Part shown: in pieces, positions 1 to 64,000 of the stretch
How the letters are laid out: every line of letters starts with the position of its first letter
Position numbering within the stretch: the stretch's first letter is position 1
Assembly: GCF_014202765.1 (NCBI RefSeq)
Contig: NZ_JACHHN010000001.1
Location: 394,118 to 458,117 of the forward strand
Direction: 5' to 3'
Length of the DNA: 64,000 nt
DNA from: Silvimonas terrae
Lineage (GTDB): Bacteria; Pseudomonadota; Gammaproteobacteria; Burkholderiales; Chitinibacteraceae
Notes under the pieces: model-generated
The model's database searches: none
The model's input: only the letters and a program-made list of their open reading frames with translations
What the model was told of the DNA's origin: nothing
Program-made: the position numbers and the translations under genes

Positions 1-903
1 GACCTGTGGAAAGCTGTAGGCTTCACCGGTGTTCGGATTGGTAAAAACCTCTTTGCCGCGTAGGTACGATTGCTCTCTTTGGCGTTGCAGCGCCGCGAGG
101 GCCCGGCTGTTCAGTTCTACATCCCGAATGTTCCCGGTTTTTGTCCCCTTCACCTCCTGACCGACCTTGGCCCGCTTCACCCGGGCAAGATGCAGGTTCC
201 AGTCAATATCCTCCCAGCACAGTCCCATCAGTTCGGATGTCCGCATCCCCGTAAAGAAAGCGAACTCGAACAGATTGGCATGCTGCGGTGACACCTCCCG
301 AAACTTTGCGATGATCAGGTTTGCCTCTTCCAGGTTGAATGGATCAGGCGGTTCCTTCTGGCTCTTCACGTTCCTCAAACGCGCGGCCGGGTTGACTTCA
401 ATGAGCCCGTCAATGAAAGCCAGGTCAAATGGCTGCCGAATGACGGTGGCGGTGTTGTTCCGGCTCTTCATGCTTCCCCATTCAATGTTGCCGAGCAGGG
501 CGGCCAGATCGCTGTACTTGATATCGCGAATCAACTGATCGCCAATCACCGGTAGAACATGGTGATTAAGGCGTTTCCGGTAATCATCCAGGGTGGACGA
601 TGCCAGATGCGAATTTGCTTGCATCCAGCGCGTTGCCACTTCCCGGAATGTTGGCCCAGATTTGGCCTGTCGCTGTTCCTCGGCAATCTTGCTGTCCGGA
701 AAGAACGCGGCATAGTCGAACTGGCCAATGGCGATCAGCGTCTTGATCTCGTTGCGCAGCTTTGAGGCGTTTTTCAGATTCGCCGGGGTCGGGTCCATCT
801 TCAGGGTTTCCCATTGGCGGGAACCCTTCCACATGAACCAGATCCTTATGCTGCTTTCGCGGGCGACAACACCTGGGAACTGTATCGTTGCCCCTCTACC
901 CAT
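1..903 (-). CDS. Prophage tyrosine recombinase (integrase), C-terminus beyond the window
   Basis: The minus strand is open from an ATG at 903 to the window edge (301 codons, no stop). The start is preceded by GGAGGGAT at good spacing; another ATG at 910 hits a stop after four codons. The N-terminus (MGRGATIQFPGVVARESSIR) matches the Arm DNA-binding domain (DUF3596 type) of phage integrases. A SAM-like core-binding domain follows at about residues 70-170, then the catalytic domain with the first catalytic Arg in TGMRTSELMGLCW. The HxxR and Tyr motifs would lie to the left, unseen. The gene points away from the tail genes, as expected for an integrase next to its attachment site. Family identity is firm; activity cannot be judged. 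Confidence 0.92.
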   Translation of the reverse strand, partial: MGRGATIQFPGVVARESSIRIWFMWKGSRQWETLKMDPTPANLKNASKLRNEIKTLIAIGQFDYAAFFPDSKIAEEQRQAKSGPTFREVATRWMQANSHLASSTLDDYRKRLNHHVLPVIGDQLIRDIKYSDLAALLGNIEWGSMKSRNNTATVIRQPFDLAFIDGLIEVNPAARLRNVKSQKEPPDPFNLEEANLIIAKFREVSPQHANLFEFAFFTGMRTSELMGLCWEDIDWNLHLARVKRAKVGQEVKGTKTGNIRDVELNSRALAALQRQREQSYLRGKEVFTNPNTGEAYSFPQV

Positions 904-1003
904 TTTTCATATCCCTCCAAGTCGATTAACACATGCCTGTCCGGAGCGCGCCGGTAGTGGACGCCCTCTATCCAGACCCCTTCATGAATCTTGCTGCGTA
1001 CAG

Positions 1004-1069
1004 CACGATCAGAACAAGGTAACCCAGCGCGTCAGCTTCCAGGCCGGTCAGAAACTGAGGATCGCTTGA
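1004..1069 (+). pseudogene. Possible C-terminal remnant of a phage tail (tube?) protein
   Basis: A short reading frame ends in QHDQNKVTQRVSFQAGQKLR and stops with a TGA that overlaps the ATG of the next gene (TGATG), the tight coupling usual inside phage tail operons. No start or recognisable fold precedes it. Upstream is only the integrase 5' region, so this is probably the tail end of a gene whose front was deleted. The gene identity is a guess from position before the tail chaperone. Confidence 0.35.
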
Positions 1070-1440
1070 TGACCACGCCGCAAATCCAGATTGGCGCAGA
1101 GTCCCAGGGTGCAGCCGCCGCTATGGCGCCAGAAATGCTCACGGTGACGGATAGTGCAGGGCGCCAGATCGTCCTGAAAAAGCCGGGTGTACTTGCTCAG
1201 TACCGTGCAGTTGAAGCGATGGGTGCTTCAGCTGAAAACCGCGTGTACATGCAGATGGTGCTGCCGATCTTCTATGTCCAGATGATTGACGGTCTGCCGG
1301 TGGCCACGCCCTCCACCAAGCCGCAAATTGAAGCGCTGATCCAGCGTCTCGATGAGCATGGCCTGGCTGCGGTTATCGACGGCATGGCTCAGATGCAGCC
1401 GAAGTCCGAAGATGAACACAAGGATGCGGTAAAAGACTAG
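1069..1440 (+). CDS. Phage tail assembly chaperone (G-type, short product)
   Basis: This 123-residue acidic protein begins MTTPQIQIGAESQG; the ATG overlaps the stop of the upstream frame. It lies before the tape measure gene, where lambda G/GT-type tail assembly chaperones occur. Its stop at 1438-1440 is followed, in the -1 frame, by an open segment with the typical C-terminal chaperone look, so a longer frameshift product is likely (separate entry). The role, inferred from family and position, is to keep the tape measure protein soluble during tail assembly. The protein itself has no catalytic motif. A longer ORF from 991 exists but its extra residues look non-coding. Confidence 0.65.
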   Translation: MTTPQIQIGAESQGAAAAMAPEMLTVTDSAGRQIVLKKPGVLAQYRAVEAMGASAENRVYMQMVLPIFYVQMIDGLPVATPSTKPQIEALIQRLDEHGLAAVIDGMAQMQPKSEDEHKDAVKD

Positions 1441-1616
1441 CCACCGGGCCCATCAGGGAATGTCTTTGGTTGATCCGGAACGGCATTCCCGCCGAGGTGG
1501 CTTTTGACATGCCGGATGCCCAGCGCGAGGCATGGTGCATCGTGTTTTCTGAGCTGGAAAGCGGGCGCGAGTTTGACTGGAATGCCTGGCAGTTCAAGGA
1601 GCCAAAAGCACCATGA
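1434..1616 (+). CDS. GT-type extension of the tail assembly chaperone (-1 frameshift segment)
   Basis: From 1434 the -1 frame reads RLATGPIRECLWLIRNGIPA and continues to a TGA at 1614-1616, about 60 residues rich in acidic and aromatic residues (ends DWNAWQFKEPKAP). It lacks its own convincing start and ribosome site. The upstream frame ends GCG GTA AAA GAC TAG; slippage of the Lys tRNA by one base on A-AAA joins the two frames just before the TAG. This arrangement is known for lambda G/GT and many tailed phages. Here the slip site is an A run rather than a perfect XXXYYYZ heptamer, so the exact site is inferred. Its stop overlaps the ATG of the next gene. Confidence 0.6.
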   Translation, partial: RLATGPIRECLWLIRNGIPAEVAFDMPDAQREAWCIVFSELESGREFDWNAWQFKEPKAP

Positions 1617-2101
1617 AACAGCTATCCAGTCTAGGTGAACTGGCCGAAGTGTTCACCAAAAACACGCTTGGCATGATGGTCACCATGCAGGCCGGGCTTG
1701 AGAAAGCCGCTGTGGTCGTTGAAAAGGACGCAAAACAGCGCATTGGCGAATATCAGGAAGCGGAAGGACCGTTTCCTGCATGGGCCGAGCTATCTGATTC
1801 AACCAAAGAGGATCGGGCAAGACAGGGATACACCGAGAATGACCCGCTTTTACGGTCAGGTGACCTGCAGCGTTCGATCGAGCATGAAGTGGGATACACC
1901 GAGGCGGTGATCGGCTCGAAGTCGCCTGTCGCGGCGTACCAGGAGTTTGGCACTTACCGCATTCCGCCGCGGCCCTTTCTCGGGCCCGCTGCATTCCACA
2001 ACAAAAAGCGCATACAACGCATTCTTGGCGCGGCCATGGTCAGCGGCCTGGTTGGTGGCTCCCCGGTTCATGCACTGCTTGGGTACGACGGTGATGTCTA
2101 G
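1613..2101 (+). CDS. Phage tail completion / HK97 gp10-like protein
   Basis: A 162-residue protein with ATGA overlap to the frameshift product. It has an N-terminal helical part, the segment DPLLRSGDLQRSIEHEVG and a later VAAYQEFGTYRIPPRPFLGP. The 'LRSGDLxxSI ... YxxFGTxxxPPRPFL' pattern is characteristic of HK97 gp10-family or phage virion morphogenesis proteins, which act at the head-tail joint or tail terminator. Position between chaperone and tape measure is unusual but occurs in Mu-like and related tails. Family assignment is from motif memory only. Confidence 0.65.
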   Translation: MKQLSSLGELAEVFTKNTLGMMVTMQAGLEKAAVVVEKDAKQRIGEYQEAEGPFPAWAELSDSTKEDRARQGYTENDPLLRSGDLQRSIEHEVGYTEAVIGSKSPVAAYQEFGTYRIPPRPFLGPAAFHNKKRIQRILGAAMVSGLVGGSPVHALLGYDGDV

Positions 2102-2346
2102 CTGAACAGCGAAGCTACGATGACGTAGCACAGAAAGATGCCACAACCCAGAAAGAACAGGCCGATAAAGAGGCCAAGTATGCTGAGCTGAAGAATGGCA
2201 ATCCGTTGCAATAGCGGCATTTGATATTTGAATCGGAGCCGTTCTATCGGCTGGCGCGGGATATGCATCTGGCGAGGGTACTGCACCCAGCCGGTTTTAT
2301 CGGCCAGCCACTCCTGGAAGCGGTACCGCAAAGGAATTGTGGACAT
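2098..2346 (-). CDS. Small membrane protein on the opposite strand (hypothetical)
   Basis: An 82-residue frame fills the otherwise empty gap before the tape measure gene, antisense to the tail operon. The first 45 residues are basic; the last 35 form one or two strong hydrophobic segments (LQLSILGLFIGLFFLGCGIF). Its start codon region overlaps the tape measure start and no good ribosome site is seen, so a shorter start is possible. Single reversed membrane genes within tail operons are often prophage cargo such as superinfection-exclusion proteins, but nothing here proves that role. Confidence 0.4.
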   Translation of the reverse strand: MSTIPLRYRFQEWLADKTGWVQYPRQMHIPRQPIERLRFKYQMPLLQRIAILQLSILGLFIGLFFLGCGIFLCYVIVASLFS

Positions 2347-4201
2347 GTTTGAAGCCTATGAAGTCGCAGTTAAGCTGAAGCTGGTGGACCAGTTTAGCGG
2401 CGTAATGGGCATGGTAGTAAATCGCCTGACCAGTGCAAACCACTCCGCTACCGAATTGCAAAAAAAGCTGGATGGCATCGCCCGTACATTCAAGACCGGG
2501 CTGCTTGTGACCGGAGCCGGCTTTGGCATGGCCATGGCGCTGAAGGCCGCCACCAACGAGGCGGTGAAGTATGAGCAGCAACTCAACCGACTCAAGGCGT
2601 TGAACCTCGGTAGTGCAAATACTAACCATCTTGCCGACCGAGCCGCACAGATTGCCCGTACCACCAAGGGTATGAGCTATACCGAGTCGCTGAAGTTGAT
2701 GACGGAAGCTCAGTCCATCACCGGCAACGTTGAGCACACCCTTGATCTGGCGCCAGTGCTCGCCAAGATGCGTTTCGGCATGGAAACGTACATGTCCAGC
2801 GGTGGCAAAGGCGAGGGGCATGGAGCCCAGGCTGAACGCCAGTTTATGGACGTGGTGAAGGTCATGGAATTGCGCGGGCTGATGCGCAATTTCAACGAGG
2901 ACAAACTGAACTCCCTCGCGGATCTGTTTGTGAAGAACTATGCCGCATCTGGCGGCCAGGTGAAGCCCAGCGACTTCCTGGCAATGATGAAAACAGGCGG
3001 TATTGCCTCGAAAGGCATCAATGAAGATTTCATGTTTGCCTTAGGGCACATGATGCAGGAAAGCGGCGGCAACCGATCCGGTACCGCGCTGATGAGCACC
3101 TACCAGAACCTGATTGCCGGGCGCACGACGCAGCAGGTTGCCGAGCAACTGCAGAAATATGGCCTCCTGAATCCAGGCTCCATCGAATACGGCACTACTG
3201 GGCACATCAAGAAAATCAAGCCAGAAGCACTCAAGCAAACTGAGATGCTGATGGCGAACCCGCTGGATTACCTGAACAACGTCATCCTGCCGGCGCTGGC
3301 CAGCAAGGGTGTAGACATCAACAACCAGAATCAGGTGTTGATGAAGTTGAACCAGTTGACCAGTAACCGGACGGCGTCCAACTTTCTCGGCCAGTTGTAC
3401 ATGGACCGCACACCGCTGGCGAACTACGTCAAGCAGGCCCATGGTGCAATGGGCGTCAACCAGTTGTATGACCAGAGCGCCAACTCTGTGGTTGGCAAGG
3501 AAATCGACCTCCGGGCCAAGTTGCTCAACCTTGAGAAGACCCTGGGTGATGCCGCGTTGCCGATCCTGGTCAAAGCGCTCGAAACACTTGTGCCGCTGGT
3601 GCAGGAATTTGGTGCCGCACTGGAAAAGCATCCGACCTTGATCAAGGCGGTGATGTTCGGTTTTGCTGGCCTCGCCGCTTCGATGATGGTGGCAGGGCCG
3701 TTGATGATGCTGACTTCTGGCTTTAAGGCTGTTGGGCTGGCAGTTTCCGTGCTGAATGGTGGTGGCGTTGGCGGTTTGCTGACGCTGGCTGGCTCGCTTA
3801 CCAATATCTCCAGCCTGATCATGAAGATCGGTGCAATGGGTGGTGGCCTTGGCGCAGCCGCAATGGTGACCGGCGCTGGCTTGGGCGGTTATGCGGTAGG
3901 CACAGCCATCTACAACAACATGAAAACCGAGGACCAGGACGCCATTGGCCGCACCATCGCGCGCGGTCTAGCCCTGTTCGGCAGCAAGGACGCTGAAGAA
4001 GCTTTGGCGGCAGAACGCAAAAGTGGCTACGTGCAGCCCAAAGCAGCGCCAAACCCGCTTCAGGTTACAGTTCCGGTGCACATCGACGGCAAGAAGGTTG
4101 CCCAAGTCATGTCGCCATATCTTGCCGCCCAGACGGGCCGGGCAATGAGCGGCGGCGCGCTGGACGGCAATCTGATGGTGCCTATGCCAGGAACAAATTG
4201 A
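2345..4201 (+). CDS. Phage tail tape measure protein
   Basis: 618 residues from the ATG at 2345, preceded by AAAGGAATT; the upstream in-frame ATG at 2228 only adds residues with no support. The N-terminal half is helical (FEAYEVAVKLKLVDQFSGVM, a Mu-type tape measure start). Glycine/alanine-rich hydrophobic segments at about residues 425-540 (MMVAGPLMMLTSGFKAVGLA and GGLGAAAMVTGAGLGG) suit membrane-interacting tape measure regions. It sets tail length and lies after the chaperone as expected. At about 620 residues it predicts a fairly short tail. Confidence 0.85.
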   Translation: MFEAYEVAVKLKLVDQFSGVMGMVVNRLTSANHSATELQKKLDGIARTFKTGLLVTGAGFGMAMALKAATNEAVKYEQQLNRLKALNLGSANTNHLADRAAQIARTTKGMSYTESLKLMTEAQSITGNVEHTLDLAPVLAKMRFGMETYMSSGGKGEGHGAQAERQFMDVVKVMELRGLMRNFNEDKLNSLADLFVKNYAASGGQVKPSDFLAMMKTGGIASKGINEDFMFALGHMMQESGGNRSGTALMSTYQNLIAGRTTQQVAEQLQKYGLLNPGSIEYGTTGHIKKIKPEALKQTEMLMANPLDYLNNVILPALASKGVDINNQNQVLMKLNQLTSNRTASNFLGQLYMDRTPLANYVKQAHGAMGVNQLYDQSANSVVGKEIDLRAKLLNLEKTLGDAALPILVKALETLVPLVQEFGAALEKHPTLIKAVMFGFAGLAASMMVAGPLMMLTSGFKAVGLAVSVLNGGGVGGLLTLAGSLTNISSLIMKIGAMGGGLGAAAMVTGAGLGGYAVGTAIYNNMKTEDQDAIGRTIARGLALFGSKDAEEALAAERKSGYVQPKAAPNPLQVTVPVHIDGKKVAQVMSPYLAAQTGRAMSGGALDGNLMVPMPGTN

Positions 4202-4215
4202 TCTTCATGTTGCGG

Positions 4216-4860
4216 TTACATTTCGAAGTCCATGCCTTTATCGCGGCTGCGGCCAATGGACCTTGTCATTGTGTGCTGTTGTGTTAACTGACGGGTGAGC
4301 ACCAGATGATGCTCGTAGTCTTCGAGTGTATGCACCTCAACGACGTTGTTGTCATTGTCCAGCCCGATCACTGATTGAAGTTGCTTCATGCCGAACCCAC
4401 CACCTGAGTCTGGTGGGTTCTTATTTTTGAACGCGGTCAGCTTGACCAGATAGTTATCAAACGCGGCTTTATCTGTGCCGTGATTAAAGAACTCTTTCCA
4501 CTTCTGGAATGGCACTGCCCGGGAGAAATAGGTGAGCGCGCTCAAAGCAAAATTGTTGTCTTCGGTCATATAGCCATAGACAAGCAAGTGATGGCTGTCA
4601 GAGCCACGCAGTGTAGCTGCGGCTGTGGCGTAGTCTGTGTATTTCTTGGCTTCTGAACCGAGAGAGTCTTCGTCTTTCTTGAACTCTACAAGAAACCACT
4701 TTTTACCGAATGCGCCAACCAGATCACCAGCACGCTCTTCGTCACCATCCAACGGTGCAAAGAATGAGCGTGCGTTCTCTGGTGCTACTCGGTGCAACAT
4801 CAGAATGAAAGCGTATTCGACTGTCTTTTCCCACCATTTCTTGTTGTTACTACTAGTCAT
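4216..4860 (-). CDS. Prophage cargo protein with a PD-(D/E)xK-like motif
   Basis: 214 residues from the ATG at 4860, which has AGGAG eight bases upstream; a start at 4905 lacks one. It is transcribed against the tail operon, between tape measure and LysM protein, the usual place for a moron. The segment D46 ... FLVEFKK (E59, K61) after a helix with E12/E15 resembles the D-ExK core of restriction-like nucleases. It has no signal peptide or membrane segment. The C-terminal half (HHLVLTRQLTQQHTMTRSIG) is not recognisable. A nuclease role, perhaps against other phages, is inference only. Confidence 0.7.
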   Translation of the reverse strand: MTSSNNKKWWEKTVEYAFILMLHRVAPENARSFFAPLDGDEERAGDLVGAFGKKWFLVEFKKDEDSLGSEAKKYTDYATAAATLRGSDSHHLLVYGYMTEDNNFALSALTYFSRAVPFQKWKEFFNHGTDKAAFDNYLVKLTAFKNKNPPDSGGGFGMKQLQSVIGLDNDNNVVEVHTLEDYEHHLVLTRQLTQQHTMTRSIGRSRDKGMDFEM

Positions 4861-4966
4861 GTTTGAACTCCTGATTAGGGAGCACACATTTTGTAGGAAT
4901 GACAAGTAAAAATGAATTCAGCCAGAATTGGCAGTTGCGCGATGGTAGTTATTCAAGGTACCTAAA

Positions 4967-5935
4967 ATGAGCCAGACGACTCTCCAACTCGGCGATTTCG
5001 TGTTTCAGGACATGGAGATCCCCGAGTCAATTCCGTATGGGATTGAGCAGCGGCTGGCGATCAAGAAGCTCCCTGGTGGTGTTCGCGTTATCGACGCCTT
5101 GGGCCCGGATCCGGCACCGTTGGAATGGTCAGGTACCTTTTTTGCGCTACCCGGGTTTACCGCCAAGCAACGCGCTGACCAGATTCAACAGATGACGACA
5201 GCCGGCCTGCCGGTTGATCTCATCTGGGATGACCTGTTTTACACGGTGGTGATCAGGAGCTTTGTTCCTGATTACCGCCTGGCGCACATTCCGTACAAGA
5301 TTATTTGCGAGGTGCTGCTTGATCGCACCTCTGATTTCTCGTTTCTTGCAGAGCCGGCCCCGGGCCCTGACGAGCTGATCACTGATGATCTGAACAGTGC
5401 AAATACGCTGAGCAGCAGCATTGGCGATAGCACGCTGTCTGGCTTGATGGCGACGGTTTCCAGCGCAGTCGGACAGGTCAACACGTTCGTGAATGCCACG
5501 CAAAGCACGATCAACAGCGTGCTTCTGCCGGTGCATGCAGCAGCAACCCAAGTCGCTTCGATGATCGCCACTGTGGACAACACACTGGCAAGTTATGGCG
5601 TTCCCGGTGGCGTGCTGCCATCAGCATCCACTGCAGCCAATATCGCCACGCTGACCAGTTGCATTGATTCGGCCAACTTGCAGACTTCGCTGACCCAGTT
5701 GCAGGGACTATTGGGGCGCATGTCGACCAACCTCGGCCAGATCAACTCCAGCGTGCGGACGGTCACCGTCAGCGGCGGCAATCTGTACGACATCGCTTCG
5801 AAGGAATATGGCGACCCGACGGCCTGGACGATCATTGCCAACGCTAACGGGCTCCGTGATCCGACACTGAGTGGCGTGAATACCCTGGTGATTCCCCCGT
5901 ATAACAACACCACTGCAGGCGTACTGACACAATGA
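4967..5935 (+). CDS. Phage tail/baseplate protein with C-terminal LysM domain
   Basis: 322 residues. The N-terminal part (GDFVFQDMEIPESIPYGIEQ, then LEWSGTFF) looks like the beta-rich region of contractile-tail hub proteins. Residues about 262-312 (GGNLYDIASKEYGDPTAWTI ... LVIPPY) form a LysM fold of the type found in gp53/gpX-like baseplate proteins. The gene follows the tape measure after the reversed cargo gene, and its stop overlaps the next ATG (ATGA). It probably links tail tube and baseplate. The middle is low-complexity Ala/Ser/Thr-rich helix. Confidence 0.75.
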   Translation: MSQTTLQLGDFVFQDMEIPESIPYGIEQRLAIKKLPGGVRVIDALGPDPAPLEWSGTFFALPGFTAKQRADQIQQMTTAGLPVDLIWDDLFYTVVIRSFVPDYRLAHIPYKIICEVLLDRTSDFSFLAEPAPGPDELITDDLNSANTLSSSIGDSTLSGLMATVSSAVGQVNTFVNATQSTINSVLLPVHAAATQVASMIATVDNTLASYGVPGGVLPSASTAANIATLTSCIDSANLQTSLTQLQGLLGRMSTNLGQINSSVRTVTVSGGNLYDIASKEYGDPTAWTIIANANGLRDPTLSGVNTLVIPPYNNTTAGVLTQ

Positions 5936-6426
5936 CCTACCCATTCACCCAGCCGCTGGGGCGCACGCCTCGGGGCGTGGTGAAGCTGACCGAGAACAAG
6001 CAGTATAACGGCACGCCGCAATATGGCTATTTCACGGTGGTGGTGAACGATGGCACGGGTAACCCATCATCTACAGTGCTCAACGCGGTAGCCAATGCCG
6101 TTGACGCTGTGCGGCCGCTGGGTTCCAGCTTTGGGGTTCACGGCCCGGTGGTAGTGGCAGCAGCGGTTGCCATGACGATCACCACTGCTGCCGGCTATGT
6201 GCATGCCACTGTCGCCGCTCAGGTGCAGGCCGCCATCGTGGCGTATATCAACAGTCTGCAGTTGGGGCAAACGCTTTATTTCTCGCGCCTGACCCAGATT
6301 GCGTTTGATGCCTCCCCGGGCGTTGCGAGCGTGGTCAGCGTGACCCTGAATGGCGGGACTGCCGACCTGACCGCATCGGCTCAACAGGTCATTTCGACCA
6401 ACTCCGGATCTGTGGTGGTGAGCTGA
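5932..6426 (+). pseudogene. Chimeric, shortened baseplate J-like protein
   Basis: 164 residues, open and translatable. Residues about 35-164 (VVVNDGTGNPSSTVLNAVAN, then DAVRPLGSSFGVHGP, ending in a beta-rich region) match the C-terminal half of baseplate J-like proteins, which normally have 300-400 residues. The first ~30 residues (MTYPFTQPLGRTPRGVVKL) do not look like a J start but like the start of another baseplate gene. The simplest reading is an in-frame internal deletion that removed hub, spike, gp25-like gene and the J N-terminus, fusing the remains. It couples tightly on both sides. A working wedge protein is unlikely. Confidence 0.6.
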
Positions 6427-7106
6427 TGGCGACAGGTGATACTCAAGACATCCTGTCGAGATTGATGGGCTATCTACCGCGCGGCTGGTTCGGCTCAAAC
6501 TCTCCCATCATCACTGCGCTGATGACGGGTATCGCGGCAGTCTATGCGCCGATCTACGCCATGGTGATTTTCTTCCAGGCACAGACCCGGCTTCAAAGCT
6601 CGTCGGGTGGCTGGATCGACCTGTTTGCAGCGGATTTCTTCGGTAACACACTGCCGCGTAACCTGAATGAGACGGATCAGGCATATATCACCCGGATCCA
6701 GTTGAACTTGCTGCAGGAGCGGGCTACGCGGCCGGCAATGGTCAAGGTACTGACGAACCTGACCGGCTTCGCGCCGATCATCTTTGAGCCGATGAACCCG
6801 GCAGACACCGGCTGCTACAGCTCAGGCGCGCCTGGCTTCTACGGCGTGGCCCGTTTCGGTTCGCTTGCGGCGCCGTTCTCAGCCCTGATCACCGCATACC
6901 GGCCCAAGGCATCAGGCGGAAACCTCGGCGCTGCCTATATGAATGCCGCAGCATGGTCGGCGTTTTCTACGCCGCTGTCGCACGGCTATTACGGCTCCCT
7001 GGCGGACGAAACAACGTCAGTGAGCGATCAGGCCATTTATGACGCCATTAACCTGACCCGGCCAATCGCCACCAATGTGGGTGTTGCCATTCTGAATCAC
7101 CCCTGA
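6426..7106 (+). CDS. Baseplate/tail protein, YmfQ (DUF2313)-like
   Basis: 226 residues, starting within the stop of the J-like gene. It opens with DILSRLMGYLPRGWF and carries a long helical segment (LFAADFFGNTLPRNLNETDQ), typical of DUF2313/YmfQ proteins that follow gpJ in contractile-tail operons. It is the last gene before a terminator and the tail fibre gene. It likely attaches fibres or completes the baseplate; family recognition is by pattern only. Confidence 0.72.
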   Translation: MATGDTQDILSRLMGYLPRGWFGSNSPIITALMTGIAAVYAPIYAMVIFFQAQTRLQSSSGGWIDLFAADFFGNTLPRNLNETDQAYITRIQLNLLQERATRPAMVKVLTNLTGFAPIIFEPMNPADTGCYSSGAPGFYGVARFGSLAAPFSALITAYRPKASGGNLGAAYMNAAAWSAFSTPLSHGYYGSLADETTSVSDQAIYDAINLTRPIATNVGVAILNHP

Positions 7107-7128
7107 TTTCCATCACGCATGAACCAAC

Positions 7129-7154
7129 AGCCCGCCATTGAGCGGGCTTTTTTT
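7129..7154 (+). terminator. Intrinsic terminator after the baseplate genes
   Basis: Stem AGCCCGC/GCGGGCT with a six-base loop followed by a run of seven T. It separates the structural operon from the tail fibre gene and ends 11 bases before that gene's ATG. Confidence 0.8.
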
Positions 7155-7165
7155 ATGGGAACACC

Positions 7166-8926
7166 ATGGATCGTCCGCTTACATACGTCGGCTCCCAAGT
7201 CTATGAATGGGTAGACAGCGCTGCAGCGCAGTTTGCAATGACCGCGCTGGCAAAACTGACCTCTGCCATGTTTGGCACCAGCACCACCGTCAATGGCCTG
7301 GCGGCTGCGCCCACGTCTCCGGCCACCATGGCCATCAACATCGGACCGGGCGAGATTTACCAGCTGGCCCAGCTGGAGGCGACGGTAGCCGGCACGCTGC
7401 CCGCTGATACTACGCACCAGATCATGAAGCAGGGGGTGCAACTCAACACGGTCACCACGGCCACCTTTACGCCGCCAGGCACTTCCGGCCAGTCAATCAA
7501 TTATCTGATCGAGGCGCAGTATCAGGATCAGGATGTCAGCATTGACCCCACCACTGGCAACAGCCCTGTGGTGATCCAGTTCTACAACGCTGCCAATCCG
7601 GCGACGCCGTGGTCTGGCCCGAACAACTCCGGCAGCTCGTCCAATACGTTCCGCAAGGGGGTTGTGGCGCTGCAGGTCAAAGCGGGCACGCCGGCCACGA
7701 CTGGCAGCCAGGCTACACCTGCGCCTGACAGCGGCTGGGTAGGGGTGTGGGTTGTCACTGTGGCGTTCGGTCAAAGTACGGTCGTTGCCGGCAACATCAG
7801 CCAGTACGTCGCTGCGCCGATCCTGCCTACCGCACTGCTGCCCTCGGTAATCAGTGGCAACCTGACCTTTGGTACCGACAATGGCTCTGCCAACGTTGTG
7901 CAGGCCACTTTCCCGATTCCAATCACCAGCCTGACCGACAACATGGAGCTGTGGGTGAAGGTCAAGGCCAACAACAGCGGCGCCACGACCTTTACTCCGA
8001 ACCTTGGCGTGATCGCCGCGGCCCCTGTTGTGGGAGCGGCCCATGCAGCGCTGCAGGGCGGTGAGCTGGTCGCCAGCGGCCGGGCGTTGTTCGTCTACCG
8101 TGCAGACATCACCTCCTGGGTGCTCGCAGAGTGCACTGGCGGCGCGCAGCAAGTCGCACAGGCCACCGCGAGCAGCCAGGCCGTGCAGTTCGGGCAGGTG
8201 TCAGGCGTCGCGGGCCAGGTCAGGAACTTGGTGCTGAACCAGACCGCTGCTGCGGCGACGGCAACTGTCACCGCTGATGAAATCATCGTAGAAACGGCGC
8301 TTGGCGGCCTGCGGTACTGCCTCGCCAATTTCAATAAGTCGGTGAACCTGGCAACGACTGGCGCCGGCGGCATGGATACCGGCAGTGCGCCGGTTTCCGG
8401 CTTCGTCGGGCTGTATGCGATCTATGGCACGGCCGGCACTGCGCTGCTGGCGGTGAACGCGACGAGTTCCGCTCTGCCGACCATCTATGGCGGCGCAAAC
8501 ATGCCTGCAGGATATACCGCATCGGCGCTCATTGCGGTGGTTCCGACCAACGCCAGCAGCCAGATCGTGGCGTGCGTAGTGCAAGACCGAGACGTAACCA
8601 TTGGTTCGGTCACCGCTCTTTCGACCGCGACACCGCAAAGTTCGTTTACCTCGCTGTCGCTGCCGATTCCGCCCAATGCAAAGAATGTTTCGCTGAACAC
8701 CAACACGACCAGCACATCCGCAGGCGCAATAGCGGTTTGGCAGATCGCTACCACGTCTAACGCTCTGGGGGGGGTTGTGTCTCAGATTCCAACGGCAACG
8801 GGGTATGCGGCATCAAATTCGATCATCAGGTTGATGGTGTCCGTCGCCAAGACGGTCTATTACATCGCGACAGTGAGCGCTGGTACACCAGCTTTCCAGC
8901 TCAATATCACCGGCTACACCTTCTGA
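7166..8926 (+). CDS. Phage tail fibre protein
   Basis: 586 residues, no signal peptide, rich in Ala, Thr, Gly and Ser with beta-type repeats. The N-terminus (MDRPLTYVGSQVYEWVDSAA) resembles the tail-attachment region of fibres in Burkholderia/Chromobacterium prophages. The remainder would form the receptor-binding shaft and tip. It follows a terminator, so it may have its own promoter or read through. It is followed by a 62-residue gene where fibre chaperones often sit. Length is normal for such fibres. Confidence 0.78.
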   Translation: MDRPLTYVGSQVYEWVDSAAAQFAMTALAKLTSAMFGTSTTVNGLAAAPTSPATMAINIGPGEIYQLAQLEATVAGTLPADTTHQIMKQGVQLNTVTTATFTPPGTSGQSINYLIEAQYQDQDVSIDPTTGNSPVVIQFYNAANPATPWSGPNNSGSSSNTFRKGVVALQVKAGTPATTGSQATPAPDSGWVGVWVVTVAFGQSTVVAGNISQYVAAPILPTALLPSVISGNLTFGTDNGSANVVQATFPIPITSLTDNMELWVKVKANNSGATTFTPNLGVIAAAPVVGAAHAALQGGELVASGRALFVYRADITSWVLAECTGGAQQVAQATASSQAVQFGQVSGVAGQVRNLVLNQTAAAATATVTADEIIVETALGGLRYCLANFNKSVNLATTGAGGMDTGSAPVSGFVGLYAIYGTAGTALLAVNATSSALPTIYGGANMPAGYTASALIAVVPTNASSQIVACVVQDRDVTIGSVTALSTATPQSSFTSLSLPIPPNAKNVSLNTNTTSTSAGAIAVWQIATTSNALGGVVSQIPTATGYAASNSIIRLMVSVAKTVYYIATVSAGTPAFQLNITGYTF

Positions 8927-8936
8927 AGGAACTGGC

Positions 8937-9125
8937 ATGATCATCTACGTTCAGTATGCTGACAGCACAAAGGCAAAGATCACTGCCTATTTCGCTGCAC
9001 CGCAAGACGCCGAGGCATACCCGAATCAAGGCGAAACGGACACGTCTGATCCACTCTGGAAGAGCTATTACGACGGCTTCCCAGCATCAATGCAGGCCAA
9101 CCTGCCCGCGCCAATGGCTAGCTAA
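8937..9125 (+). CDS. Small phage protein after the tail fibre gene
   Basis: 62 residues, ATG preceded by AAGGA at good spacing, 10 bases after the fibre stop. Acidic, with QYADSTKAKITAYFAAPQD and a proline/alanine-rich end. Proteins of this kind commonly follow fibre genes and may help fibre folding; no known motif is present. Confidence 0.65.
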   Translation: MIIYVQYADSTKAKITAYFAAPQDAEAYPNQGETDTSDPLWKSYYDGFPASMQANLPAPMAS

Positions 9126-9133
9126 TCAAGTTA

Positions 9134-9167
9134 CAATGCCCCGGCAATTGAATGGGCCGGGGCATTG
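9134..9167. terminator. Strong hairpin after the fibre operon
   Basis: Perfect 11-bp stem CAATGCCCCGG/CCGGGGCATTG with a 12-base loop, right after the small gene. There is no T run on the plus strand, so it may be an RNA-stabilising hairpin rather than an intrinsic terminator. Confidence 0.5.
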
Positions 9168-9212
9168 CAAACGGCAAAACAAAGATCAGAAATTGGCCAA
9201 GGTTAGAGTTAA

Positions 9213-10247
9213 ATGAAGTCCCAAGCCGCGCTGGATATCGTTTCAGAAAAAAAGCCAAGATCAGAAGAAATTGACCTTGCTAAAGGGCTGCTCACCATAT
9301 CGATGGTGTTTACCCATGTCGTTCAGTTTCTTGGCCATGGCGATAGTCTCTTCCAGTTCTATTTCTGCACCCTGACCAATGTTGGCGCGTTCCCCGGGTT
9401 CTACTTCTTCTTCGGATTTGCCGCCTGGCGCGCGTACCTTGGCAAAGAAAAGACCCCAGTAACGGCAGTGTTCTGGACCGCTTTCAAGTGCTATCTCGCC
9501 TTCGTAATATCCGGCGTTTGTTTCCTGCTGCTCTATTCAAAACAGCCATTTGGCGGGGATTTGGTCTGGTCAGTTGTATTGCTGCAGAAAATTCCAGGGT
9601 ACTCAGAGTTTTTGATTACCTTTGCCTTTTTGCTGGTGACGGCAGTAGCGTGCAAACGCCTGATTGTTAAAGCCACAAACTCATATATCCCATTGCTTAT
9701 CACGTCAGCAGTACTGATCTCGGTGTCGTTTTTTCCAAGAGACGCGGGTCAATCTTTCCTGCCGGAATATCTCTGGGAGATTGCGCACATTTGGGCCACC
9801 GGGCATGGTTTTGTTGTGTTGCCATTTTTTGGCTATTTCCTTGCTGGTGCTTATTTTGCTCGGCATGAGCCAAAAATACCGGAATGGGTGTTTGGTGTAT
9901 CGCTGGCATTGATCAACATATTTATTGGCCTGTGGGTTTACGGGTACCATCCTTCAAGATTTCCTGTTTATCCGCCCTGGATTTTGTGGGGAATCCCGGT
10001 TGTCTATGCCTACTACTGGCTCGGCCGCTTCATCGCCCAGCGCGGCCCGGCGCCAGTGAAAACATATCTGAACCTGGTCGGCCAGAACGTGCTGCTCTAT
10101 TTGCTGATCAGTAACGTGATCCTCTTCACCATCACCGGCAACAAGATCGTAGACGGCGTGGACTGGCAGCACATGTACATCCCGTTCCTGGTGATCATGG
10201 CGACAGTCCTGTTTTTGCAGAAGATCACCGTCAAGCCCCGCGCATAA
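9213..10247 (+). CDS. Acyltransferase-3/OpgC-like integral membrane protein (prophage cargo)
   Basis: 344 residues with about ten hydrophobic segments. It opens with an acyltransferase-like signature (EEIDLAKGLLTISMVFTHVV), where a basic/acidic residue pair and His in the first membrane helix are typical of acyltransferase-3 and OpgC-type enzymes. Members in prophages modify O-antigen or glucans and change surface serotype, blocking other phages. It lies between fibre and lysis genes, a common cargo site. Substrate unknown. Confidence 0.7.
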   Translation: MKSQAALDIVSEKKPRSEEIDLAKGLLTISMVFTHVVQFLGHGDSLFQFYFCTLTNVGAFPGFYFFFGFAAWRAYLGKEKTPVTAVFWTAFKCYLAFVISGVCFLLLYSKQPFGGDLVWSVVLLQKIPGYSEFLITFAFLLVTAVACKRLIVKATNSYIPLLITSAVLISVSFFPRDAGQSFLPEYLWEIAHIWATGHGFVVLPFFGYFLAGAYFARHEPKIPEWVFGVSLALINIFIGLWVYGYHPSRFPVYPPWILWGIPVVYAYYWLGRFIAQRGPAPVKTYLNLVGQNVLLYLLISNVILFTITGNKIVDGVDWQHMYIPFLVIMATVLFLQKITVKPRA

Positions 10248-10268
10248 GCTGCGCACGCCCAACAAAAC

Positions 10269-10292
10269 AAGCCCCCATCTGGGGGCTTTTTT
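10269..10292 (+). terminator. Intrinsic terminator after the acyltransferase gene
   Basis: Stem AAGCCCCC/GGGGGCTT with loop ATCT and a six-T run, 22 bases after the stop codon. Confidence 0.8.
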
Positions 10293-10308
10293 CATTTCTG
10301 GAGTCCTG

Positions 10309-10602
10309 ATGTCCCAAACGGAATTGCTGCTGTCAGCAGTCACCGGGCTGCTCAGCGTATTGCTGACCATCATCGGCTGGCTGGCGGTGACGCTTTACAA
10401 CAAGCATGAGCGGTTGCGTTCCGACCATGAAGCGTTGCGCGTGGAGGTGGCTCGGGATTACCTGGCCAAGAGTGAGTTGCGAGAAGTGTTTGCTGACTTC
10501 AAGGACGACATTCACAAGCTGATTGGCGAACTGAAAGAAGACCTTCGCACATCCATGTGGCAGGACCGCCGCCACGCTACTGAACGCCGGCACGGGGACT
10601 GA
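10309..10602 (+). CDS. Small single-span membrane protein of the lysis module (holin-like)
   Basis: 97 residues with GGAG before the ATG. One transmembrane helix (about residues 6-30) is followed by a charged coiled coil (HERLRSDHEALRVEVARDYL). It directly precedes the endolysin gene with two bases between. Such N-anchored coiled-coil proteins (XhlA-like) help lysis; a true holin role is inferred from position. Confidence 0.65.
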   Translation: MSQTELLLSAVTGLLSVLLTIIGWLAVTLYNKHERLRSDHEALRVEVARDYLAKSELREVFADFKDDIHKLIGELKEDLRTSMWQDRRHATERRHGD

Positions 10603-10604
10603 CC

Positions 10605-11054
10605 ATGATTCTGAACCTGATGATTGCCGAGCTGCGCCGCGATGAAGGAGTGAAGTACACCCGATATCTGGACACGAAGGGCATCCCCACTACCGGAGTC
10701 GGCCACAACTTGCAGGCCAAGCCGCTGCCGCCCGGGTGGACTTACCCACTGAATGACACCCAGGTAAACCAGCTGCTGAGCACTGACCTGCAGGACATCT
10801 TTTCCGGGCTCGATGCCAGGCTGCCTTGGTGGCGCAAGCTCGACGAAGTGCGCCAGCGGGTAATTACCAATATGGCATTCAACCTCGGCGTGGATGGGCT
10901 GATCCAGTTCAAGAACACGCTCGCCGCCGTGCAACGCGGTGACTATACCGCTGCGGCCAATGGCATGCAGGCTAGTGCCTGGTTTGTGCAGGTTGGCGCG
11001 CGGGCCCAGCGGCTGGTGCAGGCCATGCAAACCGGCGTGATGCCTGCTGCCTAG
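10605..11054 (+). CDS. Phage endolysin, GH24 lysozyme
   Basis: 149 residues, T4-lysozyme type. The catalytic triad is visible: E14 in RRDEG, D23 in YLDTKG, and Thr in the PTTGVGH motif (about 29-30). It cleaves peptidoglycan glycan strands. No signal sequence, so it needs a holin. Its length is usual for GH24. It is coupled to the holin-like gene; no clear Rz/Rz1 pair follows. Confidence 0.88.
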   Translation: MILNLMIAELRRDEGVKYTRYLDTKGIPTTGVGHNLQAKPLPPGWTYPLNDTQVNQLLSTDLQDIFSGLDARLPWWRKLDEVRQRVITNMAFNLGVDGLIQFKNTLAAVQRGDYTAAANGMQASAWFVQVGARAQRLVQAMQTGVMPAA

Positions 11055-11073
11055 CAATACTCCCCAACAAAGC

Positions 11074-11111
11074 GAAAGCCCCGAACTGTGTCGAGCAGTC
11101 GGGGCTTTCTT
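11074..11111 (+). terminator. Terminator after the endolysin gene
   Basis: Stem GAAAGCCCCGA/TCGGGGCTTTC with a short loop, followed by a T-rich stretch. Confidence 0.75.
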
Positions 11112-11181
11112 GTTTCCACCCTCTGCAGAACCAGAAGGGAGAAGTTGATTGAATTATAAACGCTTTTTCATGAGGTTGACT

Positions 11182-11310
11182 ATGCAAAACGGCCTTGAAG
11201 TAAGTGCGCCATCTTCCAGTGAACTTCTGCGTGCCGCAGCTTTTGCGATTCGCCTTGTTTCTGCTGGATTGACCGTCTGGATGATTGTTCACGCTATCCG
11301 CTGGTGGTGA
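11182..11310 (+). CDS. 42-residue membrane peptide
   Basis: The ATG at 11182 has GAGG seven bases upstream. The product, MQNGLEVSAPSSSELLRAAA then one transmembrane helix (FAIRLVSAGLTVWMIVHAIR) and WW, is a plausible small membrane protein. Its stop nearly abuts the next gene (ATG at 11313). No family recognised; perhaps a lysis accessory or partner of the following nuclease. Confidence 0.45.
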   Translation: MQNGLEVSAPSSSELLRAAAFAIRLVSAGLTVWMIVHAIRWW

Positions 11311-11312
11311 AA

Positions 11313-12038
11313 ATGGCAGAATCATTGCAGACCTTTGACCTGATCGATCTGGCCAAATACACCAAGGAAGGCCAGTACTCCCCCACCGCATCCAAAGACT
11401 TCCATCTGTTCTACGTGGGCCGTGACAACGTCCACGAGATCCTCAAACACGTGCTTTCCAGGGTGTCGGTCTCGCTCTACCTGAACATGTTCGGCTATGA
11501 CGATGACGAGCTGAACGACTTGGTGATGGACATCGTTCATAACCCTCAAATCACTTGCCTGATCACCCTGGACAAGTCGCAGGCCGGCGGCGTGCATGAA
11601 AAGAAGTTGTTGGACTCGGATGCCGCCAAAGACCCGGTAGGCTTCAATACCCACTTTGTCATCGGCCAGTCCGCTACACACCAGATCAGTCATACCAAGG
11701 GCTTTGTCGCCGACGGCAAGGTGGCGGGCGAAGGCTCGACCAACTGGAGCAATTCCGGTGAGGGCACCTTTGTGCTGAAGGGTCAGGCCGGCGGCACCGG
11801 CTACAAGGCACAGAACAACACGCAAACCATTTTCACCGACCCTGACGCGGTGATGCGCTTCCAGAACGAACTGATCGCGGAGCATATCGCTGCGCATCGC
11901 ATGCCGTACACCTCTTTCCGGGCAGGCTGGCGCTGGATATGCGAAAACAATGGACTTAAAAACCACCTCAAGGGCGGTTGGGCCAGGGGGCCGAGTGTTC
12001 TTCTTTTGTCTGCCAGAACCAGAAAAGCTATCCTCTAG
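11313..12038 (+). CDS. Phospholipase-D-superfamily protein with one HKD motif
   Basis: 241 residues. H127-x-K129-x4-D134-x6-G141-S-T-N matches the HKD catalytic motif of the PLD superfamily (SHTKGFVADGKVAGEGSTNW). Only one such motif is present, so like Nuc, BfiI and Zucchini it would act as a dimer, most likely a nuclease or phosphodiesterase. There is no signal peptide. It follows the lysis module, a cargo position. The last ~25 residues (GGWARGPSVLLLSARTRKAI) look unlike the rest and may reflect a late frameshift. An anti-phage role is possible but unproved. Confidence 0.75.
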   Translation: MAESLQTFDLIDLAKYTKEGQYSPTASKDFHLFYVGRDNVHEILKHVLSRVSVSLYLNMFGYDDDELNDLVMDIVHNPQITCLITLDKSQAGGVHEKKLLDSDAAKDPVGFNTHFVIGQSATHQISHTKGFVADGKVAGEGSTNWSNSGEGTFVLKGQAGGTGYKAQNNTQTIFTDPDAVMRFQNELIAEHIAAHRMPYTSFRAGWRWICENNGLKNHLKGGWARGPSVLLLSARTRKAIL

Positions 12039-12094
12039 TCTTTCGTGTGTGTATTTACTTGGTACGGCTCCATATAACAGGGTGGTTGTCTTAG

Positions 12095-13642
12095 ATGAAA
12101 GTTATGTCAAAAAAAATAGTTTTTACCAAGCTCCTGATTTTTGTTTTCTTCCTTATTTCGGTTGTTGTTTTTGCGTTAGGGAAGGACGCAATACAGTTTG
12201 ATCGTATGGGGGATGCCGCGATATTTGAGCAGGTTATTGAAAGTGCTCATGCAGGAAAAGGCGGGTATTCTGCTGTCTTCGCAGCAACGCAAAATTTCAT
12301 TGATCGGGGATATGCTTCCATTTCTTATTCTCGGCTTTTGCAGGAGCAACTAATTCCTGCTCCAGTTTCCCCCCGGGACATGATGCATTTTCATGCGTAT
12401 TGGTTAATGTTTCTGATTTCCCCACTTCTATATTTTTTTTCAAGCTCGTTATTACTTGTCACTGTCCAGACAGTTGCTTACGGTGGTTTTGTCCTGATGA
12501 GTGGACTCTTGGTATTTCGTCAGACCCAGAGGGCCATTCCAGCAGTTATTTTTGGAACGGCGGTGCTGGTTTCTCCTGTTGTTTTAGGGGGGGTATTAGG
12601 GCAGTTTTATCCAGATCGCCTTTTTCTGGTGCTAGGTTTTATACTGTGCTGGGTCGTCTATTTCGGTCACCACTCTTTGAAAGTAGTGGCCGTCTCGGTG
12701 TTTGTGGCGTTGTTGAATGAGCGGGCAGCATTGATTGGCGGTTTTGTTTTAGTGATCATGCCATTATTTAGCACCGAATCGCGACTCGATTCACGGCAGA
12801 AGCATCTTTTCATCGGGCTTGGCGTGATGTTGCTTGCTTACGCATGGTTAGTCAGGAAGTTATGGATTAACAATTTTTATTATCAGCACTTTTTGCCAGA
12901 CAGCTTTGAAAGCATTAAAGTCCTTCTGGGATATCCTGGCTATGTTGAAAATGGCATCACGTTTTTGGTTGTTAATGCGATCTTTCTAGGCTTGGCCTGC
13001 ATTAATTGGCGTTGGGTTATATTGCCGATTATTGTTATGGCACCAAATCTGCTCGGCAATATAGGTGGTGCAGAAAAAACTGGATGGCTTACGCATTATC
13101 ATAGCTACTATTTTCCAATAGTGGTTTTTTTTGCGGGTATTGGTTTTTCCAGGTTGATCGAAAAGCGGGAGAAAATTTGGCAAATCTTTCTCGCCGGATT
13201 GGTGTTTGTTGGTATTTTTCTGATTTCGCGTTGGCAAATTGGGGTTGGTCATTTGCCAGGGCCGTCTTTTCTTGTTCAACCAATCCAGATGTTCCGATCC
13301 CGTATAGAAGGTGCACCTACGGGTTATGAAATCAGGAAAGAAGCTATTGCGATGGTGCCAGCTGGTAGCTTTGTCTTGGCTGAGGAAGGGGGTATAGCCT
13401 TACTTGTGAATCATGTCCGGCTGGATCGTTTTCCGGTTAACATCGACCGGGCGGACTACCTGTTCTTAGGTTGTAATCTGCTTGCGGAGCAACCCAACGG
13501 GAGTTCAGCGCCCGCAATTGGGTCACTCGTGAGGGAAAAAGGGTTTAGCACCGTACCACTGAAGCAATTGCCGGCGCTTGGCTTATGTCTTTACGGTCGA
13601 CAGAGTTCACCTGTTTCTACCGAGACGGTCTTGGTCAAATAG
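12095..13642 (+). CDS. DUF2079-like polytopic membrane protein (prophage cargo)
   Basis: 515 residues with about eleven membrane helices and a soluble C-terminal domain of ~120 residues. After the first helix comes a short acidic/basic loop (FDRMGDAAIFEQVIESAHAG), then many aromatic helices; this fits DUF2079, a GT-C-like membrane family. Codon use and base composition are much more AT-rich than the neighbours, pointing to separate transfer. It is the last gene before the right attachment remnant, where serotype-converting genes often sit. Substrate unknown. Confidence 0.65.
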   Translation: MKVMSKKIVFTKLLIFVFFLISVVVFALGKDAIQFDRMGDAAIFEQVIESAHAGKGGYSAVFAATQNFIDRGYASISYSRLLQEQLIPAPVSPRDMMHFHAYWLMFLISPLLYFFSSSLLLVTVQTVAYGGFVLMSGLLVFRQTQRAIPAVIFGTAVLVSPVVLGGVLGQFYPDRLFLVLGFILCWVVYFGHHSLKVVAVSVFVALLNERAALIGGFVLVIMPLFSTESRLDSRQKHLFIGLGVMLLAYAWLVRKLWINNFYYQHFLPDSFESIKVLLGYPGYVENGITFLVVNAIFLGLACINWRWVILPIIVMAPNLLGNIGGAEKTGWLTHYHSYYFPIVVFFAGIGFSRLIEKREKIWQIFLAGLVFVGIFLISRWQIGVGHLPGPSFLVQPIQMFRSRIEGAPTGYEIRKEAIAMVPAGSFVLAEEGGIALLVNHVRLDRFPVNIDRADYLFLGCNLLAEQPNGSSAPAIGSLVREKGFSTVPLKQLPALGLCLYGRQSSPVSTETVLVK

Positions 13643-13785
13643 TGAGAGCCACTGTGGATATTCAGGCTGTAAAAAGATGAAGTCATGGTGTATTTCGTGA
13701 CGCAGAAGCTAGACATAGCGCTAAGCCGCTAGAAAAAAGCCGCTGTTTCCAGTGGCTTCAAGCGGTACACATACGGCTAAATTCT

Positions 13786-13815
13786 GTCGCCGGGGTTCGA
13801 ATCTCCCTCTCGCAT
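13786..13815 (+). other. tRNA-like 3' fragment, putative attR of the prophage
   Basis: The stretch GTCGCCGGGGTTCGAATC followed by TCCCTCTCGCA looks like a tRNA T-arm (GGGGTTCGAATCTCC) plus acceptor 3' strand, without the rest of a tRNA. It is followed at once by an intrinsic terminator. Integrase direction and this orientation agree: the intact tRNA should lie left of the window on the plus strand and this is the duplicated end. Pairing at the base of the arm is imperfect. Confidence 0.45.
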
Positions 13816-13820
13816 TATCG

Positions 13821-13851
13821 AAAAAAGCCCTGATTGATTCGGGGCTTTTTT
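13821..13851 (+). terminator. Terminator downstream of the putative attR
   Basis: AAAAAAGCCC/GGGGCTTTTTT stem with loop TGATTGATTC and T run. Probably the original terminator of the tRNA gene used for integration. Confidence 0.7.
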
Positions 13852-13989
13852 CATTTCAGCCGTTCGTGGCGTGTCTGGCAGGGTTTGGCTTGAGTTGAAT
13901 TGGCCGGGCTTCACTTCCCGCTCGCAATCCTGCTCGTCATTTCCGCCACACTGGCTGCCTGGCTCCAGATGCACCGGCACTTCCTCGTC

Positions 13990-14240
13990 TGGTCGTGATG
14001 GCCGGTTCCCTGTCCATATGCCCCCCTTTCTGCGTCCCGATTCATCCGCCACCGGCCGCATACTGGTAAAGCCTCGGATGCCCCAAGTCCGGCGTATTGC
14101 TTCTTCCTGTTGTAGAGCGTTGTTTCCAGAACGCCGATCTTGCGGCTGAACCCGGCAAAGGTCGTACCCGGCTTGGGCTGGCGCTGCGCCAACGTGATTG
14201 GTGCTGCCGGATATTTCGACGTTTTCGTAGCTATGCGCTT
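13990..14240 (-). pseudogene. Degenerate IS3-family OrfA remnant
   Basis: On the minus strand, the frame contains FSRKIGVLETTLYNRKKQYA followed by GLGASEA, matching the helix-turn-helix and linker of IS3-family OrfA (pattern: xxLGVSExTLYNWRKQYGGLxxSEA). No start, no OrfB and no intact ends are seen, and downstream sequence loses the leucine zipper, so it is a decayed fragment. The rest of 13,860-14,590 shows no gene that I can support. Confidence 0.45.
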
Positions 14241-14591
14241 GGCCGCGAAGGTGTCCAGTCCAGCGGCAACCTGACCCAAAAGATGGCTGGCAAGGGCAGG
14301 GGGGTGCGGCGCAAAGGGTCGGACTGCCACGGTGTTCACGGGGGCCCAGCTTGCCGTGCCGAAACATGCATGGGCCGCTTTGCCCAATGTAAATGCTTCG
14401 TAAAGTAACCAGATTGTCACGGTACGTACATTTGCCGCTGTCACAATCCGCGGCGCGTTACTGACCCACGAGGAAGTAACTGTTTTGATCCGGTAAAGAT
14501 GCAGATCAGCCGCGCCGGTTTGGCCAGGATAACAAGCTCCAGGTCGATCATGTCGTGACGACTTATAAACAACCCACTCCCCTAGAGCATC

Positions 14592-16847
14592 GTGAAAAAA
14601 ACTCTCAACTTCCTGATCCCGGCGATCCTGGCCGCCAGCCTTGGTGCGTGCGGCGGTAGCGATGGTGGTAACACCAGCACCAGCGCGCCTGCTGATAACG
14701 GCAGCGTGCCTGTCGATAGCAAAATCCCTGCGCTTGCCTTTGCCGACCCGCAAAGCACGTGGGATCTGAACAACTATACGCAGACCGGCAGTTTTGCCCT
14801 GCAAGTGGGTACCGGTACTAACCTGTTGAACGCTGAAGCATCTGGCGTGACTTACGATAAAGATACCGATTCGCTGTTTGTGATTGGCGATGGTGCTACC
14901 TCGGTCGTGCAGGTCGCCAGGACGGACGGTCATGTCATCGATTCCATGACCCTCAACGCCAGTGACTTCCAGGATACGGAAGGCATCACCTATGTGGGTG
15001 GTGGCAAGTTTGTGCTGATCGAAGAACGGCTGCGGCAGGTTGATCTGTTTACTTATGTGCCAGGAGGCACGCTGCATCGCGCAGACGTGCAATCCGTCAA
15101 ACTGGGCACAACCGTGGGTAACGTGGGGATCGAAGGGGTGACTTTCGATACCAAAACCGGCGGTTATGTCGCGGTGCGCCAGTCGCAGCCGACCAGCATT
15201 TTCCAGGCCGCGATCAATTTTGCCAACGGTTCGGCAACGGCTTCGGATGGCACGCCTATCCTGCCGACCACCGACAATCCGCCGGTGATGTTTGATGCCG
15301 CCAAGACGGGGCTCTCGGCATTCAACGATGTGTTCTCGGTCTCCAATATCGTGCCGAACACGGCCCCGGATTACGACAACGTCGTCATCATTGGCGCGCC
15401 GGATGGCCGCATCGTCAAGATGGATCGCGCTGGCAACCTGATATCTAGCCTGTACATGAGCGCCACCGCTCAGAATGAGGGCGTGACCATGGGGCCGGAT
15501 GGGACCATTTACGCGGTGGGTGAACAGGCCGCCGGGCCCAGCCTGCCAGGGCTGACCATTTTCAAGCCAACCACCAGCACATCCAATGTCGGCATTGGCA
15601 GTAACCTCTATCTGACATTTGACCAGGCAGTGCAGGCCGGGACGGGCAATCTGGTCCTGAGCAACGGTGCGGGTGATACGCGTACCATCGCCGTCGCAGA
15701 TCCCGCGCAAGTGACCTTCAATGGCAGCGTGATGAAGGTGCATCCGAAGTTCTACATGGTGGCCGGCACGACCTACCACCTCACCTGGCCGGCGGGTGCA
15801 ATCAAGACCGTCGCGGGGACCAATACGGCTGCTGTCACTGATCCGTCCACGTTCTCGTTTACCACCATCGGAACGGTTGACCAGACCGCGCCGACCCTGA
15901 CCAGCACCGCACCGGTCAACGGCGCGACCGGGATCACGGGCAGTCATTTCTCCATGTCGTTCAATAAGGTGGTGCAGGCGGGCACGGGCAACATTGTGAT
16001 CAGCAACGGTTCGGATACCCGCAACGTCTCCGTCAACGATACAACGCAGGTCAAGTTCAACGGTGGCCGGGTGACGGTGACCTTGACGACACCGCTGCAA
16101 GATAGCGCGCATTACACCGTGCAACTGGCCAGCGGCGTGATTACCGACCTGTATGGCAACGCCTTTGCCGGTCTGACAGAGAGCTTTACTACTGCGGCGG
16201 CCGGTGCACCGGCGCCAACCGTGTTGATCTCGGAAGTGAACTCCAACGCCGATGGCGGTCAGGACTTCTTTGAAATCTATAACTACGGTAGCGCGGCGAT
16301 TGATCTGACCGGGTGGAAGTGGGGCGATAACCACGCCGACGTCACCGATGCCAATAACAGCGCGGCATTTGTAGCCGGCACGATCCTGGCTCCGGGTGAG
16401 CATCTGGTGGTGGTCTCTGGCGTGCCGGTGACCGATGCAGCCACCTTCCGTACCACCTGGGGTCTGGCGAACACGGTTCCGGTGGTTGCCATGCTGAACG
16501 TCAATAACGATCCAGCCAACCCGATCGGTCTAGGCAAGGGTGATGCCGTGATCGTGTATGACGCCAACGGTAATGTCGCTGCAGCGATGAACTACGGTAC
16601 GCCGATCAGCGCCACGCAAGGCGATGGGACGCTCAAATTGATCCCGACAGCGACGGGTGCAGATCCGACCTTGGTCGCCGCAAGCAACCATGCGGGTGCA
16701 GTCTTCGTCGGTGGCAATGCCAAAGTCTCTGCCGTGTGGGATACCGTGTCGACCACGACGCCCAACTATGTTGAGGCTGCAGTGGGGGTCCGTGGCGGCT
16801 TTGCGGAGCCGGCCAAACCCGCCTCGATTGGTTCGCCTGGGCAGTAA
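14592..16847 (+). CDS. Large lipoprotein: SdiA-regulated-type beta-propeller, Ig-like domains, lamin-tail domain
   Basis: 751 residues from a GTG at 14592. Signal peptide with lipobox ASLGAC (C20). Residues ~50-320 form a propeller-like region with SGVTYDKDTDSLFVIGDG and repeated EGV/EGI motifs, as in the SdiA-regulated family. Two Ig-like Big_5/SbsA-type domains follow (~325-420 and ~425-530; both contain the QAGTGN motif and Asp-Thr-Arg strand). The C-terminus from ~540 (VLISEVNSNADGGQDFFEIY, then LTGWKWGD) is a lamin-tail domain. It would sit at the cell surface or periplasmic face. Function unknown; adhesion or extracellular phosphoesterase partner are possibilities only. Confidence 0.85.
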   Translation: MKKTLNFLIPAILAASLGACGGSDGGNTSTSAPADNGSVPVDSKIPALAFADPQSTWDLNNYTQTGSFALQVGTGTNLLNAEASGVTYDKDTDSLFVIGDGATSVVQVARTDGHVIDSMTLNASDFQDTEGITYVGGGKFVLIEERLRQVDLFTYVPGGTLHRADVQSVKLGTTVGNVGIEGVTFDTKTGGYVAVRQSQPTSIFQAAINFANGSATASDGTPILPTTDNPPVMFDAAKTGLSAFNDVFSVSNIVPNTAPDYDNVVIIGAPDGRIVKMDRAGNLISSLYMSATAQNEGVTMGPDGTIYAVGEQAAGPSLPGLTIFKPTTSTSNVGIGSNLYLTFDQAVQAGTGNLVLSNGAGDTRTIAVADPAQVTFNGSVMKVHPKFYMVAGTTYHLTWPAGAIKTVAGTNTAAVTDPSTFSFTTIGTVDQTAPTLTSTAPVNGATGITGSHFSMSFNKVVQAGTGNIVISNGSDTRNVSVNDTTQVKFNGGRVTVTLTTPLQDSAHYTVQLASGVITDLYGNAFAGLTESFTTAAAGAPAPTVLISEVNSNADGGQDFFEIYNYGSAAIDLTGWKWGDNHADVTDANNSAAFVAGTILAPGEHLVVVSGVPVTDAATFRTTWGLANTVPVVAMLNVNNDPANPIGLGKGDAVIVYDANGNVAAAMNYGTPISATQGDGTLKLIPTATGADPTLVAASNHAGAVFVGGNAKVSAVWDTVSTTTPNYVEAAVGVRGGFAEPAKPASIGSPGQ

Positions 16848-16880
16848 CGCCAGGGCCGTTGTGCCGCAGATGCAATCCAG

Positions 16881-16912
16881 AAAACCGTCCGACCATGTCG
16901 GGCGGTTTTTTT
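16881..16912 (+). terminator. Terminator of the large lipoprotein gene
   Basis: AACCGTCCGAC/TCGGGCGGTT stem, CATG loop, seven-T run. Confidence 0.85.
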
Positions 16913-16974
16913 CTTGTGGCGGCGGCAACCTCTGCAACAACTCCGGCCCCGTGGTGGCCTAAAAAACAGGCATG

Positions 16975-17005
16975 AAAAAAGCCCTGAACAGCGTCAGGGC
17001 TTTTT
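16975..17005 (-). terminator. Terminator of the aspartate operon
   Basis: AAAAAGCCCTGA/TCAGGGCTTTTT stem 22 bases past the aspD stop; on the minus strand the stem is followed by a T run. Confidence 0.85.
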
Positions 17006-17026
17006 GTTGTTGCGGCTTGCGCAGAC

Positions 17027-18697
17027 TTACTTGCGTTTGGCCGGGCTGGCCTTTTTGGCTGCCGGCGCGGCGGCTTTCGTCGCCGCTTTGGCAGCCGGTT
17101 TTTTGGCCCCTTTGCCTGCCATGTACAGATCGTAGTAGTGCGTGCCCAGCTTGCGTACCGCGGCACCAATACGGGCGTAATCCACTTCGTTCAAGTTGGC
17201 CAGCGAGACGCGGCCGGACGGGTGGGTGGTGCCAAAGCCCCGGCCTGGCAACAGCACCACGCCGGTTTGTTCTGCCAGGCGCAGCAAGAACTCGTTGGGT
17301 TTGAATTGCAGGAGCATGGCATCAACAAATTCTTTGCCATACAACTGGCCGGCGATGGTTTCCCAGTCCAGCAGATGGTAGTAGTCAATCGAATCCGGAT
17401 CGTGCGGTACTGGCAGGCCAATTTCCTTGTACAGCGCAATCTTGCGACGCCGAACAATGCGTTTCATGGCCTTCTTGTAGGCTTCCGGCTCATCCATCAG
17501 GGCAAAGAGCGAGAACAATGCCATTTGCGCCTGGACCGGGGTGGAAAGACCCGCAGTGTGGTTCAGCGCCACTGTGCGGCTGTCGGCCACCAGGCGATCA
17601 ATGAATTTGAGTTTGCGGGGTTCAGTGGTGATGGAGCCATAACGCTCATCCAGTTCTTTGAGTTTGGCGGCCGGCAGTTTGCCGATCAACTCGTCAAAGA
17701 CGTTGTTTTCATGCGTCGCCACCACGCCCATGCGCCAGCCTGTCGCCCCAAAGTATTTGGAGAACGAATACACCAGGATGGTGTTGTACGGGCACAGCGC
17801 AAACAAAGAGACAAAGTCATCGGCAAAGGTGCCGTACACATCGTCGGTCAGCAAAATGAGGTCAGGGCGTTTTTTGACGATGGCCGCAATGTATTCCAGC
17901 GTTTCATTGCTGATGCGCACGGACGGCGGGTTGCTGGGGTTGACCAGGAAGAACGCCTTGACCTTGGGGTCCAGCAGTTTATCCAGTTCTTTTTTGGTGA
18001 ATTGCCAGTTGTTTTCTGGCGGAGCATCCACGGTCACGACATGCAGCTTGTAGTCGTTCAGTTCCGGGATTTCGATATACGGTGTAAAGATCGGCATGCC
18101 CAGCGCGATGGTATCGCCCGGGTTCAACAGGCCGTTTTCACGCAGGCTGTTGAAGAGGTAGGTCATGGCTGCCGTGCCGCCTTCTACCGCGTACATGTCA
18201 AAGCGGCCAACGAAGGGGTGGGTGCCGACCATTTCGCGGTGGATGTAATGCGCCACCACTTCTTCGGTCAGCTTGAGCATGCGATCAGGCACCGGGTAGT
18301 TACAACCCAGGATGGCTTCACACATTTCGTAAATGAAGTCGCCCGCATCCAGCCCTAGCTGATCCCGCACATAAGAGACCGAGGACTTCAGAAAGTCGAT
18401 GCCTTCGGTGCCGACATGTGTATTGGTAAAAATCTCGAAACGCGCTTCAATACCTTCGCGATGGGGGAAACCACCCACGCCCTCAGGCATATAGATGAAC
18501 GAGCGCTCGGCTTCGGTCATGGCAAACAGGCCAAACTGGAAGAACCCGTGACGCGGGACCGTAGCCAGAAAATTCGGGTTGCCGCGCCCGGCATTGAGCA
18601 TGGCGCGTTCACGATTGCTGGATGCGGACTTCATCAGTACATCCTTGAGCTCAAACGGACTCAAGGTAGCCAGTTCTTCGAAATTGAGGGTACTCAT
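17027..18697 (-). CDS. aspD: Bifunctional aspartate aminotransferase / aspartate 4-decarboxylase
   Basis: 556 residues from the ATG at 18697 with AGGAG upstream; the longer frame from 18742 has no such site. It is a PLP fold-type I enzyme of the AsdA/AspD family, making alanine and CO2 from aspartate. The Schiff-base lysine is in ILVYSFSKYFGATGWRMG. Family traits include the N-terminal NAGRGNPNFLATVPR segment and NPSNPPSVRIS. It is last in an operon after two AspT antiporters, the known aspartate/alanine proton-motive cycle arrangement. The last ~28 residues are a Lys/Ala/Pro-rich tail (KPAAKAATKAAAPAAKKASP), which the family usually lacks. Confidence 0.95.
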   Translation of the reverse strand: MSTLNFEELATLSPFELKDVLMKSASSNRERAMLNAGRGNPNFLATVPRHGFFQFGLFAMTEAERSFIYMPEGVGGFPHREGIEARFEIFTNTHVGTEGIDFLKSSVSYVRDQLGLDAGDFIYEMCEAILGCNYPVPDRMLKLTEEVVAHYIHREMVGTHPFVGRFDMYAVEGGTAAMTYLFNSLRENGLLNPGDTIALGMPIFTPYIEIPELNDYKLHVVTVDAPPENNWQFTKKELDKLLDPKVKAFFLVNPSNPPSVRISNETLEYIAAIVKKRPDLILLTDDVYGTFADDFVSLFALCPYNTILVYSFSKYFGATGWRMGVVATHENNVFDELIGKLPAAKLKELDERYGSITTEPRKLKFIDRLVADSRTVALNHTAGLSTPVQAQMALFSLFALMDEPEAYKKAMKRIVRRRKIALYKEIGLPVPHDPDSIDYYHLLDWETIAGQLYGKEFVDAMLLQFKPNEFLLRLAEQTGVVLLPGRGFGTTHPSGRVSLANLNEVDYARIGAAVRKLGTHYYDLYMAGKGAKKPAAKAATKAAAPAAKKASPAKRK

Positions 18698-18757
18698 CGA
18701 AACAGCTCCTGTTGCATCGTTTACAAAGGAACGGGCCGGCACACCCGGCCCGGTTGA

Positions 18758-20443
18758 TCAAACCAGGGCCACAATCAGCGGACCCAACAGCGTCAGAAAT
18801 ACGTTGGCCAGGGCGTAGGTGATGGCAAACGGCACCGTCGGGACCGAGTTCTCTGCCTTGGTCAGGATTTCACCAAACGCCGGGTTGGCACTGCGTGAGC
18901 CCGAGAGCGCCCCCGCAAAGACGGCCACGTTGTCGTAGCGCAGCACATAGCGCCCGAACAACATGGTCAGGATCATCGGCAGCATGGTGACCACCACGCC
19001 GATCAGAAAGATGGACATGCCCTGCGCGCGCACGGTTTCGACCGCTTGCAAGCCGGACGACAAACCCACCACCACCACAAAACCAGCCAGCCCCAGGTCT
19101 TTGAGCAGTTGTACCGCCCCGTTGGGGATCAGCCCGAAGCTTTGTTTTTTGGCGCGATACCAGCCAAACAACAGGCCAGACAACAAGGCCCCGCCGCCGC
19201 TGCCCAGGGTGAGTGGAATCGAACCGAGCTTGACCACCAGCAAACCAATCAACAGACCGACGACCAGGCCCGCGCCCATGTAGACGAAGTCCGTTTTGTC
19301 GCTGGGGATCACCATGTAGCCAATCTGCCCGGCGACGCGGTTGATATCGCGCTCTGCACCGTATATCTGCACTGTATCGCCGCGCTCGATCCGGGTGTCC
19401 GGGCCCAGTACCTGGGGTTTGCCCATGCGCGACACGCCGGTCAGATACACGCCATGGCGCACCACCGGCGAGGTCTGTTCGGCAATTTCGCGGATGGTTT
19501 TGCCAATCAGGTTCTGGCTGGTGACGACCAGTTCCCGGGCTTGCACCACCAGATCCATGCCTTCTTCACCCTGGATTTCAGAGCCCAGGGTGGGCGCTTG
19601 CTCCAGCACCGCAGTGCGGCGGCCGACCACCAGCACGATATCGCCCTGTTGCAACAGCGTATCGCCACCGATGTCGATCACCTTGCCATCGCGCTTGAGT
19701 TTTTCCAGCGTGATGGGAGGCTGCGACGCTTGTTCGATCTCGTTCACCTGGCGGCCGGCCGCTGCGCCAATGCGGTACAAACGCCCAACCAGTGCTGGTG
19801 CTGCCGCCAACTGGCCTGGGCCAAGTACATGCACGCCGGCCTGTTGCGATGCCTCTGCCGCAATGGCGTCTTCACGGATGCTGCGCCCCATCAACTTGGG
19901 CAGCATGTTCACGCAGACGATAATCGCGCCAAACGAGCCAAACACGTAGGTCACTGCGTAACCAATGGCCACATTGGCCTGCAAGCGTTTGACCTCATCC
20001 GCCCCCAGCCCCAGTTTGGTGATGGCGTCACCTGCCGTACCGATAATGGCCGATTGCGTGAGCCCGCCTGCCGCAATACCGGCGGCCAGCCCTTTATCGA
20101 GAGAGAAGATCTTGGCGCAGACCACCACCGTAATCAGCCCGGTAATGGATAACACCGCCGCCAGAATGATTTCCCGGATCGACTGCTTGCCCAGGGAAGA
20201 AAAAAAGCTCGGGCCGCTTTCATAGCCCACCGCATAGATAAACAGCGCAAACAGCACGGCTTTGACGCCCGGATCAACCGTCACGCCAACCTGACTGACG
20301 ACCACTGCCACCAGCAACGACCCGGCAACGCCGCCCAACTGGAACTTGCCAAAGTGAATCTGGCCGATCCGATAACCTACCGCCAATGAGAAGAACAGCG
20401 CGATCTCCGGCGAATGCTTGAAAATATCGTGCAACCAGTCCAC
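18758..20443 (-). CDS. aspT: Aspartate:alanine antiporter, proximal copy
   Basis: 561 residues from a GTG at 20443 that has AAGGGAG upstream; an ATG at 20479 adds 12 residues without a ribosome site. AspT/YidE-YbjL family of the AAE transporters: five or six N-terminal membrane helices, two TrkA-C (RCK_C) domains in the middle (about residues 200-370), then five or six C-terminal helices. Signature segments include GLTQSAIIGTAGDA and ALSGSRSANPAFGEI. It exchanges aspartate for alanine, producing proton-motive force together with AspD. It is 61 bases from aspD and 55 bases from the upstream paralogue, clearly one transcription unit. Confidence 0.92.
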   Translation of the reverse strand: MDWLHDIFKHSPEIALFFSLAVGYRIGQIHFGKFQLGGVAGSLLVAVVVSQVGVTVDPGVKAVLFALFIYAVGYESGPSFFSSLGKQSIREIILAAVLSITGLITVVVCAKIFSLDKGLAAGIAAGGLTQSAIIGTAGDAITKLGLGADEVKRLQANVAIGYAVTYVFGSFGAIIVCVNMLPKLMGRSIREDAIAAEASQQAGVHVLGPGQLAAAPALVGRLYRIGAAAGRQVNEIEQASQPPITLEKLKRDGKVIDIGGDTLLQQGDIVLVVGRRTAVLEQAPTLGSEIQGEEGMDLVVQARELVVTSQNLIGKTIREIAEQTSPVVRHGVYLTGVSRMGKPQVLGPDTRIERGDTVQIYGAERDINRVAGQIGYMVIPSDKTDFVYMGAGLVVGLLIGLLVVKLGSIPLTLGSGGGALLSGLLFGWYRAKKQSFGLIPNGAVQLLKDLGLAGFVVVVGLSSGLQAVETVRAQGMSIFLIGVVVTMLPMILTMLFGRYVLRYDNVAVFAGALSGSRSANPAFGEILTKAENSVPTVPFAITYALANVFLTLLGPLIVALV

Positions 20444-20498
20444 TTCTATCTCCCTTGACTGAAACAATGACTGAAACAATCAGATCAACCTGGAACAA

Positions 20499-22196
20499 CT
20501 AGTGCGCACCCACCGCGCCAGACAGGAACACGATCAGTGGTCCCATCAAAGGCAGGAGTGCATTGGAAATGGCGTAGGTGATGGTGTAGCCCAAGAGCGG
20601 GGTGGTATTGCCGGCGACGTTGACCACGGCGCTCAATGCCGGCGTACTGCATTGCTGACCGGCAATGGCGCCCAGCAACACCGGCGCTTCCAGCTTGAGG
20701 ACATAACGGCCGACCAGCAGGGAAACCAGGGCGGGGACGAGGGCGATCAGCACCCCTGTCAGCGGCAAGGCCACACCGTATTTGTGGATGAGGGTCAGCG
20801 CTTGCGGGCCGGAAGAAAGACCCACGCAGGCAATGAACACGGCCAGCCCCAGGTCTTTCATCAGTGCCACCGCAGAAGCGGGGATGTTGCCCATTTGCGG
20901 GTTACGCGCCTGATACCAGCCAAACACCAGGCCGGTCAGCAAGGCACCGCCGCCAGTGCCAAGTGAGAACGCCACGCCAGACAAGCGCACGCTGAACATG
21001 CCAATCAGAATGCCCAGCACAATGCCAAGGCCGGCAAAGGTAAAGTCGGTGCGCTCTGACTGATCTACCCTTGCCCCCAGGCGCGGTGCCAGCCGGTTCA
21101 GATCCTCGTGCGAGCCATACAGCCGCAGGACGTCGCCATATTGCAGATGGACCTCAAACAGCGGCGGGATCGGTTGCCCGCCCCGGGTGATGGCCATGAG
21201 GTGTACACCCTCGCTCACGCCAGACTTGCGTCCCATCTCGACCAGTTGGGCCAGTGTGTAACCTTCCAGATCCCGCCGGTTGAACACCACCTCAACGGTC
21301 TCAATGGCAAAATCCAGCGCACTGACATCGGCGTGTTCCGGGCCGATGGCCACGGCGGCTTCCAGCACTGCCGCGCGCCGACCCGTCAGCAGCACCAGAT
21401 CGTCCCGGCTTAACACCAGTTCTTGCGTCAGCGGCAAGATCTGCCCGGCCCGCATGACCCGGCCCACCTCAATGCCTGGGAAACGGTTCTCGACGTCGTC
21501 AACAGACAGGCCCACGGCCTCGGTCACCTGGAATGCGCGGCCCACCATTTCTGGCGCGGCCTGGTTGCCGTGGGCATCCTGCACCGAACCGCCCATGCTT
21601 TCCCACAGACGCCTGGCTTCCGCTTCCACATTCATGCGCAGTAACAGCGGGAAAATCTGGCTGGTCATCACCACAATGGTGATGAGTCCAAATACGTAGG
21701 TGACCGAATAAGCGGTGACCACATTGGCCTGTAACTGCTTGATCTGCGCCGCAGGCAAAGCCAGTTTGCCCACCGCATCCGACGCCGTACCGACCACCGC
21801 AGATTCTGTCGCCGCCCCGGCCATCAAGCCGGATGCCGTGCCTTGATCCAGTTTCAGGAGGTGGGTCGCGCCCAGCACCAGGGCCAGGACCACAACGATT
21901 TCGATGGCAGAGAACAGACCCAGGCGCAGGCCTTTGGCGTTGAGATTGGCAAAGAACTGCGGGCCGCCGGCAAAGCCCAGCGCAAAGATGAACAAGGCAA
22001 AGAACACGTTCTTGACGCCCGCGTCTGGCTGTACGCCGATCTGCCCGATCAACAAGGCAGCCAATAGCGTCCCGCACACGCCCCCCAACTGGATGGACAT
22101 GAAACGGATGGAGCCTATGGCGTGCCCTAGCGCCAGTGCCAGGAACAACGCGATGCTGGGATTTTCTTGTAGCAATTTGACGGCAAGATCAAGCAT
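20499..22196 (-). CDS. aspT: Aspartate:alanine antiporter family protein, distal copy
   Basis: 565 residues, homologous over its length to the next gene: membrane helices, two central TrkA-C domains, and matching motifs at the same places (GAATESAVVGTASDA; GAIAGQQCSTPALSA). The end motif differs from the other copy (QQCSTP rather than SRSANP), so substrate preference may differ. First gene of the three-gene operon. A second copy could form a heteromeric transporter or carry another dicarboxylate/amino acid pair. Start ATG at 22196; upstream ribosome site is weak. Confidence 0.9.
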   Translation of the reverse strand: MLDLAVKLLQENPSIALFLALALGHAIGSIRFMSIQLGGVCGTLLAALLIGQIGVQPDAGVKNVFFALFIFALGFAGGPQFFANLNAKGLRLGLFSAIEIVVVLALVLGATHLLKLDQGTASGLMAGAATESAVVGTASDAVGKLALPAAQIKQLQANVVTAYSVTYVFGLITIVVMTSQIFPLLLRMNVEAEARRLWESMGGSVQDAHGNQAAPEMVGRAFQVTEAVGLSVDDVENRFPGIEVGRVMRAGQILPLTQELVLSRDDLVLLTGRRAAVLEAAVAIGPEHADVSALDFAIETVEVVFNRRDLEGYTLAQLVEMGRKSGVSEGVHLMAITRGGQPIPPLFEVHLQYGDVLRLYGSHEDLNRLAPRLGARVDQSERTDFTFAGLGIVLGILIGMFSVRLSGVAFSLGTGGGALLTGLVFGWYQARNPQMGNIPASAVALMKDLGLAVFIACVGLSSGPQALTLIHKYGVALPLTGVLIALVPALVSLLVGRYVLKLEAPVLLGAIAGQQCSTPALSAVVNVAGNTTPLLGYTITYAISNALLPLMGPLIVFLSGAVGAH

Positions 22197-22255
22197 ATGG
22201 TCTTTTTTCTGTCAGACATTCTCTGATTACGCTAGACCATAAGAACTACGGATGC

Positions 22256-22272
22256 TTGAGAATTTCTCTCAA
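22256..22272. promoter_or_regulatory. Inverted repeat upstream of the aspT-aspT-aspD operon
   Basis: TTGAGA-N5-TCTCAA, 60 bases upstream of the first aspT start, in the expected promoter/leader region. It could be an operator. The remaining gap to 22,652 shows no gene. Confidence 0.35.
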
Positions 22273-22652
22273 CTGAAACAAATCTTTGCCAGCACCCACA
22301 TTTTTGCAATGAGGTCTGGATAGCCCGCCAATTGGGGAATCGCGGCCGGTAGGCAGGGGAGGGGATGCGCAGAAAAAGCCCGATCGGGCCGCTTGCATGG
22401 TGTGCTGGGCACCCTGCACATTTTCTGCTGGGGCGCCGGATTCTCGAAAGTACCCCAGCCAATTGTGAGCATAGCGCCGACCCACGCAAGCCAGGACCGT
22501 TCCCCTGGATTCCTGGTAAAACCCACGCTCTGCCGGGGTACTTGTTCGCAACCGGCGTTTTAGGATTTGCCTGAGAATCTCATCAGACCACCCTCGGGAA
22601 GTGAACCGGCCACGTCGTCACGGCCCACTCCGTTGAACGCAGGAATCTCCGC

Positions 22653-23102
22653 ATGTTTCGCAAAAAATTCCGGGCTGAACCGGCCATTGCCTTGACCGTG
22701 CTGTATGCAGCGCTATCGCTGGGCGCGCGCGCCAATTTGCCAAGGCAAGGTGTGTACTGGCCATTGCCGCAAGACCAGCGCGCCGGATTGCTGCTTGAGC
22801 CAGAGCAACCTGCTGCCGCCAAGACCGCAGCAGAAAAACCGCAAGAGATCGCCAGCACCGGCAGCGCGCTGCAAATGGTGCACTCGGTCCAGTTGACGGG
22901 GGTTAGCCGGTTTACCGAAGACGTATTTGAGCCGTATCTGCACTATCTGAAGCATCGGCCGCTGGCCATGCCGATGGTAGAAACCGTCATCCAGGCCGTC
23001 ACCGCCCATTACCAGGTGAACGGACATCCGTTACCGCGCATTTTTGCTTGCGTCGACGATGGCCGCGCGGGGCATCTTATCCTTGCCGTGTTCGAGGCCT
23101 GA
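22653..23102 (+). CDS. Exported stand-alone POTRA-like domain protein
   Basis: 149 residues with a signal peptide (about 1-28, cleavage near ARA-N) and a proline/alanine linker. Residues ~72-149 (VHSVQLTGVSRFTEDVFEPY, helix, then LPRIFACVDDGRAGHLILAV) have the beta-alpha-alpha-beta-beta look of a POTRA_2 domain from ShlB/FhaC two-partner secretion transporters. No barrel follows, so it is either a remnant or a free periplasmic module. Convergent to gapA with a shared terminator. Confidence 0.6.
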   Translation: MFRKKFRAEPAIALTVLYAALSLGARANLPRQGVYWPLPQDQRAGLLLEPEQPAAAKTAAEKPQEIASTGSALQMVHSVQLTGVSRFTEDVFEPYLHYLKHRPLAMPMVETVIQAVTAHYQVNGHPLPRIFACVDDGRAGHLILAVFEA

Positions 23103-23116
23103 TGGCTTGGCCGCGC

Positions 23117-23170
23117 GCCCATCCATGACAAAGCCCCAGTGAATACCGGGGCTTTGTCATGGATGGGCGT
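23117..23170. terminator. Bidirectional terminator between the POTRA-like gene and gapA
   Basis: A perfect stem of about 22 bp (GCCCATCCATGACAAAGCCC with its complement) around a ten-base loop, exactly between two convergent stops. The gapA stop lies immediately beyond it. Confidence 0.8.
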
Positions 23171-23174
23171 CGAC

Positions 23175-24173
23175 TCAACCCAGTTTTACAAACTTCTCCA
23201 GCGTGCGGATCAACTGCGTGACAAAACCGTGCTCGTTGTCATACCAGGCCACGGTTTTCACCAGTTGTAGATCGCCGCTTTCGCTGATTTCGGTCTGGGT
23301 CGCATCAAAGACCGAGCCAAACGTACTGCCGATCACGTCAGACGAGACAATTTCTTCTTCCGTATAGCCATAGGACTCGCTGGCAGCGGCTTTCATGGCC
23401 GCGTTGATTTCTTCTGCACTGACCTTTTTGCCCAGAATGGTGACCAGTTCGGTGACCGAACCGGTCTTGACCGGCACCCGCTGGGCGTGACCTTTGAGTT
23501 TGCCAGTCAGCGACGGAATCACCAGGCCAATTGCCTTGGCCGCACCGGTGGTATGCGGGATCACGTTTTCTGCGGCAGCGCGGCTGGCGCGCAAGTCTTT
23601 GCCGCGCGGGCCGTCCACCAGCGCCTGAGTGCCGGTGTAGGCATGGACAGTGGTCATGGTGCCGACCTTGATGCCAAAGTTGTCTTCCAGCACTTTGGCC
23701 ATCGGCGCCAGGCAATTGGTGGTGCAAGAGGCGACCGAAATAAACTTGTCCGTCGCCGTCATGACGTCATCGTTCACGGCGTAAACAATGGTTTTCATAT
23801 TGCCGGCTGGCGCGGAGACCAGCACTTTGCGCGCGCCGGCAGTCAGGTGCGCCTGGGCTTTTTCTTCCGAGGTATAAAAACCTGTGCATTCCACCACCAC
23901 ATTCACGTCCAGTTTCCCCCACGGGATATTGGCCGCGTCTTTCTCGGCGTACACGGCAATTTTCTGGCCGTTCACGATCAGCGCGTCTTCGGTGTAATCC
24001 ACGCTCCACCCAAATGCGCCGTAGTTGGAGTCATGGCGCAGCAGGTAGGCCAGTACCTTGGGCGAAGTCAGATCATTAATCGCCACGACTTCCAGCCCCG
24101 ATTTCACTTCCAGCATACGGCGCAATACCAGCCGACCAATCCGGCCAAACCCGTTAATCCCGATCTTGTTCAT
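23175..24173 (-). CDS. gapA: Glyceraldehyde-3-phosphate dehydrogenase, type I
   Basis: 332 residues from the ATG at 24173 preceded by GGGAG; upstream in-frame residues to 24344 are not typical. NAD-binding [10 protein letters not shown] at the start, active-site Cys in [16 protein letters not shown], and the ending [20 protein letters not shown]. It converts glyceraldehyde-3-phosphate, phosphate and NAD to 1,3-bisphosphoglycerate in glycolysis and the reverse in gluconeogenesis. It has typical length and no anomalies. No other glycolytic gene adjoins it. Confidence 0.97.
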
Positions 24174-24394
24174 GTGATGTCTCCCGCCAGGCTTGAACCT
24201 GCGCGCTATGTTGTGGTTGGCACCCCTGCCTGGCACTGGCATGGCTACTTTGGGCGCACGGCTCTTAATGTAGTACGTGGTCATTGCAGTTGAAAGTACA
24301 TGCAGAAAGCTGGATCTGTCTGAAGAGGGAGGTGGACTTGTCATTTCGGCGGATGCCGGACTTCAGTACGGCCTTTGCTGGCAGATGCCACTTT

Positions 24395-24434
24395 GTAGCC
24401 CGGATGGAGCCGAAGGCGGGAATCCGGGGGGCGG
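24395..24434. repeat. REP-A palindromic repeat copy
   Basis: GTAGCCCGGATGGAGCC ... GGGAATCCGGGG: a single half of the palindromic family found in arrays around the RAYT gene at 56.2 kb. Confidence 0.7.
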
Positions 24435-24457
24435 ACCTGATTACATGGCGTTGAGGG

Positions 24458-24492
24458 GTAGGGTGGATTCGGAGCGGTAGCGACAATCCACC
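24458..24492. repeat. REP-B palindromic repeat copy
   Basis: GTAGGGTGGATTCGGAGCGG ... CGACAATCCACC, a second short palindromic family (GGTGGATT/AATCCACC core) that recurs in the 31.9-32.4 kb array. Confidence 0.7.
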
Positions 24493-24566
24493 TTTGCACC
24501 GTTTGCGTGTTCGCGCCTGACGGCGCGGGGTTGAAAGGCGTTACATACCGGCGGTGGCCGGAGCAC

Positions 24567-24614
24567 GTTACTTTTCTTTGCGTCGCCAGCCTCGGCGGCC
24601 CCAAGAAAAGTAAC
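24567..24614. repeat. Inverted repeat resembling widespread intergenic palindromes
   Basis: GTTACTTTTCTTTG and CCAAGAAAAGTAAC form a stem around a GC-rich centre. The arm sequence followed by CAAAAGAAAGGCGACC is a motif I have met near many proteobacterial repeats; origin unknown. Confidence 0.5.
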
Positions 24615-24792
24615 CAAAAGAAAGGCGACCCCAGCCTGCCCCTTGGTGGGTACCCCCACAAAGGCACCGGAGTACCAGATGGCAGTTGCAGCGGGGTGGC
24701 GGCCCTCCGGGCTGCCCTCAGTCGGTCGGGAGCCCAAGGTCTCCCTCCACTCTTTCGGCGCTTGGCTTTGATGGGAGGAAAGTCAAAAACAA

Positions 24793-24900
<108 letters not shown>

Positions 24901-25020
24901 CACCAACACCAACCCCGTAAACCATCTATGCGCAGGACGGGCGGTATGTCGGGTGTGGGCTGGGCCCGCGTTGTCGACTGCTCTGCTATGTTGAAATTCG
25001 ATAGTCAGCAGGGGCGGATC

Positions 25021-25323
25021 ATGTACAAGTTTTACATCGTCAGCCTGGCGTTGCTGGTGGTGTCTGGCTGCACCAGCAACAAGGGGCCGGCTGCGGCGCC
25101 GGCTGGACCAGAACCACAGGCACACTGTAATGCAGATGCGGTGCAGGCCCGCGTCGGGCAGCGGGCTGATCCGGATCAACTGGACGCCATTCGCCAGCAA
25201 GCAGATGCCAGAGTGCTGCGCGTGATCAAGCCGGGTGACGCAGTCACCATGGATTACAACGTGACCCGGTTGAATCTGGAAGTCGATGACGCGGGCGTCA
25301 TCAAAAAAGCCAGCTGCGGTTAA
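25021..25323 (+). CDS. Small lipoprotein, peptidase inhibitor I78-like
   Basis: 100 residues from the ATG at 25021 with a purine-rich site upstream. Signal peptide and lipobox VVSGC (C17), then a Pro/Ala linker. The body HCNADAVQARVGQRAD ... RVLRVIKPGDAVTMDYNVTR ... LNLEVDDAGVIKKASCG follows the I78 inhibitor family pattern (conserved C, Q-G motif, 'D.R..R.N...D..G.I....CG'). It would protect the envelope against serine proteases. Its stop overlaps the stop region of the convergent hemerythrin gene by four bases. Confidence 0.8.
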   Translation: MYKFYIVSLALLVVSGCTSNKGPAAAPAGPEPQAHCNADAVQARVGQRADPDQLDAIRQQADARVLRVIKPGDAVTMDYNVTRLNLEVDDAGVIKKASCG

Positions 25324-25781
25324 CCGGTGATGCCAGACCAGAAACGGTCCAGCCAGCCTTTTTTCTGCCACCTGGCTTGCGCGCCGCGCTCCAGGAAAAA
25401 TGACGCGTAGCGGGTATCGCCTTCCTGAATGTGATGCGTGAGCCAGTTGCGCAGAAAATGCAGCAATTCAAACGTCACGGCGTCGCCGGCCTCTACCCGT
25501 TTCTGGAACGCATGCAGATCCGAAATCAGGATCTCATGGTGCTGTTTGTGCTCTTCGTAATCCGGGTAACCCAGAATGCGCATCAGGCTTTCTTCCACGG
25601 TGAAATGGATGCGCGTGTAGTCCGCCAGTCGGCCCAGAATGTCTACCGAGGCCACCCGGCCTTGATGGCGGTGGATGGCCTCGTATAACTCGTTGAGCAA
25701 GTTCACCAGCACTTTGTGTTGTTCGTCGATTTCCTGAATACCCACCGACAGGCTGTCGTCCCACTGCACCAGCGTTTGCAT
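25320..25781 (-). CDS. Bacteriohemerythrin
   Basis: 153 residues with the full set of diiron ligands: H22 in DEQHK, H and E in RIHFTVEES, H in YEEHKQHHEIL, and H plus D in WLTHHIQEGDTRY. It binds O2 reversibly and serves oxygen sensing, storage or delivery in the cytoplasm. Divergent from the chemoreceptor gene with a 364-bp AT-rich gap; aerotaxis linkage is conceivable but not shown. Confidence 0.93.
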   Translation of the reverse strand: MQTLVQWDDSLSVGIQEIDEQHKVLVNLLNELYEAIHRHQGRVASVDILGRLADYTRIHFTVEESLMRILGYPDYEEHKQHHEILISDLHAFQKRVEAGDAVTFELLHFLRNWLTHHIQEGDTRYASFFLERGAQARWQKKGWLDRFWSGITG

Positions 25782-26077
25782 CTTGTGTCTCTCTTATGAC
25801 AATTCGATATGCTGATTACATGGCCGGAGAGGGGTCTTGATCTGCATCAAGCTCGTTCTGCTCTTGAGCTCATCGGTATCGCGGCATCCTGGCGCAAGTC
25901 GGATTCATCTCACAAATGTTGGCTGGTTTTTTTGTGCGGCTGGCAAATAAATTTCTATTGTTGAAAGCAAATTTTTCAGAGATGAACAAAACCGGTAAAA
26001 AAACCCACTATTTAGTAAGTTTATGTTGCTTATATCAAAAATCAGTTGGTGTTTTGTGATAGTTCCGGATATGGTTT

Positions 26078-26108
26078 GTACATAAAAAAAGAAACATCAG
26101 TTATGTAC
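26078..26108. promoter_or_regulatory. Inverted repeat in the hemerythrin-chemoreceptor gap
   Basis: GTACATAA-N15-TTATGTAC, perfect 8-base arms, 38 bases upstream of the chemoreceptor start, inside an AT-rich stretch. Looks like an operator or a promoter-overlapping site. Nothing else is recognised in 25,782-26,145. Confidence 0.4.
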
Positions 26109-26145
26109 TTGTCATGATTGGAAACAGAGAGACCTGGAACCCGAT

Positions 26146-28479
26146 ATGTCTATCCAGAACCGCATTCTTCTATGGGTCGGCGGCCTTGTTGTTGCCGGCT
26201 TTCTTATCGCCTGGGGCCTGATTGCTGGTCTGGGCCTGACCAGTACCGGTGCCATTGCCGGTATCACTGTGGTGGTCTTGCTGGCCGTGCTGGGCGGCAT
26301 CTGGGCTGCTGTGGGGCTGACCCTCAAACCACTGCACCGTCTGCGCACCACGCTGACCACGCTCGTGGAAAAAGGGGGTGATCTCAATACCCGCGTAGAC
26401 GCTTCCGGCGCGCCGGAACTGGCGGATATTGCCAACGCCTTCAATCATTTTGTGTCTGATCTGCAAGTCACCTTCCGTGAAGTGCAGCGGGATATGGAAA
26501 GCCTTTCGCTGGGCCTGAAAGAACTCACCGGCGTGACCGCGCAACTGGTGAAAGACGCCCACGTGCAGAGCGACTTTGCGGCGGCGTCTGCTGCTGCTGT
26601 GGAAGAAATCACGGTCAGCATCACCCACATTGCCGATAACGCCTCTGATGTTGACGGCAACGTCAAGGAAACCACGCAACTCTCGCGCCAGAGCGCAGAG
26701 GCCGTGTTGCGCGTATCGGACGAAGTCTCCAGCATGGCGCAATCCATGCAGCAACTGGGCAGCACCATGACCGATCTGGGCAAGAACTCCCAGAAGATCG
26801 GCAGCATTGTGGTGGTGATCAAAGACATTGCCGAGCAAACCAATTTGCTGGCGCTGAATGCCGCCATTGAAGCGGCCCGCGCTGGTGAACAAGGCCGCGG
26901 TTTTGCCGTGGTGGCCGATGAAGTGCGCAAGCTGGCTGAACGTACCGCCAACGCCACGGTGGAAATTGCCAGCCTGATCGACTCGGTCAACAAAGAAACC
27001 CGCAAGGCCGTGGACAGCATGGCGGGCACGACCAGCCAGGTGTCTGCCAGCGTAGAAAAAGCCGATGTCGCGCGCGAACATATGCTGCAGATCGGCGCAC
27101 GTATGGATCAGATGGCCGACGTCATCCAGGGTATTGCCGACGCCACGCAAGAACAGACTTCTGCCGCCACCACCATGGCGCAATCGTCCGAACAGATCAA
27201 CGTGATGAGCCAGGCATCTGACTCGGCGCTGCAACAAGCCCGTCGCGCGCTGGAGGGCCTGGACAAACGCGCACGTGATTTGATGGGCGTGGTAGGGCGG
27301 TTCCGCCTGGAAGACATCGAAGTGTTGCACGGCTGGTTTGCCTCCAGCGGCGCCCGCGCCGTGGCAGAAATCAAGCTGCGCCTGAACCAGATGGGCCACC
27401 ACTGGGCCGACATGCATAGCGGCAAAGACGTGCCCGGCATGCTCAAGGCCGCCGTGGAGAAGGGCAAGCTGCCGACGGCGGCGGCATTTGGCGGGGTGAA
27501 GATCCAGAACTGGGCCGGCAAAGGGGTCCTGGCCGATCTGGGTGAAGTGGCCAATGAACAAGGCTGGAACCGCATCTTGCCGGCCGTGCTGGACAAAATG
27601 ATGCAGGCCGACGGCAAGTACGTGGCCGCACCGCTGGGTGTGGCGCGGGTGAACGTGCTGTGGGTCAACGCCAGCCTGGTCAAGCGCGTGGGCGTGACAC
27701 AAGCCCCCACCAGCTGGGATGAATTCTTTGTCGTGTGCGACAAGCTGGTGTCTGCCGGCATTACCCCGCTGGCGCATAGCGAGGTCAAATGGCAAGTGGC
27801 TACCCTGTTTGAATCTGTGGTGCTGGGTCTGTGCGGTGCGCAGTTCTATCTGTCTGCCTTTAGCAAACTGGAAGCGAGTGCGCTAAACGGCCCGCAAATG
27901 GCCCGCGCGCTGGAAACCTTCCGCCGCCTCAAAAAGTATTGCACGCCCGATTCAGTGGGCCGCGAATGGAACCTGGCCACGGCCGACGTCATTAACGGCC
28001 GCGCCGCCATGCAATTGATGGGCGACTGGGTCAAAGGTGAACTGGACGAAGCCAATCGCAAACCGGGTGAAGACTATCTGTTCTGGGCCGCACCATCGGT
28101 CGGTGGCGAATACAGTTTTGCGGCCGATACGCTGACCTTTTTCCGCCAGGATGACCCGGTGCGCCGCAAAGCCCAGCTGGACTTTGTACGCCTGCTGGTC
28201 AGCCACGAAGGTCAGTTGGCCTACAACAAACACAAAGGCAGCATCCCGGCCCGTACCGACGTCGATACCAACAAGCTGGACGCCTACGGCCGCGCATCCT
28301 CCCGCGACTTTAGCAATGCCGCCAGCCGCAACACGCTGGTGCCATCCTGGGCGCATAACATGGCGGTACAGGATGACCAGAAAAAGGCGTTGATCGAAGC
28401 GGTGGCCGAGTTCTGGACCAACGACAATATGACCCCGGCAGAAGGGGCACGCCGTCTGGCGGCAGCGGTGAATCGCTGA
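26146..28479 (+). CDS. Methyl-accepting chemotaxis protein fused to a C-terminal sugar-binding-protein domain
   Basis: 777 residues. Two adjacent transmembrane helices (about 8-31 and 35-59) are separated by only four residues, so there is no periplasmic sensor. A HAMP domain (~58-110) and MCP signalling domain follow, with the conserved tip ([20 protein letters not shown] at 228-247, then [20 protein letters not shown]). From ~393 to 777 the sequence changes to a type-1 extracellular solute-binding fold: [53 protein letters not shown], and [19 protein letters not shown], like glucose-type (GtsA/MalE family) binding proteins. It has no export signal, so the binding domain should be cytoplasmic. 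It would let the receptor sense an internal sugar. No CheR/CheB pentapeptide at the end. Confidence 0.9.
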
Positions 28480-28499
28480 GGTTGGGTTTGATGATGTGA

Positions 28500-28528
28500 A
28501 AAAACGGCAGCGTTGGCTGCCGTTTTTT
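28500..28528 (+). terminator. Terminator of the chemoreceptor gene
   Basis: AAAAACGGCAGC/GCTGCCGTTTTT stem with loop GTTG and T run, 20 bases past the stop. Confidence 0.85.
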
Positions 28529-28587
28529 ATTGGGATGCAGATCCCGGTTACGGATGGGGCATTCCTGCGAAGCGGGAGCCCAGTGCC

Positions 28588-28678
28588 GTAGCCCGGATGA
28601 AGCGCGCCCCTTGGCGGGTGCCCCCACCGCTGAATGACAGGGATGGCCGTAGTAGCGGGGAAGCGAGAATCCGGGGTA
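28588..28678. repeat. Degenerate REP-A copy
   Basis: Begins GTAGCCCGGATGAAGCGCG and ends GAAGCGAGAATCCGGGG with an inserted stretch between the two parts; shares the REP-A ends but not the usual length. Confidence 0.55.
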
Positions 28679-28806
28679 GCGATGCCGGCAATCCGTGACA
28701 ACAGGTTTGGTGAATCACCGGCAAGCGTGCACCGCTTCGTCCCCCGGTTTTGCCCCTGACGCGTTATGCTGATGATTACAACTGATATCAGACCCCGCCA
28801 ACCGCC

Positions 28807-29187
28807 ATGTCCATGCCCGACTTCCCTCCACCAGTCCCGCAACCCGCCCGTAAAGACTGGACCGCCCATGCCAGGATGCGTCTGGCTGGCGTGTTGATCC
28901 TGATCTCCGGGGTGCTCGGTGGCGGGCTGATTTACTGGCTGGCAGACGATCCGGTCGATGCCACGGCCGCCATGCAGGGCCGTCAATATACCGCACAGCT
29001 GGAACGCATTGCCGGCACCTCTGGCGTGCTGGTCTCCCGGTTCAACACCTGGCTGGGGCATTTGTGGCACGGTAAGCAACTGGGCATCACCCTGTGCGTG
29101 ATTGCCTTGCTGGTGGCGGCATTCTGTTTCTGGCTGGCCGGCCTGATGGCGGTGGAAGTCCCGGAAGACACACCGACCCGGCGTTAA
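28807..29187 (+). CDS. Small two-helix membrane protein (hypothetical)
   Basis: 126 residues with proline-rich cytoplasmic start (MSMPDFPPPVPQPARKDW), helices at about 24-45 and 96-118, and an intervening ~50-residue loop. No family recognised. It stands alone between a REP copy and a hairpin. Confidence 0.7.
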   Translation: MSMPDFPPPVPQPARKDWTAHARMRLAGVLILISGVLGGGLIYWLADDPVDATAAMQGRQYTAQLERIAGTSGVLVSRFNTWLGHLWHGKQLGITLCVIALLVAAFCFWLAGLMAVEVPEDTPTRR

Positions 29188-29216
29188 GCGGCAGGACTGC
29201 ATTGGGGAAAAAAATA

Positions 29217-29241
29217 CCCCGGTGCAGGGAGGACACCGGGG
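29217..29241. terminator. GC-rich hairpin downstream of the small membrane gene
   Basis: Perfect CCCCGGTG/CACCGGGG stem with nine-base loop. The T run lies on the minus-strand side (seven T), while an A run precedes it on the plus strand; it could work weakly in either direction. Confidence 0.5.
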
Positions 29242-29400
29242 CCTGTCAAATGCTCCAGAATGCGCTGGGGGGATTGCTTGCGCACGTGCTTAATATAAGC
29301 TCTGCATTGGCACTGTAACCCTGTCAGATTCTGCATGACGCGGGCCGCTTGCATTGGCATTACACTCCATCACCATCACGCGGATTTCCGGCTTACCGCC

Positions 29401-30786
29401 ATGCCCATTGATTGCCCCCCTGAGGCACAACATCAGTTTGAAGAAGGCAACCGCCTGCTACAGCAGGGCGACCTGGCCGGCGCGCAGGCGCATTACAAAC
29501 TGGCCCTGGCCATTGCGCCAGAACTGGCCGAAGTCTGGGCCAACCTGGCGCTGTTGCAAGAACGCAAGGGCGAGACCGCAGACGCCATTGGCAGCTACAG
29601 CCGCGCGCTGGCGCTGCAACCCACCAACACGCAGATTTACCTGAATCTGGGCGTCTTGCTGCTCAATCACAAACGCTTTGATGACGCCGAGCTGGCTTTC
29701 AAACAAGCGCTGGAACTCTCTGCGCATTCGGCGCCGACCTGGTCCAGCCTGGGTGTGCTGTGGGCGTGCCGGAAGCGGGAAGACGAAGCCGAGGCTTGCT
29801 ATCGCCGGGCATTGGCGATTGATCCGCATTACGCCCGCGCGCAGTTCAACCTCAGTTACATCCTCATGCGGCAAGGCCGGTTTGAAGAAGGCTGGCAGAC
29901 GCGTGAAGCGCGTTCAGACGACCCGCTGGGCCGCTACTTTACCTTTGCACGCTGGCGGGGCGAGGACCTTGCCGGCAAATCCATCATCATTGGCTTTGAA
30001 GCGGGCTTTGGCGACATGATCCAGTTTGTCCGCTACGCCACGCTGCTCAAAGCCCATGGTGCACAGCGGGTCAGCCTGTTATGCCACCCCCCGCTCAAAA
30101 CCCTGCTGGCGCGAATGCCTACCGTGGATGACGTCTACGGCTACGACGAAGCCGTGCCGCAATCCGGCTGGGATTACTGGTGCCCCCCCATGAGCCTGCC
30201 GCTGCACTTTGGCACCCGGCTCGATAGCATTCCCGCGCAGGTGCCTTACCTGTTTGCCGACGCACTCAAAGCCGCCCAATGGCAAGATCGTCTGGAAAAC
30301 CACCCGGGCCCGCGAGTAGGGCTGGTATGGCAAGGCAACCCGGCGTTTGAGAATGACCGGGATCGTTCTATCCCCGCGCTGGATGTATTGGCCCCCCTGC
30401 TGGGCACACCCGGCATTCACTTTGTCAGTCTGCAAAAGGGTCCGGCCGAGGCGGCACAACATCATGTCCGGATGCCTCAATCCCTGTTCGTGGCCGGCCC
30501 GCAATTACACAACTTTGACGATACCGCCGCGCTGATCGCCAACCTGGATCTGATCATCACCGTAGACTCTGCCGTCGCCCATCTGGCCGGGGCCATGGGC
30601 AAGCCGTGCTGGGTCCTGTTGCCCGATTACCGCCCGGACTGGCGCTGGCTGACCGGGCGTACAGATTCACCCTGGTACCCCACATTGCGCCTGATCCAGC
30701 AAACCACGGCCGGGGACTGGGCCAGCCCGCTGGCCACCGTCGCGCAAGATTTACGCAACTGGCCAAGTAGCCACACAAAGGGATGA
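29401..30786 (+). CDS. TPR protein with glycosyltransferase (GT9/GT41-like) C-terminal domain
   Basis: 461 residues from the ATG at 29401; the longer frame from 29335 lacks support. Three to four TPR units occupy about residues 8-155 (e.g. AEVWANLALLQERKGETADA, and FNLSYILMRQGRFEEGWQTR). The C-terminal part has a UDP-sugar-type donor domain: RVGLVWQGNPAFENDRDRSI, FVSLQKG, and NLDLIITVDSAVAHLAGAMG followed by KPCWVLLPD, as in bacterial TPR-type glycosyltransferases. It likely glycosylates a protein or polysaccharide in the cytoplasm. Followed after 4 bases by the xylanase gene, so probably cotranscribed. Confidence 0.85.
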   Translation: MPIDCPPEAQHQFEEGNRLLQQGDLAGAQAHYKLALAIAPELAEVWANLALLQERKGETADAIGSYSRALALQPTNTQIYLNLGVLLLNHKRFDDAELAFKQALELSAHSAPTWSSLGVLWACRKREDEAEACYRRALAIDPHYARAQFNLSYILMRQGRFEEGWQTREARSDDPLGRYFTFARWRGEDLAGKSIIIGFEAGFGDMIQFVRYATLLKAHGAQRVSLLCHPPLKTLLARMPTVDDVYGYDEAVPQSGWDYWCPPMSLPLHFGTRLDSIPAQVPYLFADALKAAQWQDRLENHPGPRVGLVWQGNPAFENDRDRSIPALDVLAPLLGTPGIHFVSLQKGPAEAAQHHVRMPQSLFVAGPQLHNFDDTAALIANLDLIITVDSAVAHLAGAMGKPCWVLLPDYRPDWRWLTGRTDSPWYPTLRLIQQTTAGDWASPLATVAQDLRNWPSSHTKG

Positions 30787-30790
30787 ATCC

Positions 30791-31879
30791 ATGCATAGCC
30801 GCCTGTACGGCGTTGGTCTGACGATCACCATCTGCATTCTGGCCGCATGTAGCGGCCCCGCCGTCTCCCCGCCTGTGGCTGCCAGTGCCATCCCCACGCC
30901 CTCGCTGGCCAAAGCCTGGCAAGGCCAGTTGCTGATTGGTGCGGCGGTGGATGAAAAGAACATCAAAAGCCAGGGTGAGCTGATTGCCAACCAGTTCAGC
31001 AGCGTCGTGGCGGAAAACGCCATGAAACCCATGGCGACCGAACCGCGTGAAGGCGAATTTCATTTTGAAGCGGCCGACGCCATTGTCCGTTTTGCCCAAA
31101 GCCACGATATGGCCATTCGCGGTCACACGCTGCTCTGGCACCTGCACACGCCAGACTGGATGTGGCAAGGCCGGAACGGCCAGCCCGCAGATCGCAACCT
31201 GGTACTGGCGCGCCTGAAACGGCATATTGAAACCGAAGTAGGGCACTACAAAGGGCAGGTATACGTCTGGGACGTCGTCAACGAGATCATTGATGAGAAA
31301 CAAGCAGACTGCCTGCGTAACGACAAGTGGCACCAGGTGGTCGGCCCGGATTACGTGGATGAGGCCTTCCGCTACGCCCACGCCGCCGACCCCGCAGCGC
31401 GCCTGTTCATCAACGAATACTCCACCACGGAACCGGCCAAGCAACGCTGCCTGATCCGCGTAGTACAAGGCCTGCAAGCACGCGGCGTACCCATTAACGG
31501 CATCGGCCACCAGATGCACATCTCTGTGTTTTATCCGCGCGTAGAAGAGATCGACCAAACCCTGACCGCCTTTGCCCGGCTGGGCCTGGAAAACCAGATC
31601 ACGGAAATCGACATGAGCTTGTACAAGTGGAAAGACAACCGCCTGTACGACACCCGCGAGAACCTGCTGGCCCTGCAAGCCCGCCGCTATGGCGACATCA
31701 TGCGCATGATCCACAACCACCCGGACGTCACCGCCGTAACGTGGTGGGGCGTCACGGATGCCAGCACCTGGCTCAATCAGGATGCCCCGGCCGATCACCA
31801 TGACCAGCCGCTGCTGTTCGATGCCCAAGGCCAACCCAAAGGCGCGTTCTGGGCGGTGTTCAACGCGGCCCGGCGGTAA
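30791..31879 (+). CDS. GH10 endo-1,4-beta-xylanase, predicted lipoprotein
   Basis: 362 residues. Signal peptide with lipobox ILAAC (C20), then a Ser/Pro/Ala linker. GH10 barrel: acid/base E165 in VYVWDVVNEIID and nucleophile E272 in NQITEIDMSLYKW; conserved GHTLLWH and TWWGVTD motifs. It would cut xylan at the cell surface and point to a plant-matter lifestyle. No carbohydrate-binding module. Ribosome site AAAGGGATG upstream. Its coupling with a TPR glycosyltransferase is unexpected. Confidence 0.95.
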   Translation: MHSRLYGVGLTITICILAACSGPAVSPPVAASAIPTPSLAKAWQGQLLIGAAVDEKNIKSQGELIANQFSSVVAENAMKPMATEPREGEFHFEAADAIVRFAQSHDMAIRGHTLLWHLHTPDWMWQGRNGQPADRNLVLARLKRHIETEVGHYKGQVYVWDVVNEIIDEKQADCLRNDKWHQVVGPDYVDEAFRYAHAADPAARLFINEYSTTEPAKQRCLIRVVQGLQARGVPINGIGHQMHISVFYPRVEEIDQTLTAFARLGLENQITEIDMSLYKWKDNRLYDTRENLLALQARRYGDIMRMIHNHPDVTAVTWWGVTDASTWLNQDAPADHHDQPLLFDAQGQPKGAFWAVFNAARR

Positions 31880-31900
31880 CCCGGACTAGCGCTGGGGTAA

Positions 31901-32583
31901 CCGGTGGATTGCGGCGCGAATCCACCCTACAGGGCCCGTAGCCCGGATGAAGCGTAGCGAGAATCCGGGGTTGCCATGCCAGGCAATGGCACATCTGCGC
32001 GTATTACCACCCCGGATTCCCGGCCCCTGGCCTTCATCCGGGCTACGAGGGGTCCGCCTCTTTGGCACTGCCAGCCCGACGGCATATTTACTTAGGCAGC
32101 GCGTAGGGTGGATTCGGAGCGGCAGCGACAATCCACCTGCCCACGGTGGATTGCTGCGCGAATCCACCCTACAGGGCCCGTAGCCCGGATGAAGCGCAGC
32201 GAGAATCCGGGGTTGCCATGCGGGCAATAGCAGATTGGTGCGCATTGCCACCCCGGATTCCCGGCCCCTGGCCTTCATCCGGGCTACGAGGGGTCCGCCT
32301 CTTTGGCACTGCCACCCCGACGGCATATTTACTTAGGCAGCGCGTAGGGTGGATTCGGAGCGGCAGCGACAATCCACCTTGCCGACGGTGGATTGCTGCG
32401 CGAATCCACCCTACAGGGCCCGTAGCCCGGATGAAGCGCAGCGAGAATCCGGGGTTACCATGCGGGCAATAGCAGATTGGTGCGCATTGTCACCCCGGAT
32501 TCCTGGCCCTTGGCCTTCATCCGGGCTACGAGGGGTCCGCCTCTTTGGCACTGCCAGCCCGACGGCATATTTACTTAGGCAGC
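31901..32583. repeat. Tandem array of a 242-bp composite REP unit (about 2.8 copies)
   Basis: The sequence AGGGCCCGTAGCCCGGATGA recurs at 31931, 32173 and 32415, exactly 242 bases apart. Each unit joins a REP-A palindrome (GTAGCCCGGATGAAGC ... CTTCATCCGGGCTACGAGGG), a shared spacer (TTTGGCACTGCCAGCCCGAC, TTTACTTAGGCAGCG) and a REP-B palindrome (GTAGGGTGGATTCGGAGCGG ... GCGCGAATCCACCCTAC). The third unit ends after the spacer at ~32583. No coding sequence is present. Confidence 0.92.
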
Positions 32584-32807
32584 GATTTTTGTCTGTGGCC
32601 AAATATGCGCGTGATTGTGTAAGGCTGGCCCCAGAATCGGATCAACCCGATGTGGAGCATCCCGACTGCCAGGCAATATGGCTCCGCCGCGTTTAACAGC
32701 GCGGCTTGGGTTTAGCAGCCCAGAGCTTGGGTTGATGGCCGCAATCACACTCGGTGTGATCATGCGTCCATCGGCACACTTGGTACGCCCATGTTTTATG
32801 GCGGGCC

Positions 32808-32876
32808 GGGTGGGGAGACCTTCGGGTCTGCCGGTTTCCAAGCCCGGTCTGCTAACCCTATCCGGTTCCGCCACCC
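32808..32876 (+). ncRNA. C4 antisense RNA-like structure
   Basis: Outer stem GGGTGG/CCACCC closes two inner hairpins: GGAGACC TTCG GGTCT and CCGGTTTCCAAGCCCGG, with a CTAACCCTATCCGGTTCCGC tail side. This matches the C4 antisense RNA known from P1/P7/P4 immunity regions, which precedes Ash/Icd-type genes. Identification from memory of the family; Rfam was not run. Confidence 0.55.
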
Positions 32877-32927
32877 CGTTTAGCAGCGGGTTGGCGGAGG
32901 CTAAGACCACGCTTGGGAGTTCAGCCA

Positions 32928-33061
32928 TGTATGCACCTCAAGGCACGCCCGCGCCACCCGCGCGCCAGACCGTTGCCCAAATCTCGCTCGATCCACTCAT
33001 CTCCACCATTTTCACCGTCACCGCCTTCATCTTGCTGTACTACAGCGGAGGCGAATCATGA
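32928..33061 (+). CDS. Small Ash-like membrane peptide downstream of the C4-like RNA
   Basis: 44 residues from the ATG at 32928 with GGGAG upstream: MYAPQGTPAPPARQTVAQIS then one hydrophobic segment (LISTIFTVTAFILLYY) and SGGES. The MYAPQGTP motif following the C4 region is typical of the Ash family attached to P4-like elements. Its stop overlaps the next start (ATGA). Host effect unknown. Confidence 0.55.
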
Positions 33062-33396
33062 TCGCCAGTTTCTCATCAGAACTCACCCTGCTGCGCCGCA
33101 GTTCGCTCTTGCAACAAACCGTGGCGCTCAGCCAGCAACTCACCCTGGATGAAGCCAGCCGGTTACGTCTTTCGCAAAATCTTCAACTGCTGCAAGAACT
33201 GGATAAAACCGTAGAAGAGGTCATTCAAGACCATCTTGGCCAACTATTTGCCACGCAGGCTGCGTTAAACCTGCTGCTGATGTTGCTGGAAGAGTTGGGG
33301 AATATCACGCTGCCCTCCCGTGGTGTGGTCGCCCTGCTGACGCCTTGCCATGATGATCTGGACCATGCCTGCCGGGGCATTGCCGCCTTGTTTTAA
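33058..33396 (+). CDS. Small helical protein, DUF1484-like
   Basis: 112 residues, translationally coupled to the Ash-like gene. Helical and Leu/Gln-rich (LLQELDKTVEEVIQDHLGQL), C-terminus with LLTPCHDDLDHACRGIAALF. This resembles the small DUF1484 proteins found in Ralstonia and Chromobacterium prophage regions; the match is tentative. It ends at a clear terminator. Confidence 0.6.
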   Translation: MIASFSSELTLLRRSSLLQQTVALSQQLTLDEASRLRLSQNLQLLQELDKTVEEVIQDHLGQLFATQAALNLLLMLLEELGNITLPSRGVVALLTPCHDDLDHACRGIAALF

Positions 33397-33433
33397 GCGT
33401 TGTGTCCGGTAAACCGCCACCACTTGCATGAAC

Positions 33434-33469
33434 CGATGGCTCCGCTGTATCAGGGGAGCCGTCGTTTTT
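33434..33469 (+). terminator. Terminator of the Ash-like module
   Basis: CGATGGCTCC/GGAGCCGTCG stem (one G-T pair) followed by TTTTTA. Confidence 0.75.
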
Positions 33470-33673
33470 ATTGCTCGGGCCCACCCTGTTGACCGCGCCA
33501 TTCAAGAATGAGGATGCATACACCCTGAATGGCTGGTCGGTCGCCAGGATATTTCAGCGGTCTCTCTTTTTACGTTCATGGTCTTTGCAGGACCGTGGCA
33601 AAATGCGAGCCATTAGATGGCATAGGGGCGCGAGCAACGCGCAGTGGTTTTACATGGTCGGTGCAGGTTCAGA

Positions 33674-34444
33674 ATGATTGGCATGTTTGATTCCGGGCTA
33701 GGTGGCCTGTCGGTGTGGCGGGCCGTGTCGGCGTTGCGCCCGGAGTTATCGATTTCTTATATTGCCGACCAGGCACTAGCCCCCTACGGTGGCCGCGACC
33801 ACGATCAGATTGTGGACCGCTCACTGCGAATTGGTCGCCACCTGCAAGCCAGCGGGGCAGAACTGCTGGTGGTGGCCTGCAATACCGCAACGGCCGTCGC
33901 GGTGAACCACCTGCGCGCAGACCTGGCCATCCCCGTCGTGGGTGTAGAACCCGCCGTCAAACCCGCTGCGGTGGCCAGCAAAACCAGAAAAGTGGGTCTG
34001 CTGGCCACCAAGGTCACACTGGAAAGCGCCCGCCTGAAAGCGTTGATTGAACGCCATGCCGCAGACGTTGAAGTCATTCTTCAACCGGGCGTGGGCCTGG
34101 TCGAACAAATAGAGGCTGGTGAACTGGAAAGCGACATGACCAGAATGTTGGTCGCCACGGCAATCACGCCATTCTTGAACGCGGGCGTAGATCAGATTGT
34201 GCTGGGGTGTACGCACTACCCGTTTTTGTCCCCCTTGATTCAGCACCTGGCAGGGCCGCAGGTCGAACTGCTTGACCCTGCCACAGCGGTAGCCCGCCGG
34301 GTCTCATCGCTGACTGAACACATTCAGAATACCTCGGGCATCGCCTCATACCAGTTTATGAGCACCGCCCCCAGCCCACGGTCAACGCAGGCCATGCACC
34401 GCATGCTGGGGTTTTCGTTTGCGGTTACGCCACTGCAGCTTTGA
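33674..34444 (+). CDS. murI: Glutamate racemase
   Basis: 256 residues from the ATG at 33674. Motifs IGMFDSGLGGLSVWRA, LVVACNTATAVAV (first catalytic Cys) and VLGCTHYPFLSPLI (second catalytic Cys) are those of MurI. It supplies D-glutamate for peptidoglycan. A core host gene caught between two accessory remnants. Slightly short but complete. Confidence 0.95.
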   Translation: MIGMFDSGLGGLSVWRAVSALRPELSISYIADQALAPYGGRDHDQIVDRSLRIGRHLQASGAELLVVACNTATAVAVNHLRADLAIPVVGVEPAVKPAAVASKTRKVGLLATKVTLESARLKALIERHAADVEVILQPGVGLVEQIEAGELESDMTRMLVATAITPFLNAGVDQIVLGCTHYPFLSPLIQHLAGPQVELLDPATAVARRVSSLTEHIQNTSGIASYQFMSTAPSPRSTQAMHRMLGFSFAVTPLQL

Positions 34445-34625
34445 GCGGGCTGTAACTTTCATTGCGGGTTACGCCGGCCGGCCCGGTGGGCCTTGTCTCT
34501 CTACCGCTCCAAGTCTGTTTGTAGTCGTTGAAGAGTGTAAAAAGTGTTGGGGAAGGGCGCATAACGTCATCCCGCCATGGATCATGGGCCGGTGAGGGTA
34601 ACCTGGGGAGGGGCCAGCAACTTCA

Positions 34626-35160
34626 GTGATCCCAACGTTGTCTCTCAAGCCCCCACGTGGGCCCCCGGATACACGCTATGAAGAGCCAGCCCGCAACGGC
34701 AACGTGAAAACCCAGTGTTGTGGCGACCGTGCCGGCGCGGGCTGGGTGAGCGACGCCCGGCTGCTGAAACGGGCACATACGGTTTATCTCGTTGAAAGCC
34801 CAATCAACGCACTGTCTATTGAGGCCGCTGGCTTGCCGGCAGGAACCTGTGCATACGCACTTCGCGGCGCCGGCAACGTGAGCAGCATTGATTGGTCGTT
34901 CCTCAAGGGGAAACGGGTCGTCATCGCGCTAGACCATACCGATCCGGTCAACGCCAAGACCAGCCAGCGACCGGGTTTGGCTGGGGCGTGGCGTTTGTCT
35001 GAACTACTCACTGCCCTGGGTATCAGCAACCAGTTGGTCGACATGCAAGCCTGGGAGGAAGGCGAAGATATCAACGACGTGCTGCATGCGCACGGCCCTG
35101 AAGAACTCGCCAAACGCCTCAAACTGGTTGAACCTTGGCTTATTCGTGCATTGCCTCCAG
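34626..35160 (+). pseudogene. TOPRIM-type primase fragment of the ssrA island
   Basis: An internal fragment of a phage/P4-like primase: NVKTQCCGDRAGAGWVSD, then a TOPRIM core with HTVYLVESPINALSIEAAGL and VVIALDHTDP (acidic pair D-x-x-D), then GEDINDVLHAHGPEELAKRL. No zinc finger or helicase remains and no proper start is seen. From about residue 178 the frame runs antisense into the truncated NTPase gene, so the open frame to 35258 is an accident. It marks a deletion joining two island genes tail to tail. Confidence 0.7.
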
Positions 35161-36286
35161 CGAATTCGGCGACTCGATCCGCGTTAACGCGTCCTAAGGA
35201 TGGGAAACGTCTCTGGAGCAGTACGGAAACCGTTGCCTCACTTGAAGGCTCGAGATGAATCACCCTTGTTTCTTCAGGCTTATCATCAGAAATATCATAT
35301 TCAAGAGTGAGAAGGCGTAGTTTCGCTTGATTGGCGGCCACTTGTTGCTGAAGTGTTCGGTGTACATCCGGTGGGCAGTTATCCAGAACCAGATAAGCAG
35401 CGATATCGTTGGCGATTAGATAAGTGACTAATTCTGAGGCGGTGGGGGTTAGGTTCTCACCGAGATCCGCGTAGATGGCTTCACTGTGTGGAAGCGCGGC
35501 ATCCCCAATTTTGGTCTCAAAAAGGGCCTGGGCAAATCGTGTTTTGCCGACACCGGAAAGTCCGGTGATACGCACGATACTACCTGGTGTTTCCAGTCTG
35601 GTCCTGACCAGTTGAATGCCAGCCAAAATGGGCTGGGGTTCTTTGGAACTATCGCTGGTATCGATCACACATGGATGGTCATCAATCAAAAAATCGTCAT
35701 TTTGATCTGGCGGTGTTGCTGCCCACCGTTCATATGGTCTCCAGCCCGTCAAGGGTTTGCCGAGACGGGAACGAGTCCAAAGGGCAACACTAGGATGACG
35801 CCTAAGCCATGTACATAGCCGGTCACGGCCGTAAAAGTCGAGATGCAGCTGCTCTTTGTTTGTTAGAGGGAATACGGCATTTTTCATGCCCTCCAAGCGC
35901 TCAGAGAGCATTTTATCCGAGCAATCGTCATAGCCACTGACAATGATATAGGCCCCACTTTGGGAGGCTAGTTCGGCAATGATGGCTTTGGGGGTATCTT
36001 CCCCTCGCATTTCTTTGAAGCACGCCGTCTTGCCCATCAGGTGTTTCTTCACTTGATAACCGGTACGTTCACGAGGGACAAAACTCGTACTGGAAACGCC
36101 GTTTGCGCTTTTAACACTAACATCAAGCCCACCATCCGCAGCTTCTTGAGCTCCGCCCCAGGTCACGCAAGATGTCGGGATGCCGTGTTGAACCAGTTCG
36201 GCTTCTACCAAGCGCGCAACAAGCTCCCGTAGGTCGCCGTCGTTGAGAGACTTAATATCTGCTGATTCAAGTTCGAAGAAAGTCAT
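35135..36286 (-). pseudogene. Truncated Mrr-like/STAND NTPase (Avs-like defence gene)
   Basis: 384 meaningful residues. N-terminal restriction-like domain: E26/E30 helix, DGGLDV (D51, D55) and YQVKKH (Q78, K80). Then a STAND/AAA NTPase: Walker A GLSGVGKT (242-249) and Walker B AAYLVLDNC (297-303). The usual C-terminal sensor repeats of Avs-type antiviral ATPases are missing: at about 35135 the frame passes into sequence that is antisense to the primase fragment, giving a nonsense tail to 34784. It is divergent from the SIR2 gene. Likely non-functional, although a nuclease-NTPase stub could still be made. Confidence 0.72.
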
Positions 36287-36360
36287 GACTGTCCAATTTT
36301 GTTTATATGGAATCGTTGTTATGGAGATTGTATGTAACAGTGACGATTAAAGGTGCTTAT

Positions 36361-36480
36361 ATGGCAAGACTGGTCGGGCCCCGTGTCGATAAACAGCGAG
36401 TTAAGCGCTATGGGTTGCACCCATCATTTTTGCTCCCTAAAGTCTGCCTCTCGCCCTATACCGGCCGTCTGCGTGGGTAG
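36361..36480 (+). CDS. Short frame between the NTPase and SIR2 genes (doubtful)
   Basis: A 39-residue basic frame (MARLVGPRVDKQRVKRYGLH ...) with no clear ribosome site. It resembles no family. The other parts of 36,300-36,579 appear to be a divergent promoter region. Confidence 0.2.
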   Translation: MARLVGPRVDKQRVKRYGLHPSFLLPKVCLSPYTGRLRG

Positions 36481-36579
36481 GGCCGAATGGCTGAAATGTC
36501 CGATTTACTGCTAGCAACTGGTGGACCCTCTGGCACAAGGCCGGACCACACTTGAAATGTCGATTAAGGTAGACGACCA

Positions 36580-38370
36580 ATGACGCTTTTAAAGGGTGAT
36601 CCAATCACCCAGCTGGCTTTCTCCGTTTACGAAAACGCTGGTGTTTTTGCGGTTCTTCTTGGTTCAGGGCTATCGCGCGCAGCAGAGATTCCAACAGGTT
36701 GGGAGATCACCTTGGACCTGGTCCGCCGGGTCGCTGTCGCCCAAGGTGTCGAAGAGCAACCGGATTGGGCGGATTGGTACAGGGGAACAATCGGACAGGA
36801 ACCTAACTACTCGACCCTGTTGGAGGAACTAACCAATTCGCCAGATGAAAGGCGGGCCATTCTTCATCGCTATATAGAGCCGGATGTAACTGATCGCCAA
36901 GAGGGGCGCAAGGTCCCCACCAAGGCGCATCATGCAATTGCACAATTGGTTCGTTCGGGGCATATCCGAGTCATCATCACAACTAACTTTGACCGGCTTA
37001 TGGAAAATGCTTTGCGTGAGCAAGGTATTGAACCCACGGTCATATCATCCGTTGATTCGCTTAGTGGCGCGGAGCCTTTGACGCATAGCCGATGCTATGT
37101 ACTAAAGCTGCATGGCGATTACAAAGACTCCCGCATTTTGAACACTGACGAGGAACTGAGTGCCTACTCCGATTCATACAACAAGCTGTTGGATCGCATT
37201 TTCGATGAACATGGGTTGATCATTTGCGGTTGGTCGGGTGAATGGGACCACGCACTGCGCGCTGCTTTCCTGCGGGCACCTAATCGACGTTATTCAGTGT
37301 ACTGGGCGGCTCGAGGCTCCCTTGGTACTGGCGCAGGTGAACTTGCAGCCCATCGGCAGGCTAAGCTCATCTCAATCAGGAGTGCTGATGACTTTTTCCC
37401 ACTGTTACAACAACGGGTTGAAACACTGGAAAACAGTCAGCGTCAAAATCCATTGAGCGTCGAGTTATTGGTTAACAGTGCCAAACGCTACCTCGCCAAG
37501 ACAGAGCATCGGATTCAATTGGATGAACTGTTTGCTCAAGAGACGGAGCGACTGCTATCTCAACTTGATGGGGGGGCGTTTACTCCAAATGGTGTTTGGA
37601 GCCAAGACGAGTTTCGATCTAGGGTGCAGTCGTATGAGTCTGTGACCGAGCCCCTTGCTCGTATGACGGGTGTTCTCGGAAGGTGGGGCGATGGTTCGGA
37701 AACTCGCCTTGTTACAGACATTCTGAAGGCGCTGTACTTGCATGCGGGAAAGATTGGGAGCGGGTTAACGGTATTTCTCAACCTTCGCTCATACCCCGTG
37801 GTTCTTGTCTTGACCGCATATGGAATCGGCCTCACCAAGGCTGGGCGCTGGAAGGCGTTGCATCAGCTATTTTCGATGACAATGGCGCGGGATCAGCGTG
37901 AGCCCCAGCCAATTGCGTCGACGTTATTCCTCGGGAGCTGGTCTGGAAGTGATCCACAGCTCTGGCAAAACCTGGAGGGGTTTGATCGGCGGAAGACGCC
38001 CCTTAGCGACCACTTGTTGGACGTTATGACCGAATGGAAGAAGAGTTTTGTCGGAATAGATGGAAACTTTGAGTTGCTGTTTGAGCGCTTTGAAATGATG
38101 GGCTCATTGGCACACTTTGAGATGAACAGTGAAGCGGCGCTTGAAGAGGCAGCAAGATCGAATATGCCAGGATCTGGTCTCCCGTTAGCCTGGATGCCGA
38201 TGGGGCGCGCAGGTTGGCGCAGTGATGGCGGCCACATGCTAATGCAGGAGCTTCAACAGGAGGCATTCGCCTTAGAGCTTTTAGCGGCCGGCGTTGCAAA
38301 AAACAGCCGCAGCTTCCTTGAGTTGTTTGTGAAGAACTTCAGGATTATTGCGGGAAGAATGAGCTGGTAA
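36580..38370 (+). CDS. SIR2-like domain protein, candidate NAD-consuming defence effector
   Basis: 596 residues, cytoplasmic. Residues 20-280 form a SIR2 fold: GSGLSRAAEIPTGWEI (28-43, NAD loop), TTNFDRLMENAL (134-145), LHGD (177-180, catalytic H178) and ICGWSGEWD (215-223). These match SIR2 domains of prokaryotic defence proteins that deplete NAD+. The remaining ~310 residues are helical, with no known motif (KALYLHAGKIGSGLTVFLNL, WKALHQLFSMT), so the sensor part is undefined. It stands alone on its strand, beside a truncated STAND gene, in an integrase-linked island. Intact frame, no signs of decay. Confidence 0.85.
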   Translation: MTLLKGDPITQLAFSVYENAGVFAVLLGSGLSRAAEIPTGWEITLDLVRRVAVAQGVEEQPDWADWYRGTIGQEPNYSTLLEELTNSPDERRAILHRYIEPDVTDRQEGRKVPTKAHHAIAQLVRSGHIRVIITTNFDRLMENALREQGIEPTVISSVDSLSGAEPLTHSRCYVLKLHGDYKDSRILNTDEELSAYSDSYNKLLDRIFDEHGLIICGWSGEWDHALRAAFLRAPNRRYSVYWAARGSLGTGAGELAAHRQAKLISIRSADDFFPLLQQRVETLENSQRQNPLSVELLVNSAKRYLAKTEHRIQLDELFAQETERLLSQLDGGAFTPNGVWSQDEFRSRVQSYESVTEPLARMTGVLGRWGDGSETRLVTDILKALYLHAGKIGSGLTVFLNLRSYPVVLVLTAYGIGLTKAGRWKALHQLFSMTMARDQREPQPIASTLFLGSWSGSDPQLWQNLEGFDRRKTPLSDHLLDVMTEWKKSFVGIDGNFELLFERFEMMGSLAHFEMNSEAALEEAARSNMPGSGLPLAWMPMGRAGWRSDGGHMLMQELQQEAFALELLAAGVAKNSRSFLELFVKNFRIIAGRMSW

Positions 38371-38441
38371 TAGCTATGGAGAACAATTGTTTGAGTCCCC
38401 TCCGCCTTGACGAAGGGGAGCAGTTAGACTGGCTGAGTCAA

Positions 38442-39680
38442 CTATGCGGCACGGGGTGGAAATGAAATCACTTGTGCACCTGCCTTTAGTTGATCGAGAT
38501 AGTCCGCCCACCACTGCATCATTTCTACTCGCTCGGGCAAATGCTCGGCGTAGTTGTATGCGGCTCGTACTTCATCACGCTCACCGTGCGCAAGCTGGCG
38601 TTCGATTGCATCCCGGTGCCAAAGGTGCGACTCGTTAAGCAATGTGGAAGCCGTTTTGCGAAAGCCATGACCGGTAAATTCGTCTTTGGCATACCCCAGC
38701 CGGCGAAGCGCGGCATTCACAGTGTTCTCACTCATTGGCCGCTCCCGCGTACGTTCACCGGGAAACACGTAGTTGAAGCGACCGGTCAGGGGCTCCAGAT
38801 CGCGCAAGATGTCTAGCGCTTGCCGGGATAGGGGCACGATGTGAACTGCTCAGCTTTTCATCTTGCTAGCCGGGATGCGCCACTCAGCTTTTTCTAGATC
38901 TATCTCCGCCCATTCAGCCTGACGAAGCTCGCCCGGGCGCACGAATACAAGTGGTGCCAATCGGGCCGCACTGCGAACGACGGGCGAGGCCTCTAGATCA
39001 TCCAGGGCGCGGAGCAGGGCGCCAACCTTCACCGGATCAGTAATTGTCGCAAAGGTTTTCGGATCTGGTCTGGTTAATGCCTCTTTGAGCAGATCGGCTG
39101 GGTCGCTTTCGGCAAGGCCCGAGGCAATGGCAAAACGGAAAACCTTGGAGCAGGACCAACGAACGCGATGGGCGGTCTCAATTGCACCTCGCTCCTCAAT
39201 GCGACGCAGACAAGCTAGCAACTCTTGCGGGCGGATTTCGGAAACAGGGCGTTTGCCAAGCCACGGGAATACATCTGATTCCAGTCTGTTAATGGTTCGT
39301 TCACGATGGCTCTCGGAACGACCAGTCATAAACTTGGTAAACCATGCGCGAGCAACCGCTTCGAATGAGTTTTCCGCTGCAAATGCTGCGGCTTCTTTTT
39401 CTTGCTGGCGCTGCATGCCGGGGTCAATGCCTTGTGCGAGCAAGGATCGTGCAGCATCTCGTTGCGCGCGAGCTGCGCCCAAAGAAACCTCTGGGTATGC
39501 GCCGAAGGACAATTTCCCTTCTTTGCCATTTGGACGGGCGTACTTCATGCGCCAGAGCTTTGAGCCCGTTGGTGTAACCAACAGGAATAGGCCCCCACCA
39601 TCAAACAATTTACGTTCCTTGTCTGTGGCTTTGGCTTGCTTGCATTCGGTATCGGTCAGGGGCTTGGTATTGCGCGGCAT
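38442..39680 (-). pseudogene. P4-type integrase interrupted by one in-frame TGA
   Basis: The frame from ATG 39680 (MPRNTKPLTDTECKQAKATD) includes the Arm-DNA-bind_3 domain, core-binding domain and VRPGELRQAEW (first catalytic Arg), then a TGA at 38850-38852. Beyond it the same frame continues with HIVPLSRQALDIL, GHGFRKTAST (HxxR), LAHGERDEV and YNYAEHL (catalytic Tyr) to the stop at 38442. No frameshift is needed: about 412 residues in all, the normal size. It sits 187 bases from the 3' end of ssrA, the classic target of this integrase group. The element is probably immobilised. Confidence 0.88.
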
Positions 39681-39753
39681 AGGGGCCTCAGTTTTAGGGG
39701 CCTTCCACGAAAGGGGCCCCAGAAGCGACTGTTAGGCCCCTATTTAGGCCCCT
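39681..39753. promoter_or_regulatory. Cluster of five GGGGCC-centred motifs upstream of the integrase
   Basis: AGGGGCCT at 39681 and 39696, AGGGGCCC at 39712, and TAGGCCCCT at 39733 and 39745 occur within 73 bases, three in one orientation and two in the other; the first touches the integrase start codon. These may be arm-type integrase sites or an autoregulatory operator. Confidence 0.6.
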
Positions 39754-39796
39754 AAAGACGTGGGATGTCAATGCACGTTGCGGTGCCTTATGACAT

Positions 39797-39832
39797 GAAA
39801 AAACCCCAGAAAGCTAAGCTTTACTGGGGTTC
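39797..39832 (-). terminator. Terminator of ssrA
   Basis: AACCCCAGTAAAGC/GCTTTCTGGGGTT stem on the minus strand followed by TTTTTT, 35 bases past the tmRNA 3' end, and thus within the ssrA-proximal end of the inserted element. Confidence 0.75.
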
Positions 39833-39866
39833 TTGGAGTTTCACGACACTCTGTGAAACTAATGTT

Positions 39867-40225
39867 TGGTGGAGCCGGTGGGAGTCGAACCCACGTCCGA
39901 AAGTCCTCTACGAAGAGTTCTACATGCTTAGCCTGGCCAACTGGATTTAACCCTTGACGAGCCGACCGGCAGGCTTGTTTTGGGCGAGTCACCTTGGTTT
40001 GACACTACATCAAGTGACCCGATGCAGTGCGATCCCTTCTATATGACTCTGCTACCGGTTGCCCGGTCTACCCGAAGGGAGAAGTAGCGCAGAGCCTAAC
40101 TGGTTAAGCAGCTAGGGCGTAAGTTTCGTCGTTTGCAACTAACTTGGTTCAGTGTTTTACGGGCGACTGAGATCCCGGCATGCCCTCGTCCGCTTTGTAA
40201 CCCCCGTCGAAACCATGGCGGCCCC
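39867..40225 (-). ncRNA. ssrA: tmRNA
   Basis: 359 bases. The 5' end GGGGCCGCCATGGTTTCGAC pairs with the 3' acceptor strand CGGCTCCACCA; the T-arm GGGTTCGACTCCCAC is present. The tag frame on the minus strand (40136-40104) encodes ANDETYALAA followed by TAA, with resume codon GCA. It rescues stalled ribosomes with SmpB and marks products for proteolysis. The 3' end adjoins an integrase-bearing island, so it also acts as an attachment site. CCA is encoded. Confidence 0.97.
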
Positions 40226-40279
40226 GGATGAAGAACTATTAGTATAACCTGGAACGGGCGTTCTGGTCAGTTCTTGTCG

Positions 40280-40798
40280 TTATTCCACTTCTGACAAGGC
40301 GTTGCCCCAGTTGGCCAGCCAGTCTGGCAACGGCGGGCTGGGGTGGGTAATGCCGCCCAGCACCATGAGTTCTTGCGTACCCACAGAACCCCCGGTTTTG
40401 CGTAGAAAGCGGGCACGAATATAGGCGATGCCGATGGTTTCGCCCTTGCGCTCCACCCGGTGTTCCAGGTAGATGGATTTGTCGTCCCAGCCGACCACCA
40501 CGGTTTGTACTTCAAAGCGCTGCCATAGTTTGAGTGCTTTTCTGAAGTGCATGGTTTCCATGGCGACGACGGGAAACCAGCCGGCTTCAGCCACTTTGGC
40601 GGCAAGGCCAGAGCGCTGCATCAGATCGACGCGGGCCAGGTCCAGCATGGTGAAATAACGGCCGTTGTTCACGTGCCGGAAGATGTCCAGGTCGTTGGGG
40701 TAGACCTGGTAGGGTGTGCGACAAGGGCCAAGGGTGGGGCAGGCGCTGCGGCGGCGGCCAAACAGCATCAGCCAGAGCAGACGCAAATAAAGGTTCAT
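40280..40798 (-). CDS. 4HBT-type hotdog thioesterase
   Basis: 172 residues with a hydrophobic N-terminal helix. The hotdog motif YPNDLDIFRHVNNGRYFTML (acidic residue, H and NN) is that of YbgC/4HBT-family acyl-CoA thioesterases; the rest (IYLEHRVERKGETIGIAYIR) fits the long hotdog helix and strands. It would hydrolyse an acyl-CoA. Faces away from the reductase gene. Confidence 0.82.
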   Translation of the reverse strand: MNLYLRLLWLMLFGRRRSACPTLGPCRTPYQVYPNDLDIFRHVNNGRYFTMLDLARVDLMQRSGLAAKVAEAGWFPVVAMETMHFRKALKLWQRFEVQTVVVGWDDKSIYLEHRVERKGETIGIAYIRARFLRKTGGSVGTQELMVLGGITHPSPPLPDWLANWGNALSEVE

Positions 40799-40950
40799 GG
40801 TGTCGGGTCAGGTTGGGTTGTACAGGCGCATAAATGACATTGAGCTAATCAGGGCCGGCGCGCAAACTCTTTGCCGTGCTGCGCGTGGCGGTGGGTACTT
40901 ACTGTGGTGCAGGCACGCGCATGGGCCAATACGGCAAAACCGGAGGATGC

Positions 40951-41934
40951 ATGTTTAAAGCGCTACTGTTGAGCAAGGACGCCGACGTTTTTTCTGCAAA
41001 GGTGAGCGGGCTGGAGCCATCCGCCTTGCCGCCGGGCGATGTCGATATCGACGTGGCGTTTTCCACGCTCAATTACAAAGATGCGCTGGCCATTGCCAAC
41101 ACTAGTCCGATTGTGCGGCAGTGGCCCATGGTGCCCGGCGTGGATGGCGCGGGTGTCGTCACGGCGTCGTCCCACCCGGATTTCAAGCCGGGTGACCAGG
41201 TGGTGCTCAACGGGTGGGGCGTGGGCGAGAAACACTGGGGTTGTCTTTCCCAGAAGGCTCGGCTCAGTGGCGACTGGCTGATTCCGTTGCCTGCTGCGTT
41301 TACGCCAGAGCAGGCCATGGCGATGGGTACGGCAGGTTATACCGCAGCTTTGTGTGTGCAAGCGCTGGAGCAGCATGGTGTGGCGCCGGCAGATGGCCCG
41401 GTGCTGGTCACCGGGGCGAGCGGCGGCGTGGGCTCGTTTGCGGTGTCTTTACTGGCCAGAGCGGGTTATCAAGTGACTGCATTGACCGGCAAGCCCGCGT
41501 CGGCCGATTACCTTAAGCAACTGGGGGCAACGGCCGTGCTGGATCGTCAGGCTTTCGCCGCGGCTGGCAAGCCGCTGCAAAAGGAAACCTGGGCCGCGGT
41601 GGTGGATTCTGCCGGTAGCCACACGCTGGCTAATGCGTGTGCGCAGGTCCGTTACGGTGGCGTGGTGGCGGCATGCGGTCTGGCGCAGGGGATGGATTTT
41701 CCGGCGTCTGTCGCACCATTTATTCTGCGCGGCGTGACCTTGTGCGGCATTGATAGTGTGATGGCGCCCAAGGCCAGGCGTCTGGCCGCATGGACGCGCC
41801 TGGCTGCGGATCTGGATGCGGCCACGCTCGCTACCGTGACCACCCGGATTGGGCTGGCGGATTGCGTTGATGCCGCCGCGACGATTCTTGCGGGCAAGCA
41901 TCAGGGGCGGTACGTGGTGGATGTGAATGGCTGA
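40951..41934 (+). CDS. acuI: Acrylyl-CoA reductase AcuI/YhdH-type, MDR superfamily
   Basis: 327 residues from the ATG at 40951 with GGAGGA upstream. MDR oxidoreductase without zinc ligands: N-terminal FSTLNYKDALAIANTSPIVR, GVDGAGVV, LNGWGVGEKHWGC (AcuI/YhdH signature), and the NADPH-binding VLVTGASGGVGSFAVSLLAR. Reduces acrylyl-CoA to propionyl-CoA, detoxifying acrylate. Monocistronic, ends in a terminator. Confidence 0.9.
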   Translation: MFKALLLSKDADVFSAKVSGLEPSALPPGDVDIDVAFSTLNYKDALAIANTSPIVRQWPMVPGVDGAGVVTASSHPDFKPGDQVVLNGWGVGEKHWGCLSQKARLSGDWLIPLPAAFTPEQAMAMGTAGYTAALCVQALEQHGVAPADGPVLVTGASGGVGSFAVSLLARAGYQVTALTGKPASADYLKQLGATAVLDRQAFAAAGKPLQKETWAAVVDSAGSHTLANACAQVRYGGVVAACGLAQGMDFPASVAPFILRGVTLCGIDSVMAPKARRLAAWTRLAADLDAATLATVTTRIGLADCVDAAATILAGKHQGRYVVDVNG

Positions 41935-41958
41935 GGTGCTCTAGTGCAGTGTTGAAAC

Positions 41959-41988
41959 AAAAAACCCAGGGCCAAGCCTGGGTTTTTT
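41959..41988 (+). terminator. Terminator of the acuI-like gene
   Basis: AAAAAACCCAGG/CCTGGGTTTTTT stem with a six-base loop and T run. Confidence 0.88.
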
Positions 41989-41998
41989 GTTGTGGCAC

Positions 41999-42222
41999 CC
42001 GTAGCCCGGATGGAAGCCGCCGGCCGGAAATCCGGGGTTGCGCCGCATGCAATGGGGGTTGCTTGCCATCTTGAGCAGCATGGCAACGGCGGAACATCAT
42101 CCTTGCCCGCGTTGCCTCCCCGGATTCTCGCTGCCCCGCTGCAACTGCCATCCGCAGCATTCAGCGGTTTTGTGGGGCACCCACCGAGGGGCGTGCTTCA
42201 TCCGGGCTACGGGGTGGTTGTG
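41999..42222. repeat. Long imperfect REP-A palindrome
   Basis: Starts CCGTAGCCCGGATGGAAGCC with AATCCGGGG and ends CCCCGGATTCTCGC ... CTTCATCCGGGCTACGGGG, a 224-base element with REP-A ends in inverted orientation and an unrelated centre. No gene within. Confidence 0.75.
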
Positions 42223-42231
42223 CGCTAAAAC

Positions 42232-42261
42232 AAAAAGCCCGGAGCAACGGCCGGGCTTTTT
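42232..42261 (-). terminator. Terminator downstream of gph
   Basis: AAAAAGCCCGG/CCGGGCTTTTT stem with loop AGCAACGG, just past the gph stop on the minus strand. Confidence 0.85.
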
Positions 42262-42274
42262 AAGGTTGGCATGA

Positions 42275-42940
42275 TTACGCGGGCAAATGCGCCAGCAAAT
42301 CCAGCGGGTGATTAATCGTGATATCGGCCCCCCAAGCGTCGGGCGTGTCGGATTCCGCGATGTAACCATAGCTAGCCAGTACGGTGGTCATACCCACGCG
42401 GCGGCCGGCTTCGATATCACGCTCGGCATCGCCCACATAAATACAGTTGGCCGGATCGACCCCCAGCATCTGTGCGGCATGGTACATGGGCTTGGGGTCT
42501 GGCTTGGGCACGCCCACGGTATCGCCAGAAACCACCACGCCGGGCGCAAAGGGTAGCGGCAGGCGGGCAACCAGCGGGTCGGTAAAGCGCGCTGGTTTGT
42601 TGGTGACAATACCCCAGCGCCAGCCACGGCTGACAATGGCCTCAATCAGCGGGGAGACGCCGTCAAACAGCACGGTGCTATCGGCCAGATGCTGGGCATA
42701 GTGCGCCAGAAAGCGGTCACGCAGCCCAATGAACTGGTCTTGTTGTTGCGGCGTTACGCCAAAGCCCAGGCCAATCAAACCGCGCGCGCCGTGGGATGCC
42801 AGGGGGCGGATGGCCTGCCAGGGCTGGGGCGGCAGGCCTTCTTCGGCCAGCAGCAGGTTGAGTGCCGCGCCCAGGTCTAATGCGGTGTCGGCCAGAGTGC
42901 CGTCCAGGTCAAACAAAACGGCGCGGATGGGTTCGGTCAT
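42275..42940 (-). CDS. gph: Phosphoglycolate phosphatase (HAD family)
   Basis: 221 residues from the ATG at 42940. HAD motifs: FDLDGTLADT (motif I nucleophile), VTNKPARF (II), GVPKPDPKP (III Lys) and YVGDAERDIEAGRRVGM (IV). Removes phosphate from 2-phosphoglycolate arising in DNA repair. Third gene in the mtaD-ubiG-gph operon seen in many betaproteobacteria; 32 bases from ubiG. Confidence 0.92.
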   Translation of the reverse strand: MTEPIRAVLFDLDGTLADTALDLGAALNLLLAEEGLPPQPWQAIRPLASHGARGLIGLGFGVTPQQQDQFIGLRDRFLAHYAQHLADSTVLFDGVSPLIEAIVSRGWRWGIVTNKPARFTDPLVARLPLPFAPGVVVSGDTVGVPKPDPKPMYHAAQMLGVDPANCIYVGDAERDIEAGRRVGMTTVLASYGYIAESDTPDAWGADITINHPLDLLAHLPA

Positions 42941-42972
42941 GGCTGTGCGTTGAGTAGTGATGTGGGGGAGGG

Positions 42973-43722
42973 TTACAACGGCTTGCGGCAAGCCACCATG
43001 TAATTCACGTCGGTATCCGCACCCAGCTTGTAGACCTTGCTGAGCGGGTTGTAGGTCATGCCGGTCAGTGTCACCGTATCCAGCCCGCTGGTGCGTGTCA
43101 TACGGCCCAGTTCAGACGGTTTGATGAAACGGGCGTAATCGTGCGTGCCACGCGGCAGCATGCCCATGATGTATTCCGCACCCAGCACAGCCAGGGCGTA
43201 GCTCTTGGCATTGCGATTGAGCGTGGAAAAGAACACCCAGCCGCCAGGTTTGCACAGGCGCGCGCAGGCTTCAATCACGCTGGCGGGCGAGGGCACGTGT
43301 TCCAGCATTTCCATGCAGGTGACGACGTCAAACGAGGCCGGCGCTTCTGCGGCAAGGTCTTCTACCGGGACCTTGCGGTATTCCACAGACAAGCCGGATT
43401 CATGCAAATGCAGTTTGGCGATCTTGAGCGATTTGTCGGCCAGATCAATGCCGGTGACCTGTGCGCCGCTGGCGGCCATGCCTTCGGCCAGAATGCCGCC
43501 GCCGCAACCGACATCCAGCACTTTCTTGCCGGTCAGCCCGGCATATTCATCAATGAAGCCCAGTCGCAGCGGGTTGATGTCATGCAGCGGTTTGAATTCG
43601 CTGGTTTTGTCCCACCACTTATGGGCCAGGGCGGCAAACTTGGCGATTTCCGTGGCGTCGGCATTGAGCACGTGTTCGGTGTTCTCAGTCGTGTTTTCTG
43701 GCTGGGCCTGGTGTTCGGTCAT
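42973..43722 (-). CDS. ubiG: Ubiquinone biosynthesis O-methyltransferase
   Basis: 249 residues. SAM-binding [18 protein letters not shown] and [17 protein letters not shown], plus [16 protein letters not shown]; family segment [15 protein letters not shown]. Carries out both O-methylations of ubiquinone synthesis. Six bases after mtaD and before gph: one operon. Confidence 0.96.
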
Positions 43723-43727
43723 GCTGT

Positions 43728-45035
43728 TTATCCTTGCATGCGTGCTTGCCAGCGGCGGGCGCGGGTGAGCACTTCCTGATGATCAAGACTGGCGTGATGG
43801 CCTTGGGTATAGACTTCTCGACCGGCAATCCAGACATGACTGACCTGATTGCGATCTGCGGCGTAAACCAGATGGGATACCGGATCGTAGCACGGCTGCG
43901 TGCCCACCTGAGAGAGGTCAACCGCAATCATGTCGGCTTCTTTGCCAGCTACCAGGCTACCAATGCGGTCCTGCCAGCCCAGCGCCCTGGCGCCATTGAG
44001 GGTTGCCATTTCCAGCGCTTGCCACGCAGGTAGCGCTTCTGGATTGCCGCTCTGGCCTTTGGCCAGCAAGGCAGCCAGGCGCATCTCTGCAAACATATCC
44101 AGTTTGTTGTTGCTGGCGGCGCCGTCCGTACCAATACCCACGTTGATGCCACCGGCCACTTGCTCGGCAATCCGTGCCAGGCCGGACGCCAGCTTCAGAT
44201 TGGAGGCCGGGTTGTGGGAAATATTGACGCCGTACTTCGCCAGCAGGCCGATCTCTTCGGTGGTGGTGTGCACCATATGTGCGGCAATCAACTGGTTGCT
44301 GAGCAAGCCCAGCCGGGCCAGCCGTTCCAGCGGGCGCACTCCGTAATCCTTGAGGCTGGTGGCGATTTCGTCCTGCGTTTCATGAATATGGCAATGGATG
44401 CCCACATTGAGCTGGTCAGCCAGCATGACGATGTTGCTGAATGTGGCGTCGCTCACCGTATACGGCGCGTGCGGGGCGAGGGTAAATCCCACCAGAGACT
44501 CGCCCTTGTATTCATCCATGCAGGCGATGGCCTTGCGGGTGTACTCATCGGCGTTGCTGGCGTACGGGGTGGGGAACTCCAGGATGGAACAACCCACCAT
44601 CATGCGGAACTCGCTACCCAACGCGGCGCGCGCCACTGCGCCGTGATGAAAATACATGTCGTTGGCACAGGTGGTGCCGCCGGCAATCATTTCAGCGATG
44701 GCCAGTTGTGTGCCGTCGAACACAAATTCGTCGGAGACAAACTTGCCCTCGGCGGGCCAGATATGGTCATTGAGCCAGGTCATCAGCGCCAGGTCATCCG
44801 CATAACCGCGCAGTAGCGTCATGGCGGAGTGCGCGTGCAGGTTGATCAGACCAGGTAACAAGGCGTGCTGTGGCAAATGGCGGCGTTCTGCATCCGGGTA
44901 TTGCTGCAAGGCCTGGGAGACGGGTAGCAGGGCTTTGATCTTCTGGCCTTCAAGCACCAGTGCGTGCTCTGTCAGTACCGTGGCTTGCGGCTCGATCGGG
45001 ATGATCCAGCGGGGAATGAGGATGTGTGTGTTCAT
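43728..45035 (-). CDS. mtaD: 5-methylthioadenosine/S-adenosylhomocysteine deaminase (TrzA/MtaD amidohydrolase)
   Basis: 435 residues from the ATG at 45035. Metal-site motifs of the amidohydrolase fold: [54 protein letters not shown] and [16 protein letters not shown]. Deaminates methylthioadenosine, S-adenosylhomocysteine or adenosine. First of the mtaD-ubiG-gph operon: SAH clearance and SAM-using UbiG fit together. Confidence 0.92.
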
Positions 45036-45148
45036 GCTATATCTGGCAGAAACAATATCCCGGCTGCCGGCTTTTGGCCGCGGCGACCAGGTGAATGACG
45101 GCGTAGTCACGTCAGGCTGGAGGCGACGCTTTGGGGCGTCAGAAAAAC

Positions 45149-45177
45149 AAAAAGCCGACCTTGCGGTCGGCTTTTTT
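45149..45177 (-). terminator. Terminator of the Ala-rich lipoprotein gene
   Basis: AAAAGCCGACC/GGTCGGCTTTTTT stem with loop TTGC, 17 bases from the stop codon on the minus strand. Confidence 0.85.
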
Positions 45178-45193
45178 GCTTGCGCACCAAGAA

Positions 45194-45424
45194 TTACTTG
45201 GCAGCGGAAGCGTCCGAAGCAGCAGCATCGGAAGCAGCCGGAGCAGCAGCAGCGTCAGAAGCGGCAGCAGCGTCGGAAGCCGGAGCAGCAGCAGCGTCGG
45301 AAGCGGCCGGAGCGGAAGCTTCAGCAGCCGGAGCGGAAGCGTCAGCAGCAGGGGCTTCATCTTTCTTGCCGCAAGCGGTGAGGGCCAGGGCCAGCAGGGC
45401 AGCAACGAGCAGAGACTGTTTCAT
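45194..45424 (-). CDS. Short alanine/serine-repeat lipoprotein
   Basis: 76 residues. Signal peptide and lipobox ALTAC (C18), then GKKDEAP and a low-complexity tail of repeated Ser-Asp-Ala and Ala-Pro-Ala units encoded by a GC-rich repeat. Small lipoproteins of this shape occur in betaproteobacteria; function unknown. The repeat could vary in length. Own terminator; upstream 45,425-45,632 has no gene. Confidence 0.75.
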   Translation of the reverse strand: MKQSLLVAALLALALTACGKKDEAPAADASAPAAEASAPAASDAAAAPASDAAAASDAAAAPAASDAAASDASAAK

Positions 45425-45632
45425 TCTTCTTACCTTTAGCAGAATGGGTTGGACAAGTAAATTTCAATACAGCAGTTGTTTGGCTATCGACCGTTGATCG
45501 ATGGCTATTTGGAAACCAGTTACATCACTGACGACCGACGGGCGGAATTCTAGCACGATTTGAATAAAAGGGTAGCGTCCCTGGCGCACCAAACTGCGAC
45601 ACGTAGAGATTTTTACAACAATCGTCAAATCC

Positions 45633-46103
45633 TTATAAATCAAGCCTGCGCCAATCTGATGACGGTATAGAACATTCCCAAGCAAGATCAAAGGCTTGAC
45701 GCAAACGTGCCGCTTCTTGCGGGTCATCGTCTGTCTCGCCTTTGGCCCAATCAAAGTGACAACGTCTTACAAATCGTTGCATATCGGCCAGAATAAATGG
45801 CATCAACACCGTTGGCATATCCGGATTTGCCAAATGCATGGTCAATTTCTGGTTTTGTAAATTGGCCAATTGCAACAGCAAAGGGCATTGACTGGCGATG
45901 AAATCGCCCGATCGCGCCAGCAAGCGGATCTGCGCGGCCGGGTTGCGGGCCAGCAAATCGGCCATGGCTTGCGTGGTGGCGCGCTCGTTCAGGCCGCAGG
46001 CGCTGAAGTCGTGTTCAAACAAAATCAGGCTCTCGCGGGCGCTTTGCAGCAGCGAGAGGGTTTGTTCCCGATAGTCTTTGTACGTATCAAATTTTGCCGG
46101 CAT
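45633..46103 (-). CDS. DUF7931-like protein coupled to roxA
   Basis: 156 residues from the ATG at 46103, which overlaps the roxA end by 17 bases. Segments SLLQSARESLILFEHDFSAC, RLLARSGDFIASQCPLLLQL and FVRRCHFDWAKGETDDDPQE resemble a degenerate PLD-like half fold lacking HKD, as in DUF7931. Conserved next to RoxA-type oxygenases in betaproteobacteria, to my knowledge. Function unknown. Confidence 0.7.
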   Translation of the reverse strand: MPAKFDTYKDYREQTLSLLQSARESLILFEHDFSACGLNERATTQAMADLLARNPAAQIRLLARSGDFIASQCPLLLQLANLQNQKLTMHLANPDMPTVLMPFILADMQRFVRRCHFDWAKGETDDDPQEAARLRQAFDLAWECSIPSSDWRRLDL

Positions 46104-47208
46104 GCAGGTACCCGTAGTCGTAGCAGGTATAGAGGGCTTCCAGAATGTCATCATCATAGCTGGCTGCCGGCAAGCGGCGGGCATCTGCCAGTTTGCGCAG
46201 GGCTGGCAAGGCCGCAGGGCTGACCTCCAGCTCTTCGCCATTGATGAACACTTGCTCACCCTCGTACAGCATTTGCGATTTCAGGTCGAGGTAGACGCCG
46301 TGCTGCGCTACTTGTTCCGCAAATTCGTCAAAGTCTTGCGGCTCTTCCGGCTGATTGTAGAACACATGCGCTTTGGGCTCGGTGAAGTAACGGCCAATAA
46401 ACTTGCGCACGTCTCCTTCGGTCCAGGTCAGTTGGGTGAGCATGTGTTCAATCTTGCGGACAAACGCGAGGTCAATTTCACCCGGGCGATCCGTTGGCGT
46501 GCGCTCCGGGTCACCGTAAATGCCGGTCAGGCGCAGTTCGTCCTGCAGGTATTCCAGGAACTTGCCGACGATCTCTTGTTGTGTGGGCGCCCTGAATCCG
46601 ATCGAGTAGGTCATGCCCGGTTCCAGCGCCACGCCGTAGTGCGCGTATTTGGGGGGCAGGTAGAGCATGTCGCCGTGATCCAGAATCCATTCTTGTTCCG
46701 GATTGAAGTCACGTAAAACGCGGATAGGCGCATCCTCGACAAAGTTGCCGGCGTCGTCGCTGGAAATTTGCCAGCGTTTTTTGCCGCCCACTTGCAACAA
46801 AAACACATCGTAAGAGTCGTAATGCGGGCCAACCGTGCCGCCAGGTGGCGCATAAGAGATCATCAGATCATCCAGGCGCGTGTAGGGCAGAAAGTTGAAC
46901 TCGTACAACAGGTCGGCAATGTGGGGCACATGGTGATTGACGTTCTGTACCAGCACCGTCCAGTCTGTTTGTGGCAGGCGCTCAAAGCGGCTGGCGCGGA
47001 ACGGGCCGTGTTCCATGGACCAGCGCTGGTCACGGTATTCAATCAGCCGCGACTCTACGTCATCTTGTTGCGCCAGGCTCATCAACCGCGGCAAATCGAC
47101 CAGTTCCGGAAAATCCTGCCAGGCATTGCGGATCAGCAATGGCTGTTTTTGCCAGTATTCGGTCAGAAATTGCTCGGCGGTCAGTCCACCAAGGAGTTGT
47201 TTGTTCAT
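46087..47208 (-). CDS. roxA: Ribosomal oxygenase, L16 arginine hydroxylase (JmjC/cupin)
   Basis: 373 residues. JmjC Fe(II) triad visible: H129-x-D131 in GPHYDSYDVF and H190 in PPKYAHYGVALEPG. Winged C-terminal part with EVSPAALPALRKLADARRL is as in YcfD/RoxA. Uses 2-oxoglutarate and O2 to hydroxylate an Arg of ribosomal protein L16. Length equals E. coli RoxA. Divergent from the peroxiredoxin-like gene. Confidence 0.93.
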   Translation of the reverse strand: MNKQLLGGLTAEQFLTEYWQKQPLLIRNAWQDFPELVDLPRLMSLAQQDDVESRLIEYRDQRWSMEHGPFRASRFERLPQTDWTVLVQNVNHHVPHIADLLYEFNFLPYTRLDDLMISYAPPGGTVGPHYDSYDVFLLQVGGKKRWQISSDDAGNFVEDAPIRVLRDFNPEQEWILDHGDMLYLPPKYAHYGVALEPGMTYSIGFRAPTQQEIVGKFLEYLQDELRLTGIYGDPERTPTDRPGEIDLAFVRKIEHMLTQLTWTEGDVRKFIGRYFTEPKAHVFYNQPEEPQDFDEFAEQVAQHGVYLDLKSQMLYEGEQVFINGEELEVSPAALPALRKLADARRLPAASYDDDILEALYTCYDYGYLHAGKI

Positions 47209-47270
47209 TGACTTGGCTATAACAGTAGAAAAACAAGGCCTTCATTATCCCACCATGCAAAGGAGCCGGC

Positions 47271-47738
47271 ATGCTCAAAAACGGGGAAATTGCGCCAGAC
47301 TTTGCTTTGCACGATGCCCGGATGCAACTGATCCGGTTATCTGACTACCAGGGGCAACATCATGTGGTGCTCTATTTCTTTAGCAGAGATCACTCACCTG
47401 GCGGTATTACAGAAGCGGTCGAGTTTTCGGACCGGGCAGAAACATTCAAATCGCTGGGTACCGTGGTGCTGGGCGTCAGCCTGGATGATTGCCTGTCGCA
47501 TGAGGCATTTCAGGATGAACACGGGATTGAATTCGGTCTATTGTCAGATGCAGAGGGCGAGGTCAGCCGGCTTTACCATGTTTTAAGAGAAACAGCGGCT
47601 GTCGGCATGGTAAAATACGCCATTGAACGCTCTACCTTCGTCATTGACCGGCAGGGCGTAATCCGCCACGCGTTCTACCACGTGCTGCCTAAAGGACATG
47701 CGGCGGAAATACTTTCACTCGTTAAACAGTTAGGATAA
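47271..47738 (+). CDS. Bcp/PrxQ-like peroxiredoxin lacking the peroxidatic cysteine
   Basis: 155 residues with the AhpC/TSA thioredoxin fold: GEIAPDFALHDARMQLIRLS, VVLYFFSRDHSPGGITEAVE, LGVSLDDCLSHEAFQDEHGI, and FVIDRQGVIRHAFYHV. In BCP the motif is TPGCT; here it is SPGGI, so residue 45 is Gly (GGT at 47403-47405). The only Cys is C74. The frame is otherwise intact and conserved-looking, so the protein may have another role or depend on C74. Six bases before slyD, probably cotranscribed. Confidence 0.88.
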   Translation: MLKNGEIAPDFALHDARMQLIRLSDYQGQHHVVLYFFSRDHSPGGITEAVEFSDRAETFKSLGTVVLGVSLDDCLSHEAFQDEHGIEFGLLSDAEGEVSRLYHVLRETAAVGMVKYAIERSTFVIDRQGVIRHAFYHVLPKGHAAEILSLVKQLG

Positions 47739-47743
47739 CCCCG

Positions 47744-48223
47744 ATGCAAATCGCCAAAGACACGGTCGTAACGCTGAACTATGAGATGTTCGATACCGAG
47801 GGCAAGCTGCTCGATAAAACCGAACACCCCATTGTTTACCTGCATGGCGGCTACGACAACATCCTGCCGCTGGTGGAAGAAGCCCTGCACGGCAAGACCA
47901 CGGGTGATTCCATTGACGTCACCATGTCCCCGGACGACGCCTTTGGCGAATACGAGCCGGAACTGGTCCGCAAGGAAGCCAAGGACGTGTTCCCGATGGA
48001 AGTGGAAGCCGGCATGATGTTCGAAGCTGACGATCCTGCCACTGGCGACGTCATGCTGTTTCGCGTTACCGAAATCAACGGCAACGAAGTGACTGTGGAT
48101 GCCAACCACCCGTTTGCTGGCGTGACCATCCGCTTTGTCGGCAAGGTCACAGATGTGCGTGAAGCCAGCGATGAAGAAATCGCTCACGGCCACGTACACG
48201 GCGAACATGGCCATCATCACTGA
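47744..48223 (+). CDS. slyD: FKBP-type peptidyl-prolyl isomerase SlyD
   Basis: 159 residues. FKBP domain interrupted by the IF chaperone domain (LVRKEAKDVFPMEVEAGMMF ...), with the SlyD-typical YLHGGYDNILPLVEEAL and TVDANHPFAG. Histidine-rich C-terminus (AHGHVHGEHGHHH) binds metal ions, notably nickel. Acts as a cytoplasmic foldase and metallochaperone. Confidence 0.95.
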   Translation: MQIAKDTVVTLNYEMFDTEGKLLDKTEHPIVYLHGGYDNILPLVEEALHGKTTGDSIDVTMSPDDAFGEYEPELVRKEAKDVFPMEVEAGMMFEADDPATGDVMLFRVTEINGNEVTVDANHPFAGVTIRFVGKVTDVREASDEEIAHGHVHGEHGHHH

Positions 48224-48241
48224 GACTTGCTGCTCAGTATG

Positions 48242-48271
48242 AAAAAAGGCGGGCAGATGCCCGCCTTTTTT
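48242..48271. terminator. Terminator between slyD and the GH28 gene
   Basis: AAAAAAGGCGGG/CCCGCCTTTTTT stem; symmetric A and T runs allow use from both sides of the convergent pair. Confidence 0.88.
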
Positions 48272-48283
48272 ATTGCCTGCACG

Positions 48284-50281
48284 CTACGCGGTGCGGATAT
48301 CGTTGAGCGTGGTGTTCCAGAGCGTGTCGCCAATCTGCACGTTATTGAAGGTCAGCCCTTGCATATGCCATGCGTAGACCGGGCCTGGCGTAGTGTCCGA
48401 GGCCGGGCCGGCGGCAAGCGGCGTGCCAAAGTTGCAATCGCGGATGACCACATTGCGGATGGGCGCCACGGCCGGGGCGGGTGTCGGGCCGTTATAGTCG
48501 TAGGCCACCGGCCCTTGGGCCACCACGGCCTGAAAGCACGATCCAGTGACGCCATCCAGGCTCACGTTACTCACCATCACGTTGGAAATCTGCACGTTCT
48601 CCACCACGGCAGGGCGGCTGCGGATGGCATCTTTGGAGGGCTGGTAATCGCAATCAAAGGTGATGATGCCGCCCTGGGATGCTGCCGGATTGCTGCCGCT
48701 GGCCGAGGCAACACCCAGCGGCACGCTGTTGTTAATGGGGCTGCCGGCCAGCATGGCGCTGCCGTAGCCGCTGCCTGACAGGCTCACGCCATTGGGCACG
48801 GTGACGTTATCAACGTAGAAGTCCCGCACATAGCCGCCACGGTTCATGTTGGTTTTGATGCGGATGGCGATGTTGAGCGAATTGGTTGCCCACCAGGTAT
48901 TGAGCATTTGCAGGTTGCTGGCGTAAATGCGTTCGATCCCGCCGCCCATTTCACTGCCCAGCGTAATACCGCCATGACCACTGTTCATGACACAGTTACG
49001 GATCACATGGTCTCGCGCGGCGCCGTATTGCGTATCCAGATCCTTGCCGGATTTGATGGCAATGCAATCATCCCCGGTATTGAATATGACGTTCTCGCAC
49101 AGCACGTTGACGCAGGCATCCGGATCAAACCCGTCGTTATTGGGGCCAATACTGTCAATCAGCACGCCGCGGATCACCACGTTCTGGCAATAGGTGGGGT
49201 GGTGCTGCCAGAACGGCGTGTTGTTCAGGTGATAGTTTTCCATCAGCACATTGCTGCAGTGGATGAACTCCACCATGCAGGGGCGCAAATAATGGCCCAG
49301 CCCGAAAACACGTTGTTCCACCGGCACGCCGGCTTCCGACAAGGCCGGCAGATAATTCTGGTCTTGCTGCCACGGCGTCACCGGATTGGTCAGTTGCGCG
49401 TACAAGGCATCGCTGATGCCCGGCGCAATCACGCGCAAATCGACGTTATTGGGGTTGGCGCAGGCGTGAGAGGGCGTGCTGCTGCCGGTACAGCCATAGA
49501 CACCGTTATTGCCTTTCCATGTCCACCAGCAGGTGCTGCTGTTGCCGCTACCGGCAAAGGGCGTCATGGCCTGACCATTCAGGACTGAGGTTGCGCCTTC
49601 GCCAGTGAGCGCAATATGCGTCTGGTTGCGGGCATAAACGGGTGCACCAAAGTTCAGGCAATCATTGGCTTGCCAGCGGCTGTAATACAGTTTGCCATTG
49701 GGGCCACAATCCACCGGGCCGTCTTTGGCGTAATCCGCCGGGTTGGGGCTGAAATAGAGCGTGGTATTGGCACTCAGGTGGAAATTGACATGGCTCAGCA
49801 ATTCAATCGGGCCAGCGCAATACCAGTTGCCTGCTGGCACCACAACGCGGCCACCCCCGGCGGCGTTACAGGCCTTGATGGCGGCCAGAAACGCCGGACG
49901 GCAATCAAAGGCGTTGGCGGCATGGGTTTGGTCCGCGCCGCTGCTGGTGGGCGATTTGTTTTGATCGGCGTATGGATTGGCGGCCGGGATCACCCCGCAA
50001 GGCTGCGCGCCATAAGCAACCACAACGTAGTCCCGCTGCGGAAAAGAGGTCTGTGAGACCCCTTGTAGCGAGGCCACAATGCGGGCGGCGGCGCCATACT
50101 TGCCCCAGATTTCATCGCCTGACCCGGCAAAGTCAAAACCATTGCCATTGTTGCAAGCACTCAAACCGCCCAATAACCCAAGGCCCAATGTGCCGCCGGT
50201 CCACTGCATGAAACGGCGACGATCGGGCGAAGCGGGCGTATCGACCGGGAAACGCTGCGGAGAAGACATTCTGGATTTCAC
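48284..50281 (-). CDS. GH28 (polygalacturonase-like) Tat-exported lipoprotein
   Basis: 665 residues from a GTG at 50281 with AGGAG upstream. Twin-arginine motif in SPDRRRFMQWTGG with a following hydrophobic stretch and lipobox GLSAC (C43). Right-handed beta-helix with GH28 motifs: NNDGFDPDAC, NTGDDCIAIKSGKD, SGHGGITLGSEMGGG and IRIKTNM. It would hydrolyse a pectin-type polygalacturonan in the envelope. Larger than most GH28 enzymes (~450), with a Cys-rich insert near residues 240-280. Convergent to slyD. Confidence 0.92.
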   Translation of the reverse strand: MKSRMSSPQRFPVDTPASPDRRRFMQWTGGTLGLGLLGGLSACNNGNGFDFAGSGDEIWGKYGAAARIVASLQGVSQTSFPQRDYVVVAYGAQPCGVIPAANPYADQNKSPTSSGADQTHAANAFDCRPAFLAAIKACNAAGGGRVVVPAGNWYCAGPIELLSHVNFHLSANTTLYFSPNPADYAKDGPVDCGPNGKLYYSRWQANDCLNFGAPVYARNQTHIALTGEGATSVLNGQAMTPFAGSGNSSTCWWTWKGNNGVYGCTGSSTPSHACANPNNVDLRVIAPGISDALYAQLTNPVTPWQQDQNYLPALSEAGVPVEQRVFGLGHYLRPCMVEFIHCSNVLMENYHLNNTPFWQHHPTYCQNVVIRGVLIDSIGPNNDGFDPDACVNVLCENVIFNTGDDCIAIKSGKDLDTQYGAARDHVIRNCVMNSGHGGITLGSEMGGGIERIYASNLQMLNTWWATNSLNIAIRIKTNMNRGGYVRDFYVDNVTVPNGVSLSGSGYGSAMLAGSPINNSVPLGVASASGSNPAASQGGIITFDCDYQPSKDAIRSRPAVVENVQISNVMVSNVSLDGVTGSCFQAVVAQGPVAYDYNGPTPAPAVAPIRNVVIRDCNFGTPLAAGPASDTTPGPVYAWHMQGLTFNNVQIGDTLWNTTLNDIRTA

Positions 50282-50757
50282 TGCTACGCTCCTTTTGCCT
50301 TGGCCAGGGGCGTGATGAACTGACTGTTATTGCAAATATGTTCGATAACTATTTGATAATTAACGAATGTTGCGGGTTTTGGCCAAAGTTCATCGTGAGC
50401 GGGGCGAGGCAGGGCGAACTTGTGCGGGATCAATGACGGACAGGTGGAATGTGGAGAAACACCACTGTTGGGGAGGTTGCATGAGAATGGTGCAAATTTT
50501 GGCGCACCGCACCATGCTGTAACACTACATATTGTGGTTTTGAGGGGTTCTGATGCCCGTTTGCAACATCATGTGGTGACTTTCGTCAGCCTGTCCTCAA
50601 ATTGCAACGAATCTCACTCAGGCGCTATGCCGCATGAATAAAGGCTTGGCGGGAAACATGACATTTTTATGATCCGTTCATCGCCTTTATCACATCTATT
50701 TCCGGTTGCGCTAGCGGCCCACCTTCCCCTAGTATTTGTGCCGAACCTACCCAAGGA

Positions 50758-50775
50758 CCACAAGATGTAGTGGTT
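50758..50775. promoter_or_regulatory. Putative NrdR box upstream of nrdA
   Basis: ACCACAAGATGTAGTGGT is a near-palindrome similar to NrdR boxes (ACACxATATxxTGTGT type). A similar ACACTACATATTGTGG lies at about 50,523-50,538. NrdR represses class Ia nrd operons in most bacteria. Spacing is not the usual one, so the call is tentative. The rest of 50,290-50,860 shows no gene. Confidence 0.35.
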
Positions 50776-50862
50776 CTTCACAATTTATACACAGATTTAT
50801 CCACATTCGGCCGCCTGTCTTTCCAAGTCCTTGATTTGTGAAGAAATGCGGCCAGATTTAGA

Positions 50863-50970
50863 GCCGCTAACAAAATCCAGTGCAACAATGCTGGCAAGGC
50901 GCGCGAACGCAGGCAGTACGTTGAGTACGGCAAGTGAGCGCAACGCAGCCAGCAGGGTTTTGTTAGTGGC
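50863..50970. repeat. 108-bp inverted-repeat-bounded element in the nrdA leader
   Basis: Left arm GCCGCTAACAAAATCC and right arm GGGTTTTGTTAGTGGC are 14/16 complementary. The interior contains further pairings, e.g. around GGCAGTACGTTGAGTACGGC and GCGAACGC/GCGCAACGC. It is either a small MITE-like repeat or a structured leader of nrdA. It ends 67 bases before the nrdA start. Confidence 0.65.
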
Positions 50971-51037
50971 GTTAACACCAGGCCAGAGGGAACACACCCA
51001 AATGTACGCCACACTGGATAGCACCACAGGAAGCCGC

Positions 51038-53935
51038 ATGACCGAAGCTGTAGATACCCCGATCAACAACGAACAGAGCCGCTACGAACAGTACAAGACC
51101 ATCCGCCGCAATGGTGGCGTGGTGCCGTTCGCGCCGTCCAAGATCACGGTTGCCGTGACCAAGGCGTATATCGCTGTTCACGGGAATCAGGCTGCGGCCA
51201 GTGCTGCTGTGCGCGAACGCGTAGAAGCCCTGACCGAGCAAGTGGTCAGCGCCCTGATGCGTCGCAAGCCCGAAGGTGGCGCTATCCATATTGAAGACAT
51301 CCAGGACCAGGTTGAACTGGCCCTGATGCGTTCTGGCGAACATGACATCGCCCGCGCCTACGTGCTCTACCGAGAACAGCGCAAAACCGAACGTGCTTCT
51401 CATACTGACAGTCACGAAGTCACCGCTGAACAACACGCTGTGGTCAATGTGACGCTGGAAGACGGCAGCCGCCGTGTGCTGGATGTCGCCCGCCTGAAAG
51501 CGCTGATCGCTTCTTCCTGCCAGGGTTTCGAGAAAGAAACCAGCCAGGAAACCATCCTGTCTGAAACGCTGAAGAACCTGTATGACGGCGTGCCGGTGGC
51601 CGAAGTCCACAAGTCCGCCATTCTGGCGGCGCGTGGCCGCATTGAAATCGACCCGGCCTACAGCTTTGTCACCGCACGTCTGTTGCTGGATGTGGCGCGT
51701 CGTGAAGTGCTGGGCGAAGAAGCCAGCCATGAAGAAATGGCTACCCGCTATGCCGAAGCCTTCCCGCAACTGATCAAGAAGGGCATCGAGAACGAACTGC
51801 TGGACGAAAAGCTCGCCCAGTTCGACCTGGCCCGCCTGGGCGCTGCGCTCAAGCACGAGCGTGATTACCAGTTTGGTTACCTGGGTCTGCAAACCCTGTA
51901 CGACCGTTATTTCCTGCACGTGCATGGCACCCGCATTGAACTGCCGCAGGTGTTCTTCATGCGCGTCGCCATGGGCTTGTCGCTGAACGAAGTAGATCGC
52001 GAAGCCCGCGCCATTGAGTTCTATAACGTGCTGTCGACGTTTGACTTCATGTCCAGCACCCCGACACTGTTCAACTCTGGCACCCGTCGCAGCCAGCTCT
52101 CCAGCTGCTACCTGACTACCGTGGCCGATGATCTGGATGGCATTTACGAAGCGCTGAAAGAAAACGCGCTGTTGTCCAAGTTTGCTGGCGGTCTGGGCAA
52201 CGACTGGACCCCGGTGCGCTCGCTGGGCAGCCATATCAAGGGCACCAACGGCAAATCGCAAGGCGTGGTGCCGTTCCTCAAGGTGGTGAACGATACCGCC
52301 GTGGCCGTGAACCAGGGTGGCAAGCGCAAGGGCGCGGTTTGCGCGTACCTGGAAACCTGGCACGCCGACATTGAAGAATTCCTGGAACTGCGCAAGAACA
52401 CGGGTGATGATCGCCGTCGTACCCACGACATGAACACCGCCAACTGGATTCCTGACCTGTTCATGAAGCGTGTCATGGAAGGTTCTGACTGGACCCTCTT
52501 TAGCCCGTCGGAAGCGCCGGATCTGCACGACCTGTACGGCAAGAAGTTTGAAGAAGCCTACGTTCGTTACGAAGAAAAAGCCGCCCGTGGCGAAATGCGC
52601 GTGGCCAAGAAGCTGCCGGCGCTGACCCTGTGGCGCAAGATGCTGACCATGCTGTTCGAAACCGGCCACCCATGGGTGACGTTCAAGGACCCGAGCAACA
52701 TCCGCAGCCCGCAGAACCACGTTGGCGTTGTCCACAGTTCCAACCTGTGCACAGAAATCACGCTGAACACCAACGACAACGAAATCGCCGTATGTAACCT
52801 GGGCTCTGTGAACCTGGCCAACCACATCAAAGACGGCAAGCTGGACGCCGACAAGATTGGTCGCACGGTCAAGACCGCCATGCGCATGCTCGATAACGTG
52901 ATCGACATCAACTACTACGCCGTGCGCAAGGCCCGTACCTCCAACCTCAAGCACCGCCCGGTGGGCATGGGCCTGATGGCGTTCCAGGACGCGCTGCATA
53001 TGCTGCGTATTCCGTACGCATCTGACGCGGCGGTGCAGTTTGCTGATGAATCGATGGAAGTGATTGCGTATCACGCCTACTGGGCCTCCACCGAGCTGGC
53101 GCAAGAACGTGGCACCTATCCAAGCTACAAGGGCAGCCTGTGGGATCGTGGCATCCTGCCGCAAGACTCCAACGCCTTGCTGGCCGAAGAGCGCGGTGGT
53201 TATCTGGAAGTGGACAGCAGCTACAAGCTGGACTGGGCCCCGCTGCGTGAGCGCATTGCCACCTATGGCATGCGTAACAGCAACTGCCTGGCCATTGCCC
53301 CGACGGCGACCATCTCCAACATCGTGGGCGTAGATGCTTCGATTGAACCGACCTACCAGAACCTGTTCGTGAAATCGAACCTGTCTGGCGAGTTCACCGT
53401 CATCAACGAACACTTGGTGCACGACCTGAAAGAACGCGGTCTGTGGGATGAAGTCATGATCTCCGACCTCAAGTACTTCGACGGTTCGGTTTCCCGCATC
53501 GACCGTATTCCGGCTGACCTGCGTGAACAGTACGCCACCGCGTTCGAAACAGACCCGAAATGGCTGGTCGAAGCCGCCAGCCGCCGCCAGAAGTGGATTG
53601 ACCAGGCCCAAAGCCTGAACATTTACATGGCCGGCGCATCGGGCAAGAAGCTGGATGAACTGTACAAGCACGCCTGGCTGCGTGGCCTGAAGACCACCTA
53701 CTACCTGCGTACCCTGGCTGCAACCAGCGCAGAAAAATCCACCGGTCGTGGCGGCGAACTGAACGCCGTACCGGTCGATGGTGGCCTCTCTGCCGCCAGC
53801 GCTGCCGGTAGCGTAGCTCCTGCAAGTGCACCGACCGCAGCCGCCCCGGTGGCCGCCATGCCGGAAGCCGAAGGCGCCGCATGCTACCTGCGCCCGGGTG
53901 ATCCTGGCTTTGAAGAGTGCGAGGCCTGCCAGTAA
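51038..53935 (+). CDS. nrdA: Ribonucleoside-diphosphate reductase class Ia, alpha subunit
   Basis: 965 residues from the ATG at 51038 with AGGAAG upstream; two ATGs further up lack one. N-terminal ATP-cone (VVPFAPSKITVAVTKAYIAV, ~25-110). Active-site residues: first redox Cys in RRSQLSSCYLTT, catalytic C and E in SSNLCTEITL, second redox Cys in AVCNLGSVNL, radical-transfer Tyr pair in LKTTYYLRTLAA. The C-terminal shuttle pair is in EECEACQ after an Ala/Pro-rich linker. Makes dNDPs with NrdB, which lies 790 bases downstream. Confidence 0.97.
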   Translation: MTEAVDTPINNEQSRYEQYKTIRRNGGVVPFAPSKITVAVTKAYIAVHGNQAAASAAVRERVEALTEQVVSALMRRKPEGGAIHIEDIQDQVELALMRSGEHDIARAYVLYREQRKTERASHTDSHEVTAEQHAVVNVTLEDGSRRVLDVARLKALIASSCQGFEKETSQETILSETLKNLYDGVPVAEVHKSAILAARGRIEIDPAYSFVTARLLLDVARREVLGEEASHEEMATRYAEAFPQLIKKGIENELLDEKLAQFDLARLGAALKHERDYQFGYLGLQTLYDRYFLHVHGTRIELPQVFFMRVAMGLSLNEVDREARAIEFYNVLSTFDFMSSTPTLFNSGTRRSQLSSCYLTTVADDLDGIYEALKENALLSKFAGGLGNDWTPVRSLGSHIKGTNGKSQGVVPFLKVVNDTAVAVNQGGKRKGAVCAYLETWHADIEEFLELRKNTGDDRRRTHDMNTANWIPDLFMKRVMEGSDWTLFSPSEAPDLHDLYGKKFEEAYVRYEEKAARGEMRVAKKLPALTLWRKMLTMLFETGHPWVTFKDPSNIRSPQNHVGVVHSSNLCTEITLNTNDNEIAVCNLGSVNLANHIKDGKLDADKIGRTVKTAMRMLDNVIDINYYAVRKARTSNLKHRPVGMGLMAFQDALHMLRIPYASDAAVQFADESMEVIAYHAYWASTELAQERGTYPSYKGSLWDRGILPQDSNALLAEERGGYLEVDSSYKLDWAPLRERIATYGMRNSNCLAIAPTATISNIVGVDASIEPTYQNLFVKSNLSGEFTVINEHLVHDLKERGLWDEVMISDLKYFDGSVSRIDRIPADLREQYATAFETDPKWLVEAASRRQKWIDQAQSLNIYMAGASGKKLDELYKHAWLRGLKTTYYLRTLAATSAEKSTGRGGELNAVPVDGGLSAASAAGSVAPASAPTAAAPVAAMPEAEGAACYLRPGDPGFEECEACQ

Positions 53936-53947
53936 TGGCATGACCCC

Positions 53948-53975
53948 AACAGCCCGGCCGTCTGGCCGGGCTGTT
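53948..53975 (+). terminator. GC-rich terminator after nrdA
   Basis: AACAGCCCGGCC/GGCCGGGCTGTT stem with loop GTCT; T run is short, so termination may be partial, letting nrdB be transcribed. Confidence 0.6.
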
Positions 53976-54039
53976 GGCCGCAACAAACCACCATAACAAG
54001 AGTCCAATACCTGTTGCAGGTATGTCCAGAGGCCCGGCC

Positions 54040-54621
54040 ATGTTCAAGCGCTTGCTATTGCTGTGTTGTCTCGGGCTGTTGAGTGCCTGTGCGGCCCGGC
54101 CGCAACTGGCGACCAACGGCGTGATGGTGCCGCCGGCAGGGCAGGCCTACGGCATTCTGGCCGTCACCTTCAACAGCCTGGATCACGACACCACCGTCAC
54201 CAGTGTGGTGGTCGAAGGCCCGTGGGGCCGCCAGGAATTTTTTGCCAATAACAACAACTACATCCGCGATGCGGGTGACATACCGGACACCACCGGCCAG
54301 TTACATCTGCTCACCCTGGTGCCAGGCCATTACACCATGACCGACACCTGGACCCGTTGGGGCAATCCAGGCATGGATATGAGCCGGCGCATTGGTCGCT
54401 TGCCGCTCAACCAGGGGTTTGATGTCAAAGCCGGAGACGTGGTTTACCTGGGCGAAGTACACGTAGACGTGAATTTTCAGCCCACCGCCACGCTGAAAGA
54501 TGCACATAACCGGGACTTCAACCACATCAAGACAATGTGGGGCGTACCGGATACCAGCAATATCCAGATTCGATTGCCGCAGCCCGCTGCAGCAACCCAG
54601 ACAGCGCAGCCCGCGCAGTAA
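54040..54621 (+). CDS. Predicted lipoprotein between nrdA and nrdB
   Basis: 193 residues from the ATG at 54040. Lipobox LLSAC (C17). Beta-rich body (ILAVTFNSLDHDTTVTSVVV, VPGHYTMTDTWTRWG, VVYLGEVHVDV) resembling DUF2846-type envelope proteins. Separates nrdA from nrdB, which is unusual. Function unknown. Confidence 0.72.
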   Translation: MFKRLLLLCCLGLLSACAARPQLATNGVMVPPAGQAYGILAVTFNSLDHDTTVTSVVVEGPWGRQEFFANNNNYIRDAGDIPDTTGQLHLLTLVPGHYTMTDTWTRWGNPGMDMSRRIGRLPLNQGFDVKAGDVVYLGEVHVDVNFQPTATLKDAHNRDFNHIKTMWGVPDTSNIQIRLPQPAAATQTAQPAQ

Positions 54622-54728
54622 CGGCGCGCGCTTTACGGGCCTGACCTGATCAGGCCCCAGACGCGCAACCGGCTTGCCGGCTGCCTTTTGCAATATTTTT
54701 GAAGATTGGTATAGAGGAAAGCAGACCC

Positions 54729-55835
54729 ATGCTGAGTTTTGACGATGACATCATTGCCCCCAAGAGCGCCCAACCGGCGGCCTCCGCTGCAACTGCCGCC
54801 CCGGCTGCTGCCACCAGCAACCGTGTTAATGCCGCAGACAAGCGCGTAATCAATGGCACCACCGATGTCAACCAACTGGTGCCGTTCAAGCACAAGTGGG
54901 CATGGGAAAAATATCTGGCCCAGTGTGCCAACCACTGGATGCCGCAAGAAGTGAACATGCAGCGCGACATCGAACTGTGGAAGAGCCCCAACGGCCTGAC
55001 CGAAGACGAGCGCCGTCTGGTCAAGCGCAACCTGGGTTTCTTTGTCACCGCCGACTCGCTGGCTGCCAACAACATCGTGCTGGGCACCTATCGCCAGATC
55101 ACCAGCCCGGAATGCCGCCAGTTCCTGCTGCGCCAGGCGTTTGACGAAGCCATTCACACCCACGCCTACCAATACATTGTGGAAAGCCTGGGCCTGGACG
55201 AAGGCGAAGTCTTCAACGCCTACCAGGAAGTGAAATCCATCCGCGACAAAGATGAATTCCTGATCCCGTTCATCAACGTACTGACCGACCCGGAATTCAA
55301 AACCGGCACGCAACTGACCGACCAGCAACTGCTGCGCTCCATCATTGTCTTTGCCTGCATCATGGAAGGCCTGTTCTTCTATGTCGGCTTTGTGCAAATC
55401 CTGGCGCTGGGCCGCCAGAACAAAATGACCGGTGCCGCAGAACAGTACCAGTACATCCTGCGTGACGAGTCCATGCACTGCAATTTCGGCATTGACCTGA
55501 TCAACACCATCAAGCAAGAAAACCCGCAACTGTGGACCGAAGAATTCAAGAACGAAATCTACGAACTCTTCAAGAAAGCCGTTGAACTGGAATACGCCTA
55601 CGCCGAAGACACCATGCCGCGCGGCGTACTGGGCCTGAACGCCGCCCAGTTCAAGGAATACCTGCGCTTTATCGCCAACCGCCGCCTGCAACAAATTGGC
55701 CTGGAAGCCATGTTCCCCGGCGTGAACAACCCGTTCCCGTGGATGAGCGAAATGATCGACCTGAAGAAGGAAAAGAACTTCTTCGAAACCCGCGTGACCG
55801 AATATCAAACGGGTGGGGCGTTGAGCTGGGATTGA
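54729..55835 (+). CDS. nrdB: Ribonucleoside-diphosphate reductase class Ia, beta subunit
   Basis: 368 residues from the ATG at 54729 with AGAGGAAA upstream. Diiron ligands and radical Tyr: D in [14 protein letters not shown] and Y in [16 protein letters not shown] in IMEGLFFY, E and H in [11 protein letters not shown]. The N-terminus carries an Ala/Pro-rich extension of about 30 residues ([20 protein letters not shown]). Supplies the tyrosyl radical for NrdA. Confidence 0.96.
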
Positions 55836-55850
55836 TGGTTGGTGTTTGAC

Positions 55851-55880
55851 AGAAAAAGCCGCTTTATGCGGCTTTTTCTT
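55851..55880 (+). terminator. Terminator of nrdB
   Basis: AGAAAAAGCCGC/GCGGCTTTTTCTT stem with loop TTTAT and T-rich end. Confidence 0.87.
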
Positions 55881-55898
55881 TTTCAGCACAGCAGTCCA

Positions 55899-56218
55899 GT
55901 AGCCCGGATGAAGCGCAGCGAGAATCCGGGGTGGGGATATGAACAAGAACGCTATTCCGGTGCGAGTGTGATGCTTGGAATGGCGGGGCATCGATATTGC
56001 AAACGGCGCAATCCCGGATTCCCGCCTTCGGCTCCATCCGGGCTACGGGTTATTCTTTTCCGGTGTCGTAGCCCGGATGAAGCGTAGTGAGAATCCGGGG
56101 TGGGGATATGAACAAGAACGCTATTCCGGTGCGAGTGTGATGTTTGAAATGGCGGGGCATCGATATTGCAAACGGCGCAACCCCGGATTCCCGCCTTCGG
56201 CTCCATCCGGGCTACGAG
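55899..56218. repeat. REP-A tandem array left of the RAYT gene (two units, 169-bp period)
   Basis: GTAGCCCGGATGAAGCG starts at 55899 and 56068. Each unit reads out to CCCGGATTCCCGCCTTCGGC then TCCATCCGGGCTACG, i.e. a palindrome with inverted ends around a ~90-base centre (GCTATTCCGGTGCGAGTGTG, GGGGCATCGATATTGCAAAC). Confidence 0.92.
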
Positions 56219-56228
56219 TCATCCTTGA

Positions 56229-56747
56229 TCACTCGCCATATCGCACGCAATGATCTGAAACGCCGCTTCCCGCCCAATCGATCGGCAATATGCCCTGTTT
56301 CACATATCTATGAAACGACGACCAGGGCCAATCACAAACCCGCTTTACATGGCCATGTTTGACCGGGTTGAAATGGACATAATCAATATGGTTTTGAAAG
56401 TCCAGATTGTCCCGGATTAAATGCTCCCAAAACCGGGCCTGCCAGACCTGAGTCGGTGATTCAGATCCAACTGGATTCCTGGTGAGATTACGTACGAATA
56501 GTGACTTGAACATACGCCAGCGGCCGCTGTAATCCGCATCTGCTTCAGGCAATGTCCAGATAGTGTGTATATGGTCCGGAAGGACAACCACAGCATCAAT
56601 GTCAAATGGCCGGTGTTCTTGTGTTTGCCGCAATGCGTTTCTTAACGCATCAATATGGGCGGTCAGGGTATTCGCACGCCTGTCATGCAATGTCGCGGTA
56701 AAGAAATACGTCCCGCCTGCTAATTGAATGCGTCGATATTTGACCAT
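56229..56747 (-). CDS. REP-associated tyrosine transposase (RAYT, IS200/IS605-like)
   Basis: 172 residues. Single-strand-DNA Y1 transposase fold: YFFTATLHDRRANTL start, HUH-type motif VVVLPDHIHTIWTLPE, the RAYT-typical MFKSLFVRN and QVWQARFWEHLIRDNLDFQN, and HIDYVHFNPVKHGHV (Tyr helix), then WPWSSFHRYV. It lies between two arrays of the same palindrome, as RAYT genes do. It likely mobilises or once spread these REP units. Frame intact. Confidence 0.93.
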   Translation of the reverse strand: MVKYRRIQLAGGTYFFTATLHDRRANTLTAHIDALRNALRQTQEHRPFDIDAVVVLPDHIHTIWTLPEADADYSGRWRMFKSLFVRNLTRNPVGSESPTQVWQARFWEHLIRDNLDFQNHIDYVHFNPVKHGHVKRVCDWPWSSFHRYVKQGILPIDWAGSGVSDHCVRYGE

Positions 56748-56812
56748 TCACCGAGCATAATCGGGCAAAAGAACACGCGTGATGGATCAAGTCAATGAAG
56801 AGCCGAAATACC

Positions 56813-57514
56813 GTAGCCCGGATGAAGCGTAGCGAGAATCCGGGGTGGCGATGCTGGTAAGAACGGTTTTCCGGTATGGGTGTGATGCGCAAAATGGCGG
56901 GACGTCGATATTGCAAATGGCGCAACCCCGGATTCCCGCCTTCGGCTCCATCCGGGCTACGGGTTATTCTTTTCCGCTATCGCCAAACATGTAGCCCGGA
57001 TGAAGCGTAGCGAGAATCCGGGGTGGCGACGCCGGCAAGAACGGTTTTCCGGCGTGAGTGTGATGCGCAGAATGGCGGGACGTCGATATTGCAAACGGCA
57101 CAACCCCGGATTCCCGTCTTTGGCTCCATCCGGGCTACGGGTTATTCTTTTCCGCTATCGCCAAACACGTAGCCCGGATGAAGCGTAGCGAGAATCCGGG
57201 GTGGCGATGCCGGCAAGAACGGTTTTCCGGTATGGGTGTGATGCGCAGAATGACGGGGCATCGATATTGCAAACGACACAACCCCGGATCCCCGCCTTCG
57301 GCTCCATCCGGGCTACGGGTTATTCTTTTCCGCTATCGCCAAACATGTAGCCCGGATGAAGCGTAGCGAGAATCCGGGGTGGCGACGCCGGCAAGAACGG
57401 TTTGCCGGTATGGGTGTGATGCGCAGAATGACGGGGCATCGATAGTGCAAACGACACAACCCCGGATTCCCGTCTTCGGCTCCATCCGGGCTACGGGTTA
57501 TTCTTTTCCGCTAT
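56813..57514. repeat. REP-A tandem array right of the RAYT gene (four units, 178-bp period)
   Basis: GTAGCCCGGATGAAGCGTAG begins at 56813, 56991, 57169 and 57347, exactly 178 bases apart. Units share the ending CCATCCGGGCTACGGGTTAT then TCTTTTCCGCTATCGCCAAA. Divergence between units is a few percent, more than sequencing error. No gene within. Confidence 0.94.
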
Positions 57515-57590
57515 CCCTGCGCTGGGATGAACACACTGCGCAACCGGTGCTGGCGCTGGAAGAGGCCTGAGCCGGCGTAAAGTGGTCATG

Positions 57591-57618
57591 AAAAAGCCGC
57601 CCTTATGGGCGGCTTTTT
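57591..57618 (-). terminator. Terminator of the exported protein gene
   Basis: AAAAAGCCGCC/GGGCGGCTTTTT stem with loop CTTAT, 20 bases from the minus-strand stop. Confidence 0.85.
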
Positions 57619-57637
57619 GTTGGGGCGTATTGCGGTT

Positions 57638-58267
57638 TTACGGTGCCAGTTGCAGCGATTGCAGTTCTTCTGTCACATGCTGGCGCTGCATGCCATTGGC
57701 GTCGTAGACGGTTTCTTCCGCCTTGACCCAGCGCTTGGCATCTGGTGCATACCACAGGGTGCGAGTGCTGTGACTGCGGATGTGTCCTGGTTCAGTCGTC
57801 CATTGGGCCTGGGCTTCTACCCGGATGGTTTTGAAGCGGCCGGCGGCGACATTGACCATTTCTACGCCATTCACCGCATATTGCTCGTCCCGCACTTCGG
57901 TCACTTTGCCACTGTCCGAAACCGGCCCGGCAGAATGGAGTTCCCAGGTTTTGCCGTTTTCCAGCGGAAACAGAAAAGGCCGGTCAATAACCCGGTCCTG
58001 GCCATTGAAGGTATGAACCCGGCTCCAGTCGGTTTGCACGGTTCGCGATTGCGGTGTGCCGCCTTGCTGCAAGGTGTATTCAATATGGCCATCTGCCACG
58101 CGGGTGACGGTGATCTGCCGGATACCCTGCGTTGTGCCTGCGGTACTCTCTGCGACATCCTGATAGCGCCAGCTGTCTCCGGCCCGGATCACTGGCGCGT
58201 CGCTGTCGGCGGCGTGACAAAGAACGCTGAGCAACAGCATGGGCAGACAGGCTAGAACAGACTTCAT
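57638..58267 (-). CDS. Exported hypothetical protein
   Basis: 209 residues from the ATG at 58267. Signal peptide MKSVLACLPMLLLSVLCHAA with cleavage near CHAADS. Beta-rich body (SWRYQDVAESTAGTTQGIRQ, GRFKTIRVEAQAQWTTEPGH, RTLWYAPDAKRWVKAEETVY); the last pattern resembles the DUF3108-like/periplasmic family 'T.WY.P..KRWVK'. Function unknown. Confidence 0.75.
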   Translation of the reverse strand: MKSVLACLPMLLLSVLCHAADSDAPVIRAGDSWRYQDVAESTAGTTQGIRQITVTRVADGHIEYTLQQGGTPQSRTVQTDWSRVHTFNGQDRVIDRPFLFPLENGKTWELHSAGPVSDSGKVTEVRDEQYAVNGVEMVNVAAGRFKTIRVEAQAQWTTEPGHIRSHSTRTLWYAPDAKRWVKAEETVYDANGMQRQHVTEELQSLQLAP

Positions 58268-58446
58268 GGCGATCGCTTTGTAGAAAGGTGAGGCAATGCA
58301 AAATAACGAACCGGCCCGCGTGAAGTTGACCGGAGATACATGGCACTGCCGCCTGGCTTGTCGCCAGTGGTAAATGGGTACAGCCAGCAAGGTAACTGGC
58401 TATGTTGGATCAGTTTGGGTGTTTTACAAGAAACCAGGAGATCCGC

Positions 58447-58797
58447 ATGGCCACTTTTAATTTGCCACTCTCGGGCGCGGTAACGCAGGCGATCAACCCG
58501 TGGACGGCCTATTTTCACGTGATGGGCAGCCAGTTTGGGCTAGTGAATATCAATCTGGGTAATTCATCCAACCCCGAAGTTGAAGCGACGGTACTGGAGG
58601 ACGTCGCCAGTTACGGCAAACAACTGGGGCGCATGGGAGACGTATTACAGGTGCTGATTCATCACCTGGACCCCACAAAACTCACGCCTGATGAGCAGGA
58701 CGCGATCAGTCAACTGACCACCATGCTTGATGAGATCAAAGGGGTGAAAAAGCGGGTTGTCGCGCAGCAGGCCCCGTACCGGGCGCGGGCGTCCTGA
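58447..58797 (+). CDS. Conserved-looking small protein, unknown
   Basis: 116 residues, ATG with AGGAGATCC upstream. N-terminal half like a soluble domain (QAINPWTAYFHVMGSQFGLV NINLG), C-terminal half helical (DAISQLTTMLDEIKGVKKRV). No known motif, no signal peptide. Confidence 0.7.
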   Translation: MATFNLPLSGAVTQAINPWTAYFHVMGSQFGLVNINLGNSSNPEVEATVLEDVASYGKQLGRMGDVLQVLIHHLDPTKLTPDEQDAISQLTTMLDEIKGVKKRVVAQQAPYRARAS

Positions 58798-58803
58798 GGG
58801 ATG

Positions 58804-59130
58804 TCAGATGAGTTCGTAGGCAAAAAACAGGGCGATCAGGGACAAGCCGACCAGGCCGGCGATAAAACAGTGATCTGCCCAGCGTTCCAGCCGGGCGCCC
58901 AACCGTGATGTTTCCGCACGGCGGATGGAGCAGTACGACAGCAGGGCGCTGGCGAGAAACAGCAACATGTCCAGCGAGGTGTATTCATCCACCTGGCTGG
59001 GGCCGATATGCCCCTCCGCCACTTTGACGAGACCAATCAGCGTAGTGCACACGCCGATCATGGTGCAGGCTGTCGGCAAAATGTGTGGCGACAATTGTTT
59101 ATTGGGCGCAGCTGGGTTGGTGTGCGGCAT
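58804..59130 (-). CDS. Small three-helix membrane protein
   Basis: 108 residues with hydrophobic helices at about 19-38, 55-68 and 86-107; acidic/basic loops between. Stands alone, convergent to the preceding gene. Function unknown. Confidence 0.68.
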   Translation of the reverse strand: MPHTNPAAPNKQLSPHILPTACTMIGVCTTLIGLVKVAEGHIGPSQVDEYTSLDMLLFLASALLSYCSIRRAETSRLGARLERWADHCFIAGLVGLSLIALFFAYELI

Positions 59131-59195
59131 GTTGCGCCTCAGGCCAAGAGCGATATGACGATTATATAACCGCGCTTTGACTTGTTTCGATGGCC

Positions 59196-62100
59196 TCAGC
59201 GCCGGTATGAACCGGTCTCAATCCCGGAATAACCAAAGCCGTGGCCCTTGCCAATGCGAATCTGCACCGGAATACGCTCCTTGAGCGCTTCCACGTGGCT
59301 GATCACCCCGATCATCTTGCCGGTGGCGTTCAGACTATCGAGTGCATCCAGCGCCATATCCAGGGTTTCGCCATCCAGCGTGCCAAAGCCTTCATCCAGA
59401 AAGAGCGAGTCGATGGAGGTCTTGTGGCTCACCAGGTCAGAGAGCGCTAGCGCCAGGGCCAGACTGACCAGAAAGCTCTCGCCGCCAGACAGCGTGCGGG
59501 TATCGCGCACCACGTCGGCTTGCCAGCTGTCGATAATGGCCATTTCCAGTTCGCCCCCGGTTTTGCGCACTAATTGATAACGCCCATGCAGGCGCGTCAG
59601 TTGCCGGTTCGCCAGATGGATCAAGTGATCCAGCGTCAGACCCTGGGCAAAGCGCCGATAGCGTGCGCCATCGGCAGAGCCAATCAGGCTGTTCAGATGC
59701 TGCCAGAGGTCATAGTCCGTTTGTTGTGCGCTGATCTGTTCAAACAACGCTTGCTGGTTCTGGCGACGCTGGCTGTCTCCCTGCAACCGGGCCTGGATTT
59801 CACCTTGCTGCTGCGCCAGGGTTTTGATCTGGGCCAGCGTGGCTTGCCACTGGTTTTCCAGTTCTTCCTGGTTCAGCGTGGTTTGCGGGGTAGCGGTCAG
59901 TTGGGCCAGGTGGCGGGCGGCGTTGGTGTAGAGCGCCGCTGCTTCGGTCAGGTTTTTGTCCAGTTGCAGTTTGAGTGCGTGCAGACGCTGGTGGGTGGCT
60001 TCATCCAGTAACGCGTTTTGCCAGGCGGGCTCATCGGCAAACGGGCTGGTCGCCAGCGCGTTCTGCCAATCCTGCCCGGCTTGTATCTCTGACTGGGTCT
60101 GCGCTGTTTGCTGGGCGGCCAACGTGCTGATCTGTCCGGTCAGTGTATCGGCACGCTGGCGGGCTATTGCCAGTTGGCTGCTGGCTTGGGCCAGTTGGGC
60201 TTGTGGGTCTGCGGCATCGGCCAGTGTGGCTGGGGTGGGTTGCTGACTGGCGTTCCAGCGTTGCTGCCATTGCGCCGCTTCTTGCGTTGCGGCTTGCAGC
60301 TGGTTGTGTGCGGCCAGTTGTTCCCGTTCCAGCGTTTGCAGACGGGTGCTGGTTTCTTGCCATTGGCGGGATTCAGCTTCCCGGGCGGCCAGCCAGTGGG
60401 GGGTATCAGTCGGTGCCGGGACGGTGTAGTCCAACGTGGCCAGTTGTTCGGCCAGGGTGTTCTGGGCGTTGCCGAGGCGCACCAGCAAGGTATCGAGGCT
60501 AGCCTGGGTATCCGCCACCTGGGTCTGGCCGTTCAGTACACGCTGCTCCAGGGCTGCAATGTGTTGTGCCAGCGTCTGCGTGCTTTCTGCCTGGCGGGCG
60601 AGGGCCTCGCGCTGCCGGGCCAAACGCACGTTCAGTGTATCAAGCTGGCCCAGGCGGGTTCCCATCTGCTCCAGCTGGCGGGTTAGTTCAATCTTGAGCG
60701 TGGGCAGGGCGGTTGGGTCGGTAGGGGCGGGATCAAACCGGGCGGCGCTGCGTTGCCAGTCCATGTCGATCTGGCGGGTTTCTTCGCCAATGGCGGTCAG
60801 ACGCGCCAGGGTCTGGTTGCTGCGTTCTGCCTGCGTGGCCAGTTCGGTGGAGAGTTTGCGACCTTGTTCTTCAATCTGTTCTTGTTCTGCCTGTTTGGCG
60901 GCCAGTGCCTGACGCGTGACGGAGGCATCCAGCGCGTTGTAGTGGGCAATGGCCGGGTGTTCCGTGGCGCCGCACAGCGGGCAAGCCTCGCCCGCTTGCA
61001 ATTGCGCGCGCAAGGCGGTCAGGTCTTGAATGCGTTGTTCTTGTTCCAGCAGTTTTTGCTTGTCGGCAACCTGTTGTTTCACTTCAGAGAAGCGCACCCG
61101 CAAGGCGTCGCGTTGCGCGCTCAGACTGGCGGTTTGCGTATCACGCTGGGTTTGCGCCGTTTGCAGCCGGCCGGATTCCACCATCAGCGTGGCACGGCGC
61201 TTACCCAGTTGCTCCAGGTTGTCCAGCTGCGTGCGTTGTGTTTCCAGTTGCTGCCATTGCTGGCGCAGCAAGGGTTCCGTCTGCCCGGCCAGCAAGTCGG
61301 TGATTTGCGCCTGGGTTTGTTGCAAGGCGCTCGTCTGGCTGGCCTGTTCGGTCTGCCCGTTTTGCAATTCGGTATGACGTTGTTGCAGTTCCTGTTGCAG
61401 AGCGTTCAGGGTGCCGACGTAGCGTGCCTGGCGCTGGTTCAGTGCCGCGAGTTCCTGCTGCAGGCTATCCACGCTGCCAAATTGCGCCCGCCAGCCGGCC
61501 AGATGGGCTGCCAGTTGGGCGTGATTGGAGTGTGCCGCCTGCGCTGCGGTGAGCGTGGCCTGCTGGTGTTCGACCGCCAGGAGGGCCGCCTCATGCGCGT
61601 GAACCAGCTGGTTGGCGCACTGCAGAGCGTGCCAGCACCAGCCATGCTGCTCCGCTTCTGCGTCTGCGTGCGCGGCCTGCGCGGCCTGCAGCGCCTGGCG
61701 GGTTTGCGCCAGGGTCTGGCCGGCGGCCAGCAAGGCAAGGTGTATTGGCCGCAGTTTGAGCGCGGGTTCGGCGGCGGCCAGGCGGGCCAGATCCGTGCGG
61801 GCATCGTACAGGGCGGTTTCGGCATCCTGCTGTGCCTGGTGGGCGCTGCTTTGTTGCTGGCTGGCTTGATGTACCTGATCCAGCCATTGGCGCTGATTGT
61901 GAATCTGGTCCCGTTGCTGGTTGAGCGCCTGTTCCTGGTTGGCGAGATAGGCGGTCTGTTCGGTCAATTGCGCGCGGTCGGCGTCGCTGAACAGTTCCAC
62001 GCCCTCTGCGCGCGCCTTGAGTTGTTCCAGCGCGCTTCTGGCGTCTCGCGTGTGCTCAAACACCCGCTGCGAGATCAAGCCGTAGACCTCGGTTCCGGTC

Positions 62101-62624
62101 AGTTGCTCCAGCAACGCAGCCCGCTCGTTGGCATCGGCCTGTAAAAAGGCGGCAAACCCGCCCTGGGCCAGCAACATGGATTTGGTAAAGCGGCCAAAAT
62201 CCAGCCCGGTGATGGACTCGGTCAGCCGCAGTTTGTCGTTGATGCGGGTCGCCAGGATGTTGCCCTCGCCATCGGCCAGTTCCACCACGGGCGCTTGCAG
62301 GGCACCATCAACCTTGTCGCGGGAGCGGCGCTGGCTCCAGAACGCGCGGTAGCGTTTGCCTTTGACTTCAAATTCCACTTCCGCCAGACAATCTGCAGTG
62401 TGGCGGGTCATCACCTCATTGGTCTTGGCGGAGATGACTTCCATTCGTGGCGTCTGGTGATACAGCGCCAGGCACAGGGCATCCAGCAGCGTGGTCTTGC
62501 CGGCACCGGTCGGGCCGGTAATGGCAAACAGGCCGTTATGGTGAAACGGCGCTGCTGTGAAGTCGATCTTGAACTCGCCTTTGAGCGAATTGAGGTTCTT
62601 GAGCCGTAGCGTGAGGATTTTCAT
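59196..62624 (-). CDS. sbcC: SbcCD exonuclease, ATPase subunit
   Basis: 1142 residues. Walker A in FAITGPTGAGKTTLLDALCL, coiled coils through the middle, zinc hook CPLCGATEHPA, ABC signature TLSGGESFLVSLALALALSD and Walker B SLFLDEGFGTLDGETLDMAL. With SbcD it cleaves DNA hairpins and palindromes and processes breaks. Start overlaps the sbcD stop by four bases. A palindrome-cutting nuclease beside many REP palindromes is notable but this is a core gene. Confidence 0.96.
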   Translation of the reverse strand: MKILTLRLKNLNSLKGEFKIDFTAAPFHHNGLFAITGPTGAGKTTLLDALCLALYHQTPRMEVISAKTNEVMTRHTADCLAEVEFEVKGKRYRAFWSQRRSRDKVDGALQAPVVELADGEGNILATRINDKLRLTESITGLDFGRFTKSMLLAQGGFAAFLQADANERAALLEQLTGTEVYGLISQRVFEHTRDARSALEQLKARAEGVELFSDADRAQLTEQTAYLANQEQALNQQRDQIHNQRQWLDQVHQASQQQSSAHQAQQDAETALYDARTDLARLAAAEPALKLRPIHLALLAAGQTLAQTRQALQAAQAAHADAEAEQHGWCWHALQCANQLVHAHEAALLAVEHQQATLTAAQAAHSNHAQLAAHLAGWRAQFGSVDSLQQELAALNQRQARYVGTLNALQQELQQRHTELQNGQTEQASQTSALQQTQAQITDLLAGQTEPLLRQQWQQLETQRTQLDNLEQLGKRRATLMVESGRLQTAQTQRDTQTASLSAQRDALRVRFSEVKQQVADKQKLLEQEQRIQDLTALRAQLQAGEACPLCGATEHPAIAHYNALDASVTRQALAAKQAEQEQIEEQGRKLSTELATQAERSNQTLARLTAIGEETRQIDMDWQRSAARFDPAPTDPTALPTLKIELTRQLEQMGTRLGQLDTLNVRLARQREALARQAESTQTLAQHIAALEQRVLNGQTQVADTQASLDTLLVRLGNAQNTLAEQLATLDYTVPAPTDTPHWLAAREAESRQWQETSTRLQTLEREQLAAHNQLQAATQEAAQWQQRWNASQQPTPATLADAADPQAQLAQASSQLAIARQRADTLTGQISTLAAQQTAQTQSEIQAGQDWQNALATSPFADEPAWQNALLDEATHQRLHALKLQLDKNLTEAAALYTNAARHLAQLTATPQTTLNQEELENQWQATLAQIKTLAQQQGEIQARLQGDSQRRQNQQALFEQISAQQTDYDLWQHLNSLIGSADGARYRRFAQGLTLDHLIHLANRQLTRLHGRYQLVRKTGGELEMAIIDSWQADVVRDTRTLSGGESFLVSLALALALSDLVSHKTSIDSLFLDEGFGTLDGETLDMALDALDSLNATGKMIGVISHVEALKERIPVQIRIGKGHGFGYSGIETGSYRR

Positions 62625-63838
62625 ACGCCAGGCTCCGTCAGTTCTGCCACCACCTGGCGGTAACGGGCCTTGAGTTTGTCTTGCAAATCATCGGCCAGCG
62701 TTTCTGCTGCCATGCGTTGGGCAAACACGTCATCCGGGCTGAGTTCGTCCAGCGTTTCTTTGGCCTCGCTGTGCAAGGCGGCGCTGGCCTCCTTGCGTTC
62801 CCGGCGCAAGCGCAAGACTTCGACGGGTAACCCGGCACAGATTTCGTCAACCCGGATTTGCAGGTCGCTCAGGTAATCGTCAGCGCTGATAACGACTTCC
62901 AGCCACACCGGGGTGGCTACGCTGCCGGCCACTGCGGCTTTGGCAATGGCGCCAGGCAGGTCGGCCAGATTGCCGCGCACGCTGGCCAGAGGCTGAAAAC
63001 AGGGAATGGCCAATGGCGTGATCTGGTGCAGACCGGTGTCATCCAGTTCGACCAGCAGCATTTGTTTGGCCTGGTTGGCCTCGTCAAAGCTCAAGGCAAT
63101 GGGGGAGCCGCAGTAGCGAATGTGCGGCTGACCGCAATCCTGCGGCCGGTGAATATGGCCCAGCGCAATGTAATCGGCCGGTGGGAAGGCATCGGCCGGG
63201 TAAGCCTTCAGGCTGCCGACATAGATTTCCCGTACCGATTCACTGGCGCTGGCGCCCACCACGGCCAGATGCCCGGTGGCCACGATCGGCAAATGGCCGC
63301 CAAGTGCCTGGCATTGGGCTTGAGCCCGTTGCCAGGTGGTCTGGTAAAGCGTGTGGATGGCCTCTTGCAGATTTTGCTGCTTTTCATCCGCACTCTGGCC
63401 CGGCTGGCTTTGCAGCACTTCACGCGGGCGAATGTACGGAATGGCGCACAACAGCGCACCCGGTTGCCCATTGCGCTGATGCAGCAGGATGACTTGTTCA
63501 TCCAGATCCTCCGCCACGCCGGGAATAACGCTGGTGCCGAGGCGTGCCAGCAGGGTTTTGCTTTCGGCCAGGGTGGCGACGGAATCATGGTTGCCCGCCA
63601 GGATCACCAGATGCGCACCCAGATCATGCAGACGCACAATCAGGCTGCTGTACAACTCGCGGGCATAGCTGGGCGGTGCGCCGGTATCGAAGATATCGCC
63701 GGCAATCAGCACAGCGTCGATCTGGTGCTCAGTGACCTGCGCCAGCAACCAGTTGATCAGGGCGTGGTGTTCTGCCTGGCGCGTCTTGCCCATGAAATGC
63801 TGACCAAGATGCCAGTCTGAGGTGTGCAGTATCCGCAT
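62621..63838 (-). CDS. sbcD: SbcCD exonuclease, nuclease subunit
   Basis: 405 residues. Metallophosphoesterase motifs: TSDWHLGQ, AGDIFDTGAPP, LAGNHDSVATL, GHLAVVG and ALGHIHRPQ. C-terminal capping domain with EVLRLRRERKEASA. First gene of the sbcDC operon; ATGA overlap with sbcC. Confidence 0.96.
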   Translation of the reverse strand: MRILHTSDWHLGQHFMGKTRQAEHHALINWLLAQVTEHQIDAVLIAGDIFDTGAPPSYARELYSSLIVRLHDLGAHLVILAGNHDSVATLAESKTLLARLGTSVIPGVAEDLDEQVILLHQRNGQPGALLCAIPYIRPREVLQSQPGQSADEKQQNLQEAIHTLYQTTWQRAQAQCQALGGHLPIVATGHLAVVGASASESVREIYVGSLKAYPADAFPPADYIALGHIHRPQDCGQPHIRYCGSPIALSFDEANQAKQMLLVELDDTGLHQITPLAIPCFQPLASVRGNLADLPGAIAKAAVAGSVATPVWLEVVISADDYLSDLQIRVDEICAGLPVEVLRLRRERKEASAALHSEAKETLDELSPDDVFAQRMAAETLADDLQDKLKARYRQVVAELTEPGV

Positions 63839-63952
63839 GCGCGGCGAGGGCCTTGTGGGGAAAGGGGCGGGGTGGGGGTGATTTTACGTGCGGCGGCAGG
63901 GGCGTGCCAGCGCGGCGTGGTACACGGGCAGAGCGTGGTCAGGAAAGTGTCG

Positions 63953-63985
63953 TGGGCCGGATGAAGCAAAGCGGGAATCCAGGGG
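63953..63985. repeat. Partial REP-A copy at the right edge
   Basis: GTGGGCCGGATGAAGCAAAG then CGGGAATCCAGGGGC, a diverged left half of REP-A. The window ends before its partner. Confidence 0.5.
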
Positions 63986-64000
63986 CTATGTTGGGCAGAA

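Follow-up and report, generated by a model that had tools for sequence, protein, structure and literature searches.

A Silvimonas terrae chemoreceptor with a C-terminal solute-binding domain predicted to lie in the cytoplasm

Introduction

In sugar chemotaxis, the classic partners on the outside are binding proteins; the maltose-binding protein, for instance, acts on Tar. Periplasmic-binding-protein-like folds also serve as cytosolic sensors in LacI- and LysR-type regulators, and a small zinc-binding domain, CZB, is found in some MCPs. As far as the available text of each source goes, the CZB domain is C-terminal in 39% of pentapeptide-bearing CZB receptors (PMC7390727), GltB binds the sensor domains of GtrS, PctA and PA2788 (PMC7927077), and SBP-type domains occur in other signalling proteins (PMC9602780).

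Sensor domains at the C-terminus are familiar from other MCPs, and what would be new here is a solute-binding protein as that sensor: no description of an MCP with a C-terminal solute-binding protein was found in the open-access literature, as far as its text was available, which is weak evidence of novelty. Here, we describe such a receptor from Silvimonas terrae. The window is the whole stretch of DNA that was analysed, 64,000 nucleotides long, and the window protein is the receptor encoded in it; proteins that join both halves are called fused, and binding proteins without an MCP half standalone.

Gene and domain architecture

The receptor gene is a single frame from ATG to stop, without internal stop codons, and it is laid out as follows.

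26146..28479, + strand: chemoreceptor gene with C-terminal solute-binding domain (777 aa; ATG at 26146, stop at 28477-28479)
26164..26316, + strand: membrane hairpin, residues ~7-29 and 34-57, with a four-residue loop (hydropathy, AlphaFold model)
26317..26466, + strand: HAMP domain, residues 58-107 (Pfam PF00672)
26467..27309, + strand: MCP signalling hairpin, residues 108-388, arms of ~140 residues each, ending ...GRFRL (Pfam and alignment)
27298..27321, + strand: linker-free junction between hairpin and binding domain, residues 385-392, FRL then EDIE
27310..28476, + strand: GtsA/ppGBP-type solute-binding domain, residues 389-777 (sequence match, model, structure comparison)
28504..28528, + strand: possible terminator, an inverted repeat with 8-bp stem and 4-base loop, flanked by A/T runs (by eye only)

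All Pfam matches of the window protein lie above their cut-offs: HAMP (PF00672) at residues 58-107 (E 2.3e-9, 37.9 bits against a cut-off of 25), MCPsignal (PF00015) at 193-353 (E 9.6e-46, 156.2 bits against 34.6), SBP_bac_1 at 432-690 (E 1.5e-21, 78.2 bits against 26) and SBP_bac_8 at 428-709 (E 6.6e-20, 72.5 bits against 27). Hydropathy marks residues 7-25 and 40-58 as hydrophobic segments and finds no such segment beyond residue 120, including the part between that residue and the binding domain, and in the AlphaFold model helices 3-29 and 34-75 leave the four-residue loop between them. The protein has the attributes of an MCP, i.e., a HAMP domain, a membrane anchor (by Pfam, hydropathy and model) and a signalling domain with the conserved hairpin tip, whose motif was found in each of the 51 fused proteins of the census below; whereas a canonical MCP carries a periplasmic sensor domain between its membrane helices, this one has the four-residue loop. 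With its arms of ~140 residues, the signalling hairpin would fit what we take to be the 40H class. The C-terminal half has both the fold and the profile of an ABC-type sugar-binding protein (SBP_bac_1/SBP_bac_8, GtsA branch) but, rather than being exported through a signal peptide as a separate periplasmic protein, it is joined to the MCP hairpin. The paired membrane helices with their short loop, the HAMP domain with the MCP hairpin, and the solute-binding fold at the C-terminus, which an earlier note had read from the sequence, are all borne out.

The possible terminator sits ~25 bases 3' of the receptor stop codon and is absent from the output of the pattern scan, whose three terminator-like matches were no better than shuffles; the same scan found no promoter-like site. 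Other observations in the window include a hemerythrin-domain gene divergent from the receptor (25320-25781, - strand), related to a neighbour in one further stretch (L148, same genus) among the 23 compared, a gene for a GH10-type glycosyl hydrolase (xylanase family) ~2.3 kb downstream of the receptor (30791-31879, + strand), and simple repeats at ~24800-24920, upstream of a glyceraldehyde-3-phosphate dehydrogenase gene, which read VAVAVA/VEVEVE in one frame and FNFN/GNGN in another. Besides the receptor, no gene family was common to more than 4 of the 23 neighbourhoods compared with a simple gene caller, which missed the fused gene in two stretches (L150 and L167), and thus the neighbours name no ligand.

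Fold of the C-terminal domain

Over residues 3-387 of its 389, the C-terminal part aligns with the P. putida CSV86 protein ppGBP at an E of 2.9e-84. Structure prediction and comparison with GtsA and MalE, proposed by the earlier note, were run on residues 384-777; the AlphaFold model has a mean pLDDT of 92.1 and a solute-binding fold whose best solved match is ppGBP itself (5dvj; Z 54.8, rmsd 2.3, 390 aligned residues, 38% identity). The top six structures are ppGBP and other glucose-binding proteins (Z 53-55, rmsd 1.7-2.4, 385-390 aligned), followed at Z ~36-41 by galactose-, chitin-oligosaccharide- and xylobiose-binding proteins. Of the likeness to GtsA/MalE-type proteins claimed in the earlier note, the GtsA/ppGBP part stands as the nearest relationship, whereas MalE-type proteins are more distant (e.g., 6dtq, with Z 34.1, rmsd 3.0, 366 aligned and 14% identity); likewise, the fold was correctly placed at the C-terminus, but its start moves from residue 393 to ~389-391. 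In the full-length model, most of residues 123-352 and the stretch 379-387 have a pLDDT below 50, and with its MCP part at such low confidence this model is uninformative on how the binding domain is seated against the hairpin.

The joint between receptor and binding protein

Profile matches in the genome of the window number 28 for the MCP domain (one of which runs over an in-frame stop) and 11 for the CheW domain. Its other MCPs number 26, of which 24 are readable at the tip (L139 and L186 are not) and 15 end exactly 151 residues past the tip asparagine; those of standard length finish with F/Y, a polar residue and then L/I/M/V. In the window protein, the residue at this distance from the tip asparagine is 388, the last of a ...GRFRL end that resembles how many of these MCPs terminate, and the binding domain starts right after it. 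This spacing is identical, without linker, insertion or deletion, in 51/51 fused proteins, and the four residues past the hairpin read ADIE, GDIE, ADVE, EDIE, EDIT, EDIS or EDIV. The standalone relative L200 reads ...AQAADIEVLHWW following its signal-peptide-like stretch, from which the fusion looks like the end of an MCP followed by a mature binding protein. Since the joint has undergone no change of length in any descendant, its conservation suggests that the register at this point matters.

Two more receptor loci of this genome deserve mention in their own right. The 606-aa MCP encoded at L185 (G000:C2:137500-142000, ORF 1359-3179, - strand) extends ~200 residues beyond its signalling domain, which ends at residue 398, and this extension gave no convincing Pfam match, making it a second receptor with an unnamed C-terminal domain. 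The MCP-domain match at G000:C4:400494-400994 (L182) runs over an in-frame TAA, possibly marking a broken receptor gene.

Distribution and origin of the fusion

The survey of homologues for conserved fusion order, also proposed by the earlier note, returned 51 fused genes in 35 of 43 Chitinibacteraceae genomes (hand count), all having a binding half at least 52% identical and a frame of 775-883 codons. The eight genomes without a fused gene comprise all three of genus g9 and five of genus g7, in which four out of nine genomes do have one. The Silvimonas amylolytica copy is 96% identical to the window protein in the binding half, and the genome of the window holds a second fused gene (L002) that is 52% identical in the same half.

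Searches with the binding half in four overlapping genome samples found no fused gene outside Chitinibacteraceae. These samples comprised 41 genomes of relatives (E <= 1e-60), 321 of the class (1e-115), 399 of the order (1e-100) and 398 of the phylum (1e-50); in the last three, ~4-5 candidates were scored per genome, and only the phylum threshold was loose, so distant or rare fusions may be missed. The longest frame of the phylum sample outside the genome of the window had 539 aa, and the best 80 loci of named genomes include three fused ones (L038-L040), all from Chitinibacteraceae, and 77 unfused. Across 31 genomes, SBP_bac_8 had three matches in frames longer than 600 aa, two of them being the fused genes of the window's genome. 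The third (G147) was rejected as a fusion, because its stop-to-stop frame is over-long and the binding protein in it ordinary, and so was a likewise over-long 1224-aa frame of G1098, which encloses a binding protein whose start resembles a signal peptide.

In a tree of the MCP half (279-residue core; 28 fused proteins and 16 other MCPs, with outgroups taken from the window's genome only), the fused proteins form one clade with support of 100/99. A first tree with 24 other MCPs required two changes of the fused label and recovered one origin in 36% of bootstraps; long branches had disturbed it, and the rebuilt tree was restricted to the 16 MCPs that end 151 or 153 residues past the tip, leaving out the divergent L175, L180, L182, L183, L184, L185, L187 and L188. 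The binding half gives the same picture, with one fused clade both in a tree of 28 fused and 24 standalone rows (100/99) and in a larger one of 51 fused and 20 standalone rows (100/97). The standalone rows were 23 of 83 plus ppGBP in the smaller tree, and 18 of 83 plus ppGBP and L200 in the larger one, the 83 being loci with at least 35% identity (L006, at 28%, was left out). The window-type clade appears in the trees of both halves, with 13 rows in both small trees and 20 in the large one. As both halves are monophyletic among the rows sampled, their history fits one fusion followed by later duplication.

Where the binding domain lies

Thirty of 31 fused rows (28 genes plus three named copies) have no membrane segment beyond residue 120 by hydropathy; the exception, L012, has a single window just above the cut-off, inside the binding domain. 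The first membrane helix falls under the cut-off in 5/31 rows, so that the anchor is weakly predicted in some members. Since the HAMP domain and the signalling tip can work only in the cytoplasm, a chain without further crossing would keep its C-terminus in the cytoplasm.

The cysteines point the same way. Recounted on 100 distinct standalone domains (match E <= 1e-30), every one has exactly two cysteines, at ppGBP positions 288 and 356, and none elsewhere; this conservation leads us to presume that C288 and C356 form a disulfide. The pair occurs in 0/51 fused domains, all of which have one to five cysteines at other positions. Position 356 is a tyrosine in 51/51, and position 288 is still a cysteine in 26. 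In the window protein, Y714 and F646 replace the pair, and its own cysteines are C531, C563 and C599. This pattern suggests the trace expected from a move into the reducing cytoplasm and, given that the fused proteins form one clade, it records one history rather than 51 independent events. The cytoplasmic placement advanced by the earlier note is supported: hydropathy reveals neither a third membrane segment nor an outside placement, and topology and cysteines together suggest a binding domain inside the cell.

The binding pocket

Twelve ppGBP residues contact glucose, according to the available text of PMC7927077, and all twelve letters were found in place in the ppGBP sequence used as reference. 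The window protein keeps six of them and replaces the other six, as listed here with ppGBP positions in brackets.

W397, W608, W628, D661, K697, H737: contacts kept (W36, W250, W270, D303, K339, H379)
G396, G402, S425, A447, G449, A659: contacts replaced (W35G, E41G, G68S, Q90A, K92G, N301A)

The kept residues are the same six that are invariant in 51/51 fused proteins. Q90 and N301 are alanine in 51/51, and K92 is glycine in 46 and arginine in five; W35 is retained in 21, glycine in 21 and serine in nine, and E41 is retained in 31 and glycine in 20. Two further positions, N141 and H143, are kept in 79/83 and 82/83 standalone rows, respectively, and are always glycine and alanine in the fused proteins. 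In addition, the loop beside the G68 contact is at least three residues shorter in the 28/28 fused proteins aligned.

In P. aeruginosa GltB, according to the part of PMC7927077 available, alanine at the W35, W36 or D303 positions abolished the glucose-induced response, and at the K92 or W270 positions it approximately halved it. By these data, two of the three most needed residues are kept in the fused domains and the third is lost in the window protein. With Q90, K92 and N301 replaced in 51/51, the predicted pocket probably does not bind glucose in the ppGBP manner and, with six of twelve contacts differing in the window protein, a label such as 'GtsA/MalE-like' must not be taken to mean that the domain binds glucose or maltose. 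In our reading, the pocket is constrained by a different ligand and is roomier on one side.

Nearest unfused relatives

Just outside the fused clade branch two standalone proteins, L030 and L200 (genera g7 and g8), both on long branches. They keep the cysteine pair and have a signal-peptide-like start (by eye), and both are encoded behind an ftsK gene (Pfam). No ABC permease was noticed among their neighbouring frames, and what was seen instead was a sodium:solute symporter in L189. Their pockets have T or M at Q90, G at K92, A or D at N301, G at N141, and S or A at H143. Part of the alteration is already present in these two pockets, so the shift in ligand probably started outside the cell; as far as two sequences can tell, this argues against a cytosol-only ligand such as a sugar phosphate.

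Among the unfused relatives sampled, none is nearer than the orphan binding proteins encoded behind ftsK at L189 (7230-8540, - strand) and L200, which come from two genera. The odds seem to us about even that an orphan secreted binding protein of this kind lost its signal peptide, became joined to the last residue of an MCP and now reads the cytosolic pool of imported sugar. A different arrangement was observed at L146 (6233-9894, - strand) and L005, where a GtsA-like binding protein adjoins a response regulator-like frame and a histidine kinase, reminiscent of GltB-GtrS-GltR.

Proposed function and alternative explanations

Taking location, ligand and coupling together, we infer, with a probability of roughly 0.62, that the receptor senses a sugar-like ligand in the cytosol and is coupled to CheA through the linker-free joint. 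The N-terminal hairpin would be a membrane anchor only, and the signalling hairpin would hang into the cytoplasm and return to its membrane-near end, where the final residue of the returning helix would run straight into a former periplasmic binding protein that lacks its signal peptide. A sugar-like molecule bound from the cytosol would close the two lobes and, there being no linker, the closure would be passed on to the hairpin base and HAMP, changing CheA activity. The pocket would derive from that of a glucose-binding protein in altered form, its ligand probably not being glucose bound in the ppGBP manner; our best guess is a sugar or amino sugar without phosphate that is imported by these bacteria, many of which degrade chitin. 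An unphosphorylated sugar can probably reach the cytosol, since the standalone relative L004 has genes for a porin, a permease and an ABC ATPase in its vicinity.

Against this reading stand the replacements of Q90, K92 and N301 in 51/51, together with W35 and E41 in the window protein, by which sugar binding is not assured; conservation alone would also fit a protein-docking or scaffold role. An unlikely alternative, which survives better than the rest, is that the domain, though cytoplasmic, has exchanged small molecules for a protein partner, which might be a chemotaxis protein, a PTS component or the ATPase of a transporter. The three contacts always replaced and the shortened loop beside G68 would agree with this, but the six original contacts, three tryptophans among them, are invariant in every fused protein, and contact columns are invariant more often than the rest (8/12 against 83/384 overall in the 51 fused proteins; hypergeometric P 0.0008, a guide only, as the rows are related). 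Moreover, some of the pocket changes are already found in standalone relatives whose start resembles a signal peptide.

We regard it as improbable that the domain is a passive spacer or the decaying passenger of an accidental fusion, even though it has no known ligand and 8/43 genomes of the family do without the fused gene. Its 51 descendants are intact, form one clade and show no indel at the junction, and in five within-genus pairs dN/dS is 0.027-0.082 for the binding half, against 0.015-0.120 for the MCP half and 0.18-0.53 for the membrane hairpin, values that are rough since dS is high (0.35-1.2). Given that the hairpin evolves faster and the binding half slowly, the former looks like an anchor, and the latter is kept under purifying selection.

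Less probable still is that the receptor senses sugar outside, with its C-terminal domain brought to the periplasm by an unusual topology. The unfused relatives do look exported, a hydrophobic stretch preceding the domain in 82/83 of them (the other one, L050, is truncated at the edge of its locus), but a periplasmic domain would require either the third membrane segment that hydropathy lacks or HAMP and the CheA-binding tip outside, and the fused domains have all lost the cysteine pair and carry other cysteines. Finally, the joining of two genes by assembly or annotation, for which no supporting point was found, is rejected by the census, with its 51 genes in 35 genomes, several of which are single-contig assemblies; moreover, the frame of the window protein has neither stop nor frameshift.

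Significance and comparison with known systems

Under the preferred reading, that of a receptor for a cytosolic sugar-like ligand, a binding protein has apparently become a covalently attached sensor on the inside, and 35/43 sampled genomes of the family retain it. It would be a protein domain that switched compartment and left its trace in the cysteine pattern, and it would offer a testable model of metabolism-linked taxis, in which one protein could tie swimming direction to uptake without the phosphotransferase system; if true, cells would follow uptake and not outside concentration. The direct joint would then be a natural test of lobe closure driving an MCP from its C-terminal end, for which it gives a linker-free input module.

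The periplasmic glucose-binding proteins of the ABC importers, GtsA/GltB/ppGBP (5dvf, 5dvi, 5dvj), share with the fused domain the fold over its whole length and the six contacts kept in 51/51. In contrast to them, the fused domain has no signal peptide, sits on an MCP, has lost the cysteine pair, has three contacts replaced and has a shorter loop at G68. The transmembrane MCPs with a periplasmic domain have the same two membrane helices and HAMP domain, and the hairpin has the length found in 15/26 other MCPs; unlike in them, a four-residue loop takes the place of the periplasmic sensor, and the sensor is C-terminal. MCPs with a C-terminal CZB domain also place the sensor after the signalling domain, whereas here it is a whole two-lobed binding protein of 389 residues, attached without linker. 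The LacI- and LysR-type regulators differ in that theirs are other subclasses of the fold, fused to DNA-binding domains. The closest parallel in function would be the maltose-binding protein with Tar and GltB with GtrS, where a sugar-binding protein of the same fold informs a receptor about sugar; however, those binding proteins dock from the periplasm as separate partners, and the one described here is covalently attached and, as we infer, inside the cell.
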